The notes under the pieces were generated by a model. The model did not search any database and had not been told where the DNA came from. It saw nothing but the letters and a program-made list of their open reading frames with translations. DNA of 63,096 bases from Christiangramia sp. (GTDB lineage Bacteria; Bacteroidota; Bacteroidia; Flavobacteriales; Flavobacteriaceae). The position numbers and the translations under genes were made by a program. Shown piece after piece: positions 1-63,096 of the stretch (positions are counted from its first letter, which is position 1; every line of letters begins with the position of its first letter). The stretch is from NCBI RefSeq assembly GCF_029937855.1, contig NZ_JAPYPC010000026.1, forward strand, positions 1-63,096, given 5' to 3'.

Positions 1-1004
1 GCCAACGGCTGGCCATGAAAATTACCGCCAGAAATAATTTTATCTGCTTCAATAAAAATATTTGGATTATCAGTTACAGAGTTTATTTCAGTTTTTACGG
101 TTTTTCTAACGAATGACAAAGTGTCTTTCGAAGCTCCGTGAACTTGCGGAATGCATCTAAAAGAATATGGATCCTGGACATTATCTTTTTCGGAAGCAGC
201 AATTTCACTGTCTTCTAAAAAATATCTAATCCTTTCAGCTGTTTTTATCTGACCCCGATGTGGTCTCACTAAATGAACCAATTCATCAAAAGGAGACAGG
301 TTACAATCAAAAGCATCTAAAGAAATAGAGCCAATAAGGTCTGCCATATAAGAAAGCTTATAAGCTTTTAAAAGCGCATAAACTGCATGGGCACTCATAA
401 ACTGGGTTCCGTTAAGCAGCGCCAGTCCTTCTTTACTTTGCAACTTCACCGGCTGCCAATCCATTTCTTTTAAAAGCTCAGCTCCTGAAATAATTGTATC
501 CTGAAAATAAACCTCTCCATCACCAATTAAAGGCAGTGCCAAATGAGCCAGGGGAGCGAGGTCACCTGAAGCACCTAAAGAGCCCTGCTCATAGATTACC
601 GGTAGAATATTATTATTATAAAGCTGGATAAGTCTTTCTACAGTCTCAAGAGCTATCCCGGAATTTCCGTAACTTAATGACTGGATCTTTAAAAGTAACA
701 TCAATCTAACTACAGGTTTTGAAACCTTATCTCCGGTACCACAGGCATGCGATCTTACGAGGTTCTCCTGTAGTTCAGTTAATTTCTCAGAAGTGATCTT
801 CACATTGCAAAGTGCACCAAAGCCTGTATTTATTCCATAAACCGGAGCATCACTTTCTTTAATCTTATTATTTAAATAAGTTCTGGATTTTTCAATATTA
901 AGTCGGGATTCATCACTTAAAGCTAGTTTTTTTTCATTTTTTATGAGATCATGAATTACTTCAAGATCTAAAACAGCTGAGCTTATATAATGATGATTTT
1001 GCAT
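1..1004 (-). CDS. hutH: Histidine ammonia-lyase, partial (3' end beyond window)
   Basis: Deaminates L-histidine to trans-urocanate, the first step of histidine degradation, in the cytoplasm. The reading frame starts at the ATG complementary to 1002-1004 and stays open to the window edge, giving about 334 of the usual ~500 residues. The Ala-Ser-Gly triad that cyclises into the MIO electrophile is at residues 145-147 inside GSLGASGDLAPLAH, close to its place in known HutH proteins. NGTQ, the YSFRCIPQVHGA segment, SVTDNPN and GGNFHGQP are also visible, all typical of the aromatic amino acid lyase fold. The gene is incomplete only because the window ends. Histidine rather than phenylalanine or tyrosine as substrate is inferred from overall similarity; other hut genes are not in view. 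Confidence 0.95.
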   Translation of the reverse strand, partial: MQNHHYISSAVLDLEVIHDLIKNEKKLALSDESRLNIEKSRTYLNNKIKESDAPVYGINTGFGALCNVKITSEKLTELQENLVRSHACGTGDKVSKPVVRLMLLLKIQSLSYGNSGIALETVERLIQLYNNNILPVIYEQGSLGASGDLAPLAHLALPLIGDGEVYFQDTIISGAELLKEMDWQPVKLQSKEGLALLNGTQFMSAHAVYALLKAYKLSYMADLIGSISLDAFDCNLSPFDELVHLVRPHRGQIKTAERIRYFLEDSEIAASEKDNVQDPYSFRCIPQVHGASKDTLSFVRKTVKTEINSVTDNPNIFIEADKIISGGNFHGQPL

Positions 1005-1070
1005 TTTCTTGCTTAAGTTTGTGGATTGCAAAAATCTTACTTCAGAAATAAGATTCCAAATAAAAATGAA

Positions 1071-1285
1071 ATAAAAAAATTCTTGAAACCAACTATCCTG
1101 AGGCAAGCCGTACCGGTATTTAACCGTACCTGTAGTTATCGGTATCATTTTTCCCTCGCCGGCCAAAAACCATTTTTTTTATTTCCATTCACCCGGAACG
1201 GCGAAAAAGCAGTTCTGTCCCCTCCCAGAGGAAATATGAAAGGAAACCCGAGGCAGAACCGTCAGGGGAATTTGTAAGATTAAAT
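1071..1285 (+). repeat. Dispersed repeat, copy A (with maf-tail-like flank)
   Basis: This fills most of the 301-base gap between hutH and the NAD(P)HX repair gene. From about 1107 it matches 61374-61536 over most of its length, sharing GCCGTACC, TATCATTT, GCCGGCCAAAAAC, a T-run, TCACCCGGAAC, GCGAAAAAGCAG and GGAATTTGTAAGATT. Bases 1071-1106 resemble the last codons of maf at 61320-61357. It can be read as an 83-codon frame, but the shared sequence, simple runs and lack of protein character argue for a non-coding repeat. Confidence 0.75.
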
Positions 1286-1305
1286 CACGTTATTTTGAAA
1301 TACTC

Positions 1306-2841
1306 CTATGTATTCCCGGTTTCGTTTGCCTCTCTTGTAAATAGTTCCTTAATAGCCCGCCCCATTCTATTGGCTATTTCTCCCGCCAGGACAGACTCAT
1401 AACCCAATTCTGAAGCGGCAATATCTCCCGCCATACCATGAATGTAAACACCAAAAACTACGGCGTTAATCGGCTCATACCCCTGTCCCATCAAAGAAGT
1501 TATAATGCCAGATAATACATCTCCGCTCCCTGCAGTAGCCATTCCAGGATTTCCTGAATTATTTATATAAATGTTTTCTTGGTATATGGAAAAAGTATGT
1601 GATCCCTTTACTACCATAATAATGTTATATTTTTTACTGAATTCTTTTACGAGATTAATCTTATGAAAATCATCATCCCACTCCCCTATTAGTCTTTTTA
1701 ATTCACCGGGATGCGGAGTTAGAACGGAATTTTTTGGTAGCAAATCAAGCATATCAGGATTTTCTGATAGAATATTCAATCCATCGGCATCAATCAGTAT
1801 GGGTTTGTCTATAGATTCTAATAATTCTTTTAAAGCGTTTACAGATTTTTTGTCAGTTCCCACACCCATACCAAAACATACTACATCGGCTTCAAAAGCT
1901 TTTGGATAAGACGTGAGTATATTATTATCGTCATCTGTAATAACCATAGCTTCCGGAATCCCCGTTTGAATTATATCATAACCACATTTTGGAATATAAA
2001 CACTGCATAAGCCTGTACCCGTGCGTAATGCTGCCTTTGTGGAAAGAAGCACACTTCCTATCTTTCCATAACTTCCACCAGCAATTAGAATTTTTCCGTA
2101 GTCACCTTTATGGGTATTCGTTTTTCTAGGAATATAAAGACCGACGGCTTCTTGTTTTCCTATTAAAAAAATGTCAGATTCTATCTTGCTTATAAATTCC
2201 CTGTCCAGTCCTATATCCAGTACCTGAAGGTCACCAATGTAATCCATCGTATCAGGAAAGAAAAAGACAAGTTTTGGCGCTTGAAAACTCAAAGTATAAT
2301 TAGCTTTAATTACAGCTGCTTCCTTTCCAGGAATTTTATCTGAAAACAGCCCGCTTGGCATATCTATGGCCAGTATAAAAGCCTCCGAAGTATTGATCAA
2401 TCCAACTAGTTTTGCAACCCAACCTTCTATAGGCCTGTTTAAACCAATTCCAAACATCGCATCGATCACAAAATCTCCCGTATTTATCTCAGGAAAATTG
2501 TCTTCCTTTTTGATTAATTGTGGCCAGTCATTGGTGATTTCTTTCAGTTTCTCATAATTAGCCAAAAAATCTTCAGCTCTTTTATCACTATAATTCACAA
2601 CATACACGGTAACATGATAGCCGTGCTGTATAAGATGCCTGGCGACCACTAAACCATCCCCTCCATTATTTCCAATACCACAAAAGATCTTAATTGGAAT
2701 AGGAGCGCCCTGCAAGCGATTATTAATTTCATTAAATACCAGGGTTGCGGCACGCTCCATTAACTCTTCTGAAGAAATGTTCTGTTTTTTGATCGTTTCT
2801 TTATCTGCTTCTGAAAGCTGTGCTGCGGAAAGTATTTTCAT
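1306..2841 (-). CDS. nnr: Bifunctional NAD(P)HX epimerase / ADP-dependent NAD(P)HX dehydratase
   Basis: Repairs hydrated NADH and NADPH. The N-terminal YjeF_N half epimerises R- to S-NAD(P)HX, and the C-terminal ribokinase-like half dehydrates the S form using ADP. At 511 residues it has the normal length of the bacterial fusion. The epimerase half shows GIGNNGGDG (residues 55-63) and the AIDMPSG segment with its catalytic Asp. The dehydratase half shows TPHPGELKRL, VVKGSHT and a glycine-rich NPGMATAGSGD with the catalytic Asp at 441. It starts at the ATG ending at 2841 and faces away from gcvT, so its promoter lies in the ~127-base gap before that gene. Both halves look intact. Confidence 0.95.
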   Translation of the reverse strand: MKILSAAQLSEADKETIKKQNISSEELMERAATLVFNEINNRLQGAPIPIKIFCGIGNNGGDGLVVARHLIQHGYHVTVYVVNYSDKRAEDFLANYEKLKEITNDWPQLIKKEDNFPEINTGDFVIDAMFGIGLNRPIEGWVAKLVGLINTSEAFILAIDMPSGLFSDKIPGKEAAVIKANYTLSFQAPKLVFFFPDTMDYIGDLQVLDIGLDREFISKIESDIFLIGKQEAVGLYIPRKTNTHKGDYGKILIAGGSYGKIGSVLLSTKAALRTGTGLCSVYIPKCGYDIIQTGIPEAMVITDDDNNILTSYPKAFEADVVCFGMGVGTDKKSVNALKELLESIDKPILIDADGLNILSENPDMLDLLPKNSVLTPHPGELKRLIGEWDDDFHKINLVKEFSKKYNIIMVVKGSHTFSIYQENIYINNSGNPGMATAGSGDVLSGIITSLMGQGYEPINAVVFGVYIHGMAGDIAASELGYESVLAGEIANRMGRAIKELFTREANETGNT

Positions 2842-2921
2842 AAAATTCTATTTCTTTTAAACATTAAATATAAGTAAAGTCTGTACAATAAATATAAAGT
2901 CATAAAAAGACCAAATTAATA

Positions 2922-2950
2922 TTGTATTCTGCCCGAATTGAATAAATTTG
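2922..2950 (+). promoter_or_regulatory. Bacteroidota-type promoter for gcvT
   Basis: TTG at 2922-2924 is followed after 18 bases by TAAATTTG at 2943-2950, a perfect match to the Bacteroidota -7 consensus TAnnTTTG. Transcription would begin roughly 12 bases before the gcvT ATG. Confidence 0.6.
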
Positions 2951-2968
2951 CCCAAATTTTTGACAATA

Positions 2969-4051
2969 ATGAAAGAAATAGCCCTATCTGAAAAACACAA
3001 AGAATTAAATGCTAAAATGGTTCCTTTTGCCGGTTTTAATATGCCAGTATCCTACGAAGGTGTAAATATTGAGCATGAAACCGTAAGGGAAAAATTAGGT
3101 GTTTTTGATGTTTCTCATATGGGAGAATTTCTTATTTCAGGAGAAAATGCCCTGGAATTGATCCAAAAGATAAGTTCTAATGATGCTTCCAAACTGGTAG
3201 ATGGAAAAGCACAGTATTCTTGCATGCCGAATAATGAGGGAGGGATTGTAGACGATCTCATTATTTACAGGATAGATGCCGAAAAGTATCTATTAGTGGT
3301 AAATGCTTCCAATATTGAAAAAGACTGGAACTGGATTGCGCACCATAATTCTATGGATGCAACCATGCGAGATATGAGTGATGAAATGTCATTGTTGGCT
3401 ATTCAGGGCCCAAAAGCGGCAGAAGCAATGCAATCTATTACCGAAGTTGACCTTAACAATATGAAATTCTACACCTTTGAAGTTGGTAGATTTGCTGGTG
3501 TAGAAAAAGTGATTATTTCTGCTACAGGTTATACCGGAAGTGGTGGATTTGAGATTTATTTTAGAAATGAAGATGCAGAGCAGATTTGGGATGCTGTAAT
3601 GGAAGCTGGTAAAGATTACGGTATTAAACCTATTGGCCTGGCTGCCAGAGATACGCTTCGTTTGGAAATGGGTTACTGTCTTTATGGGAATGATATTGAT
3701 GATACCACCTCTCCCATTGAAGCTGGATTGGGATGGATCACCAAGTTCACGAAAGACTTCATCAATAGTGAAGCTTTAAAAGCAGAAAAAGAAAACGGAC
3801 CAGAACGCAAACTGGTAGCATTTGAACTGGATGAAAGAGGAATTCCTCGCCAGGGATACGACATCGTTAATGAAAATGGTAAGAAAATTGGAGTGGTAAC
3901 TTCGGGCACCATGTCCCCTTCCCTTGAAAAAGGTATAGGATTAGGATATGTACCGGTTGATGTTGCAGGCGTTGGAAATAAGATTTCAATTCAAATACGT
4001 AAGAAAATAGTTCCTGCGACTCAGGTGCAACTGCCCTTTTATAAAGGCTGA
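2969..4051 (+). CDS. gcvT: Glycine cleavage system aminomethyltransferase (T protein)
   Basis: Takes the aminomethyl group from lipoylated H protein and transfers the methylene to tetrahydrofolate, releasing ammonia, as part of the glycine cleavage complex. The 360-residue product has the normal family length. It shows HKELNAKMVPFAGFNMPV at the N-terminus, VFDVSHMGEF, the folate-site region ATGYTGSGGFEIY and the GLAARDTLRLEMGYCLYG stretch. ATG at 2969 is chosen over the upstream TTG at 2948, because 2948 lies inside the -7 promoter element. No glycine riboswitch is apparent in the short leader. gcvH and gcvP are not in this window, so the system's genes are scattered, as is common in this phylum. 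Confidence 0.95.
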   Translation: MKEIALSEKHKELNAKMVPFAGFNMPVSYEGVNIEHETVREKLGVFDVSHMGEFLISGENALELIQKISSNDASKLVDGKAQYSCMPNNEGGIVDDLIIYRIDAEKYLLVVNASNIEKDWNWIAHHNSMDATMRDMSDEMSLLAIQGPKAAEAMQSITEVDLNNMKFYTFEVGRFAGVEKVIISATGYTGSGGFEIYFRNEDAEQIWDAVMEAGKDYGIKPIGLAARDTLRLEMGYCLYGNDIDDTTSPIEAGLGWITKFTKDFINSEALKAEKENGPERKLVAFELDERGIPRQGYDIVNENGKKIGVVTSGTMSPSLEKGIGLGYVPVDVAGVGNKISIQIRKKIVPATQVQLPFYKG

Positions 4052-4056
4052 TTTAT

Positions 4057-4872
4057 TTGAAACGAATACTTATTTTAGGAGCTAGCGGATTTATAGGCAA
4101 TGCCTTGTATAAAGAGTTATGCTCCTATTTTGATACCCATGGTACTTACCATAGCGAAAGTAATTTTTTTGAAGAAAACCATCAGTTTCATCATTTCGAT
4201 ATGGAAACTGAGAACATCGAAATCCTTCTTGAAAAATTATACCCCGATATTATAATTTCATCCTTAAGAGGAAGTTTTGATGCGCAGATTGCGACGCATT
4301 TTTCAATCATCAATCATATTATAAAATATAACAGCAAACTTATTTTTATAAGTTCCGCGAATGTTTTTGACGCATTTACAAACTTTCCATCTTACGAATA
4401 TGACAAAACCCTTAGTCAAAGTGTCTATGGTCGGTTTAAAATAAAGATTGAAAACGCATTACTGCGATTGCCCAATCACAACTACAATATTATAAGGCTT
4501 CCCATGGTTTTTGGAAAAGCTTCTCCGCGGGTAAAGCAAATAAAAACAGTCTTGGATTTTGGAGAACCACTGGAAGTATTCCCAAATGTAGTTATCAACG
4601 CTACAGAAATATTGAAAGTTACCCAGCAAATTCACTACATCATAAATAGGAACAAACAAGGAGTTTTTCACCTTGGTAGCACAGATCTTGTACATCAAAA
4701 GGATTTTACTGAAGAACTTTGTGCAGGTTTAGGTTATGAAAATCCTCTTTTCAAAAATGTGTATGATTCCAATTTCGATAGGTTTCTGGCAGTTTTACCC
4801 AAAGACAATAAATTACCATCAAATCTTCAAATAACCGTGCATCAGGTAATAGAGGCCTCTACCAAGCTTTAG
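4057..4872 (+). CDS. NAD(P)-dependent sugar-nucleotide epimerase/reductase-like protein
   Basis: A 271-residue extended short-chain dehydrogenase of the NAD-dependent epimerase / RmlD-like group. GASGFIG at residues 8-14 is the Rossmann nucleotide-binding loop. SSANVFD and a YGRFK segment supply the Tyr-x-x-x-Lys catalytic pair. The substrate cannot be read from the sequence; RmlD (dTDP-4-dehydrorhamnose reductase) is the closest functional comparison, but no rml genes are nearby. The only start that keeps the Rossmann motif at the N-terminus is TTG at 4057, five bases after the gcvT stop, so it is probably co-transcribed with gcvT. Confidence 0.75.
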   Translation: MKRILILGASGFIGNALYKELCSYFDTHGTYHSESNFFEENHQFHHFDMETENIEILLEKLYPDIIISSLRGSFDAQIATHFSIINHIIKYNSKLIFISSANVFDAFTNFPSYEYDKTLSQSVYGRFKIKIENALLRLPNHNYNIIRLPMVFGKASPRVKQIKTVLDFGEPLEVFPNVVINATEILKVTQQIHYIINRNKQGVFHLGSTDLVHQKDFTEELCAGLGYENPLFKNVYDSNFDRFLAVLPKDNKLPSNLQITVHQVIEASTKL

Positions 4873-4958
4873 TTGTTAATCTTATACTAAACCAAAGCTT
4901 AGTACTTCTTTTTCCCTGCTTAATTTCTAACTTTAAGTAAAACCAAAATTTTAGAGTG

Positions 4959-5249
4959 ATGAAAAAATTAAACGAGGACGAAATTCAGAAGAAACTCAAA
5001 CAGTTTGACGGCTGGAGCTATGCAAAACAAGCTATTCACACTTCGTTTCAATTTGAAAATTTTAAGGAAGCATTTACGGTTATGACGCGAATCGCTTTTG
5101 AAGCGGAAGCACAACAGCATCATCCTAACTGGGGAAATGTATATAACCAGTTAGAGATTTCACTTTCTACCCATGATGCCGATGGAGTGACTGAAAAAGA
5201 TTTTAAACTGGCTCGTGCTATTGAAGATATTATAGAATCTACCAATTAA
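4959..5249 (+). CDS. Pterin-4a-carbinolamine dehydratase
   Basis: Dehydrates 4a-hydroxytetrahydrobiopterin, regenerating the pterin cofactor used by aromatic amino acid hydroxylases. The 96-residue protein has the normal length and carries the hallmark EAEAQQHHPNWGNVYN segment with the His-His-Pro-x-Trp active site, followed by LSTHDADGVTEKDF. The ATG at 4959 is preferred to a GTG three bases upstream. A strong terminator follows. No aromatic amino acid hydroxylase gene is in this window. Confidence 0.93.
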   Translation: MKKLNEDEIQKKLKQFDGWSYAKQAIHTSFQFENFKEAFTVMTRIAFEAEAQQHHPNWGNVYNQLEISLSTHDADGVTEKDFKLARAIEDIIESTN

Positions 5250-5271
5250 GATTTAGAATATTCAAATGAAC

Positions 5272-5309
5272 AGCTCCTAAAATTCAACGAAAATTAGGAG
5301 CTTTTTTTA
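5272..5309 (+). terminator. Intrinsic terminator after pterin dehydratase
   Basis: AGCTCCTAA (5272-5280) pairs with TTAGGAGCT (5294-5302) as a 9-bp stem, followed by seven T (5303-5309). Confidence 0.85.
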
Positions 5310-5317
5310 TACTTTTG
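5310..5317 (+). promoter_or_regulatory. -7 promoter element of yebC
   Basis: TACTTTTG matches TAnnTTTG and is followed by CCC, as at gcvT. It abuts the T-run of the preceding terminator, so termination and initiation are packed into about 45 bases. No clear -33 TTG is visible. Confidence 0.5.
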
Positions 5318-5341
5318 CCCGAATCTAATTTTATTCTAAGC

Positions 5342-6070
5342 ATGGGAAGAGCATTTGAATTCCGAAAAGCACGTAAAATGAAACGCTGGTCTGCAATGTC
5401 CAAAGCGTTTACCAGAATTGGTAAAGACATTGTGATGGCAGTAAAGGAAGGCGGCCCAGATCCAGATACAAATGCGAAATTACGCGCCGTTATACAGAAT
5501 GCGAAAAGCGTAAACATGCCTAAAGATAATGTGGAACGCGCTATAAAACGTGCTTCAGATAAATCTCAGGGTGATTATAAAATTGTACTTTTTGAAGGTT
5601 ATGCTCCTCACGGAATCGCAGTTTTAGTAGAAACAGCTACAGATAACAATAACAGAACGGTAGCAAATATCCGCTCGCATTTTAATAAATCTGACGGAAA
5701 CCTAGGAACTTCAGGTTCTGTAGAATTCATGTTTGACCATACCTGCAATTTCAGAATAAATTCTGAAGGCATAGATCCTGAAGAACTGGAACTGGAATTG
5801 ATAGATTTTGGGGCCGAAGAGGTTTTTGAAGATGAAGAAGGAATTCATATTTATGCTCCTTTCGAATATTTTGGAGCGATCCAGAAAGAACTTGAAAGTC
5901 GTAAAATAGAAATAGTTTCTTCAGGTTTTGAGAGAATTCCGCAGGTAACAAAAAGTCTGAATGAAGAACAAACAGCAGATGTGGAAAAGTTACTGGAAAA
6001 ATTAGAGGAAGATGACGATGTTCAAAATGTGTATCACACCATGGAAGCATCTGAAGAAGCTGAAGAATAA
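5342..6070 (+). CDS. YebC/PmpR family protein
   Basis: A 242-residue member of the universally distributed YebC family, described as transcriptional regulators and, more recently, as ribosome-associated factors that ease translation of proline-rich stretches. The conserved N-terminal region (MGRAFEFRKARK, the MSKAFTRIGKDI helix, NMPKDNVERAIKRA) and FEGYAPHGIAVLVE are intact, and the acidic C-terminal domain is present. ATG at 5342 gives the standard N-terminus; the frame upstream of it is promoter sequence. It converges on the acyltransferase gene with three bases between the stop codons. Confidence 0.93.
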   Translation: MGRAFEFRKARKMKRWSAMSKAFTRIGKDIVMAVKEGGPDPDTNAKLRAVIQNAKSVNMPKDNVERAIKRASDKSQGDYKIVLFEGYAPHGIAVLVETATDNNNRTVANIRSHFNKSDGNLGTSGSVEFMFDHTCNFRINSEGIDPEELELELIDFGAEEVFEDEEGIHIYAPFEYFGAIQKELESRKIEIVSSGFERIPQVTKSLNEEQTADVEKLLEKLEEDDDVQNVYHTMEASEEAEE

Positions 6071-6073
6071 TGG

Positions 6074-6613
6074 CTAAAAGTTTTCAGAAACTTTGCCTTC
6101 CACTCCCTCATAAAAGCTAAATATTTCAGTAAAATCTTTTTTAAAATCTCCGGTTGGCGAATATGCTTTAGAGATTTTTACTAGTTTATTTCCATAGTCA
6201 AAAGAAACCAGAATAATTGGCACATTAGCTTTCACGGCGATATAATAAAAACCGGTTTTCCACTTATCTGTTTTTTTCCTGGTGCCTTCAGGAGACATGG
6301 CTAATCTGAAAACTTCTTTTTTATTGAAGATTTCGGCAATTGCATCCACCTTTTTTTTCATTCCGCTTCTATCTATTGGCGCACCCCCAACGGCTTTGAA
6401 ATACCACCCAAATGGTGGTTTAAAAAGTTCTTTTTTCCCTACGAAGTTAATTTGAATTCCCATTATCTTTCTTACCAGAATTCCAATAAGAAAATCATAA
6501 GAACTGGTATGCGGTGCGACAATGATCACGCACTTCTTTATTTCAGGGTTAAAATCGTTCTCTAATTTCCACCCTAAAATTTTAAAAAAAATAAGCCTAG
6601 CGAACCATTGCAT
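6074..6613 (-). CDS. 1-acyl-glycerol-3-phosphate acyltransferase-like protein
   Basis: A 179-residue PlsC-family acyltransferase, shorter than classical PlsC but typical of a small flavobacterial type. Block I is APHTSSYDF, giving the catalytic His-x4-Asp pair. FVGKKELFKPPFGWYFKAVGGAPIDR matches blocks II and III, and MSPEGTRKK matches the SPEGTR phosphate-binding block. The acyl acceptor is probably a lysophospholipid, but this is not provable from sequence. It lies eight bases downstream of proline dehydrogenase, suggesting co-transcription, without an obvious shared pathway. Confidence 0.82.
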   Translation of the reverse strand: MQWFARLIFFKILGWKLENDFNPEIKKCVIIVAPHTSSYDFLIGILVRKIMGIQINFVGKKELFKPPFGWYFKAVGGAPIDRSGMKKKVDAIAEIFNKKEVFRLAMSPEGTRKKTDKWKTGFYYIAVKANVPIILVSFDYGNKLVKISKAYSPTGDFKKDFTEIFSFYEGVEGKVSENF

Positions 6614-6621
6614 GAATAGAT

Positions 6622-7821
6622 CTACTCCCTGTGGTGCTTGGTAGAGGGATCTCCTTTGCGCCTTTTACGTTCTTCCCGTAATAAAGAAAGCTCCCTTCCT
6701 GTTTGGCCTTTTACGGAGGTATTTTCCTGGGCTCTTCGCAATAAATACGGAACGACATCCCTTACAGGGCCAAATGGAACCAGTTTTACAGCATTATAGC
6801 CTTTTTTAGCAAGGTTATAGCTTATATGATCACTCATTCCATATAACTGACTAAACCAGATACGATCATCATTTAGAGATAATCCTTTATCTTCAATGAT
6901 CTGTAAAGCAAGATAACTACTTACTTCGTTATGCGTCCCAATGAATACGGAGATATCTTTCAGGTGATTTAGACAATAAGATAGCGTACTATTAAAATTC
7001 ACATCGGTAGCTTCTTTGCTTTCACAAATTGGTGATGGGTATCCAAGTTTCTTAGCACGGGCATTTTCTTTTTCCATATAAGCCCCGCGCACGATTTTTG
7101 CTCCTATTTTAAAACCTTCTTTTTTAGCCTTTTCGTGAAGTCCCTTCAAATAATCCAACCTGTCCCACCGGTAACATTGCAGCGTATTAAAAATAAGGAC
7201 TTTCTCCTTATTATACCTTCGCATCATTTCCTCCATAAGTTCATCTGCTGCAGTTTGCATCCAGGTTTCCTCTCCATCTGCATATAAACGCACTCCTAAC
7301 TCATGAGCTCTTTTACATAAGGTATCTACCCTTTTTTGAACTCTTTCCCATTCTGCTTTTTCCTCCTCAGACAAGCTTACTTTTTCACTTACTTTTTCCC
7401 AAATTTCAAAACGTCCAATCCCTGTAGGCTTAAACATGGCAAAAGAAATTTCTTCTTTCCCTTTAGCATATTCAATAAGGCTTAGTTTTTTTTTCATAGC
7501 GGCATCAAACTCCGCTTCCGTCTTCTTTCCTTCTACCGAATAGTCTAAAATACTATGCAGGTTCTCATTATACATTTCCTTGGTCACCGGCTTACAATCC
7601 TTCTCGGTAACTCCCCCACAAAATTGCTCAAAAATTGTTTTTTTAATTAATGTTTCTACAGGTAAGTGTAGTTTAAGGGAAAATTTCGTCAACGCAGATC
7701 CGGCTTTTACCAGCGTAGGCCTGTTCATCATACTGAATAAGAATATCGCTCTGTCCAGTTCTGTATTAGACTTTAATTTAAAAGCCGATTTAGTATTGTT
7801 GAAAATCTTTTTATTTATCAT
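6622..7821 (-). CDS. Proline dehydrogenase
   Basis: FAD-dependent oxidation of L-proline to pyrroline-5-carboxylate, passing electrons to the quinone pool. The 399-residue monofunctional enzyme carries the beta/alpha barrel motifs of the ProDH family: YADGEETWMQ, the KIVRGAYMEKEN strand, a GTHNE segment and the substrate-binding C-terminal YLLRRAQEN with its paired arginines. No P5C dehydrogenase domain is fused, unlike PutA. It starts at the ATG ending at 7821, about 12 bases downstream of the expected transcription start, and diverges from aroB. Confidence 0.93.
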   Translation of the reverse strand: MINKKIFNNTKSAFKLKSNTELDRAIFLFSMMNRPTLVKAGSALTKFSLKLHLPVETLIKKTIFEQFCGGVTEKDCKPVTKEMYNENLHSILDYSVEGKKTEAEFDAAMKKKLSLIEYAKGKEEISFAMFKPTGIGRFEIWEKVSEKVSLSEEEKAEWERVQKRVDTLCKRAHELGVRLYADGEETWMQTAADELMEEMMRRYNKEKVLIFNTLQCYRWDRLDYLKGLHEKAKKEGFKIGAKIVRGAYMEKENARAKKLGYPSPICESKEATDVNFNSTLSYCLNHLKDISVFIGTHNEVSSYLALQIIEDKGLSLNDDRIWFSQLYGMSDHISYNLAKKGYNAVKLVPFGPVRDVVPYLLRRAQENTSVKGQTGRELSLLREERKRRKGDPSTKHHRE

Positions 7822-7839
7822 TTGGCGCTATTAATCGGG

Positions 7840-7847
7840 CAAATATA
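7840..7847 (-). promoter_or_regulatory. -7 promoter element of proline dehydrogenase
   Basis: On the minus strand this reads TATATTTG followed by CCC, a perfect TAnnTTTG match placed 19 bases before the start codon. Confidence 0.55.
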
Positions 7848-7909
7848 ATTATTGAAGCCGAAGAAATTCATAATTTCTCTTTAATTTCGAGTCAACAAAA
7901 CTTAATATA

Positions 7910-8980
7910 ATGAATGATTTACCGGCATCCTTAGATTCTGTTTTTTTTGCTGAAAATGGATATTCCAAACTGAACGAGTTTTTAAAAAAAGAGAATCCCT
8001 CCAGGATTTTCATCCTGGTAGATAGCAATACTCACGAGCATTGCTTATCCGATTTTCTTCAGAAAATACAAAATGAGGTTCAGACAGAAGTCCTTGAAAT
8101 TGAAGCGGGGGAAGAATTTAAAAACCTGGAAACCTGCGCAGGTGTTTGGAATGCTTTGTCTGAATTGGAAGCCGACCGAAAGAGCCTGCTAATAAATCTG
8201 GGCGGCGGTGTGGTTACAGATCTGGGTGGTTTTGTGGCCTCTGCTTTTAAGCGTGGCATACAATTTATAAATGTTCCCACAACCCTACTTTCTATGGTAG
8301 ATGCTTCTGTTGGAGGTAAAACCGGAGTAGACCTTGGGAATCTCAAAAACCAGATTGGAATTATCAATCAGCCAGAAATGGTGCTTATTGATTCTTCATA
8401 TCTCTCGACACTCTCTCCCCAGGAAATGAGGAGCGGCCTTGCTGAAATTCTAAAACATGGATTAATTGCTGATGAATCTTATTGGGATCGGGTTTCAAAT
8501 CTATCAGACTTAGATTTGTCCCATCTTGATGAAATTATTAAGCAATCTGTAAAAATAAAAGGAACTATTGTAGATAAAGATCCCTTCGAGCAGAATATTC
8601 GAAAAATATTGAATTATGGCCACACCCTGGGGCATGCTATAGAATCCTATTGCCTAACTCATCCCGAAAAGAAAAAACTTTTACATGGGGAGGCTATTGC
8701 CGCAGGAATGATCCTGGAAACATACCTATCTGTTCAATTAAAAAATTTTCCCAAAGAAAAACTTCAGAATATTACCCGAGTAATAAAGAATATGTATGGA
8801 AAAGAAGAGTTTTCTGAAAATGATATTGAACATATTAAGAAACTGATGAAATTCGATAAAAAGAACGATCGGGGAAATATTAATTTTGTACTTCTGGAAG
8901 ACATCGGAAAGCCGGTTTGTGACATCGTTGTACCCGAGGAAATCATTCAACAAGCCTTCGATTTTTATGCAAGAATCTGA
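7910..8980 (+). CDS. aroB: 3-dehydroquinate synthase
   Basis: Converts DAHP to 3-dehydroquinate, the second step of the shikimate pathway, using NAD and a divalent metal. At 356 residues it has the usual length. The NAD-binding GGGVVTDLGGFVASAFKRG, the VPTTLLSMVDASVGGKTGVD stretch with substrate-binding residues, and the metal ligands in AEILKHGLI, NYGHTLGHAIE and LHGEAIAAGM are all present. It starts at ATG 7910 in an 88-base divergent spacer shared with proline dehydrogenase. The other shikimate genes are elsewhere. Confidence 0.96.
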   Translation: MNDLPASLDSVFFAENGYSKLNEFLKKENPSRIFILVDSNTHEHCLSDFLQKIQNEVQTEVLEIEAGEEFKNLETCAGVWNALSELEADRKSLLINLGGGVVTDLGGFVASAFKRGIQFINVPTTLLSMVDASVGGKTGVDLGNLKNQIGIINQPEMVLIDSSYLSTLSPQEMRSGLAEILKHGLIADESYWDRVSNLSDLDLSHLDEIIKQSVKIKGTIVDKDPFEQNIRKILNYGHTLGHAIESYCLTHPEKKKLLHGEAIAAGMILETYLSVQLKNFPKEKLQNITRVIKNMYGKEEFSENDIEHIKKLMKFDKKNDRGNINFVLLEDIGKPVCDIVVPEEIIQQAFDFYARI

Positions 8981-9021
8981 ATTTTAAATAATTAAAAATT
9001 ATGATAATATCCTGATAAGGC

Positions 9022-9053
9022 TTGTATCTGATTTAATTTTTTATTTATACTTG
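9022..9053 (+). promoter_or_regulatory. Probable promoter of the small acidic protein gene
   Basis: TTG at 9022-9024, a 21-base gap and TATACTTG at 9046-9053 approximate the TTG / TAnnTTTG pattern, with one mismatch in the -7 element. Confidence 0.4.
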
Positions 9054-9070
9054 CATAAACCATTAATACT

Positions 9071-9376
9071 ATGAAAAGGATAATCGTAGATTACAAAAAG
9101 CTCACTCCGGAAATTTTAGGATTGCTGGTAGAGAAGTATCCAGACGGCTATGATGACGATCAGGTAATTTCTTTTAAAAATGCTAAAAACGAAACAGTAG
9201 ATGCTGTGGAGGTAAGAACTGAGGACGCTATATATCTTGTAAAAGTTAGTACACGTCTTGAGACAACCATGGCGAATTTTGATGAGGATGACTACGATGA
9301 TTCAGAATTCAATGATCCGATTGTTGATATTCCTGAAAAAAATGATGATTCAGACGAAGAGGACGAAGACCAATAA
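9071..9376 (+). CDS. Small acidic conserved protein of unknown function
   Basis: A 101-residue cytoplasmic protein with no signal peptide or membrane segment. Residues 1-60 look like a compact folded domain (MKRIIVDYKKLTPEILGLL, then alternating strands ending LVKVSTRLE). The last ~30 residues are almost entirely Asp and Glu and likely disordered. I recognise the general type as a conserved flavobacterial hypothetical but know no function. A promoter-like element and a clean terminator flank it, so it is a monocistronic unit and likely a real gene. Confidence 0.8.
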   Translation: MKRIIVDYKKLTPEILGLLVEKYPDGYDDDQVISFKNAKNETVDAVEVRTEDAIYLVKVSTRLETTMANFDEDDYDDSEFNDPIVDIPEKNDDSDEEDEDQ

Positions 9377-9378
9377 AA

Positions 9379-9402
9379 AAAGGAACGCTCCGGCGTTCCT
9401 TT
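9379..9402. terminator. Bidirectional terminator between the acidic protein and DJ-1 genes
   Basis: AAAGGAACGC pairs with GCGTTCCTTT around a TCCG loop, a 10-bp stem. The A-run upstream gives a good T-run on the minus strand; on the plus strand the tract is only CCTTTAAATTT. It sits between two convergent genes. Confidence 0.75.
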
Positions 9403-9435
9403 AAATTTATCTCAAAATTTTGATATTATCATTAA

Positions 9436-9984
9436 TTAAGCATGTTGTAAATCGTGCTTGCCTTCTTTAATTTCCTCAATTACTTTTGCATTGAAAGCAG
9501 GAAGATCATCAGGATTTCTACTAGTTACCAAGGCTTCATCTACTACCACCTCTTTATCTACCCAAAGGGCCCCGGCATTTTCCAGATCTTTTTTCAACGA
9601 TTTAAAAGAAGTCATCGTTCTACCTTCTACCACATCTGCACTAATTAAAGTCCAGGCTGCGTGGCATATGGCCGCTACTGGTTTACTTTGTTTAAAGAAA
9701 TCTCTTACAAATACCAAAGCTTTTTCTTCCCTCCTTAAATTGTCTGGATTAATAACTCCTCCTGGCAGTACCAATGCATTATAATCTTTTGCAGAAACTT
9801 CATCTAAAGTTTTATCAACATTATATTCTTTACCCCAGTTTTCTTTATCCCAGGATTTAATTTTTCCTTTTTCCAGACTTACTATTTCTACTTTAAATCC
9901 TTCTTTCTCCATTGCTTCTTTTGGAGATGCCAACTCACTTTCTTCAAATCCATGTGTGGCCAAAATTGCAATTCTCTTTTCCAT
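9436..9984 (-). CDS. DJ-1/PfpI family protein (general stress protein 18 type)
   Basis: A 182-residue class I glutamine amidotransferase-like protein of the PfpI/YhbO group, linked in other bacteria to stress resistance and, in some members, to glyoxalase or deglycase activity. The nucleophilic Cys107 lies in PVAAICHAAW and is followed by His108. The acidic active-site residue is in HGFEESEL, and VTSRNPDDLPAF is the usual C-terminal signature. Length and motif order are normal. It stands alone, convergent with the small acidic gene. The exact activity cannot be decided from sequence. Confidence 0.9.
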   Translation of the reverse strand: MEKRIAILATHGFEESELASPKEAMEKEGFKVEIVSLEKGKIKSWDKENWGKEYNVDKTLDEVSAKDYNALVLPGGVINPDNLRREEKALVFVRDFFKQSKPVAAICHAAWTLISADVVEGRTMTSFKSLKKDLENAGALWVDKEVVVDEALVTSRNPDDLPAFNAKVIEEIKEGKHDLQHA

Positions 9985-10083
9985 AATTTAATCTTATTTT
10001 TCGTTTGAATAAATATAAAGATGAGCTAAGGAAAACTGTATTAAGGCTCTACTAAAAATAAAGAGGTTTACGTTAAACCTTTA

Positions 10084-11097
10084 CTAAGTGCCAGGAGAAT
10101 CGGTGTTTTTCGATTTTTCATCGTCAATATCCAGGTAAGATTTTAACCTATCCACAATGTATTTTTCTTCCTTCAGCTGAACCCGCTTTTGCTCCAGTTT
10201 TTTCATTTCCTGATAAATGGCCGGTTCACCAAATCTATTTGGTTCTACTTTCTCTTTTCGAACCAAAGCATATTGAACGGTAAATTCAGCACCAAAAAAC
10301 AGAATCAAACAGGTGTAGTATACCCATAATAGAATAAGCACCACAGAAGAAGCCCCGCCATAAACAGAAGCAGGTTCACTTTGGCCAAAATAGAAACTAA
10401 TAAGAAATTCCCCTATAAGAAATAAAATAGTGGTTACCGCTGCACCCATATACGTTGTTTTGATCCTGATCTTAATATCAGGCAGCAGTTTGAAAATTGC
10501 GGCAAATAAAGTGGTTATAAAAAAGAAACTTAGGGCAAAATCTGCAATTAAAACTACAGTTTCAGTTAGGTTTGGTAAAATTTGCTGGATTTTATCGGCA
10601 AGGACTTTTAGGAGCGTGGAAATCACGAGGGCAATGAGCAGCAGCAAACCTATTACCAGCACCATTCCAAGGGAAATGACCCTATCAAGAACCAGTCGCC
10701 AAAAATCGGTAGATTTTGCAGCTACATTCCAGATATTGTTCATAGCGATCTTTAGCTGAAAAAAGACGCCGGTGGCACCAAAAATCAGCATAGCCAAACC
10801 AAAGATGATGGCCAGTGTGGAATCTTGAGAAAGTGCCACATTCTCAATCATTAGTTCAATGGCATCAGCAGTGTCCTGACCAATGAATTCTGCTATTTCC
10901 CCCGTAAGTCGGCCACGAACAGCTTCCTGACCATAAAAATACCCGGCAATGCTAACTACGATTATCAGCAAAGACGGTAATGAAAAAAGCGCATAATAGG
11001 CAATGGTTGCGCTTCTTGCGTATGGCTCATTCTTATTCCAGCTTACATAGGCTTTTTTCAAGAGCTTCAAATATATTTTTACGGTGTTCCACATCAA
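10084..11097 (-). CDS. YihY/virulence factor BrkB family membrane protein
   Basis: A 337-residue inner-membrane protein with about six hydrophobic segments between residues 25 and 275 and the family's SATIAYYALFSLPSLLI and FGATGVFFQL segments, plus ILLWVYYTCLILFFGAEFT near the end. A charged cytoplasmic tail of ~60 residues follows. The family was once called ribonuclease BN in error; its real role is unknown, with transport or envelope functions suggested. It overlaps dinB by four bases (ATGA type), indicating translational coupling in the ppc-dinB-yihY unit. Confidence 0.9.
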   Translation of the reverse strand: MMWNTVKIYLKLLKKAYVSWNKNEPYARSATIAYYALFSLPSLLIIVVSIAGYFYGQEAVRGRLTGEIAEFIGQDTADAIELMIENVALSQDSTLAIIFGLAMLIFGATGVFFQLKIAMNNIWNVAAKSTDFWRLVLDRVISLGMVLVIGLLLLIALVISTLLKVLADKIQQILPNLTETVVLIADFALSFFFITTLFAAIFKLLPDIKIRIKTTYMGAAVTTILFLIGEFLISFYFGQSEPASVYGGASSVVLILLWVYYTCLILFFGAEFTVQYALVRKEKVEPNRFGEPAIYQEMKKLEQKRVQLKEEKYIVDRLKSYLDIDDEKSKNTDSPGT

Positions 11098-11612
11098 AGA
11101 TATTTTTGAGTTATTATATCTTTATGATGCAAGGCATGCCCGGCCACAATAAAACCTATGGCACGGGGAGTGGCATTCATATCATTCATATTGCCAACAA
11201 TTTTAAGCCTTTCTTCTGACAAACTTCTGAATAGAAAAATACCAGCTTTCCGGACAGATTTAAATTCTTCAATCAAATCATCAGGCCTTCGTACCTCTGC
11301 ATCAGAATTCAACACATAAATATCGTGGTCAAATCCTGGTAGGGAGTTTTTCTCATTTCTGGCAAAGCATAATGCCCTGTATTGAAAAATACGTTCAGTA
11401 TCTATAATATGCTGAAGCATTTCCAGAATACTCCATTTTCCAGAGGAATAGCGATAATCCCATTTTTCCTGTGGAACTGTTTTTAAAAAATCACTGAATT
11501 CTATCCTATTATTTTCCAGGGTTTCAATAAGCTCAGCCTTATCGTCAATTTTATTAATATAGCGCCAGTAAAAATCTCCTATTTCGCCTTGAGTTAATTC
11601 TGATTTTATCAT
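11094..11612 (-). CDS. DinB family protein
   Basis: A 172-residue four-helix-bundle DinB/YfiT-type protein. The presumed metal-binding histidines are in EMLQHIIDTE and IVAGHALHHKDII, in the normal order. Related proteins are thiol-dependent transferases (bacillithiol or mycothiol S-transferases, maleylpyruvate isomerases) or DNA-damage-inducible proteins of unknown role; which applies here cannot be told. It begins directly after the ppc stop codon and overlaps yihY by four bases. Nothing in its sequence explains a link to PEP carboxylase. Confidence 0.88.
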   Translation of the reverse strand: MIKSELTQGEIGDFYWRYINKIDDKAELIETLENNRIEFSDFLKTVPQEKWDYRYSSGKWSILEMLQHIIDTERIFQYRALCFARNEKNSLPGFDHDIYVLNSDAEVRRPDDLIEEFKSVRKAGIFLFRSLSEERLKIVGNMNDMNATPRAIGFIVAGHALHHKDIITQKYL

Positions 11613-14186
11613 TTAAGCTGAATTTCTACTTGCATTAATATTCCCATACAGTGAGCGTGTCACCATTTTCTCAAAGGTCTCCAGTTTTTCACCAGCATTT
11701 TCAGGATTTTTATTTAATTCCTGAACCATTCGTAAAGCATGCTGTTGGATGGTTAACAATGGTAGCACAATTCTTTCTCTTGCCTGGATAGAGGCTCTAC
11801 CCGCAGGTTGATTCTGCATTAACACATTATAGCCTGTCACCTTTAGAAGCATCTTTTTTGTTCGCTCAAACTCCTCATGGATTATTTGCCAGAATTCTCC
11901 AAATTCTTCATCATTTTTCATATAAGCGGTTAAAGGAAAAAACGATTTGGTAAGGCTCATCATACTATTTTCCAGTAATGTCCTAAAAAACTCCGAATTT
12001 TCATAAAGCTGTTTCACCTTATCAAAATCACCTTCCTTTTCCAGCCTTTCCATGGCTGTTCCAACACCAAAAAATCCAGGAACATTTTGTTTTAACTGAC
12101 TCCAGCTCCCCACGAATGGAATGGCCCGAAGATCTGAAAGATTGAGTTCCGCAGATTTATTACGTTTTGAAGGCCTACTTCCAATATTTGTCTTAGCGTA
12201 ATACTTTAAGGTACTCATCTTCTCTAAATAAGGGATGAACCTTGGATGCTTCTTAAAGTTCATGTAGGTTTCGTAGCTTATCTCGGCCAACTCGGTCATC
12301 GTTTTTCTATCTTCATCTTTCAACACGTTTTTTCCATTGCTGAAAATTTCGTTGGAAACCCCGGAACTTAATAACTGTTCCAGGTTATAAGTACATGAAT
12401 CTTTAGTGCCGAAATTTGAACTAATAGTTTGTCCCTGAACCGTAAGTTGAATTTCCTCATTTTCTATGGTAGGCCCCAACGAAGCATAGAACTGGTGTGT
12501 TTTTCCACCACCTCGAGCCGGTGGGCCTCCCCTGCCATCAAAGAAAACTACCATAATTCCATATTCCCGTGAGATTTTAGTAAGAGCTTCTTTGGCCTTG
12601 TAAATACTCCAGTTGGCCATTAAATAACCACCATCCTTAGTTCCGTCACTAAAACCGAGCATGATTGTTTGCTTATTGCCTCTTCGCTCCAAATGTTCTT
12701 TATAAACAGGATTAGTATAGAGCTTTTCCATCACATTATGCGCCTCCTGAAGATCTGGAACGGTTTCAAATAAAGGGATCACGTCTACACTTGGTTTTTG
12801 CCAACCGGTCATTCTTATAAAAGCAAAAGGCTGAAGAACCCCCTGCACACTACCGCAGTTACTAATAATATAACGGTTCGCGCCCATTTCACCACTCTTT
12901 TCCTGTATTTCCTGCATCGCATAAATAGAAGAAATAGTGGCTTTGGTCATTCCATCTTCCATCTTCTCCGGATCAAGTTCTCCCTTAACATTACTTAATA
13001 TTTCAATTTGTTTCTCGTCATCCAGTTCATTGTAATCTGAAGGGATCAAATCTGGGTGGAGCTTACTTAAATCTTCTAAAACTTCTTGATGAATACTAGA
13101 ATCCTGCCGGATATCCAGCGTTGCAAAATGATACCCGAACAAATTAATTTTATTAAGCATATCATCTACTTCATCAATAAAAAGAGATTGATGTTCTTTA
13201 TTAAGTATCTCTTTTATTTTAAATAGCTTAGACCTAAAATCTTCAATAGGCAGTTTAATAGTGCCAGATTTAGAAATCGCAGAATCATAAAGCCCTTTTT
13301 CTATTTCAGCCATCAACTCATGAACCTCCCTAAAGGTCAATCTTCTTTTTAATTTTCGGATATCCCTATAGTAATTTAGTAATATCGTTCTCCTTAGTCT
13401 TTTAGCCACTCTCAGGGTTATATCTGTAGTTACAAATGGATTTCCATCACGATCGCCACCGGGCCAGAAACCTAGATTAATTACCTGATTCCCTATCTCT
13501 TCCCCATCAAAAATATTCTGCTGAATATAATTATGGATTTTACTTGCGCTTTGATAAAATACATTCTCAAAATACCAAATCAAGTTTACAGCCTCATCAT
13601 AAGGAGTTGGTTTCTCTTTCTTGAAAAACGGAGTTTTACCCAACTGAGCCAATAGCTGTTTAATCTTTACCAGATCATTTTTTTGAATAGCTTTATCGAG
13701 ATCTGTAATAATTCCTAAAACAGTACCCGGGTAAAATTGAGTGGGATGTGCTGTAAGAGTTGGCCTTACATTAAACCTTTTTAAGTATTGCTTTAACTCC
13801 TCTACTTTCTGCTTTGCTTCAGCCTCTTCCTTTACACTTCTAAGAGTCCCACGTCCATCCATATTATTTACGATTGAAAATGAAGCATCTTCAATAGCAT
13901 CGAACAAAACAACCTGTCTTTCTATATATTGTATAAATTTGAAAAGTAAATCTACTTTTTCTTCTTCTGTAGGATCTTCGCCGTACTTATTAAAAAACCG
14001 ATTTACAATTTGCGAAGGATTTTCATTATTAGCGAATCCGGTCTCACACAACTCCTGAAACAAGGGTAAAAGCGCCCCTGTTTTTCTTATATCGTCATAT
14101 GGCAAGGTGAGGAATATGCTATTATATACCTGGTATTTCGCGAGCACGTTATCATTAAATCTATCTAATCTTGGTTCTCTGTGCAT
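11613..14186 (-). CDS. ppc: Phosphoenolpyruvate carboxylase, divergent type
   Basis: Carboxylates PEP with bicarbonate to oxaloacetate, replenishing the TCA cycle. At 857 residues it is near the usual length. The catalytic His147 is in TAHPTQ, where most homologues have TAHPTE. The second catalytic loop reads GRGGPPARGGG and keeps both arginines, and GFSDGTKDGGY replaces the classical GYSDSAKDAG. The C-terminus is NINASRNSA instead of the usual RNTG ending. These changes suggest a distinct Bacteroidota subtype rather than loss of function. It is first gene of ppc-dinB-yihY; no convincing -7 element is visible just upstream, where only the terminator of the Lrp gene stands. Confidence 0.93.
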   Translation of the reverse strand: MHREPRLDRFNDNVLAKYQVYNSIFLTLPYDDIRKTGALLPLFQELCETGFANNENPSQIVNRFFNKYGEDPTEEEKVDLLFKFIQYIERQVVLFDAIEDASFSIVNNMDGRGTLRSVKEEAEAKQKVEELKQYLKRFNVRPTLTAHPTQFYPGTVLGIITDLDKAIQKNDLVKIKQLLAQLGKTPFFKKEKPTPYDEAVNLIWYFENVFYQSASKIHNYIQQNIFDGEEIGNQVINLGFWPGGDRDGNPFVTTDITLRVAKRLRRTILLNYYRDIRKLKRRLTFREVHELMAEIEKGLYDSAISKSGTIKLPIEDFRSKLFKIKEILNKEHQSLFIDEVDDMLNKINLFGYHFATLDIRQDSSIHQEVLEDLSKLHPDLIPSDYNELDDEKQIEILSNVKGELDPEKMEDGMTKATISSIYAMQEIQEKSGEMGANRYIISNCGSVQGVLQPFAFIRMTGWQKPSVDVIPLFETVPDLQEAHNVMEKLYTNPVYKEHLERRGNKQTIMLGFSDGTKDGGYLMANWSIYKAKEALTKISREYGIMVVFFDGRGGPPARGGGKTHQFYASLGPTIENEEIQLTVQGQTISSNFGTKDSCTYNLEQLLSSGVSNEIFSNGKNVLKDEDRKTMTELAEISYETYMNFKKHPRFIPYLEKMSTLKYYAKTNIGSRPSKRNKSAELNLSDLRAIPFVGSWSQLKQNVPGFFGVGTAMERLEKEGDFDKVKQLYENSEFFRTLLENSMMSLTKSFFPLTAYMKNDEEFGEFWQIIHEEFERTKKMLLKVTGYNVLMQNQPAGRASIQARERIVLPLLTIQQHALRMVQELNKNPENAGEKLETFEKMVTRSLYGNINASRNSA

Positions 14187-14216
14187 AAAAAAATTTTTAG
14201 ATGGTTTAATTTATTT

Positions 14217-14256
14217 TTACAAAAAAACCCTTTAAACAAATGCAGTCTAAAGGGTT
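14217..14256 (-). terminator. Intrinsic terminator after the Lrp-type regulator gene
   Basis: On the minus strand AACCCTTTA and TAAAGGGTT form a 9-bp stem (14226-14234 with 14248-14256) followed by a run of T (complement of the A-run 14221-14227). Confidence 0.8.
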
Positions 14257-14278
14257 GTTATTAATCGTTTAAGACTGC

Positions 14279-14758
14279 TTACATTTCCTGAAAAATCGAG
14301 TGCATCAGGCGCTTCTTATCATTAATACTTTCCTCTAAGGAAATCATGGTTTCAGTTCTATATACCCCTTCAATATCATCCAGTAAGAAGATAATGTCTT
14401 TTGCATGCTGCGTATTCTTTGCGCGGATCTTACAAAATACATTGAACTTTCCAGTGGTAACGTGAGCTACCGTCACAAAAGGAATTTCATTTATTCTTTC
14501 TAGGACAAATTTGGTTTGTGAAGTGTTTTTAAGAAATACCCCAACATATGCAATAAAAGCATATCCTAGTTTTTTATAATCCAAGGTTAATGAAGAGCCA
14601 ATAATTATCCCGGCTTCCTCCATCTTCTTTACCCTTACATGAACCGTTCCGGCAGAAATTAATAGTTTTTTAGCGATATCGGTAAATGGTGTCCTGGTAT
14701 TCTCGATAAGCATATCAAGAATTTGATGGTCTGTTTCGTCTAATTTAAACTTAGCCAT
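14279..14758 (-). CDS. Lrp/AsnC family transcriptional regulator
   Basis: A 159-residue regulator with the standard two domains: an N-terminal winged helix-turn-helix (LDETDHQILDMLIENTRTPF, then a recognition helix around SAGTVHVRVKKM) and a C-terminal RAM/ACT domain for oligomerisation and amino acid binding, including VTTGKFNVFCKI. Targets and effector are unknown. The nearest genes, ppc and an M14 carboxypeptidase, would both fit control by amino acids, but that is only inference. A -7-like element lies 27 bases upstream. Confidence 0.92.
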   Translation of the reverse strand: MAKFKLDETDHQILDMLIENTRTPFTDIAKKLLISAGTVHVRVKKMEEAGIIIGSSLTLDYKKLGYAFIAYVGVFLKNTSQTKFVLERINEIPFVTVAHVTTGKFNVFCKIRAKNTQHAKDIIFLLDDIEGVYRTETMISLEESINDKKRLMHSIFQEM

Positions 14759-14784
14759 TTTAAAGTTCTTTTTTTAATGAACCT

Positions 14785-14792
14785 CAAAATTA
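14785..14792 (-). promoter_or_regulatory. -7 promoter element of the Lrp-type gene
   Basis: On the minus strand TAATTTTG matches TAnnTTTG, about 27 bases before the start codon. No clear -33 element. Confidence 0.4.
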
Positions 14793-14830
14793 ATACAAAA
14801 TCGTTGAATTATTGTCAGATAATTTGATAT

Positions 14831-15997
14831 TTATCCGTATTTAACCTCTAATTCTTCATCATTTAAGATAATTTTATTAACTATAACGTTTTCGGTAATT
14901 TCTGAATCATCTGAGAGCTTTAATAATTTTCGATCTGCATTGATTTCCTGGTGAGCATATTTATTAATTTCAGGTAATATTTTTTCGATCATTGGAACAA
15001 ATTCAATTTTTCCATTTTTTAAAACTTCTTTGAACTGAATAGCAACATCTCGCACGTCACCATTGATCATTGCTTTTCGAATAATCAAATCATTAAAAAG
15101 TTTCTGATTTTGAGGAAGTTCAAAATACTTTTTATAGTCAACCAGATCGATGTTTTCTTTCGAAATTCGATATAAACAGGAGATCAAAGCCTTATACACC
15201 ATTTTTCTGGTGATTTCTCTCTCATAATCACCCGGAAAATGACCGGCTTCAAACAAAATCGTAGGGGTTGAAAGATTTTGAAATGTATCCCCGGCACAAT
15301 TAATATTAAAAGCATCATCATATCTTCCTATATTCCCTGATAAATCACTAGACAGATCTTCTGCCATACCGGCGATGATACTCATACTTCTCTTCCTATA
15401 ATCATCTATACTGCGCTGTTCATCCATCGATGGAGTCAAAAAAGAAAGGATAGCCGACTTCGGCCTGGATCCTGCGCTAAAAATTGTACGTTGATCATGC
15501 AGGTTGAGACAAAAATCGGGTTTCAGGTCATCATAAACTTCTTTTAAAAGCTTACTTTCAGGCTGATTAAGCTCCTGAAGATCCCTGTTTAGATCGATGG
15601 AATTTGCATTAACCCGCGTATAAGCCTCAGCTCCGTCAGGATTGAGAATGGGAATTAGCGTAAGCGTACAATTTTCAAGGATGCCAGAAATTGAGTTTTC
15701 ATTGGAAATCAACTTAAAGGAATTCAAAAGATCAAAAACAGCCTTTGTAGTGGTAGATTCATTTCCATGCATTTGAGACCAGGCTAAAACTTTTATATTT
15801 CCGGTTCCTGCCTTGAACTGATATATAGGTTTACCCAGAACAGATTTTCCCGGAATCGAGATTTCGAAATCATTTTTAAATTCATTAAAAACCTGTTCAA
15901 GATGGGAATTGGTAATATATCTTCCGGTTATATCTGTGAACTTCACCTGTTCGTAAGACTGATTGCTAAATAGATTTTTAAGGACATTATTCTTCAT
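14831..15997 (-). CDS. M14 family zinc carboxypeptidase
   Basis: A 388-residue metallocarboxypeptidase. Zinc ligands are His77 and Glu80 in MHGNE, plus the His of LNLHDQR. NPDGAEAYTRVNANSIDLNRD is the substrate-binding region with its Asn-Arg pair, and the catalytic Glu is probably in LFEAGHFPGDYERE. No signal peptide is apparent, so it may act in the cytoplasm on peptides or peptide-like conjugates. The ATG ending at 15997 is preferred to an upstream TTG at 16039, because that extension would be encoded by the operator palindrome at 16023-16036. It diverges from the XRE regulator across the palindrome array and is the obvious candidate target. Confidence 0.88.
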   Translation of the reverse strand: MKNNVLKNLFSNQSYEQVKFTDITGRYITNSHLEQVFNEFKNDFEISIPGKSVLGKPIYQFKAGTGNIKVLAWSQMHGNESTTTKAVFDLLNSFKLISNENSISGILENCTLTLIPILNPDGAEAYTRVNANSIDLNRDLQELNQPESKLLKEVYDDLKPDFCLNLHDQRTIFSAGSRPKSAILSFLTPSMDEQRSIDDYRKRSMSIIAGMAEDLSSDLSGNIGRYDDAFNINCAGDTFQNLSTPTILFEAGHFPGDYEREITRKMVYKALISCLYRISKENIDLVDYKKYFELPQNQKLFNDLIIRKAMINGDVRDVAIQFKEVLKNGKIEFVPMIEKILPEINKYAHQEINADRKLLKLSDDSEITENVIVNKIILNDEELEVKYG

Positions 15998-16022
15998 GTT
16001 TACAAAACTAAACAATGTAAGT

Positions 16023-16071
16023 TTTACAATTGTAAACAATAGATTTAAATAAGACTGTACACATTTGTAAA
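16023..16071. promoter_or_regulatory. Operator-like palindromes, carboxypeptidase side
   Basis: TTTACAATTGTAAA at 16023-16036 is a perfect 14-bp palindrome. TACACATTTGTAAA at 16058-16071 matches the same TTTACA-N2-TGTAAA pattern with two mismatches, and starts exactly 35 bp later. Both lie just upstream of the carboxypeptidase ATG. An isolated half site, TTTACA, occurs at 15999-16004. Confidence 0.7.
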
Positions 16072-16201
16072 CGTAAAAACACTGGCTCGTTAATAGATAC
16101 TTGGAAAATATCCTATTCTCTATAATTATAAATGTATATTGCTATTTTTTAGATATTTACACATCGTTATTTAAGATTTTTATTCAAATATATTAAGTTT
16201 G

Positions 16202-16285
16202 TTTACAATTGTAATGATATGTATTTGGAAATATTATTTACATTTGTAAATAGAATTCATCTTTCAATTTATTTACAATGGTAAA
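16202..16285. promoter_or_regulatory. Three operator-like palindromes at exact 35-bp spacing, XRE side
   Basis: TTTACAATTGTAAT (16202-16215), TTTACATTTGTAAA (16237-16250) and TTTACAATGGTAAA (16272-16285) all fit TTTACA-N2-TGTAAA with at most one mismatch. Their start positions are 35 bp apart. The third contains the ATG start codon of the XRE gene at 16278-16280. Autoregulation by the XRE protein is the simplest reading. Confidence 0.75.
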
Positions 16286-16700
16286 CACAGAAAAGTTTGC
16301 AAATCGGCTTAATAAAATTCTTAATTTTTACGATTTATCAGCTGCATCTTTTGCTGATCAAATTGAAGTGGGCCGCTCTTCCATTTCTCATATTCTATCA
16401 GGCAGGAATAAACCGAGTCTGGATTTTGTGATGAAGGTGGTCCAGAATTTTCCTGAAGTTGAATTGTATTGGTTGCTAAATGGAAAAGGTACATTTCCTT
16501 CCACTTCTCAAAAAGAGACCACACACAAAAAAGAAAATAAACAGAAGCAGGAAGTTTCAGCTAGTTATCCTAAACAGGAAGAAATTGCAAAACCAGGGAA
16601 TCAATCTTCGGATTCTTTTATTTCCAACAAATCTGGAAAGCAAATTCAGAAAATTGTAATTTTTTATACTGATGGCAGTTTTGAAGCCTTTGAAAATTGA
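16278..16700 (+). CDS. XRE-family helix-turn-helix regulator
   Basis: A 140-residue DNA-binding protein. Residues 5-68 form a Cro/cI-type five-helix HTH, with the helix pair around FADQIEVGRSSISHILSGR (residues 25-43) and a family-typical LYWLLNGKG. Residues ~73-118 are polar, Lys/Gln/Ser-rich and probably disordered. The C-terminal IQKIVIFYTDGSFEAFEN looks like a small conserved strand or partner motif. The ATG at 16278 lies inside the third palindrome of the upstream array, so the protein may block its own expression at the start site. The likely targets are itself and the divergent M14 carboxypeptidase; the signal is unknown. Confidence 0.88.
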   Translation: MVNTEKFANRLNKILNFYDLSAASFADQIEVGRSSISHILSGRNKPSLDFVMKVVQNFPEVELYWLLNGKGTFPSTSQKETTHKKENKQKQEVSASYPKQEEIAKPGNQSSDSFISNKSGKQIQKIVIFYTDGSFEAFEN

Positions 16701-16731
16701 TAATCCCGTTTAATTTGAATTATTTTGCGGT

Positions 16732-17109
16732 ATGAAAAGATTTTTTCCCTTTTTAGCCATCCTATTACTTAATTCCTGTTTTAATGCCGAAAGGAATTGT
16801 AAAGACTTTCGAACCGGTACTTACGAATTCGAATCATATATCAATGGAGAGCTGCAAACCTCCCGTTTTATAAGAACCGACAGTATTGAAATTGAAAATT
16901 ATCAGGGAAAAACAGATACTTCTTCGGTGAGATGGATCAATGACTGTGAGTATATACTTAAGAATCTAAATCCGCAGGGAATGGCTGAAGAAAAGCCTAT
17001 TCATATCAAGATTCTTACTACCACCAAGAATGGCTATAAATTTGAATACGGACAGGTTGGAGACCCTAAAAAGGCTCGTGGTGAAGTGAGAAAAATTTCA
17101 GAAGATTAA
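16732..17109 (+). CDS. Putative lipoprotein of unknown function
   Basis: A 125-residue exported protein whose first 16 residues form a signal peptide ending in the lipobox LNSC, so Cys16 would be lipidated. The mature part is a small, mostly beta, hydrophilic domain (GTYEFESYINGELQTSRFIR and a second half rich in Lys). Proteins of this type sit next to topoisomerase IV genes in flavobacteria and are sometimes misnamed after them; nothing here suggests a topoisomerase role. It converges on mscL with a four-base overlap of the coding ends. Confidence 0.75.
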   Translation: MKRFFPFLAILLLNSCFNAERNCKDFRTGTYEFESYINGELQTSRFIRTDSIEIENYQGKTDTSSVRWINDCEYILKNLNPQGMAEEKPIHIKILTTTKNGYKFEYGQVGDPKKARGEVRKISED

Positions 17110-17552
17110 TTTTGGCGCTCCCTTAAAAGTTTATTCTGTTCTTCCATCTTATCATTCAGGCTAGAAAGTAACTCAATATCCTTGGGAGTAACCACGGTCT
17201 TGTTTTTAGGATCCTGCGCTTTATTTCTAAAGCGGTTCATAAATTTAACCACCAGGAATACTACAAACCCAATTACAATAAAATCGATCATGGTTTCGAT
17301 AAGTAAGCCGTAACCTATAGAGACTTCCTCCACAAAATCGGCAGCACCTTTAACTCCAGAGCTTTCTTTTAAAACAAATTTTCTGTCGGCATAGTTTATA
17401 CCATCGGTGAGTAAACTTAGCGGAGGCATTATGATTTGCTTTACAAGCACATCTACAACACCATTAAAGGCAGTACCAATAATGATACCTACCGCCATAT
17501 CTACCATATTGCCTTTTACAGCAAATTCTTTAAACTCTTTAAATATGCCCAT
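17106..17552 (-). CDS. mscL: Large-conductance mechanosensitive channel MscL
   Basis: Forms the homopentameric inner-membrane pore that opens under hypo-osmotic stress. At 148 residues it is typical. It shows the N-terminal amphipathic helix (MGIFKEFKEFAVKGN), TM1 with DMAVGIIIGTAFNGVV, a periplasmic loop, TM2 (IDFIVIGFVVFLVVKFMN) and a C-terminal cytoplasmic helix. Its start codon shares one base with the parC stop, so it is translationally coupled to the topoisomerase IV operon, a link with no obvious functional logic. Confidence 0.95.
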   Translation of the reverse strand: MGIFKEFKEFAVKGNMVDMAVGIIIGTAFNGVVDVLVKQIIMPPLSLLTDGINYADRKFVLKESSGVKGAADFVEEVSIGYGLLIETMIDFIVIGFVVFLVVKFMNRFRNKAQDPKNKTVVTPKDIELLSSLNDKMEEQNKLLRERQN

Positions 17553-20182
17553 TATTCATCAAATAAAGAAGGTTGATCGTCTGATTTTGATTTATCTGCA
17601 GCTTTGATCTTTCCGGCTTTAATATCTTCACCAGTGATTTCTTCAGAATTTTCATTATTTTCCTCTACACCCTCTTCCTTTTCATAAGGCATTGGATCCA
17701 GCAGATTTATCTGATTTACCTTTTCTGAAGTAAGTTGATTCCCTAGGGCTTTTATTCCTTTTATGGAAATAAATTCCTCCAGATTCACTTCTTCATTATC
17801 GCGACGCTCTTTCCCTTTAGGCTTGGTATATACGATTTCTGCCATGGGATAATAATCTGTAGAGACAAGCTCTAAAAATGAATCTTCGTGCTCTGAAATA
17901 AATCTCTCTTCTTTATCCGGATGTTCTATTACAAAACGTTTTACGTAAAAGCGTTCCTTTTCAGGTTCCCAGTAAATAGCTGAAATAGGTTTGTCTTTTA
18001 TCCATTTTTCCAGCACGATGATCTCCTCATCAAATCTTGTGGTTAATTCTGGTTTAATGGTCTTGGCGACACCATCCTGAGTGATAATAAGCAGCCTGTC
18101 TTCACCTCTAAATTCACCTAAAAGCTCACCTCTTTCGTCTACATTCAATCTTTTTACCGTGTCATCAAACCAAATTCGGCGAGGTTTAAGAGTAGAAACG
18201 CCTTCTTCCTTTAATTCAATTCTCTTTACGGAATATTTTGTGACAATATTTCCTTTTACATTCCTGCCTTTAATAAGAATTTCAGCAAAATCAAGATCGA
18301 ATTTCACTTTGCGTATACTTCCTACCTGACGGAGCAATACGGTTACTACTTCTGCTTCCCCATTGGGATTTGCAGAAAAATACAGCACTTTAGAGTCTTT
18401 TTTACCCTGGCTAAGATCATATTCCCTATCCCTGGTTACTGAAGTGACTGCGAAGCGTTTCACGTAAGTGTTTCCGGCTTTTCCGTCCCGGTACACCATA
18501 TTATAGGTGGTACGCTTGTCTTTTTTCTTAAAGATGGCTACATGAATGATATCTTTACCAATAAATGTTTTAGCATCTACTTTTGTGACCATCATTTTAC
18601 CATCTGCGGTAAAACAGATAACATCATCAATATCTGAACATTCGGTTACATATTCGTCCTTTTTAAGGGAAGTACCTACAAAACCTTCTGCTCTGTTCAC
18701 ATAGAGTTTGGTGTTGCGAATCACGACTTTGGTAGCTTCAATATCTTCAAAAAGTCGGAGTTCTGTTTTTCTTTCTTTTCCTGTGCCGTAATCCTTTTTT
18801 AGCTTTTTAAAATAATCAACAGCAAAATCAACGATATGATCAAGGTGATGTTTCACCTGGGCGATTTCCCCTTCCAGGGCATCAATTTTTTGTTGTGCTT
18901 TATCAATATCAAATTTGGATATTCTTTTAATCCTTATTTCAGTAAGCCGAACAATATCTTCTTCGGTCACTGCTCTTTTAAGGTGTTTTGTATGCGGTTT
19001 TAAACCTTTATCTATCGCCTGAATCACTCCTGGCCAGGTTTCTTCTTCTTCAATATCACGATAAATACGATTTTCAATAAAGATCCTTTCTAAAGAAGCA
19101 AAGTGCCAGCTTTCTTCCAGCTCGTCAAGCTTTATTTCCAATTCCCGCTTCAGCAAATGTAGCGTATGATCTGTAGATCTTCTCAAAACATCAGATACGC
19201 CTAGGAATACCGGCTTATGATCTATAATTACACAACCTAGAGGTGCCAGTGAATTTTCACATTGAGTGAAAGCGTACAATGCATCAATAGTCTTATCTGG
19301 AGATAAATTATTTGGTAAATGAATCAGGATTTCCACCTCAGCAGCGGTATTATCTTCGATCTTTTTGATCTTGATCTTCCCTTTATCATTAGCCTTAAGA
19401 ATAGAATCTATAAGGCTCGAGGTATTGGTGCCGTAAGGAATTTCATTGATTACCAGCGTATTTTTATCCAACTGATTGATCTTCGCCCTAATCCTTACTC
19501 TACCACCGCGTTTTCCATCATTATAATTAGAAATATCTGCAATTCCGCCGGTTGGGAAATCAGGAAAAAGTTTAAAACTCTTTCCTCTCAAATGCTGTAT
19601 TGAGGCATCTATAAGTTCATTGAAATTATGCGGAAGAAATCTGGTACTTAGCCCAACGGCAATTCCCTCAGCTCCCTGCGCTAACAACATGGGGAATTTT
19701 ACCGGAAGGTTTACCGGTTCCTGTTTTCTACCATCATAAGAAAGTTGCCATTCGGTTAACTTCGGACTAAAAAGAACTTCTAAAGCAAATTTTGAAAGTC
19801 TGGCCTCGATATAACGAGGAGCAGCCGCACGGTCCCCTGTTAAAATATTTCCCCAGTTTCCCTGGGTATCTATAAGAATATCCTTTTGACCAATCTGAAC
19901 CATCGCATCACCAATACTGGCATCCCCGTGAGGGTGATACTGCATGGTATGTCCTACGATATTCGCAACTTTATTGTAGCGCCCATCATCAAGATCCTTC
20001 ATAGAATGCATGATTCGGCGTTGTACTGGTTTAAAACCATCTTCAATTGCAGGTACTGCCCGTTCCAGGATTACGTATGAAGCATAATCCAGAAACCAGT
20101 CTTTGTACATGCCGGTTACCTTTATAAGTTCTTCTTTACTTTCAAACTGCTCTTCTTGAGCTCCTTCTTGGTTTTCTTCCAT
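17552..20182 (-). CDS. parC: DNA topoisomerase IV subunit A
   Basis: Breakage-reunion subunit of type IIA topoisomerase, acting in chromosome decatenation. At 876 residues it has the N-terminal winged-helix/tower region with the active-site Tyr124 in AAAPRYIEARLS, HPHGDASIGDAM, and a C-terminal beta-propeller. The GyrA box QRRGGKG is absent, which supports topoisomerase IV over gyrase. The last ~50 residues are acidic and low in complexity. The start overlaps the upstream membrane-protein gene by one base and the stop overlaps mscL by one base. Confidence 0.92.
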   Translation of the reverse strand: MEENQEGAQEEQFESKEELIKVTGMYKDWFLDYASYVILERAVPAIEDGFKPVQRRIMHSMKDLDDGRYNKVANIVGHTMQYHPHGDASIGDAMVQIGQKDILIDTQGNWGNILTGDRAAAPRYIEARLSKFALEVLFSPKLTEWQLSYDGRKQEPVNLPVKFPMLLAQGAEGIAVGLSTRFLPHNFNELIDASIQHLRGKSFKLFPDFPTGGIADISNYNDGKRGGRVRIRAKINQLDKNTLVINEIPYGTNTSSLIDSILKANDKGKIKIKKIEDNTAAEVEILIHLPNNLSPDKTIDALYAFTQCENSLAPLGCVIIDHKPVFLGVSDVLRRSTDHTLHLLKRELEIKLDELEESWHFASLERIFIENRIYRDIEEEETWPGVIQAIDKGLKPHTKHLKRAVTEEDIVRLTEIRIKRISKFDIDKAQQKIDALEGEIAQVKHHLDHIVDFAVDYFKKLKKDYGTGKERKTELRLFEDIEATKVVIRNTKLYVNRAEGFVGTSLKKDEYVTECSDIDDVICFTADGKMMVTKVDAKTFIGKDIIHVAIFKKKDKRTTYNMVYRDGKAGNTYVKRFAVTSVTRDREYDLSQGKKDSKVLYFSANPNGEAEVVTVLLRQVGSIRKVKFDLDFAEILIKGRNVKGNIVTKYSVKRIELKEEGVSTLKPRRIWFDDTVKRLNVDERGELLGEFRGEDRLLIITQDGVAKTIKPELTTRFDEEIIVLEKWIKDKPISAIYWEPEKERFYVKRFVIEHPDKEERFISEHEDSFLELVSTDYYPMAEIVYTKPKGKERRDNEEVNLEEFISIKGIKALGNQLTSEKVNQINLLDPMPYEKEEGVEENNENSEEITGEDIKAGKIKAADKSKSDDQPSLFDE

Positions 20183-20676
20183 TAGGCAGTAGGTTTAGGA
20201 ACGGTTTGTAGAACTTTGTTCAAGGAATCAACCATTCCCCTTTTCTTTTTTCGATTTAAAAATGTGGTATTGAATGTATACTTTCTATAGCCTTTTTTCC
20301 TTCTGGAATTAATATAAATAGTCAATGCAGAATAGATCCCATAATCCATAAATTTGAATTTCCCCAGTTTTCTCTTAGGGAATTCAGCTTTCTGAACCCG
20401 GTATTCCATAAATTTTGAAAAAAAGACTCCGTTGTTTTTAAAATTCAGCGTTTCCCCGTCACTATCAAAATCAAAAGACTGACCGATTCTATGAACGTAT
20501 AATCCTAAAAGCAGTGTGACGATATTGGGCACAAAATGGCTGAAACTTATCTGCTGTTCAGATTCTGAAGAAGCCATGATCTCAATGTTCACAAAAACAT
20601 TGGTAACAAATACCGCCACAAGAACGATATAAATAGATGGAATTATTTTGACCTCGTTTTTATTGGTAAATCTCAT
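20182..20676 (-). CDS. Membrane protein of unknown function within the parE-parC operon
   Basis: A 164-residue protein with two hydrophobic segments (about residues 12-32 and 48-64) followed by a basic soluble domain of ~95 residues ([19 protein letters not shown], then [17 protein letters not shown]) that could be PH-like. I recognise no family with certainty. Its start overlaps parE by four bases and its stop overlaps the parC start by one base, so all three are translated as one coupled unit. The position suggests either a topoisomerase-related membrane role or simple historical insertion; the sequence does not decide. Confidence 0.8.
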
Positions 20677-22535
20677 ATGCCAAGCTCTTCAACAAGGTCT
20701 AATTCAACTTTCAGGTTATCGATGATAAATTCCTGTCTATCGGGTGTATTTTTACCCATGTAAAAACTCAACATTTCTTCAATAGACTTGTCTTTATCCA
20801 GCATTACGGGATCTAAACGGATATCTTCTCCTATAAAATGGACAAATTCATCTGGGCTTATTTCCCCCAAACCTTTAAAACGAGTGATTTCAGGTTTTCC
20901 CGAAAGTTTTTCGATCGCCTGTTTACGCTCCATTTCACTGTAACAATAGATCGTTTCCTTTTTATTACGTACCCTGAATAAAGGGGTTTGTAAGATATAT
21001 AAATGATTTTCTTTGATCAATTCGGGGAAGAACTGAAGGAAAAAAGTGATCAATAATAATCTAATGTGCATCCCATCAACATCGGCATCTGTAGCAATCA
21101 CAATATTATGGTACCTAAGATCTTCCAGAGAATCTTCAATATTTAAAGCTGCCTGAAGCAGGTTGAATTCCTCATTTTCGTAAACGATCTTTTTTGAAAG
21201 TCCGTAACTGTTTAGAGGTTTACCTTTCAAACTAAAAACAGCCTGGGTAACCACGTCACGGCTTTTGGTAATAGATCCACTTGCAGAATCCCCCTCGGTT
21301 ATGAATAAAGTAGTTTCTAAACAACGTTCATGTTTACTATCTCCCAGGTGAACCCTGCAATCTCTTAATTTTTTATTATGAAGACTGGCTTTTTTAGCTC
21401 TGTCTTTGGCTAGCTTTCGAATTCCTGAAAGATCTTTACGTTCTCTTTCTGCCTGAAGTATTTTACGCTGAAGACTTTCAGCAGTTTCCGGATTTTTATG
21501 CAGATAATTATCAAGATTCCTTTTTACAAAATCATTAATATAGGTCCTTACCGTTGGAAGTTTTCCGCCCATATCTGTAGAACCTAGTTTTGTTTTCGTC
21601 TGACTTTCAAAAACCGGCTCCATTACTTTGATACTAATGGCGGCGACAATGGATTTTCTTATATCGCTGGCTTCGTAATTTTTTCCATAGAATTCACGAA
21701 CGGTTTTTACTACTGCTTCTCTAAAGGCTGCCAGGTGCGTCCCTCCCTGAGAAGTATTCTGTCCATTCACAAAAGAGTGGTATTCTTCAGAATATTGGGA
21801 TTTACTATGCGTGATGGCAACTTCAATATCTTCTCCCTTTAAATGAAGAATTGGGTACAGCATATCATCTTCATGAATACTATCTCCAAGAAGATCTTTT
21901 AGGCCATTTTCAGAATAGAACTTTTCACCGTTAAAAACGATGGTTAGTCCCGGATTGAGGTATACATAGTTTTTAAGCATTTTCTCTATATATTCATTTC
22001 TGAATTTATAGTTTTTAAAAATGACCTCATCCGGTATAAAAGTGATCTTGGTTCCTCTTCTGCGAGAGGTTTCTTCAAGATGTTCCTCATCTTTTAATTC
22101 CCCCTGCTCAAATTCAGCAGCATGACTTTTTGAATCCCGGGAAGATTCCACCCGAAAATAGGAAGAAAGCGCATTTACCGCTTTGGTACCAACACCATTT
22201 AAACCTACAGATTTTTTAAAGGCTCGTGTATCGTACTTACCTCCGGTATTCATCTTGGAAACTACATCTACAACTTTCCCTAGTGGAATTCCCCTACCAA
22301 AGTCACGAACGATAACCCGCTGATTCTGCACAGAAATTTCAATGGTTTTTCCTGCGCCCATCACGAACTCGTCAATACTATTATCTATAACTTCTTTTAA
22401 GAGTATATATATGCCGTCATCCTGACTGGATCCATCTCCAAGTTTCCCGATGTACATCCCGGGACGCATACGAATATGTTCCTTCCAGTCTAATGACCGA
22501 ATATTATCTTCGGTATATTTAGTATTCTCGCTCAT
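20673..22535 (-). CDS. parE: DNA topoisomerase IV subunit B
   Basis: ATPase subunit partnering ParC. At 620 residues it is of ParE rather than GyrB length. The GHKL ATP site includes [12 protein letters not shown] (catalytic Glu and Mg-binding Asn), DFGRGIPLG and [16 protein letters not shown]. The Toprim domain has [12 protein letters not shown] and the metal-binding [18 protein letters not shown] is present near the middle. It is first gene of parE-membrane protein-parC-mscL, with a near-consensus TATATTTA about 22 bases upstream on its strand. Confidence 0.93.
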
Positions 22536-23031
22536 AGGTAGTAATGGAGTTATGGCCTAAATATAAGGCAATAGCTAAAAAACTGAAATAGTTCTACGCG
22601 AAAGTAATTAACAAAGAATTTAGAAGAAATGTTAATTGCGAAGTATGAATCTAGAACTATGAAGTTTGAGATACGACGAAATTACGAAAATTTATTTGTT
22701 CGAAATCTAAATACCACATCGAGCGAAGCTGAAACGCTTTTTAAATTTTAACTTCTCCATGCTAATCCCGTATCATCCAGATTATATAATTAGTATTACA
22801 ACGAATTACCAAAAGATTCTTCATTTCGCCACATTACATTCAGAATGAACATGAATATAGTCCGAAGTGTGAATTACGAATTACGAAAATTAAGTTTCAG
22901 GTTTCGATATTCGGGATTTGGGATTCGTTAATTGTTCATTATTCGTTATTCATTTTTCTTTCTTCGTTGTTGTTCGTAGTTCGTTGTTCCTTACTTGTAC
23001 TTCAAACTTCGTACTCCAAACCCTAACTTCC
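22536..23031. repeat. Non-coding spacer of degenerate TACGAA/TTCGTA words
   Basis: Nearly 500 bases between parE and the end of ychF without a convincing gene. The plus strand carries GAAATTACGAAAATT (around 22678) and GAATTACGAATTACGAAAATT-like text (22871-22891); from about 22921 the reverse-complement words dominate (ATTCGTTA, ATTCGTTATT, GTTCGTAGTTCGTTGTTCC). The units are about 7-10 bases and too variable to be a clean tandem array. A 123-codon frame crosses part of it but mostly overlaps ychF in antisense. Confidence 0.6.
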
Positions 23032-24126
23032 TTAGACGTTAAAACGGAAATGCATCACATCCCCATCCTTAACGATATATTCTTTTCCTTCTACTCTCAT
23101 TTTTCCCGCCTCTTTTACCTTAGCTTCACTTCCAAAGCTTACATAATCATCATAGCCAATTACCTCAGCACGAATAAAGCCTTTTTCAAAATCGGTGTGG
23201 ATTACACCAGCAGCCTGTGGAGCAGAAGAACCAACAGGGATTGTCCAGGCTCTTACTTCTTTAACTCCGGCGGTAAAATATGTTTGTAGATCAAGAAGCT
23301 CATAGGCTCCTCGAATAAGTTTCGCTGATCCAGGCTCATCCAATCCTATATCCTGAAGGAACATTTGCCTTTCTTCAAAATCATCTAATTCGGTGATATC
23401 GGCTTCGGTTCCAACAGCTAGCACCAAAACCTCCGCATTTTCATCTTTTACGGCTTCCTTTACCCGTTCAACGTGCTTATTTCCTTCTACTGCAGCACCT
23501 TCATCTACATTACAAACATACATCACGGGTTTATCTGTAATAAATTGCATCGGTGCGATAAATTCTTTCTTTTCCTCTTCACCCAGATCAATAGCACGAA
23601 CAGATTTTCCGGCCTCAAGTCCGGCTTTCACCTTTAATAATGCAGCTTCTTCTTTCTGTGCTTCCTTATTACCGGTTTTAGCGGCTCTTTTTACTTTCTC
23701 CAGTTTCTTTTCAGTTGTTTCTAAATCCTTAAGTTGAAGTTCCATATCTATGGTTTCTTTATCCCTAATAGGATCTATAGAACCATCAACATGCACAATA
23801 TTATCATCTTCAAAACACCTTAATACATGAAGAATAGCGTCAGTCTCCCTAATATTTCCCAGGAACTGGTTTCCTAAACCTTCTCCTTTACTGGCCCCTT
23901 TTACCAGGCCGGCAATATCAACGATCTCTACAGTCGCAGGAATTACTTTTTCTGGATTCACTAATTCTTCAAGTTTCAATAATCTTGGATCCGGAACATT
24001 CACTACACCTACATTCGGTTCTATGGTACAGAATGGAAAATTTGCACTCTGAGCCTTAGCATTACTCAAACAGTTAAAAAGTGTCGATTTACCTACGTTA
24101 GGCAGTCCTACAATTCCAGCTTTCAT
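23032..24126 (-). CDS. ychF: Redox-regulated ATPase YchF (Obg-like, OLA1 family)
   Basis: A 364-residue P-loop NTPase of the Obg/TRAFAC class that prefers ATP and associates with ribosomes. G1 is GLPNVGKST (residues 7-15), followed by [12 protein letters not shown] and the G3 region [16 protein letters not shown]. The C-terminal TGS domain is recognisable near [12 protein letters not shown] and [13 protein letters not shown]. Length is standard. It is transcribed away from the M4 protease gene with a good -7 element. Confidence 0.96.
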
Positions 24127-24473
24127 ATAAAAAAATTTAGATGCTTTGTTTTTGCGGCTGCAAAGATAGGCTAAATAAGCTGAATATCGAATTTATTTGA
24201 AATGCTGTTATTTAGATTTAAAAGACAAAACCTGGACTGGTATTTAAGGTTCGTTATAAACTTCTTTGTTCTCATACCAGTCAAAAGCGTACTTAAATTC
24301 ATCTTTTGAACGCTCTGATTTTCATTAATTTTTAATAAATTTTATTAATTTAATATTAAAAAATATGTATTACACCGGGTATTATATTCTTTTTAACGAT
24401 TTTCAAGGAACAAAAATGAAAACCGTAATGTGTTTTTTTTCGTAAATACCATTAACCTAACTAAACTTTAATT
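24127..24473. other. AT-rich divergent spacer between ychF and the M4 protease gene
   Basis: Contains the ychF -7 element at 24161-24168, a minus-strand open stretch at 24244-24321 described under findings, and a long AT-rich tract (24320-24370) before the protease start. A nine-codon frame begins with ATG at 24417 but has no support as a leader peptide. No RNA gene or clear hairpin is visible. Confidence 0.5.
24161..24168 (-). promoter_or_regulatory. -7 promoter element of ychF
   Basis: On the minus strand TATCTTTG followed by CAGCC is a perfect TAnnTTTG match about 34 bases before the start codon. Confidence 0.5.
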
Positions 24474-27400
24474 ATGAAACAAAAATTACTTCTCAGAAGG
24501 GGCTACCTTCTAATGATCTTTTTTATTACCACTTTTACCGCTTTCTCCCAGGTTACAAGTGAGGAAATAGAAACCAATTTAAACAATGATCCCAGGGTAA
24601 AAAGTTTTATTATGGAAGCGGGCCGTGGCACACCCTCTCTCATGCAAATGAATACTTCAAAAGGAGAATTGCAATTAAGCGAGGCTCCTGAATTTCTTAA
24701 AACTGTTCTTGGAACGGGCACGGAAACAGATTTTGTACTTGAAAGCAGCCTTACTTCCCATGGATTGCAGATAAATAAATTTCAGCAATATAAAAATAGC
24801 GTAAAAGTGGAGCATGGTGTTTTTAAGGCTGTTTCGAAAGAAAATGTTGTTACCGCTTTTTCTGCAGAGTATTACAATTTGCCAGATTCCTTCTCAACCA
24901 CTGCCTCTTTAGGTGAGGAAGCTGCCCTGCAAATAGCATTGAACCATGTTGGAGCCAGTCTCTATTCCTGGGAATACATCAGGACTCTTGGAAGTGGTCC
25001 CGAAATAGATGCCGCTTATGAGGAATATTATCCAAAAGGCCAACTGGTAATCGTGGACGATTACGGTACTACCGAAGTTGATCCTGCTATTGCTTATAAA
25101 TTTAATATTTATGCTGCCGAACCTATTTCCAGAGCTGATATTTATGTAGATGCAAATTCCGGTAAAATTTTACTTACCGATGCTATAATTAAACATGCCA
25201 ACGGGCATTCTAAAGAAGAAATAAAAAACACTATCCGCAAACCTGAAAATAAGTCAGTTAATATTCCTTTTCTAACCGCAAGCGGAGACACTCGTTACGC
25301 AGGTACGAGAAATTTTGATACTTCTCAGGACGCTAATGGTAACTTTGTTCTTAAAGGAGTTACTCCAAGTGGCATTGAAAACGAAACATTTTCTTACGAA
25401 GGTATAGGTGGTTTACCTTTAAATATTCCTGCACTTGCAGATCTGGCAGTTCCTGTAGCAGATGGTGACGGTGATCTTCTAAATCCTGAAACAGCCGATA
25501 ACATCTGGAATTCAGCTGAGCATCGAAAAGATGAATTTTCTACCACCAGTGTTTATCCTATTGCTAACGAAAAAAACAATGATGATGTAGCCCTGGATGC
25601 CCATTGGGGTGCCGAAGTAGTACTGGACTACTGGAAAAATGTACATAACAGATTAAGTTATGACGATAAGGGTACCAAAGTTTTTAATTATGTTCATTTT
25701 GGTGACGCTTATGATAATGCTTTCTGGAATGGTACTGCAATGACCTATGGAGATGGTAGTTATCAGGGAGGTACTAATCCAAACGGTTCTTTTGCTCCTT
25801 TAACTTCTATGGATGTTTGTGCACATGAAATTGGTCACGGCGTTTGTGAATTTACTGCAGATCTCGTTTATGCAAGGGAATCTGGAGCTATGAACGAAGG
25901 TTTTTCCGATATATGGGCAGCGGCCGTTGAAAATTATGTGCTAACCCAGATTGACGGAAACCTTAATTTTGATACCTGGGGGATTGGAGAACAAATAGAT
26001 GAAAGAGATGGGGGTTTGCCTCCCGGAGATGCTAATTCCCGTGCCTTAAGATGGATGGATAGTCCAAAAACTGCGGGAGATCCTGATTCTTATGGTGGTG
26101 AAAACTGGATAAATCCTGAATGTGGAACTCCTACTTTAGCAAATGATCAATGTGGTGTTCACACTAACAGCGGGGTTTTGAATAAATGGTATTATTTACT
26201 GGTGGCAGGAAGTGGTCAGACTATTTCCCCCGGATTTAATAAACCAGGTGCGGAAGATGGAATAACCGATGCGGGCAATACTTATTCTGTTACCGGACTT
26301 GGATTCGACAAAGCATCGAAGATTACTTATATTGCAGAAACCATGCTTTCTCCAAATGCTAAATTTGCTGAAATGCGTGAAACTTCTATTCTGGTGGCTC
26401 AAACCCTATTCGGAATAGGCTCTTTTGAAGAGGAACAAACCACCAACGCATGGTATGGGGTAGATGTGGGACCTAAATTTAATGCGGGTGAGCCTAATTC
26501 TATTAGCTTCAGCGACAGTAATCTTCAAATATTTTCAGAAAACAATGAATTGAACGGTTGTGAAGATTTTAACACCTATTCCGTAGTTCTTACGGGAGTA
26601 GAAATAAACCCTTCGGCTAATATCACTTTAAGTACCGCTGGAAGTACCGCTTCGGAAGGAACAGATTTCAATGTATCTTCTAAGGATTTAAGCTTTACTG
26701 GTTCACAAACCCAGACTATTGAAATCACCGTTTATGACGATGCGCTGATTGAAGATAACGAAACAATCGTACTCTCATTCGTTTATAATGGGGAATTCTT
26801 CAAGCAGGAGTACGCTATTTCAGATAACGACTTTGCTCCCCGAACAGGAAGCGAAGTGTTTGACCTGGCTTCAGAATCTTTTGATACAGCAGGCTTGCCT
26901 ACAGGCTGGTCTACAGTAAACCTGGCAGAAGGGAATAATATCTGGAAAGTGAACGGTGACCTTACAGCCGCCGGAAGAGCTTATATAAGTGACGGTATTA
27001 CCAATATTCCGTTTTACGATCAAAATTCACCATCCAATATTATATTAAGGTCGGCACTTTTAAATGCCGCGGCTGCAAGTGATGTTACCGTGAGTTTTGA
27101 CTGGGAAGCAGGTGGTGAAACCGACGCGGTAGATCCAAATGTTATTTTTGACTATGGTGAATTTGTATATTCCCTGGATGGATCTAATTACGTTCCGGTG
27201 AAAAAATTTGTGGGAAGCGGACCTGTTGGTGTGAATACTGCCAGCGGGACATTTAGTGCCGTAATGAATGAATTGGACGGAAAAGCATTTTTCCTTGGCT
27301 GGAGATGGTATAACGATACCAATGCGGGAACCGAATTCAGTTTTGCAATAGACAATGTTAAAGTATCTGCCACACCAGCAGGTATAGAAACAGAAATTAC

Positions 27401-28736
27401 CGAACAGTCTACAACAAAAGTAGCTGCAGGAAGTACGGTATTTTTCCTAAGTGATACAGACAAGGCTCTTATCGCGAAGATCGAAAATGCTTCCGCAGAT
27501 CTTGGATGTGTTACTATGTCTTTGACAGATGCGGGAAAAAGTTTTAAAGTATTTCCAAATATTGCAACGGCCAGGCCTTCTAAAGTCTTCAGTATAAATA
27601 CTGAAAATGCTGATGCAACGTACGATCTTACTATCTATTTTACAGATGAAGAATTGTCGGCTTTTGATAACACGACAAATCTGATCCCTATCAAAGTTAA
27701 CAGCGATAATATTGACGATGCCGATGACAGGGAAAATAATTTCCAACTGAATGGCGGGTTAACCGATGTAAATAAGGAAGACGCTTTTAGCGCTTATACG
27801 GCCACATTCACTGGTTCTGGAAGTATTTCTATAGTACAGGATTTTGAATATTGTAAAGCTGCTCCATCTCCATGGTTAAGCAGTGATATTGGAAATGTTC
27901 AGATCCCCGGAGAAATTTGCTATATAGATGGTGATTTTGAATTAACAGGATCTGGTGCTGGAATGCAGGATAAGGCAGATGCTTTTTATTTTACTTATCA
28001 GCAGTTAACTGGCGATGCTGAAATTATAGCCAGATTAAACTCGTTTGAGAATGGTGGACTTAACGGAAATGCCTCTGTGGTAATTAGGAAGAGCCTCGAT
28101 AACGATGCTAAGGTAGCAGCAACTACAATTTCAGCGAATCCTAATTTTAAAGGTGCTGAAGTTCAGTTTGAATTCAGAAAGATTACTGGTGCTAAATTGA
28201 ATGCAACCAATTATCAATCGGCGGCTTTACCTCGATATATTAGATTGGTAAGAAAAGATGATAATATCACCTCTTATATTGGTAGCTCTATAGATAGTTG
28301 GGTAGAAATTGCTTCTACAAAAATAAAGTTTGGTGCCGAAATTTACGTTGGGATCGCTACTGCGTCTGGTTCGAGTAATACTTCTACCACAGCCAACTTT
28401 AATGAAGTAACAGTACTTCAGGGTGCTCAGGTTGCCTCTAAGGAGCAATCTTCAGGTACTAAAACGGTTACAACGAGTACGAGTACACAAGAAGCAAAGA
28501 GTTTCGCGGTTTATCCTAATCCTGCAGTTAACAATATAAATGTAGAGATCGAAGAGGATACCATAAATTCTGTTGCTATTTATAATATGAATGGTCAGAT
28601 GCTGGATCAGATAACTTATAGCAAAGCATTATCGAAAGTAAATGTGGATGTATCCCGTTTAATTCAGGGAACTTATATTCTTAAAGTAAACACGGGTCTG
28701 GGACATTCTTTGACAAAGCAGTTTGTGAAAAAATAA
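24474..28736 (+). CDS. Secreted M4-type metalloprotease with T9SS sorting domain
   Basis: A 1420-residue extracellular protease. Order: signal peptide (1-26), FTP/PepSY-type propeptide to about 240, thermolysin-like catalytic domain, a Calx-beta-like repeat (~690-790), a choice-of-anchor/MAM-like domain (ESFDTAGLPTGW onward), further beta modules, and a C-terminal type IX secretion sorting domain starting FAVYPNPAVN and ending SLTKQFVKK. The zinc site is HEIGH at 451-455 with Glu475, the same 20-residue spacing as thermolysin; His563 in GVHTNSG is the expected second catalytic histidine. It would cross the outer membrane by T9SS and degrade environmental protein. A strong terminator follows; the gene is monocistronic. 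Confidence 0.92.
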   Translation: MKQKLLLRRGYLLMIFFITTFTAFSQVTSEEIETNLNNDPRVKSFIMEAGRGTPSLMQMNTSKGELQLSEAPEFLKTVLGTGTETDFVLESSLTSHGLQINKFQQYKNSVKVEHGVFKAVSKENVVTAFSAEYYNLPDSFSTTASLGEEAALQIALNHVGASLYSWEYIRTLGSGPEIDAAYEEYYPKGQLVIVDDYGTTEVDPAIAYKFNIYAAEPISRADIYVDANSGKILLTDAIIKHANGHSKEEIKNTIRKPENKSVNIPFLTASGDTRYAGTRNFDTSQDANGNFVLKGVTPSGIENETFSYEGIGGLPLNIPALADLAVPVADGDGDLLNPETADNIWNSAEHRKDEFSTTSVYPIANEKNNDDVALDAHWGAEVVLDYWKNVHNRLSYDDKGTKVFNYVHFGDAYDNAFWNGTAMTYGDGSYQGGTNPNGSFAPLTSMDVCAHEIGHGVCEFTADLVYARESGAMNEGFSDIWAAAVENYVLTQIDGNLNFDTWGIGEQIDERDGGLPPGDANSRALRWMDSPKTAGDPDSYGGENWINPECGTPTLANDQCGVHTNSGVLNKWYYLLVAGSGQTISPGFNKPGAEDGITDAGNTYSVTGLGFDKASKITYIAETMLSPNAKFAEMRETSILVAQTLFGIGSFEEEQTTNAWYGVDVGPKFNAGEPNSISFSDSNLQIFSENNELNGCEDFNTYSVVLTGVEINPSANITLSTAGSTASEGTDFNVSSKDLSFTGSQTQTIEITVYDDALIEDNETIVLSFVYNGEFFKQEYAISDNDFAPRTGSEVFDLASESFDTAGLPTGWSTVNLAEGNNIWKVNGDLTAAGRAYISDGITNIPFYDQNSPSNIILRSALLNAAAASDVTVSFDWEAGGETDAVDPNVIFDYGEFVYSLDGSNYVPVKKFVGSGPVGVNTASGTFSAVMNELDGKAFFLGWRWYNDTNAGTEFSFAIDNVKVSATPAGIETEITEQSTTKVAAGSTVFFLSDTDKALIAKIENASADLGCVTMSLTDAGKSFKVFPNIATARPSKVFSINTENADATYDLTIYFTDEELSAFDNTTNLIPIKVNSDNIDDADDRENNFQLNGGLTDVNKEDAFSAYTATFTGSGSISIVQDFEYCKAAPSPWLSSDIGNVQIPGEICYIDGDFELTGSGAGMQDKADAFYFTYQQLTGDAEIIARLNSFENGGLNGNASVVIRKSLDNDAKVAATTISANPNFKGAEVQFEFRKITGAKLNATNYQSAALPRYIRLVRKDDNITSYIGSSIDSWVEIASTKIKFGAEIYVGIATASGSSNTSTTANFNEVTVLQGAQVASKEQSSGTKTVTTSTSTQEAKSFAVYPNPAVNNINVEIEEDTINSVAIYNMNGQMLDQITYSKALSKVNVDVSRLIQGTYILKVNTGLGHSLTKQFVKK

Positions 28737-28759
28737 ACTAGTGTTTTATAATTCTAATG

Positions 28760-28792
28760 AAAAAGCCGGGAAATGTTTCCGGCTTTTTTTTA
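28760..28792 (+). terminator. Intrinsic terminator after the M4 protease gene
   Basis: GCCGGGAA pairs with TTTCCGGC (one G-T pair) around a short loop, flanked by an A-run and a run of eight or more T. Confidence 0.85.
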
Positions 28793-28896
28793 CCGTCTAA
28801 AAATCATAGTCTTAGTATTTTTTTAACTGAAGCGACCTACTTATTTTTTAATTTTAAGAGATACAGAATCCTAACTTTTTTATTTAAATCCTGTTT

Positions 28897-31800
28897 ATGC
28901 CTAAAAATTCAAATTCTACAGAAACCCATTGGTATAAAGACGCCATAATATATGAACTGCACATTAAAGCTTTTTTTGATAGTAATGGTGACGGGATTGG
29001 GGATTTTGAAGGCTTAATGCAAAAGCTCGATTATCTTGAAGATCTTGGGGTAACAGCCATCTGGCTGCTGCCGTTCTACCCTTCCCCACTACGGGATGAC
29101 GGTTATGATATTGCCGATTATTACTCTATTAACCCATCCTATGGTGATGTAAAGGATTTTGAAATTTTTATAAAAGAAGCGCATAGTCGAGGTTTAAAAG
29201 TGATCACAGAGTTGGTTATTAATCATACTTCAGATCAACATCCATGGTTTCAAAGAGCCAGGAAAGCTCCGGAAGGCTCTGAGGAGCGGGATTATTACGT
29301 ATGGAGTGATGATCCGCATAAATATAAAGATGCCCGAATCATATTCACAGATACCGAGCCTTCTAACTGGAGTTGGGATGCAGAAGCCAAATCTTACTAT
29401 TGGCATCGGTTTTTTGCCCATCAGCCAGATTTGAATTTTGATAATCCGCAGGTTCAGCAGGAAGTATTTAATATTTTAGATTATTGGTGCAAAATGGGCG
29501 TGGATGGATTTAGACTGGATGCCGTTCCGTACCTGTTTGAAAGAGAAGATACCAATTGTGAGAACCTGCCACAAACCCATGAATTTCTTAAAAAATTGAG
29601 AGCCCATGTAGACCAGAATTATGAAAATAAGGTGTTGCTGGCTGAAGCAAATATGTGGCCCGAAGATTCCGCTGCTTATTTTGGCGATGGAGACGAATGC
29701 CACATGAATTACCACTTTCCTATTATGCCACGTATGTTTATGGCCGTTAAAATGGAAGACCGCTACCCTATTATAGATATTATAGACCAAACCCCAGATA
29801 TCCCTGAAAATTGCCAGTGGGGAATCTTTCTTCGAAACCATGACGAGCTTACTTTGGAAATGGTAACCGATGAAGAACGAGATTATATGTATAAAGTCTA
29901 TACAAAAGATCCGCAGGCAAAGATCAATGTGGGGATTAGACATAGACTGGCTCCGCTTCTGGAAAATAACCGCAGTAAAATAGAACTGATGAATGTGTTG
30001 TTATTTTCGCTTCCGGGAACCCCTATTATTTATTATGGAGACGAAATAGGAATGGGTGATAATTTTTATTTAGGAGACCGTGATGGGGTACGGACTCCGA
30101 TGCAATGGAGCGCCGATAGAAATGCCGGGTTTTCTCTGGCTAATCCTCATAAATTATACCTGCCGCTAATTATAGATCCCGAATATAAATATGAATCTAT
30201 AAATGTAGAAACCCAACAAATGATCTCCTCATCACTATTATGGTGGATGAAGCGTATCATAGGAATGCGTAAAAAATATAAAGCTTTTGGACGAGGTGAT
30301 ATTGAATTCCTATCGCCTACCAATTCTAAGATCATTGCCTATACCAGAACATTTGAAGATGAAAAAATACTTGTGTTGGGTAATCTCTCCCGTTTTTCCC
30401 AACCGGCAGAATTAGATCTGGAAGAATATAAAGGATTTACCCCTGTAGAAGTTTTCAGTCATAATAGATTTCCTGAAATATCTGAGCGACCTTATCTTTT
30501 CACATTATCACCTTACGGTTATTACTGGTTCATTCTGGAAAAGGAAAGGGAACGGGTGGAAGGAAAAAGTAAAATCCCAGTCCTAAAAATTGATAATTGG
30601 AATAATCTTTTAAAAAACCGAACACTACAGAAGCTTTCAAGACAAATATTGCCTCCATATTTGGAACATCGAAGGTGGTTTGAAAATGCCGGCAGAACTA
30701 TACAGGAAATTGGTGTTAATGAGTCAATTGAAGTAAAAATCAAAGGGCTTCCTACCAGAATCCTTATTCTTGAAGTTACCTACAATGAAGGTTTACCCGA
30801 GTCGTACCAATTGCCTGTTTCTTTCTCTTCAACAGAAAACGAAAACCTGATAAAAGAAATACCCAAACGCGGCATTATCACGAAACTTAAGATAGACGGC
30901 AAGGAAGGTTATTTATTTGATTCGGTATATGCGGAAGGTTTTAGGGATCATCTCCTTAATGGTTTCAGGAATTCGGAAAAATCCAAACCCAAATCTGGTT
31001 CCCTGGATTTTTCAACAGAAAATACTATGCGGGAATTCTTAGACACTGAAATTAAATCTGAGCTTGTAAGCACAGAAAACCGCCAGACCCTAATCACTTA
31101 TAACAATGAACTAACGTTTAAACTGTATAGAAAACTAGACCAGGCTTTTAATCCAGATGTTGAAACTATAAAGTATCTTTCTACTAAAACAGATTTCCAA
31201 AAAATCTCTGCATATGTAGGGGCTATTAAATTCAATCAGAAATCTGGTAAAGCTTTTTTCCTTGGAATGCTGCAAAAAACTACAGAAAACCAGGGCGAAG
31301 CCTGGTCCCATGTAAAAGATTCGCTAAATCGTTTCTTTGAAAAGGTTCTTACCTCTACCCGGGATATCGAAATTGAGCGATTAGATCAACATATTACAGA
31401 ACCCTTAAAATATGAAAGCTTTCCAGCTTCTATTCAGGAAATAACAGGGATCATATTACCTGAAAGAATATACCAACTCGGAGAATTTACAGCAGAACTA
31501 CATGACGCGCTGTCTCAAAATTTAACCGACACCAATTTTGATAAAGAGGAATCTTCCCTGCATTACCAGCGATCCTTATTTTCAGGATTACAAACCTTAA
31601 CCAGAACGAGTCTCGAAAAGCTCAATAAAATAGTAAAAGATCTACCTGAAGAAACCGCGGCCGAAGCGAAAGAAGTCCTGCACTTAAAGAAGGATATTCT
31701 AAAATGTTTTAAACAAATTTATGATCATAAGATCCCGGTAATGAAAATAAGGACCCACGGTGATTATCATTTAAAGGAAATTTTATGGACAGGAAGGGAA

Positions 31801-32202
31801 TATATTATGAATAGCTTTGAAGGGGATCCTTCCAAGCCTTTTAGTGAACGGAGAATTAGAAGGTCTGCCATGAGGGACCTGGCAGCGATGATAAGATCAC
31901 TCCATTACGCTGCATACAGCAATATTATTTCTTCTGAATATGACCAGCAACGAAAAGAAGGTAATCTTGAAGAATGGGCAGAAACCTGGCATTATTACAT
32001 CAGTAGGTTATACATACAGGGATATTTTGATAAAGCCTTAAATAAGGATTACGTCCCTAAAAAACAGGAAGATTTTAAAATCCTCATGAATACCTTCCTT
32101 TTGGAAAAAGCCTTGACAGAGCTTAATTATGAGATAGAAAATAGACCCGAATGGATTTTAATTCCACTCAGGGGAATTAAAGGAGTGCTTAATCATTTAT
32201 AG
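28897..32202 (+). CDS. treS: Trehalose synthase (GH13) fused to a maltokinase-like domain with altered active site
   Basis: An 1101-residue fusion. Residues ~10-545 are a GH13 trehalose synthase that interconverts maltose and trehalose: nucleophile Asp208 (GFRLDAV), acid/base Glu250 (LLAEANMW) and Asp316 (RNHDE) are intact, as is INHTSDQHPWFQ. Residues ~570-1101 match the maltokinase half that normally makes maltose 1-phosphate. There the catalytic HGD (954-956) is kept, but the usual HGDLHLGQ reads HGDYHLKE (Gln to Glu at 961) and the metal-binding Asp of DFEGEP is Ser973 in NSFEGDP. The kinase half may therefore be inactive or changed. No glgE or glgB lies in this window, so the pathway fate of the product is unknown. 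Confidence 0.9.
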   Translation: MPKNSNSTETHWYKDAIIYELHIKAFFDSNGDGIGDFEGLMQKLDYLEDLGVTAIWLLPFYPSPLRDDGYDIADYYSINPSYGDVKDFEIFIKEAHSRGLKVITELVINHTSDQHPWFQRARKAPEGSEERDYYVWSDDPHKYKDARIIFTDTEPSNWSWDAEAKSYYWHRFFAHQPDLNFDNPQVQQEVFNILDYWCKMGVDGFRLDAVPYLFEREDTNCENLPQTHEFLKKLRAHVDQNYENKVLLAEANMWPEDSAAYFGDGDECHMNYHFPIMPRMFMAVKMEDRYPIIDIIDQTPDIPENCQWGIFLRNHDELTLEMVTDEERDYMYKVYTKDPQAKINVGIRHRLAPLLENNRSKIELMNVLLFSLPGTPIIYYGDEIGMGDNFYLGDRDGVRTPMQWSADRNAGFSLANPHKLYLPLIIDPEYKYESINVETQQMISSSLLWWMKRIIGMRKKYKAFGRGDIEFLSPTNSKIIAYTRTFEDEKILVLGNLSRFSQPAELDLEEYKGFTPVEVFSHNRFPEISERPYLFTLSPYGYYWFILEKERERVEGKSKIPVLKIDNWNNLLKNRTLQKLSRQILPPYLEHRRWFENAGRTIQEIGVNESIEVKIKGLPTRILILEVTYNEGLPESYQLPVSFSSTENENLIKEIPKRGIITKLKIDGKEGYLFDSVYAEGFRDHLLNGFRNSEKSKPKSGSLDFSTENTMREFLDTEIKSELVSTENRQTLITYNNELTFKLYRKLDQAFNPDVETIKYLSTKTDFQKISAYVGAIKFNQKSGKAFFLGMLQKTTENQGEAWSHVKDSLNRFFEKVLTSTRDIEIERLDQHITEPLKYESFPASIQEITGIILPERIYQLGEFTAELHDALSQNLTDTNFDKEESSLHYQRSLFSGLQTLTRTSLEKLNKIVKDLPEETAAEAKEVLHLKKDILKCFKQIYDHKIPVMKIRTHGDYHLKEILWTGREYIMNSFEGDPSKPFSERRIRRSAMRDLAAMIRSLHYAAYSNIISSEYDQQRKEGNLEEWAETWHYYISRLYIQGYFDKALNKDYVPKKQEDFKILMNTFLLEKALTELNYEIENRPEWILIPLRGIKGVLNHL

Positions 32203-32218
32203 AGATTAGCGGCTTACA

Positions 32219-33415
32219 CTATTCTACGATATACATCTTGTTGGAAGCTTTTATATATTCCTGAGGGTTAAAAGTAGATTCAAAACTGTTTCGAACCAGG
32301 TCCAGCTTGAGTTTTAAATTTTTCATTTCATCTCTAAGAAATGGATCGTTTTGATATTTCTGAATAAGCTTTTCATATTTCTCCAGGTTTTCAAGTATTC
32401 TGAAAGTAAGCATTCCAAATCTGATCTTTAAATTTTGCACGCTAAGCATCTGGTCGTGATATTCCTGTTTCCAGTTTTCAGGATTCTTGCTACGCTCCTC
32501 TACGATTTTATTTTCAGCAATTTTAGAAATATCAAGGATGTACTGAGTACGCTTTTTAGCATCGGTCTCATTCGTGAAACTCTCTCTAAAATCTTTTTCG
32601 TCAATACCCAGTATTTTTACCAAATTATCCTCTTTTGCCTTATTTTGAAGCTCTTTTAATTCATTTAAACTTTTGGTAATTGCTTCCCATTCAGTTTCGA
32701 TTAAGTCTTTATCATGGGTAAACTGCGCTATGGAAGTAGTAAGCTTAAGCATCTTCATACTTTGTTCCCTTAATTCCTTATCCCTTCTATTTAAAGAACC
32801 TATAAACTGACTAATCCCGTCAAAAAGGCTTCCGGCAAATACACCTGTAAATGGAGTTCCTTTAGCAAGATCTCCGGTAACCTGTATCATATGGTTTAAG
32901 GCTGCCAAACGGGCATTATCCTCCTGCTCTGCTGCAATATATTGCTTGAATTTCCCAAACCATTCCTGGTATCCCTCATAATTCATAGGATTTCCCACAG
33001 CATCTAATGTAGAATAGAATTCACGGGAAGTTTTGAAAAGATTTAAAGGTTTGATTTCACGTTCCATCGAAGCGAGGTTCAAAACGGCAGAACTATAATT
33101 ATATTTATAGACACTTACAGTATTCTTATCTATTTCTTCCTGTCTTTCTTCAAGGTATTTAACCCGTTCCAAAAGTTTCTCTACTTTTTCTGAAGCTGAA
33201 TTGGTATTCTTAATACTTTCATCCAGATTATTAATTTTAGAGTCTATTTCTTTGATTCTAAATTCCAGATTTTGACTTAACAGGCTACGTTCCCTATTTA
33301 GTTCCTTCAACACCTGCTCTGTTACCGATGCATTTTGATTATCTGAGTATATCTGGGCATGGGCGCTAATTTCGCTGAATAAGATAGCTGTAAAAACGAA
33401 GATGATCTTCTTCAT
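32219..33415 (-). CDS. Exported coiled-coil protein of unknown function
   Basis: A 398-residue protein starting at the ATG ending at 33415, which places a signal peptide (MKKIIFVFTAILFSEISAHA, cut before Q) at the N-terminus; the frame extends upstream but without sense. Residues ~30-100 are strongly helical with heptad character (ELNRERSLLSQNLEFRIKEI and following), and the C-terminal third is again charged and helical. The middle contains a glycine-rich GTPFTGVFAGSLFDGI stretch that might insert in a membrane. It is probably periplasmic. I do not recognise the family. Its end faces the treS end with 16 bases between. Confidence 0.72.
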   Translation of the reverse strand: MKKIIFVFTAILFSEISAHAQIYSDNQNASVTEQVLKELNRERSLLSQNLEFRIKEIDSKINNLDESIKNTNSASEKVEKLLERVKYLEERQEEIDKNTVSVYKYNYSSAVLNLASMEREIKPLNLFKTSREFYSTLDAVGNPMNYEGYQEWFGKFKQYIAAEQEDNARLAALNHMIQVTGDLAKGTPFTGVFAGSLFDGISQFIGSLNRRDKELREQSMKMLKLTTSIAQFTHDKDLIETEWEAITKSLNELKELQNKAKEDNLVKILGIDEKDFRESFTNETDAKKRTQYILDISKIAENKIVEERSKNPENWKQEYHDQMLSVQNLKIRFGMLTFRILENLEKYEKLIQKYQNDPFLRDEMKNLKLKLDLVRNSFESTFNPQEYIKASNKMYIVE

Positions 33416-33543
33416 AAGATATTGTTTTTTCAATATTGTAAACCTACCACAAATTTGCATTTTTTATGCCAATAATTTTTCAGGCATATAAGCTGAAAAA
33501 AAATCATAAACTCCAGGGAGATATCATTAAAAGTGTAGAATTA

Positions 33544-34284
33544 TTAAGCAAAACTATGCATTTTCCCCATTCTGAAAAGAATTGGAAAATTAACCTCATT
33601 TCTTTTTCCAAAGGTCATTTTTAATCTGTTCTCTATCAAAGAAACAGGGTCTTTGTCATTCTCTATTTGATAATGCTTTACGGCAAACCATGTTCTTAAA
33701 TAGCCTAAAAGATGATCTATATCCCAGGTGTAATTTTGGTTAAAATGAGGCGCCCTAATTTCTTCAAACGGAAAAGGAATTGTTTTATAATGATCATCAA
33801 GATATTTTCTTTCTGTATCCCAGTAATCACCTATAATACCATCATAAAATTCCCGGATTACTTTATTGGTTTTTGAATTACTACTGAAAAGTCCATATCC
33901 CATAATTACGATCTTCCCGTGAGGTTTAAGGCATCTTTTAACTTCAGCATAGAAGCTTTTAAACTCGAACCAGTGTACTGCCTGGGCAGATATTATTAGA
34001 TCAAACTGCTCATTTTTAAAATAGGTTTCTTCAGCCGGCTGAATGGAATAATCAATATTGGATTTTTTAACCGCTTTCTTTAGTTGATTTTCACTGATAT
34101 CTGTGGCTTTAACTTCTTCGAAAAATTTAGAAATCTCTCCTGCAACCTGCCCACTCCCCGTGCCACAATCCCAGGCGCTTTCGAATGAATTTAAATTTGA
34201 TTTTATAAATTCATAAACTTCCTGGGGATACTGTGGCCTGTATTTCCTATAATTTTCAGAATTGCTGGAAAAGTTGTCTTTCAT
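33544..34284 (-). CDS. Class I SAM-dependent methyltransferase
   Basis: A 246-residue methyltransferase of the Methyltransf_11/25 type. Motif I is WDCGTGSGQVAGE, followed by an acidic post-I residue in VKATDISENQL; the AQAVHWF segment matches a family of putative methyltransferases that includes yeast Crg1/Tmt1-like proteins. The substrate is unknown. ATG ending at 34284 gives the natural N-terminus MKDNFSSNSENYRKYRPQYP; a GTG at 34305 is less likely. It stands alone, divergent from the next gene. Confidence 0.85.
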   Translation of the reverse strand: MKDNFSSNSENYRKYRPQYPQEVYEFIKSNLNSFESAWDCGTGSGQVAGEISKFFEEVKATDISENQLKKAVKKSNIDYSIQPAEETYFKNEQFDLIISAQAVHWFEFKSFYAEVKRCLKPHGKIVIMGYGLFSSNSKTNKVIREFYDGIIGDYWDTERKYLDDHYKTIPFPFEEIRAPHFNQNYTWDIDHLLGYLRTWFAVKHYQIENDKDPVSLIENRLKMTFGKRNEVNFPILFRMGKMHSFA

Positions 34285-34449
34285 TTCATTAATTAATCTT
34301 AACACTTTAAAAATATTATATTTTCAGAAATTACACCTGATGCTTGATAATTTATTAATCGTTTAATGCATAAAGCAGTCCTTTCACATCATTTTATGCA
34401 TATAATTCATTATATTGTATAAGTTTATTCAAAACTTAATTTTACAATT

Positions 34450-35730
34450 ATGAAAGAGTATAAAACAATTTTTAACAGTAATATGCATACTGCCGTTTGC
34501 TTGTTATGCATGTTATTAATATCGATGCAAAGTTTTGCTATTCAGCCCGGAGATATCGAATTTGTTCAGTATAAAGGTGAAGTAGTAAATTCCAGTAACG
34601 GAAGGGGAATTTCTTCAGCATATCTAGCGCTTAACAATAGCAACATTTCTACCATTACTAATGCTGACGGGGAGTTTTCCTTAAAGGTTCCTGAAGATAT
34701 GATAGAAGCTACCGTGACCATTTCAGTATTAGGATTTCAGAGCAAAACCCTGCCATTAGACTATTTTAAACCGGAAGAGACCATTATAGAACTCGATGAG
34801 ACGGTAGAAGAACTTTCAGAAATAAGCCTTTATAAAGCAACTAATGCTGATCTACTTGTTAGAGAAATGCTGGATAAGAAAGACGATAATTACCTTACAG
34901 ATCAAAGTTTAATGACCTCCTTTTATAGAGAAACCATCAAAAAAGGCTGGAGTAATGTAAGTCTTTCAGAAGCTGTGGTAAAGATTTTTAAGAGCCCTTA
35001 TAATTCAGGTAAAAAAGACCTGGTATCGCTTTACAAGGCACGTAAGAGTACAGATTATGATAAATTAGACACCCTTGCACTTAAATTGCGCGGAGGGCCT
35101 TTTAATACGCTATACTTAGATATGATGAAGTATACTGAATATGTATTAAGGCCGGAAATGATGAAAAGCTATGAATTTAAGTTTGATGATCCTACAAAGA
35201 TCAATGACCGGTATACTTATGTAGTAAACTTTAGGGAAATGGATGAATCTGATCCATGGTACTACGGAAAATTATTCATCGATGCTGAAACTTCTACTCT
35301 TGTAAAGGCTGAATATAGTCTGAATGTTGATGATAGGGATAAAGCAGCAGCAATGTTCGTCAAGAAAAAACCCAATGGATCTAAAGTGTATCCGACAGAA
35401 TTAAATTATCAGGTAGATTATGCCCAGAATGATGGAAAATGGCATTATGCTTATGCTAAGGCCCAAATGGAATATGTGGTAAACTGGAAACGTAAAATAT
35501 TTAATTCTAAATATAAGATCAATAGTGAGATGGTAGTAACAGATTGGCAGGCCTATGCTGGAAACGACTGGAGAAAATCTGTAGATCTTATCAATCCAAA
35601 TATCGTGATGGTAGATGATGTTTCCGGATTCTATGATACAGAGTTCTGGGGAAGCAATAATATTATTGAACCTGAAAAATCCATTCAAAATGCCATTGAT
35701 AAAATAAAGAAAAAAATGGATGATGAATAA
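34450..35730 (+). CDS. CarboxypepD_reg-like domain exported protein
   Basis: A 426-residue protein with a signal peptide ending near SMQSFA. Residues ~40-115 form a carboxypeptidase-regulatory-like (transthyretin-like) beta domain (YKGEVVNSSNGRGISSAYLA, NADGEFSLKVPE), the type found at the N-terminus of TonB receptors. Here it is followed not by a barrel but by a ~300-residue alpha/beta region with many Tyr, Lys and Asp. Such proteins are common in Bacteroidota and usually periplasmic or surface-attached. The role is unknown. The gene is monocistronic, ending at a strong terminator. Confidence 0.8.
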   Translation: MKEYKTIFNSNMHTAVCLLCMLLISMQSFAIQPGDIEFVQYKGEVVNSSNGRGISSAYLALNNSNISTITNADGEFSLKVPEDMIEATVTISVLGFQSKTLPLDYFKPEETIIELDETVEELSEISLYKATNADLLVREMLDKKDDNYLTDQSLMTSFYRETIKKGWSNVSLSEAVVKIFKSPYNSGKKDLVSLYKARKSTDYDKLDTLALKLRGGPFNTLYLDMMKYTEYVLRPEMMKSYEFKFDDPTKINDRYTYVVNFREMDESDPWYYGKLFIDAETSTLVKAEYSLNVDDRDKAAAMFVKKKPNGSKVYPTELNYQVDYAQNDGKWHYAYAKAQMEYVVNWKRKIFNSKYKINSEMVVTDWQAYAGNDWRKSVDLINPNIVMVDDVSGFYDTEFWGSNNIIEPEKSIQNAIDKIKKKMDDE

Positions 35731-35812
35731 GCTGAGATATCATTCTCAGGAATATTTCAGGCTAAGAATTCTATAATATTAGTAAATGCCAAAGTAATAA
35801 ACCTATAAAAAT

Positions 35813-35841
35813 AAAATCCCTGCCGTTGGCAGGGATTTTTT
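35813..35841. terminator. Bidirectional terminator between convergent genes
   Basis: AAAATCCCTGCC and GGCAGGGATTTT form a 12-bp stem around a GTT loop, with T-tracts on both strands. It serves the CarboxypepD_reg gene and the ferredoxin gene. Confidence 0.85.
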
Positions 35842-35869
35842 ATGTTTAAACAAAGCCTTACCTCTTTTC

Positions 35870-36295
<426 letters not shown>

Positions 36296-36366
36296 TTATA
36301 AGCTGCAGAAACTTTAATTTCGCTGTACAAATTTAAGATAGACTACCCTCTTAACCAAATAAGAAG

Positions 36367-37425
36367 ATGACAATTGATGACCACAAATCACATCTAATCA
36401 CTTTAGGTGAATTTTTAAAGCAGTTCAAGTTACCTGGGGCGGTTCAGGATGAGAATATCCCTGGAAATGATAAGTTTTTTGCAGAAATGGATGAAAAAAT
36501 AAATGCTGCAATTCACTATAATGGTTGGTTTACCCGCGAAAATATCATCTTTTCCCTACAGCAATGGAGTGAAGCTTTAACACATCAAAATCTAAAACTA
36601 TGGCTCGGGGAATATGATCTTTCTAATAGCGGAGGAAAAACGGTTGGAATTGTCATGGCAGGTAATATTCCTTTAGTTGGATTTCATGATTTTCTTTCGG
36701 TTCTGGTTGCAGGACATAAGGTGCTGGTAAAATTATCCAGCAACGATCGGTTTTTACTACCAGTTATTGCTGCTTACCTTATGAACCTTGATAGCAGATA
36801 TGAGAACCGTATAAATTTTACAGAAGGCAAACTGGAGAATTTTGATGCGGTAATAGCCACCGGAAGCAATAATACCGCGCGTTATTTTGAATATTATTTT
36901 AAGGATAAGCCCAGCATTATCAGAAAGAATAGGAATTCAGTAGCTATTATCACCGGAATTGAAACAAAAGAAGAATTGGAGAAATTAAGCGGGGATATTT
37001 TTAGGTACTATGGCTTGGGATGCAGGAACGTTTCAAAATTATATGTTCCTAAAGATTATGATTTTGATGGTTTTTTCAAGGCTATCTATTCCTGGAACCC
37101 TATTATAAATCAGGATAAATATGCCAATAATTATGATTATAATAAAGCGGTATATTTAATGAGCGAATTTAAGCTGCTGGACAACGGTTTTTTAATGTTG
37201 AAAGAAGATAGCAGTTTTGGCTCACCGATAGCCACTCTTTTTTATGAGAAATATAATGACGAAAATGAGCTGAAAACCCTTTTAAAGCAAAACGAGGACA
37301 GGATTCAGTGTATCGTTAAAAATGATGCAGGTAAAGAAGAAGTAAGCTTTGGCCAGACTCAAAAGCCTCAACTTTGGGATTATGCCGATAACATCGATAC
37401 TATAAACTTCCTTTCTAAACTCTAA
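36367..37425 (+). CDS. LuxC-type acyl-CoA reductase
   Basis: A 352-residue member of the LuxC family of the aldehyde dehydrogenase superfamily, which reduces acyl thioesters to aldehydes with NADPH. The likely nucleophile is the Cys of YYGLGCRNVSKLY, and the family C-terminal FGQTQKPQLWDYADNIDT is present. There are no luxD, luxE or luciferase genes around, so bioluminescence is not implied. It sits upstream of serC and serA and divergent from a ferredoxin, an arrangement seen widely in Bacteroidota. The true substrate is unknown. Confidence 0.85.
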   Translation: MTIDDHKSHLITLGEFLKQFKLPGAVQDENIPGNDKFFAEMDEKINAAIHYNGWFTRENIIFSLQQWSEALTHQNLKLWLGEYDLSNSGGKTVGIVMAGNIPLVGFHDFLSVLVAGHKVLVKLSSNDRFLLPVIAAYLMNLDSRYENRINFTEGKLENFDAVIATGSNNTARYFEYYFKDKPSIIRKNRNSVAIITGIETKEELEKLSGDIFRYYGLGCRNVSKLYVPKDYDFDGFFKAIYSWNPIINQDKYANNYDYNKAVYLMSEFKLLDNGFLMLKEDSSFGSPIATLFYEKYNDENELKTLLKQNEDRIQCIVKNDAGKEEVSFGQTQKPQLWDYADNIDTINFLSKL

Positions 37426-37494
37426 TCTTATAATTTTTCTAACAGCAATTCCGTTCAATTTTTGGCATCTTTGAAATATTCAAGTATAAAACTT

Positions 37495-38553
37495 ATGAAA
37501 AAACACAACTTCAGCGCAGGACCCTGTATTTTACCTCAAGAGGTATTTCAGGAGGCTTCCAAAGCAATCTTAGATTTCAATAATTCTGGTTTATCTATTC
37601 TGGAAATTTCCCACCGAAGCGCCGATTTTGTTTCGGTAATGGATGAAGCACAATCGCTGGCATTAGAATTATTAGGTTTAAAGGACAAAGGATACAAAGC
37701 TTTATTCCTACAGGGTGGAGCCAGTACACAGTTTTTGATGGTTGCTTATAATCTTTTGGAGAAAAAAGCAGCTTATCTTAATACTGGCACCTGGTCTTCA
37801 AAAGCCATAAAGGAAGCCAAATTATTTGGTGAAGTAGAAGAAGTTGCAACTTCGAAGGATAAGAACTTCAATTATATCCCTAAATCCTATTCAATTCCTG
37901 AAGATATAGATTATTTCCACTGCACCAGCAATAACACTATTTTCGGGACTCAGATGAAAGAATTTCCTGCTACTTCAAAACCACTGGTGTGCGATATGAG
38001 CAGTGATATTTTTTCAAGAGAAATGGATTTCTCGAAATTTGACCTTATTTATGCCGGAGCTCAAAAAAATATGGGGCCTGCAGGAACGACTCTGGTCATA
38101 ATCAAGGAAGACATACTTGGCAAGGTTTCCAGGGAGATCCCGTCAATGATGAGTTATTCCACCCACATTTCTAAAGATAGTATGTTCAATACTCCGGCGG
38201 TTTATGCCGTATATGTTTCCTTGCTAACTTTAAGGTGGATAAAAGCTAAAGGTGGAATTAGGGCTATGGAAGAACTGAATAATAAAAAAGCTGATCTCCT
38301 CTATTCTGAAATAGATCGAAATCCGCTGTTTGAAGGTTTTGCTGCCAAAGAAGATCGTTCTCCCATGAATGCCACTTTTAATTTAGTTGATGACTCCTAC
38401 AGGGAAAAATTTGATAAATTATGGAAATATGCCGGTGTGAACGGGCTAAACGGGCATAGAAGTGTTGGAGGATACAGGGCGTCCATGTATAACGCCTTAG
38501 CTTTAGAAAGCGTGCAGGTGGTAGTTGATTGCATGCAGAAATTGGAAAAATAA
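37495..38553 (+). CDS. serC: Phosphoserine aminotransferase
   Basis: PLP enzyme that converts 3-phosphohydroxypyruvate and glutamate to phosphoserine, the second step of serine synthesis; it also acts in PLP synthesis in some bacteria. 352 residues, normal length. [14 protein letters not shown] is the standard N-terminus, which fixes the start at ATG 37495 rather than the upstream frame opening. The PLP lysine is in [26 protein letters not shown] near the end binds phosphate. A near-consensus CATCTTTG is found 22 bases upstream. serA follows after 28 bases. Confidence 0.96.
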
Positions 38554-38581
38554 GAATAGAATTAATTATAGATCATTTCAA

Positions 38582-39544
38582 ATGAAAGTATTAGCTAATG
38601 ATGGTATTTCAGAAAGCGGTATAAAAATCCTTAAAGATGCCGGTTTTGAGGTTATTGTAAAAAAGGTGGCTCAGGAGCAGCTTAAAAATTATTTAAATGA
38701 AAATGCCATTAGTGTACTTCTTGTAAGAAGCGCCACGAAAGTAAGAAAAGATATTATTGATAATTGTATCCATCTTAAAGTTATAGGACGTGGTGGCGTG
38801 GGAATGGATAATATTGATGTAGAATATGCCCGAAGCAAGGGCATTTCTGTTATAAATACTCCTGCAGCTTCCTCAAGCTCTGTGGCAGAATTAGTCTTTG
38901 CCCATCTTTTTGGAGGTGTAAGAAAACTGTATGATGCGAATAGAAATATGCCTCTTGAAGGAGAATCGAAATTCAAGGAACTAAAAAAAGCATATGCCGG
39001 AGGTGTAGAACTTAGAGGAAAAACCCTTGGAATTATAGGTTTTGGAAGAATTGGTCGGGAAGTTGCTAAAATCGCTTTAGGTATTGGAATGAAAGTAATT
39101 GCCAGCGATCAAAATATTGGCGAAGCTGAGATCACCCTGGACTTTTATAATGATCAAAGTATAAAAATTCCTATAAAGACCGAACCTGTTGATATGCTTA
39201 TTAAAGATTCCGACTTTATCACGTTGCACGTTCCAGCTCAGGGCAAACCGGTTATTGGGGCAAAGGAGTTTAAGCAAATGAAAGATGGAGTGGGCATCAT
39301 CAATACGGCCCGCGGTGGAGTTTTAGATGAAGAGGCCTTACTCGCTGCCATAGAGGCTGGAAAGGTTTCATTTGCCGCTTTAGATACTTATGAAAATGAA
39401 CCCACCCCGGCCATCAAATTATTGATGAACGAAAGTATTTCTTTGAGTCCGCATATTGGTGCTGCTACCAACGAAGCACAGGAAAGAATTGGTATTGAAC
39501 TTGCAGACCAGATCATTTCAATCTTAAAAAAGGAAAAGGCCTAA
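38582..39544 (+). CDS. serA: D-3-phosphoglycerate dehydrogenase
   Basis: Oxidises 3-phosphoglycerate to 3-phosphohydroxypyruvate, the first step of serine synthesis. The 320-residue short form lacks the C-terminal ACT domain, so feedback by serine through that domain is not expected. The NAD-binding GFGRIGREVA, the catalytic Arg in NTARGGVLDEEAL, and the Glu and His of the triad in DTYENEPTPA and LSPHIGAATNEAQER are present. ATG 38582 gives the usual N-terminus. It is the last gene of the acyl-CoA reductase-serC-serA unit and ends at a terminator. Confidence 0.93.
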   Translation: MKVLANDGISESGIKILKDAGFEVIVKKVAQEQLKNYLNENAISVLLVRSATKVRKDIIDNCIHLKVIGRGGVGMDNIDVEYARSKGISVINTPAASSSSVAELVFAHLFGGVRKLYDANRNMPLEGESKFKELKKAYAGGVELRGKTLGIIGFGRIGREVAKIALGIGMKVIASDQNIGEAEITLDFYNDQSIKIPIKTEPVDMLIKDSDFITLHVPAQGKPVIGAKEFKQMKDGVGIINTARGGVLDEEALLAAIEAGKVSFAALDTYENEPTPAIKLLMNESISLSPHIGAATNEAQERIGIELADQIISILKKEKA

Positions 39545-39564
39545 GCACTATTTTATAAGAGGAC

Positions 39565-39597
39565 AAAGCCGGTGAAACAGCTTCATCGGCTTTTTTT
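39565..39597 (+). terminator. Intrinsic terminator after serA
   Basis: AAAGCCGGTGAA pairs with TTCATCGGCTTT (one G-T pair) over 12 bp with a five-base loop, followed by a T-run. Confidence 0.85.
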
Positions 39598-39663
39598 ATT
39601 ATTTCATTAGGAAAATACCGTGGTAAACTTACTAACTTCAGTTTATCTTATAAAACCTTGAAC

Positions 39664-40227
39664 ATGGCTAATATTCTGGATATATTACTAACCCGAACAG
39701 GGGACCGGCTTTTGGAAAAAAGCCAGGAAATAACTAAGCTTGATTCTGAAGTTTTTAAAAAATCTTTTGTGTATTCGTTGCCGAGTTTACTTATAATTTA
39801 TTCCAACAAATCAGAATTTAAGACCGGCAAACATAATAATCTCATAGCACTGATTGAAAATGAAGATATTATTCAGGCAGGTAAACAAAATGCCCAATCG
39901 CTAACAGACCCTGAAATCCAGGTTTTTCTTCAATATGCTGAAATATTAGATGTCGAAAAAAAGGATCTCAAAGATATCTTATACCTCTCTTTAGCCATTC
40001 TCACCAGCATAATTTCTGAAATGATGGAAAATTCCGATTTAAAATTTCAGGATATCATTAAAACACTTTCAGGGCTTGAAACCAAAAACTCTGAAGCATA
40101 TTTAAAAGTACTGCTTAAAAATGCTGAAGATCCTAATATTATTGATAATCGCGAAGAGATATTATTAGGGCGGAAAAATAAAGATGATGACCAAAGTTTA
40201 CTGGGAGGTTATACCGGCGGGCGCTGA
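39664..40227 (+). CDS. Conserved protein of unknown function
   Basis: A 187-residue, largely helical cytoplasmic protein without signal peptide. It begins MANILDILLTRTGDRLLEKS and ends in a Gly-rich LLGGYTGGR. The start of the protein and its glycine-rich tail recall DUF937-type proteins, but the match is too weak to assign. ATG at 39664 is taken over a TTG two codons upstream. It is followed by the DUF6146 lipoprotein after 40 bases and may share its transcript. Confidence 0.7.
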   Translation: MANILDILLTRTGDRLLEKSQEITKLDSEVFKKSFVYSLPSLLIIYSNKSEFKTGKHNNLIALIENEDIIQAGKQNAQSLTDPEIQVFLQYAEILDVEKKDLKDILYLSLAILTSIISEMMENSDLKFQDIIKTLSGLETKNSEAYLKVLLKNAEDPNIIDNREEILLGRKNKDDDQSLLGGYTGGR

Positions 40228-40267
40228 TTCAGGAATAATTTTTGATTCAATTTTATAAAAAGATATA

Positions 40268-40696
40268 ATGAAAAACATCCTACACATAGCATTACTTGCA
40301 CTATTTGTTTACAGTTGTGGTTCTTCAGGGGGAAAAAATTTACCTTCACAAAAAGATAGAAATGCCAAAAATGATACCGTAAGAATAGCCAATGACAGCC
40401 TGGAGTATGAAATTATCATAATTGAACCAGGGTTCAACCTATTTTTAAATTCAATCGCAAGACCCCGAGGCTATTACTCTCAGCCTTATTTGGAAAATAA
40501 AAATCAATTTCTGGTAACCGAATATAATCAAAGAGTTAACCAGCCCTTCGCTTATAATCCAGATCTATATATAAACCAAATTAATTATGATCCGAGTATA
40601 GATTATGGCTACGAAGTAAATTATTTACTCTACAATTATTTTGTTTTTTTTAGCAGGCATTATAATCAAAGATTTAGTGTGCCTACAAGGATTTGA
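40268..40696 (+). CDS. DUF6146 family lipoprotein
   Basis: A 142-residue lipoprotein with the lipobox VYSC (Cys17). The core NDTVRIANDSLEYEIIIIEP, ARPRGYYSQPYLENKNQFLV and DYGYEVNYLLYNYFVFF are what I recognise as the DUF6146 signature, known from flavobacteria. Rich in Tyr and Asn, probably at the inner face of the outer membrane. Function unknown. Confidence 0.78.
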   Translation: MKNILHIALLALFVYSCGSSGGKNLPSQKDRNAKNDTVRIANDSLEYEIIIIEPGFNLFLNSIARPRGYYSQPYLENKNQFLVTEYNQRVNQPFAYNPDLYINQINYDPSIDYGYEVNYLLYNYFVFFSRHYNQRFSVPTRI

Positions 40697-40721
40697 TTCT
40701 TTAGTCAATTTCCTATATTTG
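40692..40721 (+). promoter_or_regulatory. Promoter of the DUF6787 gene
   Basis: TTTG at 40692-40695, an 18-base gap and TATATTTG at 40714-40721 match the Bacteroidota -33/-7 consensus fully. The -7 element ends only four bases before the ATG at 40726, so the transcript would have almost no leader. Confidence 0.6.
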
Positions 40722-40725
40722 CAGC

Positions 40726-41031
40726 ATGAGGAAATTGAAAGAACGCTGGGGAATAGAGTCTAATTGGCAATTCTTCGTCATTCTACTTGTATTTGCAATT
40801 ACCGGCTCTTCTGCGGCCAAACTTGCCATTCCAATTTGTGAACTTTTTGGAATTACTCGAGAAACCAGTCACTGGAGTATTTACTGGACAGCAAGAATTT
40901 TACTGATTTTTCCTATTTATCAGGTTCTTTTGGTAAGTTTTGGATGGGTTTTCGGCCAGTTTCAGTTTTTTTGGGCATTCGAAAAGAAAATGCTTAACAG
41001 GATTGGATTAGGTAAAATTTTTAAAGCATAA
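40726..41031 (+). CDS. DUF6787 family membrane protein
   Basis: A 101-residue inner-membrane protein with two hydrophobic segments (about residues 15-37 and 50-75) and a basic end. MRKLKERWGIESNWQFFVILLVFAITGS and FGQFQFFWAFEKKMLNRIG are typical of the DUF6787 family of Bacteroidota. Function unknown. The following gene begins two bases after its stop codon, so the two are likely translated together. Confidence 0.8.
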   Translation: MRKLKERWGIESNWQFFVILLVFAITGSSAAKLAIPICELFGITRETSHWSIYWTARILLIFPIYQVLLVSFGWVFGQFQFFWAFEKKMLNRIGLGKIFKA

Positions 41032-41032
41032 T

Positions 41033-41350
41033 TTGAAGCTATTTAAAAACATATTCTTCGTTTTTACTGCGGTACTTATATGGTTGCCGTCGGTCATTAG
41101 CTTCTCCCATATTTTTACAGATCACGATCATCAGCTTTGTGATAATTATGCTGAACATCATTACCACGCCAAAGCTCTGGATTGCGATCTGCATAAATTT
41201 CACAAAAATCCTGCTCTTAGTCTGGACTTACCTGAGTATTTTCTGGTAATTGAAGAAAACTTACAGGAAGAATTATTTGATTATTATTCATTTTTAAATG
41301 ATTATGATCCCCTTCATTTTGATCTTCGGGGACCACCATGTTTTGCTTAA
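41033..41350 (+). CDS. Small His-rich exported protein
   Basis: A 105-residue protein with an N-terminal signal or anchor (MKLFKNIFFVFTAVLIWLPSVISF) and then a segment with nine His and two Cys within about 35 residues (SHIFTDHDHQLCDNYAEHHYH followed by ALDCDLHKFHK). That composition suggests binding of a transition metal such as zinc, copper or cobalt in the periplasm. The start is TTG at 41033, two bases after the previous stop. It directly precedes a TonB receptor with a His/Glu-rich loop, which supports a joint metal-uptake role. No named family recognised. Confidence 0.72.
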   Translation: MKLFKNIFFVFTAVLIWLPSVISFSHIFTDHDHQLCDNYAEHHYHAKALDCDLHKFHKNPALSLDLPEYFLVIEENLQEELFDYYSFLNDYDPLHFDLRGPPCFA

Positions 41351-41401
41351 ATCAACAATTCTTACATAAGCAATAACATACAAATCATTTAAATCTTACC
41401 A

Positions 41402-43687
41402 ATGCGAAATATATTGTTAGGTATACTGCTATTTGCAGTAAATACTGTTATATACAGTCAAAATCAACTTTCAGGAACCATAATAGATTCCAATACAGGA
41501 GAACCTGTTTTTAGTGCAAGTGTTTATTTTCCTCAACTGGAGAAAGGAACAATGAGCGGAGAAGATGGGAGCTTCACTATAAAAAATATCCCTGAAGGAA
41601 CTTACAAATTGATCATCTCTTCCATAGGTTTTACTACCCAAAATCTGGAAGTCAGTATTCCTTCAGAAGGCATTAGAATAGCATTAAATCCTTCTGCCAT
41701 AGAAATGGAAGAAGTAATTGTTTCTACGCCTTTTCATCAATTGCAAAGTGAAAATGTGATGAAAGTCGAAAGGGAAACTGTTTCTGAACTTAATAAAAAG
41801 GGAGCGATTAACCTTTCTGATGGAATTACTCAAATTGCCGGAGTGGAGAGTCTCACTACAGGTTTTGGAATAGGAAAACCGGTGATTAGAGGTTTAAGCT
41901 CTAACCGTGTATTGGTCTATACCCAGGGAGTGCGGCTGGAAAATCAGCAATATGGAGATGAACACGGTCTGGGCATTAGCTCTAAAGGGATTGGAAGTGT
42001 AGAAGTTATAAAGGGCCCTGCTTCCCTACTCTACGGAAGTGATGCCATTGGAGGAGTCCTCTATTTGAATCCAGAAAGATATGCCGCTGCCGGGAAAACC
42101 AACGCCGCATTAGAAGCCGATTATTTCAGCAATACCCTGGGCTACCAAACAAGTTTAATGGCAAAAACCTCTGGCGAAAAACTAAAATTTTTAGCTCGCG
42201 GAAGTTATGCTGCCCATAGTGATTATGAAGATGGAAATGATACGCGGGTGACCAATACCAGGTTCAATGAAAAAGATATTAAAGCAGGATTAGGGTTCCA
42301 GGATAAAAATTACAAAGCCGATCTGAGATATAACTTTAATCGAAGTGAAATTGGGATTCCAGAAGAAATTGGGGTTCAATCAAAGGATAAAGATCCACTT
42401 CTGCCCTATCAAAAAATTGATAACCATATTTTAAGCCTGGATAATAAATTCTATTTTCCTAATTCCAGTATCGATCTTAAGTTGGGGTACCAATATAACG
42501 ACCGAAAGGAATTTGAGGAGCACCATGAGGAACATCATGAAGGTGAAGAAGAACATGAGGAAGAGGAACATGAAGAAGAGGAGGAACATGGGGAAGAAGA
42601 AGCTGGAGATGAACCTGCCCTTGAAATGCATTTAGAAACTCTAAATTATAACCTTAAATACAACCTGCCTAAAATGGGCAATTTTGAAACTATTACCGGC
42701 ATCCAGGGAATGTATCAAACCAATAGGAATTTTGGGGAAGAAATCCTCATTCCAGATGCAGAGACCATGGATTTTGGAATTTTTGCCACTACCCATTACC
42801 ACCTGGAAAGTTGGGATTTTCAGGGAGGAGTGCGATTCGATAACAGAAATATTGAAACAGAGGAATTCCAGGCAGAAGATGGTGATTTAATTGAAAGTAT
42901 TGACAGAAGTTTTAATAGTTTCAACGCTGCCCTTGGCGCCAAATATCATTTCAATCAAAAATTCATCGCACGCCTTAATCTTGCCAGTGGTTTTCGGGCA
43001 CCTAATTTATCTGAATTAACTTCCGACGGAAATCATAATGGAGCAAATCGTTATGAGATAGGAAATTCTGAGCTCGATAACGAGCAGAATTTTCAGATAG
43101 ATCTTTCTCTGGAATGGAGAAATGAACATTTTGAAGCTTTTGTAAATGCTTTCAACAATAATGTTAATGATTATATCTTCATCAATCCAACAGGAGAGAT
43201 AATCGAAGAAGAACCGGTTTTTAAATACGAGCAGGCGAATGCTAATTTATACGGTGGTGAAGTTGGTGTGCATATACATCCCCACCCGTTAGATTGGTTA
43301 CATTTAGAGAGCAGTTTTGAAACGGTAACGGGTAAATTGAATGATGGAGGTTACTTACCTCTTATCCCGGCCAATTCATTGACCAATACTTTAAGAATCG
43401 AATTTGAAGGCGGGGAAACTTTTATGGAAAAATATACTTTTGTTAGACTAAAGAATGTTTTTGACCAAAACACTCCCGGCAGATTTGAAACTGAAACTGG
43501 AGGATATTCCTTATTGGGAGCCGGAGTAGGAACGGTTTTAAAACTGGATAAACTGCAAATAGATCTAAATCTTAGTGGCACCAACTTGCTTAACAAGACT
43601 TATATATCCCATCTCTCTCGTCTTAAGCCAGACGGTATTTTCAACATAGGTAGAAATATTATGTTTAGTGCAAATATTAAAATATAG
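41402..43687 (+). CDS. TonB-dependent receptor, probable metal (zinc-type) uptake
   Basis: A 761-residue outer-membrane receptor. Signal peptide 1-19; CarboxypepD_reg-like beta domain ~22-100; plug domain with the conserved VKGPASLLYGSDAIGGVL; then a 22-strand barrel ending in SANIKI. Around residues 370-410 an extracellular loop is almost wholly His, Glu and Asp (EEHHEEHHEG and continuing), as in ZnuD-type zinc receptors. No SusD partner is present, so a glycan substrate is unlikely. Substrate metal is inference. It follows the His-rich exported protein by about 50 bases. Confidence 0.87.
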   Translation: MRNILLGILLFAVNTVIYSQNQLSGTIIDSNTGEPVFSASVYFPQLEKGTMSGEDGSFTIKNIPEGTYKLIISSIGFTTQNLEVSIPSEGIRIALNPSAIEMEEVIVSTPFHQLQSENVMKVERETVSELNKKGAINLSDGITQIAGVESLTTGFGIGKPVIRGLSSNRVLVYTQGVRLENQQYGDEHGLGISSKGIGSVEVIKGPASLLYGSDAIGGVLYLNPERYAAAGKTNAALEADYFSNTLGYQTSLMAKTSGEKLKFLARGSYAAHSDYEDGNDTRVTNTRFNEKDIKAGLGFQDKNYKADLRYNFNRSEIGIPEEIGVQSKDKDPLLPYQKIDNHILSLDNKFYFPNSSIDLKLGYQYNDRKEFEEHHEEHHEGEEEHEEEEHEEEEEHGEEEAGDEPALEMHLETLNYNLKYNLPKMGNFETITGIQGMYQTNRNFGEEILIPDAETMDFGIFATTHYHLESWDFQGGVRFDNRNIETEEFQAEDGDLIESIDRSFNSFNAALGAKYHFNQKFIARLNLASGFRAPNLSELTSDGNHNGANRYEIGNSELDNEQNFQIDLSLEWRNEHFEAFVNAFNNNVNDYIFINPTGEIIEEEPVFKYEQANANLYGGEVGVHIHPHPLDWLHLESSFETVTGKLNDGGYLPLIPANSLTNTLRIEFEGGETFMEKYTFVRLKNVFDQNTPGRFETETGGYSLLGAGVGTVLKLDKLQIDLNLSGTNLLNKTYISHLSRLKPDGIFNIGRNIMFSANIKI

Positions 43688-43717
43688 TCTTAAGAGAATC
43701 TACTAACAATTTTAAAA

Positions 43718-43802
43718 AAAGAGGCTGTCTAAAATGTATTTAAAACGTCCTTTTGAATTTTTTCAGCTGGACGAAATAACATTTTTTTTAGACAGCCTCT
43801 TT
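43718..43802. terminator. Long inverted repeat with GAGGCTGTCTAAAA arms
   Basis: AAAGAGGCTGTCTAAAA (43718-43734) and its exact complement (43786-43802) form 17-bp arms. Inside lie a second small inverted repeat, CGTCC with GGACG, and TGT with ACA. It stands between convergent genes and would work as a terminator on both strands. Similar GAGGCTGTCT sequences recur in Bacteroidota genomes, so it may be a small mobile or repeated element. Confidence 0.75.
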
Positions 43803-43824
43803 ATTTTATCTTATATTTTATTTG

Positions 43825-44340
43825 CTACGCTTCTCCCCTGGCCGGATAATCTTCTTTTAACACAAAAGAAATAGATTTTAGCAATTCATCAAATTTAGGC
43901 CTTGCAAAAGGCATGGATTGGATACTTGCCGAATACAGGGTTCTATCAGGTCTTATTAGAAAAAGTGCTGGTTCAAGAAATACATCCGGTTCTTCATCTT
44001 TTATTCCTTCCGAAATATAAAGATCCCATTTTCTGCCTTGTTCAATACTAAAACCATATCCTATATTTAGATTATCTATTTCCCATTCTTCAACAGTTTT
44101 TTGTGCCAGTTCCTCCGTATTGGAACTCACGCAAATCACATCTACACCCTTATCTCTAAAATCCTTCACTTTCGTATTTAATTCTTCCAGGTATTTTTTA
44201 CATACAGGACAATGGAGACCGCGATAAAAAATAAGCATGGTGAAATTTTCCGGTTTGCTTTCGCGTAAATCCCATTTAAGGCCTTTGGTTGTTTTTACAA
44301 TTAATTCTGGAACTTCCTGTCTTGGTTTTATGTTTTTCAT
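43825..44340 (-). CDS. Thioredoxin-fold redoxin (AhpC/TSA type)
   Basis: A 171-residue cytoplasmic protein of the peroxiredoxin-like group. The active site reads RGLHCPVCKKYL, a Cys-x2-Cys motif rather than the lone peroxidatic Cys of AhpC, so a thiol-disulfide role is also possible. FTMLIFYRG and a later PALFLIRPDRTLY follow the usual thioredoxin-fold layout. Neither signal peptide nor membrane segment is seen. It stands alone between the inverted repeat and the threonine aldolase gene. Confidence 0.82.
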   Translation of the reverse strand: MKNIKPRQEVPELIVKTTKGLKWDLRESKPENFTMLIFYRGLHCPVCKKYLEELNTKVKDFRDKGVDVICVSSNTEELAQKTVEEWEIDNLNIGYGFSIEQGRKWDLYISEGIKDEEPDVFLEPALFLIRPDRTLYSASIQSMPFARPKFDELLKSISFVLKEDYPARGEA

Positions 44341-44424
44341 CTGTCAATTTTTTGAAAATTACCAGAATTTATATTTTATCTATATTAAAGACCTGCCAAT
44401 ATTAAGTTAAGTTTTTTCGAAAAT

Positions 44425-45456
44425 CTAGGGTAGATCGAGGTTTCGAAGAGTTTCAAGAAAAAAATGATGCATCTCTTCAGAATAATCCAAATGAGTAACT
44501 ATTCTCAGTTTTCCCTGTCCCATATTACTAATCCTAATATTCTTTTCTGAAAGTTGTTTCAAAAACTCCTCTTCATTTTCAGCATTCTTTAAATAGAAGA
44601 TGATAATATTTGTTTCTACAGGTTCAACTTTCTCTACATAATCTAATTCTTCAAGCATGTCTGCGATTTCCGAAGCCCGCTCATTATCTTTTTCGAGTTG
44701 CTCTAAATGGTTATCCAATGCATAAATACCTGCGGCAGCCATAAATCCTACCTGACGCATTCCACCGCCCAGTACTTTACGAATTCTAATGGCATTCTTC
44801 ATTAATTCTTTATCACCGATTAAAACTGATCCCATAGGCGTTCCCAATCCTTTAGAAAGACAAACTGAAATAGTATCGAAAAGTTTTCCGTAATCTTTAG
44901 GATCTTCTTTTTTCTTAACCAGGGCATTAAAAAGCCTTGCCCCGTCCAGGTGTAAACCAAGCTCATGTTGATTGCAAACCTGCCTTATTTTCTTTATTTC
45001 TTCAAGATCGTAACAGGCGCCTCCTCCTTTATTTGTTGTATTCTCAAGACAAACCAAAGTGGTTAACGGACTATGATAGAAATCTGGCGGATTGATATTT
45101 TCTTCTACCTGTTGGGCGGTGATCATCCCCCGCACTCCGTCTACTAATTTACAGGAAACACCACTGTTAAAGGAAACTCCACCGCCTTCATAATTATATA
45201 CGTGGGCCCACTTATCACAAATCAACTGTTCACCAGGTTGTGTGTGAAGCTTGATTGCTGCCTGATTGGCCATACTTCCTGTAGGAAAGAATAAAGCCTC
45301 CTCTTTACCAAACATATCGGCAAGCTTTTTCTCCAGTTTATTAATAGTAGGGTCTTCTTTATAAACGTCATCTCCTACTTCAGCAGTCATAATGGCCTGT
45401 AACATTCCTTTGGTTGGTCTTGTGACCGTATCACTTCTAAGATCTATCTCTTTCAT
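44425..45456 (-). CDS. Low-specificity L-threonine aldolase
   Basis: PLP enzyme that splits L-threonine or L-allo-threonine to glycine and acetaldehyde. 343 residues, standard length. DLRSDTVTRPT at the N-terminus, EALFFPTGSMANQ, the HLDGARLFNA segment and the PLP lysine in SVCLSKGLGTPMGS are all typical. It could feed glycine to the glycine cleavage system, part of which (gcvT) lies elsewhere in the window. It reads away from a spacer holding repeat copy B. Confidence 0.93.
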   Translation of the reverse strand: MKEIDLRSDTVTRPTKGMLQAIMTAEVGDDVYKEDPTINKLEKKLADMFGKEEALFFPTGSMANQAAIKLHTQPGEQLICDKWAHVYNYEGGGVSFNSGVSCKLVDGVRGMITAQQVEENINPPDFYHSPLTTLVCLENTTNKGGGACYDLEEIKKIRQVCNQHELGLHLDGARLFNALVKKKEDPKDYGKLFDTISVCLSKGLGTPMGSVLIGDKELMKNAIRIRKVLGGGMRQVGFMAAAGIYALDNHLEQLEKDNERASEIADMLEELDYVEKVEPVETNIIIFYLKNAENEEEFLKQLSEKNIRISNMGQGKLRIVTHLDYSEEMHHFFLETLRNLDLP

Positions 45457-45561
45457 TCTTTAATTTTTTACTAGATGCTAAGGTAAAAACTATCGAGTTC
45501 TTTTCTTAATAATTTGAATTCTATAATTTTTCATCCCTGGATCCACTTGTAAAAAACATCT

Positions 45562-45602
45562 GTATCATTTTGGCCTTCCCCGCCCAAAAACCGATTTTTT
45601 TA
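45562..45602 (+). repeat. Dispersed repeat, partial copy B
   Basis: TATCATTTTGGCCTTCCCCG, followed by CCCAAAAACCGATTTTTTTA, matches the first third of copies A (1107 on) and C (61374 on). The rest of the repeat is missing. Confidence 0.65.
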
Positions 45603-45611
45603 ATTGATAGA

Positions 45612-48002
45612 TTAAAAGGTTCCTATAGGTGAACCATCAGGAATTTCTGGCACATTTAATTCCAGTTCAAATTCTCCGGGTTTCTCACGAAACATTTTGA
45701 TCTTTCTGTACATTTCTTTGGAAACAACATCATCCTTACCTCTTAACCAATTGGCCAAATTATCTATCTTTTCATTGGTTATTGCCCTGACTAATGGCGT
45801 GGATCTTTTGTGTATCGCTAAATTTAGAAGATGTTTAAAAACTACAAAATTGATGGTGTACTGAACTTCTGCTTCATAACTGTCCCCATTCCTTTTCTGT
45901 ATGGTTTCTGAAATTAATTCATCCAGTAAAAATTCAAGATCTGGTAAATTTTTATCCACTGCATTTTGCTGGAGCATTCTTTCTGCTCTTGCCGGATGAA
46001 GAAGGAAACTCAATGTCATTTCACTTGCCGTTGCAGGCGCTCCAAAAGCATCAAAAGCGACATCTGTATTACTTTTGAAGGACTCTCTGTCCCGGGAATA
46101 CCCATAGGCTCTTGGAGGAAATAACTTCAATTTTTCTTTTGGAATGGCAAGTTCTTCTGCTGATAAGGTTTTTAAAAGCGTTTTTAATGCTTCTTTCTGA
46201 AGTTTCTCCTCTACGTAGGTCACCACTTCATTATTTCCACCTTTCACCGCATATTCGTATTGAAGTCCGCCAATAAGCTTAACTGCTGCTTCCGTCTGGT
46301 ATCTATGAAAAAAGTATAAAGGCACAAAAACATCTTCCAGGACAGAGTAAGGTTCATTTTTCCTGATATTATCAATCGAAAAATTCTCAATAGCCTTCTT
46401 TCTGATTTTCAGGATATTTTCAAGTTCTTCATTTGCATGTTTTCCATTATCCCATAAATGTGCCAGGGCATTAGCTCCTCCAGCTGCGCGTGCATCAGAA
46501 TCTGTTATAAATATGAGTCCGTTATCACGAGCCTCTTCCAATATAGAATTAAGATATTCCTTTTCATCTCTGCTTTCAGGAATATCGCTATAGCTATACT
46601 TCGTGGTCACTTTATCCCAGGCCCCTATTCCTGTATCGTAAGCATTTCTAAAACTAATCTCTCCATTCTGTATCTCGAATTGAGGGTGAGGATAATCCAT
46701 TACTGAAGCCCGATCTGCCGTACTGGCGGCAAAATTATGGGCAAAACCAATGGTATGTCCTACTTCATGAGCCGAAAGCTGACGGATTCTTGCCAGCGCC
46801 AGTTCCATCATCGGGTCATGATTGGCATCACTGCTGGCAAAAGGTTTATTCATAAGAGCCTGGGCGATCATAAAATCCTGCCGAATTCTCAAACTTCCCA
46901 GACTTACATGCCCTTTAATAATTTCGCCGGTTCTGGGATCTACCACACTGGCCCCATAACTCCAGCCCCGGGTTGAACGATGTACCCATTGGATCACATT
47001 ATACCGAACGTCCAGAGGGTCTGCATCCTCTGGCAACATTTTTACCTGAAAAGCATTTTTATACCCTATAGCTTCAAAAGCCTGATCCCACCAGCTGGCA
47101 CCTTCCAGTAGTGCAGATCTCACCGGCTCTGGTGTTCCTGGATCTAAATAATAAATAATTGGTTCAACAGCTTCGCTTACATCTGCCTTAGGATCTTTCT
47201 TTTCTAAACGATGTCTAACCGCATATCGCTTTTTAATTGGCTCGTAGACCGGGGAAGCATAATCCATATAAGAGATAAAGATTGCTCCGCTCCTGGGATC
47301 AAACTCACGCTTTTCATAATTATCATCGGGTAATTTTACAAAGGAATGGTGTTGGGTTACACTAATATTTTTAGCATCTGGCACTACTGAATTTATCGTT
47401 CGGCCTTTGGGTTCTCCTTTAAAGGTCAATAAAGCTTCAAATTCCGTATTTTCGGGAAATGCTTTAGTTCGATCCAGGGAAAGGGCGCTTTTAGATTTAT
47501 CCAGCGTATAATTACCATACTCTCCTTTTTTTAATTTTTCTGCTACGCCATGAGCATCCTGCATTAAGAATGGCGTGAAATCTATAATGTATTTACCATC
47601 TTTTTCTTCCTTGATCTCAAAGCCGAAAATAACCGATTTGGCAAATGCTTCAGAAACACTTTGCTTTTCAGCCTGATTATCTGTGATCGCCCTAAAATTC
47701 TGATTTGGCTGAACCAATAAAAGCTTATTTCCAGCTTTCTGAAATTTCACCACGGCCTCTCCTCCAAGTTGTCCCCTATCCAGGCCAATATCGTTAGAAC
47801 CAACCCCTGTAGTTAAAAAATGAGTGTATAAAAATTCCTGGTTAAGATTATCTACTTCAAGATAAATCTCATCCTCCTTCTGGTTGTAGTGAAAATCAAA
47901 ATATCCTTCATATTTCTTTAAGCTATCTTTTTTTTCAAGGAATTGAGCCTTCATCATAAATGAAATACTGAAGACCAGAAGTATACAGGTGAAATTACGC
48001 AT
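45612..48002 (-). CDS. Zinc-dependent metalloprotease (DUF5117/DUF4953 type)
   Basis: A 796-residue exported protease of a family common in Bacteroidota. The signal peptide ends at about residue 19 (MKAQ). The zinc site HEVGHTIGFAH has the metzincin-like His-Glu-x2-His-x2-Gly-x2-His pattern, followed by SVMDYP as a Met-turn. The N-terminal half (LDRGQLGGEAVVKF, KFQKAGNKLLLVQPNQNF) is the DUF5117 region. Probably periplasmic or surface-located; the substrate is unknown. Partial repeat copy B lies ten bases past its stop codon. Confidence 0.85.
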   Translation of the reverse strand: MRNFTCILLVFSISFMMKAQFLEKKDSLKKYEGYFDFHYNQKEDEIYLEVDNLNQEFLYTHFLTTGVGSNDIGLDRGQLGGEAVVKFQKAGNKLLLVQPNQNFRAITDNQAEKQSVSEAFAKSVIFGFEIKEEKDGKYIIDFTPFLMQDAHGVAEKLKKGEYGNYTLDKSKSALSLDRTKAFPENTEFEALLTFKGEPKGRTINSVVPDAKNISVTQHHSFVKLPDDNYEKREFDPRSGAIFISYMDYASPVYEPIKKRYAVRHRLEKKDPKADVSEAVEPIIYYLDPGTPEPVRSALLEGASWWDQAFEAIGYKNAFQVKMLPEDADPLDVRYNVIQWVHRSTRGWSYGASVVDPRTGEIIKGHVSLGSLRIRQDFMIAQALMNKPFASSDANHDPMMELALARIRQLSAHEVGHTIGFAHNFAASTADRASVMDYPHPQFEIQNGEISFRNAYDTGIGAWDKVTTKYSYSDIPESRDEKEYLNSILEEARDNGLIFITDSDARAAGGANALAHLWDNGKHANEELENILKIRKKAIENFSIDNIRKNEPYSVLEDVFVPLYFFHRYQTEAAVKLIGGLQYEYAVKGGNNEVVTYVEEKLQKEALKTLLKTLSAEELAIPKEKLKLFPPRAYGYSRDRESFKSNTDVAFDAFGAPATASEMTLSFLLHPARAERMLQQNAVDKNLPDLEFLLDELISETIQKRNGDSYEAEVQYTINFVVFKHLLNLAIHKRSTPLVRAITNEKIDNLANWLRGKDDVVSKEMYRKIKMFREKPGEFELELNVPEIPDGSPIGTF

Positions 48003-48100
48003 AGAAGTAGTTTTAAATGTCGTCTAAAACTAAAAAATATTCGTTAAATACTTTCTGAAAACACCCCTAAATTCTATTTTTACACTAAATCAACCATTGA

Positions 48101-49199
48101 ATGATAACAATAGAGGATATTAAAGATCTCAAAGAGCGCCTGGTTGCGTTAAGGAGGTATCTTTGACATTGATGCCAAAAGGATCGAAATAACAAATATG
48201 GAGGAAAAGACCTTTGCTCCTGATTTCTGGAATGACCCTAAAAAGGCAGAACAGATCATGAAAGAGGTTAATTCTGAAAAAAGCTGGGTTGGCGATTATG
48301 AAAAAGCGGAAACCCTGGTAGATGATCTAGAGGTTATCTATGAATTTTACAAAGAAGACGAAGCTACTGCTGAGGATGTTCAGAATAGGTATGATAAAGC
48401 TTTAGACCTAATTGAAGACCTGGAGTTTAAAAACATGCTTTCTGAAGAAGGAGATAGTATGAGCGCTGTGCTTCAGATCACTGCCGGAGCCGGTGGAACC
48501 GAAAGTTGTGACTGGGCAGAAATGTTGATGAGGATGTATCTTATGTGGGCTGAAAAGCGAAAATTTAAGATACGTGAACTCAACTATCAGGCTGGTGATG
48601 TCGCAGGGATAAAAACAGTAACCCTGGAAATCGAGGGTGAATATGCTTTTGGGTGGCTAAAAGGTGAGAATGGTGTACATCGCCTGGTGCGAATTTCCCC
48701 ATTTGATTCCAATGCTAAAAGACATACCTCATTTGCTTCGGTTTATGTTTATCCGTTGGTAGATGACAGTATAGAAATAGATATCAATCCGTCAGATCTT
48801 AGCTGGGAAACCATGAGATCTTCCGGGGCTGGGGGACAAAATGTAAATAAGGTGGAAACCGCTGTAAGACTGCGCCACGCCCCTACTGGAATTGTTATTG
48901 AAAATTCAGAAACCAGGTCACAGCTTGAAAATAAGAATAAGGCCATGCAATTATTGAAGAGTCAGTTATTTGAAATTGAGCTTCAGAAAAGACAGGCTCA
49001 ACGCAGGGAAATAGAGGATTCTAAGATGAAGATTGAATGGGGATCACAGATACGTAATTATGTAATGCATCCTTATAAACTGGTGAAAGACGTAAGAACA
49101 GCTGAAGAAACTGGGAATGTAGATGATGTTATGAACGGCGATATCGATGCCTTTCTGAAATCTTTTCTAATGATGATGGGACAAAAGAACGAGGACTAA
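48101..49199 (+). CDS. prfB: Peptide chain release factor 2, with programmed +1 frameshift
   Basis: Recognises UGA and UAA stop codons and triggers peptide release. The gene starts at ATG 48101, reads 21 codons to CTT at 48161, then meets an in-frame TGA at 48164. A +1 slip at CTT-TGA-C continues at GAC 48165 to the stop at 49199, giving 365 residues, the standard RF2 length. The SPF stop-codon motif ([11 protein letters not shown]) and the GGQ loop ([14 protein letters not shown]) are intact. An ORF caller would start it wrongly at ATG 48198. Expression should be autoregulated: low RF2 favours the frameshift. Confidence 0.96.
48152..48167 (+). promoter_or_regulatory. RF2 autoregulatory frameshift site
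   Basis: AGGAGG at 48152-48157, a three-base spacer TAT, then CTT TGA C. This is the classical arrangement in which the internal SD sequence pairs with 16S rRNA and pushes the ribosome forward by one base at the UGA. Confidence 0.95.
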
Positions 49200-49261
49200 T
49201 AAATTTTTATCTCAGTTTTTAAAAACTGATTTAATTGATTATTTTAAAGAAAAAGAATCGA

Positions 49262-49603
49262 ATGTTAAAGATCTATCACAACGCGAGATGTAAAAAATCC
49301 AGGGAAGGATTAGAGATTTTAAATAATTCTGAAAAGGAATTTGAAGTAAAGGAATATTTAAAAGAACCTCTGGATGAGAATGAATTGGAAAAGCTGATCA
49401 AAAAATTAAAGATCACTCCAATACAACTGGTTCGAAAAAATGAAAAGATCTGGAAAGAAGAATATAAGAACAGGGATTTAAGTGATCGTGAAATTATAAC
49501 AGCCATGGTTAAAAATCCTAAACTTATAGAAAGGCCTGTAGTGGAGAGCGATAAAGAAGCTGTAGTTGGCAGGCCGCCTTCAGATATTGAAAAATTGCTT
49601 TAA
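49262..49603 (+). CDS. ArsC/Spx-family thioredoxin-fold protein (arsenate reductase-like)
   Basis: A 113-residue protein of the glutaredoxin-linked ArsC family. YHNARCKKSREGL holds the catalytic Cys with the family pattern His-x3-Cys-x3-Arg, and RPVVESDKEAVVGRPP supplies the conserved Arg-Pro. Because no ars operon is nearby and flavobacteria often carry several such proteins, true arsenate reduction is uncertain. The start is ATG 49262. The next small gene begins ten bases after its stop. Confidence 0.85.
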   Translation: MLKIYHNARCKKSREGLEILNNSEKEFEVKEYLKEPLDENELEKLIKKLKITPIQLVRKNEKIWKEEYKNRDLSDREIITAMVKNPKLIERPVVESDKEAVVGRPPSDIEKLL

Positions 49604-49613
49604 AAGAAAAACA

Positions 49614-49982
49614 ATGAAACTTCAACACAGAATTGCATTGATTAGTGTCGCAACCGCTGCAGTGGCAGGTTTCGTCTATTCACAAATATATATCCACGAA
49701 AAGAACCGCAAGGAAATTAGGGATGTGGCTACAGAGCTTGCGCTTACGTGGAAAGAACAACTTGATCTTAGTGTTCAGCAAACCGAACTCCTGGAAGATA
49801 CCATAATCGAGTATACTATTAAAAAGAACGAGATCATCAATTCAAGTCTGGGGAGCAATCAACAGATTAATAAGCTTAGAACTATTCAGAAGAATGAGCA
49901 TAAAACCCTTCAAAAGTTTCTGAACGAAGATCAGTTTGAAAATTATATATTTTTGAATAAACAGATCACTCGAAAATCTTAG
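49614..49982 (+). CDS. Small membrane-anchored helical protein
   Basis: A 122-residue protein with one N-terminal hydrophobic segment (about residues 7-23) and a long helical, charged domain (ATELALTWKEQLDLSVQQTE through KTLQKFLNEDQFENYIFL). The layout resembles small periplasmic LTXXQ/Spy-like proteins that pair a QxxxL-type repeat with a helical hairpin, but the signature is not clear enough to assign. ATG 49614 is chosen because the earlier frame overlaps the ArsC-like gene. Probably co-transcribed with it. Confidence 0.65.
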   Translation: MKLQHRIALISVATAAVAGFVYSQIYIHEKNRKEIRDVATELALTWKEQLDLSVQQTELLEDTIIEYTIKKNEIINSSLGSNQQINKLRTIQKNEHKTLQKFLNEDQFENYIFLNKQITRKS

Positions 49983-50094
49983 TTTTAAGATAATTAGGCT
50001 TGTTTTTCTTATACTTCTAGTTGCATTAACACAAAATTAACCGTTGTGGATTAAACTATTTTAATTCTGATGGGTCATAGAAAAAAAATTAATA

Positions 50095-52635
50095 ATGACC
50101 ATCCGAAAGATCTATTCCCTTAGTTTAATTCTAAGTTTACTCAGTATTTTTGCTTTTAATGTTTTTGCCCAGGCACCTGCCGATGTTGTAAAGTATACTA
50201 TCACAGGTAAAGTGATAGATAATGAGTTGGAAGTTCCGCTAGAATATGCAACTATTTCTGTTCAGGATGTTAATGGCCCTTCAAATATTAATGGAGGTGT
50301 TACCAATGCCAATGGTGAATTTTCAGTAGAAGTTGAAGAAGGGACCTATAATATCCTGGTAGAATTTATTTCCTACGAAACAAAAGAGTTCAATAGCAGG
50401 CAAATCAATAAAGATTTGAATCTGGGCACCATAAAATTAGGCCTGGGTTCTGAAAATCTTGATGAAGTTGTGGTAAGGGCTGAGACTACACAGGTTGATA
50501 TCAGGCTTGATAAAAAGATCTATAATATAGGTAAAGATTTGACCACAGCGGGAGGAACCGTTAGTGATGCATTAAATAATGTTCCATCGATTTCTGTTGA
50601 TATAGAAGGAGGGATTAGCTTAAGAGGAAATGAAAATGTTAGGATCCTTATCAACGGCAAACCTTCCGCGATGGCGGGATTTGGAAATACAGATGTACTA
50701 AGTCAGTTACCTGCAGAAGCTATAGAAAGAGTTGAAGTGATCACCTCTCCTTCCGCCCGTTATGATGCAGAAGGAACTGCGGGGATCATCAACATTATCC
50801 TTAGAAAAAAAGAAACACTTGGCTTTAATGGTTCAGTAACTGTAAATGGTGGAATCCCTGAAAATGCCAGTATTTCTACCAATCTGAATTACCGTACCGA
50901 TAAATACAACCTTTTTACCACCACCGGGTACAGATATTCTGAATCTCCCGGCTATGCTTTCTTTGATACTCGTTATTTTGATCCAAGAGCCGATGTCCTA
51001 CTGGATAGTATCTCTTATGATAGAAATATAGAAGATAGGGATTACGATAGGATTAACCGTGGTTTTAATACCAATGTGGGAATGGAATACTATCTTTCAG
51101 ATATGTCATCTATTACCGGAGCTATTTTTTACAGGTTGGGAGACGACCGTGATGTGACCAATAACCTCAATGATTATCTATTAGGAAATACGGAATTACT
51201 GGGAACCAATAGAATGGAAGTTGAAAATGAAGAAGATCAAAGCTACCAGCTCTCCCTAAATTATATAAAAAAGTTTGATAATAAGGGGCATCAATTAACG
51301 GCAGATTTTCAATTCGAGAACGACAGTGAAACTCAGGATGCTTTTATAGAAGAAATTACCACCTATAATAATACGGATAATAATGATATTGATATCCCTT
51401 CAGAATCCACGATTACTAAAGAGGATCAAAAAGAATATCTTATCCAGGCCGATTACGTATTGCCTATTGGAGAAGAGTCTCAATTTGAAGCAGGTTACCG
51501 TGGTAATTTTGAGAATGAGGTAACAGATTATAAACTTTTTCAGCAAAACGATCAGGATGAATTTGTTATAAATGAAAGTCAGACTAATATTTTTGATTAT
51601 TCTGAAAATGTCCAGGCGCTTTATACTCAATACGGAACTAAGTTTGGGGATTTCAGCTTTCTTCTTGGTTTAAGATTAGAAAACACTAATTTAAAAGGTA
51701 AGATAGATTCAGAATTAACAGAAGCCGAATTACAGGAGGAATTTTCTTTTCCCATAGATACCGACTTTGACAATAACTATCTTGGTTTATTTCCTACAGT
51801 AAATCTTATTTATGAACTCGGTGAAGATGAAAATATTACCCTGGGCTATAACAGACGTATCAACAGGCCACGAGGATGGTATATTAATCCATTTCCATCG
51901 AGGAGCAGCCGTAATAATATTTTTCAGGGAAATCCGAACCTTAATCCGGCCTTTTCAAATGCCTTTGATCTGGGATATTTAAAAAAATGGGAGAAATTAA
52001 CCTTTACTTCTTCGGTTTATTACCAGAGAGAAACTGATGCTTTTCAAAGGGTTCAGGAAGAAGTTTTTATTAGTGGACCTTCCGGCCAGCAGATAGAAGT
52101 GATTAGAAGTATCCCTTTTAACCTGGCCACTAACGATAGAATGGGTGGAGAAGTTGGTTTCCTGTATAATCCCGCAGACTGGCTTAGGCTTAATGGTAGT
52201 GTAAATATGTTTCGTTTTAAGCTAGATGGAGAATTTAATGGAACCGATTATAGTCAGGATAATTCAAGCTGGTTTGGTAGGTTCAGTTCCAAAGTAACTT
52301 TACCCTTGAAAATTGACTGGCAAACGAACTTATTTTACAGAGGTCCCTCGGAAGAAATACAGGGAACCCAGGAGGGTATTTTAAATGTAGACCTCGCTTT
52401 TAGTAAGGAAATTTTAAATGAAAAAGCAACGCTATCATTGAACGTCAGGGATATTTTTAACGGTAGGAAGAGGACCAGTTTCACCACTACAGAATTCTTT
52501 GAACAGGATAGTGAATTTCAATGGAGACAAGGGCAATCTGTAAATGTATCTTTTATCTATAGATTCAACCAGCAGAAGCAGAGACAAAATAGAAGAGAAA
52601 ACGGGAATGAAGATTTTGATGAAGGTGAATTCTAA
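50095..52635 (+). CDS. TonB-receptor-like outer membrane beta-barrel protein
   Basis: An 846-residue protein: signal peptide 1-25 (ending VFAQ), CarboxypepD_reg-like beta domain ~35-118 (ITGKVIDNELEVPLEYATIS), plug domain ~130-230 with LPAEAIERVEVITSPSARYDAEGTAGIINIIL, and an outer membrane barrel of the OMP_b-brl_3 type, ending in NVSFIYRF plus a short charged tail. It lacks a SusD partner and a His-rich loop; the substrate is unknown. A strong terminator follows. Confidence 0.85.
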   Translation: MTIRKIYSLSLILSLLSIFAFNVFAQAPADVVKYTITGKVIDNELEVPLEYATISVQDVNGPSNINGGVTNANGEFSVEVEEGTYNILVEFISYETKEFNSRQINKDLNLGTIKLGLGSENLDEVVVRAETTQVDIRLDKKIYNIGKDLTTAGGTVSDALNNVPSISVDIEGGISLRGNENVRILINGKPSAMAGFGNTDVLSQLPAEAIERVEVITSPSARYDAEGTAGIINIILRKKETLGFNGSVTVNGGIPENASISTNLNYRTDKYNLFTTTGYRYSESPGYAFFDTRYFDPRADVLLDSISYDRNIEDRDYDRINRGFNTNVGMEYYLSDMSSITGAIFYRLGDDRDVTNNLNDYLLGNTELLGTNRMEVENEEDQSYQLSLNYIKKFDNKGHQLTADFQFENDSETQDAFIEEITTYNNTDNNDIDIPSESTITKEDQKEYLIQADYVLPIGEESQFEAGYRGNFENEVTDYKLFQQNDQDEFVINESQTNIFDYSENVQALYTQYGTKFGDFSFLLGLRLENTNLKGKIDSELTEAELQEEFSFPIDTDFDNNYLGLFPTVNLIYELGEDENITLGYNRRINRPRGWYINPFPSRSSRNNIFQGNPNLNPAFSNAFDLGYLKKWEKLTFTSSVYYQRETDAFQRVQEEVFISGPSGQQIEVIRSIPFNLATNDRMGGEVGFLYNPADWLRLNGSVNMFRFKLDGEFNGTDYSQDNSSWFGRFSSKVTLPLKIDWQTNLFYRGPSEEIQGTQEGILNVDLAFSKEILNEKATLSLNVRDIFNGRKRTSFTTTEFFEQDSEFQWRQGQSVNVSFIYRFNQQKQRQNRRENGNEDFDEGEF

Positions 52636-52653
52636 TTTTAGATTTCGAGGTAT

Positions 52654-52685
52654 AAAAAAAGGGACTAAAAATAGTCCCTTTTTTT
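52654..52685. terminator. Bidirectional terminator
   Basis: GGGACTA and TAGTCCC form the core of a stem around AAAA, extended by A- and T-runs on both sides. It serves the barrel gene on the plus strand and overlaps the stop codon of the small minus-strand gene. Confidence 0.85.
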
Positions 52686-52860
52686 ATGCTTTTTCCGCTT
52701 TAGCTTTTTTTCGAGCTTCGCGTTTTTCTTTAATCAACTCTCCAACAGACCCTCCTATCCAATAGGGTAGAAACGCCATTAAAAAGATCATAAGCCAGAA
52801 ACCCATCGTTAAAATTGCCAGAAAAGCTAAGAAACCAAGGTATTGATCGAATTCGAACAT
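52684..52860 (-). CDS. 58-residue membrane protein
   Basis: A short gene read from ATG at 52860 to TAA at 52684. The protein begins MFEFDQYLGFLAFLAILTMG, continues with a hydrophobic stretch to about residue 38 (FWLMIFLMAFLPYWIGGSVG) and ends in a strongly basic helix of Lys, Arg, Glu and Ala. The layout, one or two membrane segments followed by a cytoplasmic basic tail, and the clean reading frame support a real gene. It resembles small conserved flavobacterial membrane proteins, but no function is known. Confidence 0.72.
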   Translation of the reverse strand: MFEFDQYLGFLAFLAILTMGFWLMIFLMAFLPYWIGGSVGELIKEKREARKKAKAEKA

Positions 52861-52984
52861 AACAGTCTAAGTTTGATTTGAATCACGTCAAAGATATGAA
52901 GTCTACCCGGCTTATCACAAAAAAACTCTTAGTTTTTTAACTTTTAATTAATGCTGAAAATCTTCTGATACTAGTTTTAGCTAC

Positions 52985-53498
52985 TTAGGGAACACGTTTA
53001 AGCTTAAATTCCCCATCTATAATACCAAAAATTCCATCCAATCCATTGCTAAGCTCTTTACACGAAATTTTACCTTCAATTAGATCATCTTCGTTCTTTG
53101 TTATTTCAATAAAATTTGAAGTAAGATTTAATGCTGCCCGGGGAGCAATAACCCACTGTTCCGAATTTAAAGCCTTTTCATACCTGATCCAACTATTATT
53201 ATATAGCTTATCTCCAAAGAAATACTTTCCGGGACCCTGGAAGTTTTCTACTAAAAATTCCATAGTATCACCATCGGTTGAAATTGCTCTTACATAAATT
53301 CAAAATTCCCTCAGGTCCAATTTCCCTGGTAAATTTTAGGGAAGCTACCTTATTGTCTGAATTGAATTCCAATCCATTTACATTCGCTATCAGATATTGA
53401 TCTGATATTTCTGAATCATCATCATTAGTGCTACAACTTAAAATTGAAATAGCCAGCACTAATGAAAAAAAGTAATAGAAATAGTGCTTTTTCATCAT
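52985..53498 (-). pseudogene. Frameshifted lipoprotein gene (DUF6252-like)
   Basis: Two frames together make one protein. The 5' part (53498 down to 53268) has a signal peptide with lipobox ILSC, then IANVNGLEFNSDNKVASLKF. It stops soon after GPEGILNL. The 3' part continues in another frame as VRAISTDGDTMEFLVENFQG and reads to 52985, ending GIIDGEFKLKRVP. Joined, this is a ~170-residue protein of the DUF6252-type layout common in flavobacteria. A single missing base near 53300-53310 would explain it. It may be a true mutation or a sequencing error. Confidence 0.75.
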
Positions 53499-53752
53499 GA
53501 GATATATTTAATTATAACTTCCTTAAAATTAACCCTATTATAAGTTTTACAAAAGGGGAATAACCCCCTATTTTCTATTTAATTTACTGAAAATGTGATA
53601 TTTACATTATATTAAATCAAACCTTTTCATTCTCTCTAAAACAATTCAGATAGTTTTTTAGACCATATTTCTGAGGGTTTTCCAATTTCCTTTTATAAAA
53701 TATACCTGTCTAATTTTAAAGTTTTTTTAGTTTAAAGAAATCTCGTAAAGCT

Positions 53753-53760
53753 TAACTTTG
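53753..53760 (+). promoter_or_regulatory. -7 promoter element of fumC
   Basis: TAACTTTG followed by CGC fits TAnnTTTG. It lies 25 bases before the fumC ATG. The 250 bases upstream are AT-rich and hold nothing else I can name. Confidence 0.55.
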
Positions 53761-53784
53761 CGCGACAACCAATTTTTTTCATTT

Positions 53785-55176
53785 ATGGATTATAGAATAG
53801 AGAAAGATACCATGGGGGACGTAAAAGTTCCTTCAGATAAATTATGGGGAGCCCAAACTGAACGTTCCAGAAACAATTTTAAGATTGGTGCGGCCTCTTC
53901 CATGCCCTTGGATATTATATATGGATTTGCCTATCTAAAAAAGGCGGCTGCTTACACTAACTGCGAACTTGGTGTCTTACCGGTAGACAAAAGAGATCTT
54001 ATCGCTAAAGTTTGTGACGAAATTTTGGAAGGTAAGCACGACGATCAGTTTCCGCTGGTGATCTGGCAAACCGGAAGTGGTACTCAAAGCAATATGAATG
54101 TGAATGAGGTTATTGCGAACAGGGCACACCAAATTGCAGGAAAAACGATTGGAGAAGGTGAAAAAACACTTCAGCCTAACGATGATGTTAATAAATCCCA
54201 ATCTTCGAATGATACCTTCCCTACCGGAATGCATATTGCAGCTTATAAAAAGATTACTAAAGTTACCCTTCCCGGACTTCGTAAACTGAGAGATACTCTC
54301 AAGAAAAAATCAGACGAATTTAAAAATACTGTAAAAATCGGCCGTACCCATTTTATGGATGCCACTCCCCTAACCTTAGGTCAGGAATTTAGCGGGTATG
54401 TAGCCCAACTTGATTTTGGAATTAGAGCCTTAGAAAATACTTTGCCTCACCTTGCTGAGCTTGCTCTAGGAGGAACAGCGGTAGGCACCGGTCTTAATAC
54501 TCCAAAAGGATATTCAAAAAGGGTTGCAGAATTTATCGCTAAATTCACGGATATGCCGCTCGTTTCTGCAGGTAATAAATTTGAAGCTCTGGCTGCCCAT
54601 GATGCTTTTGTAGAAACACACGGAGCATTAAAGCAACTGGCAGTTTCCCTGAACAAGATTGGAAACGATATAAGAATGCTTGCCTCAGGACCTCGAAGTG
54701 GAATTGGTGAAATCAATATTCCGGCAAACGAACCAGGATCATCCATCATGCCCGGTAAAGTAAATCCAACGCAATGTGAAGCATTAACCATGGTTTGTGC
54801 CCAGGTTATGGGAAATGATACTACCATAAGCGTTGGAGGAATGCAAGGCCAATTTGAGCTAAATGTATTCAAGCCCGTAATGGCAAATGCTTTACTGCAG
54901 AGCGCTCAATTACTGGGAGATGCCTGTCTATCTTTTGAAGAACACTGTGCAAGAGGAATTGAAGCCAATAATAAAAGAATTCAGGAGCATCTTAATAATT
55001 CACTGATGCTGGTAACGGCCTTAAACACGAAAATTGGCTATTATAAAGCAGCTGAAATTGCAAATACTGCGCATGAAAATGGCACTACTCTAAAAGAAGA
55101 AGCTGTAAACCTTGGTTATGTCACCGAAGAGCAGTTTGACGAATGGGTAGACCCAAAAGATATGGTTGGAAATTAA
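53785..55176 (+). CDS. fumC: Class II fumarate hydratase
   Basis: Interconverts fumarate and malate in the TCA cycle without an iron-sulfur cluster. 463 residues, standard length for the homotetrameric type. The family signature [29 protein letters not shown] and [10 protein letters not shown] are present, with the catalytic Ser in the GSSIMPGK loop and the His in the [16 protein letters not shown] regions. ATG 53785 is used; the frame upstream of it is promoter DNA. A strong terminator follows. Confidence 0.96.
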
Positions 55177-55201
55177 AATATATTCCAAATTCTATTATAT
55201 T

Positions 55202-55228
55202 AAAAAAGCCCCGTTCGGGGCTTTTTTT
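55202..55228. terminator. Bidirectional terminator between fumC and the ResB-CcsA gene
   Basis: AAAAAAGCCCC and GGGGCTTTTTT pair as an 11-bp stem around GTTC, with T-runs on both strands. Confidence 0.88.
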
Positions 55229-55239
55229 AATATATTCTT

Positions 55240-58200
55240 CTAAATTGTATCGGCATTATTCCTTATCTCTTTCCTGGCTTTCTTCGCATAATGCTTCTGA
55301 TATTTCCAATAAGATAAAGCTCCAAGAACAGCAACCCCAGCAAGGGTATAATAAATAAATGTTGGGGTGATCACTTTATCTCCACTGGCATATGAATGCA
55401 AACCACTCAAATAGAAATTCACTCCAAAATATGTCATCATTATCGATGCATAAGCGATTACCGACATGAAGTTAAAGATCCATCTTCCTCGTAAACCCGG
55501 AACTAATCTCATGTGAATTACAAAAGCATATACCATAATACTAATAAGTGCCCAGGTTTCTTTTGGGTCCCATCCCCAGTATCTACCCCAACTTTCATTA
55601 GCCCATTGTCCACCCAGGAAGTTTCCAATAGTCAACATCACCAGGCCAACTGTTAAGGCCATTTCAGTGATAATCGTTATTTCACGAATATTTAGTAGTA
55701 TCTTTTTCTTATTGGAAGCAGTAGTTAGCGTCATTAGAAATAGAGATACTATTCCCAAAATCATTCCTAAAGTTAAGGGACCATAACTACCCACAATTAC
55801 AGATACATGAATCATCAACCAGTAACTGTCCAATACCGGCACAAGATTAGCAATAGCTGGATCTGTCCAGTTCTGATGTGCGCTCCATAGGATTATAGCA
55901 GCTACAAAAGCCGTAGAGGCTATGGTTAAATTAGATTTTCTTCCGAAGGCAAGACCAAAGAACATGGTTGCCCAGGCCACGTAGATCATAGATTCGTAGG
56001 CATCGCTCCATGGTGCGTGACCAGAAATATACCATCTAGCTCCCAGGCCAACAGTATGAAGTGCAAAGAGAATTATTATAATGCCTACGCCGAGATAAAT
56101 TATTCCACGTATAAATTTATTATCCTTAAAAATCCTTGAAATCACAAATATTAGCATGAATATACCCGAAAGCATATACATCCAGTAGAGATTTTTAAAA
56201 ATATTGTATTTATTATAGGTGATTTCGGCATCAATTTTTTCTTCTGAAGGCATCACTTCTCCGCCAAATCTCTCCTGGTAACTTTTGATACTTTCAAGAT
56301 ATTTTTCAGCTTCTGAATAATCTCCTGTTTCGCGTGCATCTCTTAAGGCATTGATATAAAGCGGTAGGATTTGTTTTGTATAAACCGAATCCATTCCTTT
56401 TAAATTAACCTCATCTACTTCCTTAAACGATACCCATTTGTTATTCTCATCGCCAGGAACAGGAAAAATCTTTAAAATCTTTCCCTGTAGGGCCTGATAA
56501 AGGAGATTCACTTTTTTATCTGTTTCTATAAAATCTTTCTGAAACTTATTGGGGACTGCAGCCCTATATGCTTCATCAAGATATTCTGAGAGTTTATACT
56601 CCCCTGTTCTAGCGAAGAAATCGGTTAGGGAGAGATATTTTCTTCCTTCCTCAACTCCTAGTAAGTTATGGAGACTATCATTCTTTTTTTCTACAAAAAT
56701 AAGTGGGACATTGTACCAGACCATGGGATTCTCTGTCATGGAAATCAATACCTGATCTGAACTTAGCCCTTCGTACTCATCGGTTTTACTAAGTTTTCTT
56801 AAGAGTTCTGACGAATAGGTATTAGCAGGTTTCATTCTTCCACCTGCATCCTGAATTACCAATCTCCCAAATTTAGCTGCATGCTTTTTAGCCACGGCAT
56901 TGGACTTAATAATGCTGTCCATTTGAGATTTTTGAGATTCGCTATGCATATGTTCCTCCTCCTGAGCAAAAACTCCAGAAGTCATAAACATTAAAACCAA
57001 AATGGTGGACAAGGTCTTTTTCTTAGCCTTCACTTTGTCCAGCATTACTTTAAGATTTCCGAAACGAGAACCTTTATCAAACAAAATCAACATAAGCCCT
57101 AAATAAAGTAGAAAATAACCAATATAGGTAATCCAGGTACCCCAGAAATCATGATTAACAGAAAGAACAGTACCTTTTTCGTCAGGGTCAAAACTGGATT
57201 GAAAGAACCGGTATCCTTGTTCATCCAAAACATGATTCATATAAATTTCATAGGGCATGGGGTTCTCACCATCTCTAATTACCTCAACCTTACTTTTAAA
57301 CGAAGCGTATCCGGGCGTTTCCCTATCGGCCGTACCGGGATATTTTTCTGCAATAAAATCATTCAGTTTAATGGCAAACGGTAACTCTTTTTCAATGGAG
57401 CCATAATTCACAAAAATGTCCAGACCGCCAAGATTTAATTGTGTTGGATCACTTACAGTGCCCTGTCCCCCTAACAAAGTGACGGTTTCAGAATCACCTT
57501 CCGTAGAAACCTTTAAAGTCACCGCATCAAGATCCTGTTTTGTTTTCGGATTGGTAGGAACCACATCATACTCACCTTTAACCACCGGTTCAGGAATAAC
57601 AAATTGCATATTCCCAATATTGTATAAGGATCTAAGCATAAGTGTTTGGGTAGAATCTTTTACCAGTTCCCCCTGCTCTTGATCTGCCATCCTCATATAA
57701 GTTCCTTCAAAAGGAGAGTGGATAAGATATTTCCCATCTTCTGAAACCTGGATATTTACAGCTCCATCCTGCGGACTATTCAGCGTGAAAAGTACATTAT
57801 GGATATTGCTTACCTGTCCTTCCTGAAGATAATGATCGTGGCGTTGCCCATCTCCCGCTTCCACTATTTTTAAATAATTCTCCCCATCTTCTGTAGGAAC
57901 CAGCGCTTCTTCAGCGCCATGTATAAAATTTGTAACTTCAAATTTTACCGGCTGACCGTTAAAATCGGTATTTAGCACATAATCGTTTTCCACTTCGGGT
58001 CCAAACAACACGTCCTCCTGTAAAACCCGACGCCTTGGCTGCCCGTCTATTTCACCATCGATAAAGAAAGTAAGATGGGGATTGTAAGAAAGGTATTTAT
58101 TAGTGGTTTCTCCTTCCCTTATTGGCATGATGCCCTCATAACTGATATAACGGGTAATAAATGCACCTATAAGAATTAAGATAAAAGACAAATGAAGCAA

Positions 58201-58440
58201 CAAACTACTCCACTTTTCCCTTTTATGAAGATTATATCTTTCGATATTCCCTATAAAGTTGATAAGAAGAAATAGCATAATGCCTTCAAACCACCAGGCA
58301 TTATAAATTAGAATTCTTGCGGTTTCAATACTGTACCAGGTTTCTATAAATGTACCCATGGCCATAGCAATTGCAAAAAGAATAAATAAGACGGCCATTA
58401 TTCGGGTAGAAAAAAGGATAGAGGCTATTTTTTTCTGCAT
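55240..58440 (-). CDS. Fused cytochrome c biogenesis protein (ResB-CcsA)
   Basis: A 1066-residue inner-membrane protein of the System II haem delivery and ligation pathway. The N-terminal ResB/CcsB-like part has several membrane segments (first ~10-150, another near 430) around a ~270-residue periplasmic domain. The C-terminal CcsA part has about eight segments and the haem-handling motif WGRYWGWDPKETWALI, with the conserved Trp-Gly-x-Trp, plus conserved His residues in NWTDPAIANLVP-to-MIHVSVIV and VIHMRL. The fusion order ResB-CcsA is usual in Bacteroidota and epsilonproteobacteria. The gene has a perfect -7 element and is monocistronic. Confidence 0.92.
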   Translation of the reverse strand: MQKKIASILFSTRIMAVLFILFAIAMAMGTFIETWYSIETARILIYNAWWFEGIMLFLLINFIGNIERYNLHKREKWSSLLLHLSFILILIGAFITRYISYEGIMPIREGETTNKYLSYNPHLTFFIDGEIDGQPRRRVLQEDVLFGPEVENDYVLNTDFNGQPVKFEVTNFIHGAEEALVPTEDGENYLKIVEAGDGQRHDHYLQEGQVSNIHNVLFTLNSPQDGAVNIQVSEDGKYLIHSPFEGTYMRMADQEQGELVKDSTQTLMLRSLYNIGNMQFVIPEPVVKGEYDVVPTNPKTKQDLDAVTLKVSTEGDSETVTLLGGQGTVSDPTQLNLGGLDIFVNYGSIEKELPFAIKLNDFIAEKYPGTADRETPGYASFKSKVEVIRDGENPMPYEIYMNHVLDEQGYRFFQSSFDPDEKGTVLSVNHDFWGTWITYIGYFLLYLGLMLILFDKGSRFGNLKVMLDKVKAKKKTLSTILVLMFMTSGVFAQEEEHMHSESQKSQMDSIIKSNAVAKKHAAKFGRLVIQDAGGRMKPANTYSSELLRKLSKTDEYEGLSSDQVLISMTENPMVWYNVPLIFVEKKNDSLHNLLGVEEGRKYLSLTDFFARTGEYKLSEYLDEAYRAAVPNKFQKDFIETDKKVNLLYQALQGKILKIFPVPGDENNKWVSFKEVDEVNLKGMDSVYTKQILPLYINALRDARETGDYSEAEKYLESIKSYQERFGGEVMPSEEKIDAEITYNKYNIFKNLYWMYMLSGIFMLIFVISRIFKDNKFIRGIIYLGVGIIIILFALHTVGLGARWYISGHAPWSDAYESMIYVAWATMFFGLAFGRKSNLTIASTAFVAAIILWSAHQNWTDPAIANLVPVLDSYWLMIHVSVIVGSYGPLTLGMILGIVSLFLMTLTTASNKKKILLNIREITIITEMALTVGLVMLTIGNFLGGQWANESWGRYWGWDPKETWALISIMVYAFVIHMRLVPGLRGRWIFNFMSVIAYASIMMTYFGVNFYLSGLHSYASGDKVITPTFIYYTLAGVAVLGALSYWKYQKHYAKKARKEIRNNADTI

Positions 58441-58465
58441 GGAAAAAGTGTCATTTTAACGGCTG

Positions 58466-58473
58466 CAAATTTA
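58466..58473 (-). promoter_or_regulatory. -7 promoter element of the ResB-CcsA gene
   Basis: On the minus strand TAAATTTG followed by CAGCC fits TAnnTTTG about 25 bases before the start codon. Confidence 0.55.
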
Positions 58474-58568
58474 ACGATTTATTATCATTTTTTAGGGCTT
58501 ATCGCAATTCATTCTGAAGTGTACAAGTGTTAATTTTACCTGCTTGAAAATTTTGGTATTTTAGCCAC

Positions 58569-59330
58569 ATGAAGAAAGTGGTAATTATTGGCGCGGGGAA
58601 CGTTGCAACGCACTTATACCAAAGCTTTAAAAAAGCTAAACAACTTGATGTAATTCAGGTTTTTAACCGAAATTTCGAGAAGCTACACTTTGTCAAAGAC
58701 GAAGAACAAAAAGTCTCGGTTTTAGAAGATCTTAAAGAAGCAGATTTATATATAATCGCAATAAACGATGAAGCTATAGAAGAATTGGCGGAGAAACTCT
58801 ATCCTAAAAAAGGAATGATAGTTCATACATCAGGCAGCCAGGCAATGCAAATTCTATCAAAATTTGAGAATCATGGCGTCTTCTATCCGCTTCAAACTTT
58901 TTCGAAAAATAAACAGGTAGACTTTTCAGAAATACCTGTTTGCCTGGAAGCAAATTCAGAAGAAAATTTAGAGTTCCTTAAAGTGATTGCTTCCGCAGTT
59001 AGCAACAGGGTTTTTAAAGTAGATTCAGAACAAAGAAAGGCATTACATGTCTCTGCAGTTTTCGTAAATAATTTCAGTAACCATCTTTTTACTCTCGCAG
59101 CAGATTTCTGTAAAAAAGAAGACCTGCCATTCGATATTTTAAGGCCTTTGATTAAAGAAACCGTGGTGAAATTAGAGAGTTTAGATCCGTATGCTGCTCA
59201 AACCGGTCCTGCGCTGAGAAACGACCAAAAAACAATTTCGGCACATCTTGAAATGTTAGATGGTGACCGAAAAAAAATCTATACAATATTAACCGAATCT
59301 ATTCAGAAATTTCATGGAAAAAAGCTATAA
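58569..59330 (+). CDS. Rossmann-fold and DUF2520 domain oxidoreductase-like protein
   Basis: A 253-residue protein with an NADP-type Rossmann domain (VVIIGAGNVATHL, residues 3-15) and a C-terminal DUF2520 helical domain (SAVFVNNFSNHLFTLA). It resembles pyrroline-5-carboxylate reductase-like dehydrogenases; the substrate is unknown. In flavobacteria it is usually found beside kdsC-like and maf genes, as here. Its end overlaps the next gene by 17 bases, which shows coupling. Confidence 0.88.
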   Translation: MKKVVIIGAGNVATHLYQSFKKAKQLDVIQVFNRNFEKLHFVKDEEQKVSVLEDLKEADLYIIAINDEAIEELAEKLYPKKGMIVHTSGSQAMQILSKFENHGVFYPLQTFSKNKQVDFSEIPVCLEANSEENLEFLKVIASAVSNRVFKVDSEQRKALHVSAVFVNNFSNHLFTLAADFCKKEDLPFDILRPLIKETVVKLESLDPYAAQTGPALRNDQKTISAHLEMLDGDRKKIYTILTESIQKFHGKKL

Positions 59331-59829
59331 AGAACATTTAAACCAGATTAACACCTTTGTATTTGATGTTGACGGTGTGCTTACCGACAGCTCTATACAA
59401 ATTTCTACCGATGGTGAACTTTTAAGAACAATGAATACCAAAGACGGCTATGCCATGAAAATGGCACAAAAAGCAGGTTATACGGTATGTATCATTAGTG
59501 GCGGAAAAAATGAAGGTGTGAGACAACGACTTAGAGGCCTTGGAATTACTGATATTTACCTTGGAATCGATGATAAGGTGGAACAAATTGATGAATTTTT
59601 TGATATTTACAACATTAAACCGGAAGAGGTCCTATATATGGGAGATGATATTCCAGATTATTATCCTATGAAACTTGTAGGACTTCCCTGCTGTCCCCAG
59701 GATGCAGTGCCAGAAGTAAAGGAAATCTCTCTTTATATCTCTCATAAAAACGGAGGGGAAGGTTGTGTTCGGGATGTTATAGAACAGGTTATGAAAGTCC
59801 AGGGAAAATGGATGGACAAAAACTCCTAA
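59314..59829 (+). CDS. KdsC-like HAD phosphatase
   Basis: A 171-residue class C0 HAD hydrolase. Motif I is FVFDVDGVLTDS with the nucleophile and acid Asp; SGGK forms motif II/III, and YMGDDIPDYYPM gives motif IV. This fits 3-deoxy-D-manno-octulosonate 8-phosphate phosphatase, an enzyme of lipid A core sugar (Kdo) synthesis. The other kds genes are not in this window, so the assignment rests on family. ATG 59314 overlaps the DUF2520 gene by 17 bases. Confidence 0.88.
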   Translation: MEKSYKEHLNQINTFVFDVDGVLTDSSIQISTDGELLRTMNTKDGYAMKMAQKAGYTVCIISGGKNEGVRQRLRGLGITDIYLGIDDKVEQIDEFFDIYNIKPEEVLYMGDDIPDYYPMKLVGLPCCPQDAVPEVKEISLYISHKNGGEGCVRDVIEQVMKVQGKWMDKNS

Positions 59830-59833
59830 ATTA

Positions 59834-60748
59834 ATGTGGAATTATCTTAAACTTATAAGGGCAGGCAATCTCCTGTTTATAGCGCTCACCATGTTTCTTA
59901 TTAAATATGGGCTTTTTGAAGCTTTTGGAGTTGCTATTACACTAAACCTTTTTGGTTTTTCGCTGCTGGTTTTAGCTGTAATGAGTGTGGCAGCTTCGGG
60001 ATATGTGATCAACGATATCTTTGATATTCCTGCAGATATTGAAAATAAACCTCAACGTACCCTTATTAATACACATATTTCAGAGAAAATCGCCTACCGA
60101 ATTTTCTTTGCCCTTAATGTTATTGGAGTTGGCCTGGGATTTTATTTATCCAATATGATAGGAAGACCGGGATTTTCGGCATTTTTTATCTTAGGTTCTG
60201 CCATTCTTTATATTTATAATTCGCAGCTTCAGCAAACTATTTTAGTGGGTAACATCGTGGTAAGCATAATTGTGGGATTAATCCCTGTTGGGGTAGGACT
60301 GTATGATCTGTTACCGGCCATCACACCTCAAAATCAGCAAACACAGTCGGTTATATTTTCAATTTTAATCGATTATTCCATTTTCGCTTTTTTTATAAAC
60401 CTGCTTCGGGAAATAGTAAAGGATCAGGAAGATATCGGTGGAGATTACAATGCGGGCTACAAAACACTTCCTATAGCTTTAGGTAAAAAACGCACCAATA
60501 AGATCCTTTTTGGATTAGCGCTTATTCCATTAGGATTTTTGATCTATTATATCTACCAGTATCTATTCGAAAATATACCTGCAGTGATCTACGCACTTTT
60601 CCTTCTGGTTGCTCCTCTCCTATTCTTTTTGATTAATATCTGGACTGCTGAAAAGAAATCTGAATACACCAGATTGAGCCTTGTTCTGAAACTGGTTCTT
60701 TTCTTTGGCCTGATATCCATAGGCTTATTACAATTTATTTTACTCTAA
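59834..60748 (+). CDS. UbiA-family prenyltransferase
   Basis: A 304-residue polytopic membrane protein with about eight hydrophobic segments. The first Asp-rich motif is NDIFDIPADIENKPQR and the second is EIVKDQEDIGGDYNAGYKTLP; both bind the Mg-diphosphate of the prenyl donor. Flavobacterial proteins like this are annotated as geranylgeranylglycerol-phosphate geranylgeranyltransferase, but the acceptor is not certain. It lies four bases after the KdsC-like gene and four bases before maf. Confidence 0.88.
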   Translation: MWNYLKLIRAGNLLFIALTMFLIKYGLFEAFGVAITLNLFGFSLLVLAVMSVAASGYVINDIFDIPADIENKPQRTLINTHISEKIAYRIFFALNVIGVGLGFYLSNMIGRPGFSAFFILGSAILYIYNSQLQQTILVGNIVVSIIVGLIPVGVGLYDLLPAITPQNQQTQSVIFSILIDYSIFAFFINLLREIVKDQEDIGGDYNAGYKTLPIALGKKRTNKILFGLALIPLGFLIYYIYQYLFENIPAVIYALFLLVAPLLFFLINIWTAEKKSEYTRLSLVLKLVLFFGLISIGLLQFILL

Positions 60749-60752
60749 AATT

Positions 60753-61364
60753 ATGCTGAAAGAATTACTGAAAGATCATGAAATTATACTGGCTTCAGGT
60801 TCACCGAGAAGGCAAAAAATCTTTAAAGATCTCAAAATTCCTGTAACTATAGATGTTCGACCGATAGATGAAATTTTTCCTGAACATTTAAAAAAAGAAG
60901 AAATTACCGATTTTCTTTCAGCGCTTAAAGCGGAAGCATTTAAAAAAGATCTTAAGAAGAATCAAATCTTGATTACCAGTGACACTATCGTTTATAATGA
61001 TGGGAAAGCCCTGGGAAAACCAAAAGATCATAAGCAAGCTGTGGAAATGATAAAATCACTGTCTGGAAAGGATCATGAGGTGATCACCTCTGTTTGCTTT
61101 ACCACAACAAATGAACAAAAGATTCTAAACCATACTACCAAAGTCACTTTTTCAGCATTAAGCGATAAGGAGATTGAATATTATGTCTCTAATTATAAAC
61201 CTTTTGATAAAGCCGGTGGATATGCTATCCAGGAATGGATTGGCCTCATAGGCATCGAAAAGATAGAAGGCAGCTATTTTAATGTGGTAGGACTTCCCAC
61301 CCATGAAGTCTATAAAACAATAAAAAAAATTCTTGAAACTGACTATCCCCAAGGCAAGATATAG
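60753..61364 (+). CDS. maf: Maf-family nucleotide pyrophosphatase
   Basis: A 203-residue Maf protein, hydrolysing dTTP, UTP or modified pyrimidine nucleotides to monophosphates. ILASGSPRRQKIF is the N-terminal signature, ITSDTIV holds the catalytic Asp, and GKPKDHKQAVEM and KAGGYAIQEW follow. The last codons (from about residue 194, ETDYPQGKI) may be derived from adjacent repeat sequence, because nearly the same DNA occurs at 1071-1106 without the rest of the gene. Last gene of the DUF2520-kdsC-ubiA-maf unit. Confidence 0.93.
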   Translation: MLKELLKDHEIILASGSPRRQKIFKDLKIPVTIDVRPIDEIFPEHLKKEEITDFLSALKAEAFKKDLKKNQILITSDTIVYNDGKALGKPKDHKQAVEMIKSLSGKDHEVITSVCFTTTNEQKILNHTTKVTFSALSDKEIEYYVSNYKPFDKAGGYAIQEWIGLIGIEKIEGSYFNVVGLPTHEVYKTIKKILETDYPQGKI

Positions 61365-61373
61365 GGGTATTTC

Positions 61374-61536
61374 GCCGTACCGATAGTTACCACTATCATT
61401 TGGCCCTCCCCGGCCAAAAACTGATTTTTTTATTTCCCCTCACCCGGAACTGCGAAAAAGCAGCTCCCACCTCTCCCCTGGGAGAGGTGAAGCGGAAACC
61501 GCGAGGCAGAGCCGTGGGGGAATTTGTAAGATTGAA
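61374..61536 (+). repeat. Dispersed repeat, copy C (most complete)
   Basis: About 163 bases between maf and the lipoprotein gene. It starts GCCGTACC and ends GGAATTTGTAAGATTGAA, matching copy A throughout and copy B in its first third. It contains a 10-bp perfect hairpin (CACCTCTCCC with GGGAGAGGTG, 61468-61489, loop CT) plus two smaller ones (CTGC-GCAG and GCGG-CCGC). An 83-codon frame crosses it but looks like repeat translation, not a protein. Confidence 0.75.
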
Positions 61537-61559
61537 AAACTTATACAATCCTAAATTTG
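61532..61559 (+). promoter_or_regulatory. Promoter of the lipoprotein-mscS unit
   Basis: TTG at 61532-61534, a 17-base gap and TAAATTTG at 61552-61559. The TTG lies at the very end of repeat copy C, so the repeat may supply the -33 element. Confidence 0.55.
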
Positions 61560-61577
61560 TAACTTTAAATAAAAATT

Positions 61578-62462
61578 ATGTTTCGGTGCTTAGTTTTCAT
61601 TCTACCCTTTCTTTTAATTTCATGTGCAAAATCTTCCGAAGAAAAACATGAACTAATACTTTCTACAGCGTTCAAAGATTACTGGTATTCTGGAGAAGCT
61701 GAAATAACTTCCTACAAATTAGAACAAGCCCGGTATGGAGAAATAAGGCAAGGTGAAGCGGTGCTTATTTATGTAACCGAAGATTTTCTTCCACAAGAAC
61801 AGGTAAAAGCAGGAAGCAGGAAGGAAGAAAATATCTCAGTGCTTAAATTAAACGCCACTAAAAATTTTAATACTGGTATTTACCCTTACAGTATTATGCA
61901 AAGCACGTTTTATCCTTTGAACGGAGAAAAGCATGCTTTAAAAGTTTCAGCATCTATACAGGAATGGTGTGGGCATGTATATATGCAACTCAATAATAAA
62001 GATGATTTTCAGATAATAAGTCATTCTTATTTTGCAGGCGAAGCAGATGAACAAATTGAACTGGATAAAATTCATTTGGAAAATGAAATATGGAATATGC
62101 TTAGAATAAAACCCGATCAACTTCCGACGGGGGAATTTAAAATACTTCCGTCTTTTGAATATTTGAGGTTAAGCCACCAGGAGATTAGAGCATATTTGGC
62201 AATTGGAGAGTTTTATACAATAGATCAATTAAACGTTTATCAATTAACTTACCCCGAGTTAAAACGAGAGTTAAAAATATACTACAGCAGGACATTCCCT
62301 TATACTATTGAAAAATGGGAGGAATCCTATCCTTCTGGTTTTGGCGATAAAGCTGAAATATTAACGACAACAGCCATCAAAAAAGAGCGTATAAAGACCG
62401 ATTATTGGAATAGGAATTCGAATAAAAATCTACCTTTGCGAGAAAAACTGGAATTAAATTAA
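61578..62462 (+). CDS. Lipoprotein of unknown function
   Basis: A 294-residue exported lipoprotein; the lipobox is LISC (Cys16). The mature domain is rich in aromatic and charged residues (STAFKDYWYSGEAEITSYKL, VSASIQEWCGHVYMQL, SGFGDKAEILTTT). Proteins like this occur near maf in flavobacteria and are sometimes labelled septum formation inhibitor by confusion with maf; nothing in the sequence supports that. Its stop overlaps the mscS start by one base, so the two are coupled. Confidence 0.78.
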   Translation: MFRCLVFILPFLLISCAKSSEEKHELILSTAFKDYWYSGEAEITSYKLEQARYGEIRQGEAVLIYVTEDFLPQEQVKAGSRKEENISVLKLNATKNFNTGIYPYSIMQSTFYPLNGEKHALKVSASIQEWCGHVYMQLNNKDDFQIISHSYFAGEADEQIELDKIHLENEIWNMLRIKPDQLPTGEFKILPSFEYLRLSHQEIRAYLAIGEFYTIDQLNVYQLTYPELKRELKIYYSRTFPYTIEKWEESYPSGFGDKAEILTTTAIKKERIKTDYWNRNSNKNLPLREKLELN

Positions 62463-63001
62463 TGTACGAGATTCTTACTACATACCGTTACGAGTTAGTA
62501 TACTCACTGGGAATACTTATTCTTTTAATGGTCATACAATTCGTATTAAAGAAGGCCGCGAACAAGGTTGGCAAAAGGAGTGAAATAAATATTACCCGCA
62601 CCAGGTTAATGTTTAAATACATCAATATTCTTATCATCCTGATTGCCATATTCTTGTTGTCGTTTGCCTGGGGAGTTGGATTATCTGAATTAGCTCTAAT
62701 CTTTTCTTCTACCTTTGCGGTGATTGGGGTAGCGCTTTTTGCTATCTGGTCTATACTTAGTAATATCACTTCAGGAATTATCATGTTCTTTTCATTCCCG
62801 TATAAAATTGGGAACACTATTAAAATTCATGATAAGGACCTGCCGATAGAAGCAGAAATTGAAGATATTAAAGCTTTTCACTTACACCTAAGGACTTCAG
62901 AAGGCGAACTTATCACCTATCCTAATAATCTTATTCTTCAGAAAGCAGTGTCATTAATTGAAAGGGAGAAAAGACAGGATGATGGTAAAGAGGCTCTTTA
63001 A
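62462..63001 (+). CDS. Small MscS-type mechanosensitive channel
   Basis: A 179-residue member of the small-conductance mechanosensitive channel family. Three hydrophobic segments (about 12-30, 50-70 and 75-105) are followed by FAVIGVALFAIWSILSNITSGIIMF, the TM3 pore helix, and a reduced beta domain (IGNTIKI, ITYPNNLILQKAV). The large C-terminal alpha/beta cage of E. coli MscS is missing, typical of flavobacterial short forms. The start shares a base with the previous stop. Confidence 0.87.
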   Translation: MYEILTTYRYELVYSLGILILLMVIQFVLKKAANKVGKRSEINITRTRLMFKYINILIILIAIFLLSFAWGVGLSELALIFSSTFAVIGVALFAIWSILSNITSGIIMFFSFPYKIGNTIKIHDKDLPIEAEIEDIKAFHLHLRTSEGELITYPNNLILQKAVSLIEREKRQDDGKEAL

Positions 63002-63096
63002 TAACAAAAGAAGCTGAAATATTCTTACAGAGGAAGTGAAAGTTGCCATGTTCAAGTGATAAATGCAACTGGCCAAGTTGATTTTAATTTTTCTAT
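63002..63096 (+). other. Window tail, open frame without a start codon
   Basis: After two successive stop codons the same frame remains open to the window end for 30 codons, reading QKKLKYSYRGSESCHVQVIN onward. No ATG, GTG or TTG with a plausible context begins it. It may be the start of a longer feature or chance. Confidence 0.25.

Follow-up and report, generated by a model that had tools for sequence, protein, structure and literature searches.

The window, that is, the whole stretch of DNA analyzed in this study (63,096 nts from Christiangramia sp., Flavobacteriaceae; contig NZ_JAPYPC010000026.1 of assembly GCF_029937855.1), contains a pair of divergent genes with an unusual spacer between them. 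On the minus strand lies the gene for an M14 zinc carboxypeptidase (14831..15997), which encodes 388 aa when translation starts at the ATG at 15997. This start was preferred to the TTG at 16039, because the latter would place two of the operators described below within the gene and many orthologues align from the ATG. The protein scored 40.2 bits against Pfam Peptidase_M14 (cut-off 21.6 bits), and its structure model matches metallocarboxypeptidases. Among the curated NCBIfam families, MpaA (NF007897) came closest and aligned with residues 50-145 at 29.5 bits, far under the equivalog cut-off of 157 bits, and an assignment as murein tripeptide amidase MpaA was rejected on this basis. No signal peptide was apparent on inspection by eye. 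On the plus strand, a gene for an XRE regulator of 140 aa (16278..16700) was found, whose profile scores exceed the respective cut-offs (in parentheses) for HTH_19 (30.7 bits; 30.2), HTH_3 (27.7 bits; 23), and Phage_CI_repr (24.0 bits; 22). In its structure model, a five-helix HTH domain predicted with confidence (residues 4-68) is joined by a linker of low confidence to a beta-hairpin at the C-terminus (residues 125-139). Fold matches include C.AhdI, SinR, and 434 Cro (E 0.0026-0.015, none at E ≤0.001); the top ones are small controller proteins, SinR and 434 Cro rank lower, and DdrO is among the weak matches (E 0.028). Past the MscL gene, two large frames (17552-22535) resemble what we take to be subunits A and B of topoisomerase IV.

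The first-pass annotation had listed five palindromes fitting TTTACA-N2-TGTAAA in the spacer and described them as an array with an exact 35-bp period within each cluster. Their coordinates (16023, 16058, 16202, 16237, and 16272) and mismatch counts proved exact on recheck, and the recomputed spacings were exactly 35, 144, 35, and 35 bp. A sixth, conserved site (TTTACAAAACTAAA, two mismatches) starts at 15999, 24 bp from 16023, so that the spacer between the two divergent genes has six operators rather than five. From left to right, they were named M1 (15999..16012), M2 (16023..16036), M3 (16058..16071), X1 (16202..16215), X2 (16237..16250), and X3 (16272..16285), with no strand assigned to any of them. 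M2 and X2 are perfect palindromes, M3 lies 35 bp from M2, X1 is present in some spacers only (39 loci), and X3 overlaps the start codon of the XRE gene (ATG 16278). The palindromes and the 35-bp steps are real, and the array consists of two clusters of at most three operators each, which flank a conserved central element. The idea that the 144-bp gap is a multiple of 35 was rejected, as the region between 16071 and 16202 has no site at ≤2 mismatches and sites with three mismatches are only scattered there.

The spacer is AT-rich, and such sites might arise in it by accident or as a functionless repeat. At ≤2 mismatches, the 63-kb window contains 19 matches (8.8 expected), six of which fall inside the 287-bp spacer. 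When the spacer was simulated 40,000 times with a first-order Markov model, the copies had 0.22 sites on average, none had five or more sites, and none had three 35-bp pairs. Together with the retention of the sites throughout the family while the surrounding sequence diverges, this makes the probability of an accidental or functionless array negligible.

A search across 299 genomes of the family (236 genera) found the XRE gene in 282 of them (224 genera; E ≤1e-10). We gathered 230 XRE loci from genomes of the genus and of the family, from further families of the order, and from named records, and dropped two with runs of N (L008 and L076), 14 duplicates, and three with fewer than 330 bases upstream, resulting in 211 distinct orthologous spacers. 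The M14 gene is divergent from XRE at a distance of 100-420 bp in 190 of these loci. The first-pass annotation had proposed the conservation of the sites and of the 35-bp spacing in orthologous Flavobacteriaceae spacers as a check, and both have indeed been kept: at least three operators are present in 200 of the 211 spacers, and, when scored with a matrix derived from the genus, every spacer has one or more sites of ≥9. By comparison, 4.4% of 4,220 shuffled spacers have one such site and none has three. Within the genus, 23 spacers could be aligned (a 24th was left out because of a run of N). Four same-genus spacers have the identical sequence in named records of Christiangramia (formerly Gramella), and a fifth has it in a record of Gramella sp. 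All six sites occupy identical positions relative to the XRE start in 19 of the 23, and the 76 operator columns contain 1.56 bits of information on average, versus 0.70 for the other 204 columns, the intervening sequence having diverged between the kept operators.

A total of 525 adjacent operator pairs no more than 60 bp apart were collected from the 211 spacers. The step is 35 bp in 178 of them, 34 bp in 62, and 36 bp in 27; other common steps are 24 bp (154 pairs) and 43-45 bp (25 pairs). With a helical repeat of 10.5 bp, these within-cluster steps have a common deviation of about 0.3 turn from whole turns (R = 0.835, many pairs being common by descent), so neighboring dimers would be rotated by about one-third of a turn. 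The step of about 3.3 turns noted earlier for the window is valid for most adjacent sites across the family. X3 lies exactly at -6 relative to XRE in 182 of the 211 loci, and the first codons of the gene therefore double as operator sequence (ATG GTA AAC in 118 and ATG ATA AAC in 62 of the 211).

Several variant layouts were also observed. The X2-X3 step is 24-25 bp instead of approximately 35 bp, that is, one helical turn less, in nine of 152 loci (e.g., L046, L065, L137, L140, L219, and L227). Spacers of Zobellia, Maribacter, and Eudoraea (L049, L131, L193, L196, and L207) have another arrangement without X2, such as sites at -250, -228, -185, and -6; in L049 and L207, the sites near -185 and -6 are 179-180 bp apart and resemble M3 and X2 of the window. 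In two loci from another family of the order, XRE keeps operators (at -210 and -7 in L078 and at -7 in L080) although its divergent neighbors are not M14 genes; the place of M14 is taken by a 90-aa frame and by a presumably MutL-like gene.

The positions of the operators relative to promoter boxes suggest how they might act. The -7 box of flavobacterial sigma-A is TAnnTTTG, located at -12 to -5 (PMC9723704, partial text). On the plus strand, this motif was found within X2 in 142 of 145 loci (in the window, TACATTTG at 16239-16246, the predicted -7 box of XRE) and within X3 in none of 181. On the minus strand, it occurs within M1 at 149 of 165 sites, and in the window the predicted -7 box of M14 is TAGTTTTG. 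Each gene thus has its promoter box within an operator and oriented toward itself. M2 was rejected as the -7 box of M14, since it contains the motif in 47 of 165 cases versus 149 of 165 for M1. Transcription of XRE is predicted to start near 16251 and that of M14 one base from its ATG (15997), and the latter (window 15997-16010) suggests a nearly leaderless message. We regard it as very probable that both promoters are repressed by XRE dimers sitting on their -7 boxes.

The adjacent XRE protein had been proposed as the regulator of both itself and M14, and the comparison of genomes with and without XRE argues for this assignment. Seventeen genomes of the family have no XRE at E ≤1e-10; 13 of them have an M14 match, 11 of which have enough upstream sequence and were used. 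Loci whose contig ends at the gene (L280 and L281), second, larger M14 paralogues, and G048, in which XRE is present, were excluded from this set, and no XRE was detected near M14 in the 11 loci at E ≤0.01. Within approximately 300 bp of the M14 start (239 bp in one case), none of these 11 loci has a site at ≤1 mismatch, versus 184 of 190 loci with XRE, which have a mean of 2.7 such sites; at two mismatches, the XRE-less loci hold four sites in all. The gene that usually follows XRE (orf3) is still there in eight of the 11. Because the 11 loci include pairs from the same genus, they do not amount to 11 independent tests, and a deletion of XRE may have carried off the M-side operators too. Strong putative operators and XRE are present or absent together, and the sites appear to behave as operators of the adjacent protein (at least three in 200 of 211 spacers with XRE; strong sites in none of 11 loci without it).

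A different regulator might nevertheless bind these sites, such as a LexA-like S24 repressor, with XRE being a mere neighbor. A LexA-like protein of E. anophelis binds the related sequence TTAC-AAATT-GTAA (PMC8565304, partial text), and the genome of the window has three S24 matches. We consider this very unlikely: the sites studied here have four rather than five bases between TTAC and GTAA, the SOS-type genes of this genome bear GGA-N5-TCC instead, and strong sites accompany XRE and are absent where it is absent. In addition, all 26 matches of the strict 15-mer TTTACANNTGTAAAC in 24 genomes of the genus lie in the XRE-M14 spacer (positions compared by eye).

The same count bears on the genome-wide search that the first-pass annotation had suggested for defining a regulon: as the 26 strict matches all lie at one locus, a wider regulon of strong sites is not supported. 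Weaker targets are possible, since the genome of the window contains 44 sites at ≤1 mismatch versus 28 for a reversed control pattern. Of these sites, the four perfect ones were inspected: two are in the XRE-M14 spacer and one (C72:29433) falls within a 719-aa reading frame. The fourth, TTTACAAATGTAAA, is located at G000:C5:64719 (L031, 1501-1514), 13 bp upstream of a 217-aa frame that is divergent from a 243-aa frame, and might be a second target.

We next consider the distance between the two clusters, which could be scored for phase in 142 of the 211 spacers (those in which X2 and an unambiguous M1-M2 pair are both present; the other 69 lack one or the other, and some of them have another layout without X2). 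Looping had been thought unusual for a step of 3.3 turns between neighbors; it is instead favored, because the distance between the clusters is quantized in helical turns. From M2 to X2, the distance is 201-203 bp in five loci, 209-215 bp in 86, 221-225 bp in 43, and 232-235 bp in eight, with a best period of 10.4-10.5 bp (R = 0.815, n = 142). Among loci whose XRE proteins are less than 65% identical, R is 0.743 (n = 45). A tree of XRE from 206 of the 211 loci (one short protein, no support values) provided 46 independent pairs that differ in the M2-to-X2 distance: the difference is 1-3 bp in 23 pairs, 8-13 bp in 20, and 19-22 bp in three, and it is never 4-7 or 14-18 bp. The phase value observed for differences of 4-25 bp was not reached in any of 100,000 random draws, whether these were taken uniformly over a range or from the control. 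The control, namely the spacer downstream of XRE, has no helical pattern (R = 0.24, n = 107, differences of 1 to 98). The commonest M2-X2 distance, 214 bp, corresponds to about 20.4 turns and is not a whole number, whereas the M3-X2 distance of 179 bp corresponds to about 17.0 turns.

Near the M3-X2 midpoint lies the conserved central element, named C (16145..16185, plus strand). Its family consensus is TTTTTCAG-N4-TTA...TTTATATAAAGT, with TAG replacing CAG in the window, and it scores >10 in 183 of 211 loci and low in the other 28. The distances from C to M2 and from C to X2 are likewise quantized with a step of about one turn. For M2 to C, 44 pairs were available: 17 differ by 1-3 bp, none by 4-8 bp, 24 by 9-13 bp, and one each by 20, 22, and 34 bp. 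We also compared the two arms, M3-C and C-X2, in 98 loci, taking TCAG-N4-TTA as the center (a choice fixed after one case had been seen). The arms differ by 0-4 bp in 66 loci, by 11-14 bp in 26, by -8 to -10 bp in five, and by 22 bp in one. The core TCAG-N4-TTA resembles the IHF consensus. The possibility that C is a sigma-A promoter was rejected, as the consensus has no TAnnTTTG.

The sequences thus contain operators that overlap promoter boxes, co-occur with XRE, and are spaced by whole turns, as well as a match to a LexA box discussed below. From them we infer that XRE binds and represses, that the DNA loops with a bending protein at C, and that LexA acts on the switch. In the reading that we prefer, with a probability of roughly 65%, the spacer would be the control region of a self-regulating, looped switch, seemingly dedicated to the XRE-M14 locus. 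XRE dimers would bind TTTACA-N2-TGTAAA. On their own gene, they would cover the -7 box (X2) and the start codon (X3), and on the divergent M14 gene the -7 box (M1). Dimers of the M side and the X side would probably touch each other across a loop bent at its center, perhaps, as a guess, via the C-terminal hairpin, which is conserved and sits on a flexible linker, and the approximately 180-250 bp between the clusters would be folded into this loop with the bend at C. As both promoters would be shut together, XRE would set its own level and M14 would follow.

The main rival to the loop is local occlusion without it: XRE dimers would block the polymerase at each promoter separately, and the phase would be set by a factor at C facing both promoters, for example an activator or an upstream element. 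The -7 boxes lie within operators, so occlusion alone could repress, and the spacing from C to either side is itself quantized by about one turn. Such an arrangement leaves unexplained why M2 and M3, which do not coincide with the -7 boxes, are retained, why M3, C, and X2 have a roughly symmetrical layout, and why L028, whose genome (88% complete) has no M14 match, still keeps the M-side operators. It is a possible explanation but a doubtful one, and we favor the looped switch.

Between the two clusters, the window also contains an 11-nt LexA (SOS) box (16103..16113, no strand assigned; GGAAAATATCC), which fits the motif GGA-N5-TCC reported for Flavobacteriaceae. Boxes of this kind occur in 54 of the 211 spacers, always at -172 to -184 and nowhere else within -265 to -45, versus 0.2% of shuffled spacers. 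In 51 of 52 cases, the box starts 42 bp ahead of C. On the tree, the carriers of the box group together (6 changes versus 48 with shuffled labels). They include Christiangramia, Salegentibacter, Salinimicrobium, Mesonia, Psychroflexus, and Leeuwenhoekiella; the box is missing from one Salegentibacter (L171) and one Psychroflexus (L211). The genus name in S. agarivorans, the species mentioned next, is Salegentibacter. In S. agarivorans, a LexA-like repressor binds GGA-N5-TCC (PMC8565304, partial text). The 54 spacers have this motif of the Bacteroidetes LexA regulon at a narrow range of positions. Neither carboxypeptidase nor COG2866 is mentioned in the main text of that article. Unlike the SOS-type genes in the genome of the window, which have two boxes, the XRE-M14 spacer has a single one that overlaps neither predicted core promoter.

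In this genome, box pairs precede two of the three S24 matches. One pair lies directly upstream of a 255-aa S24 protein (L266, 2153-2194), a candidate for the LexA of the organism. Pairs were also found upstream of two further frames, of which one resembles a radical-SAM protein and the other a GIY-YIG-domain exonuclease. The pattern TTGGAANNNATCC has 19 matches in the genome; 14 of them apparently lie within frames of at least 150 aa (two of these 14 loci being at contig ends and not centered on the match), and two more have no start codon within 300 bp. The boxes of the S24 genes came from a pattern other than TTGGAANNNATCC. Being inside the putative loop, the LexA box would couple the switch to the SOS response in those genera that carry it.

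Some of these features are familiar from known systems. In the Gal repressosome of E. coli, GalR binds the operators OE and OI, and HU binds at the apex of the loop (PMC4693257, partial text). As that text describes the Gal system, both have operators that flank a central site, a dependence on helical phase, and a single loop that represses several promoters at once, the loop being inferred in the present case. The differences, relative to the same text, are that the regulator is a small XRE protein and not GalR; that clusters of up to three operators replace single ones; that the operators occupy a spacer between divergent genes and extend into the start codon of the regulator; and that a conserved element C with a putative factor would take the place of HU at the apex, with a LexA box between the clusters in some genera. 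Separated operators under phase constraint, a Gal-type feature, were found here as judged from the 142 of 211 spacers scored. Since its regulator is an XRE protein, the locus perhaps works like the Gal repressosome but is no member of that class.

Repressors of the phage CI/Cro type and Xre of PBSX are HTH proteins that act on arrays of palindromic operators and are autoregulated. The XRE-M14 locus is similar to them in the HTH fold of its repressor, in having multiple palindromic operators between divergent genes, and in its autoregulation (putative here), and it differs in that the divergent partner is a carboxypeptidase gene and the steps are 24 and 35 bp. As 282 of the 299 family genomes have XRE, mostly beside the same gene, it is not a sporadic prophage gene. 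In ImmR/ImmA and DdrO/IrrE, an XRE repressor is paired with a zinc metallopeptidase. The present locus likewise has an XRE repressor beside a zinc peptidase gene; however, the M14 carboxypeptidase does not belong to the ImmA/IrrE family, the genes are divergent, and cleavage of XRE is conjectural. An extended and quite unlikely version of the scheme would combine a phase-locked XRE loop and LexA entry in some genera with trimming of the C-terminal hairpin of the repressor by M14, which would close the circuit. Such trimming is speculative and would be analogous to the action of ImmA/IrrE on the XRE partner, by another chemistry. The hairpin region of XRE is kept in L028 and in L078, where no M14 match is present in the genome and in the flank, respectively, which counts mildly against it.

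A survey of XRE motifs published in 2025, with 223 motif clusters, describes XRE dimers that bind palindromes upstream of their own genes, and one protein tested there, Motif_210, recognizes a site with a TTAC segment (PMC12565409, partial text). The XRE-M14 palindrome may be among these 223 clusters. The strings TTTACA, TGTAAA, Flavobacteri, and Bacteroid are absent from the main text of that article, in which nothing on arrays, phasing, or looping was seen either (PMC12565409, partial text). No description of an XRE-M14 locus was found among the matches listed in the open-license literature (titles and abstract openings).

Loop-forming repressors are represented by few model systems, in which spacings have been tested construct by construct. 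In the XRE-M14 spacers, natural divergence across many genera seems to have done the equivalent: alterations in length by 1-3 bp or by approximately whole turns persist, and half-turn alterations were not seen in 46 independent pairs. If the proposed reading is true, nearly all genomes of Flavobacteriaceae would contain a looped switch whose phase dependence could be tested against natural variants. It would also provide a first function for an uncharacterized XRE protein and its carboxypeptidase neighbor, with a possible link to the SOS response in some genera.
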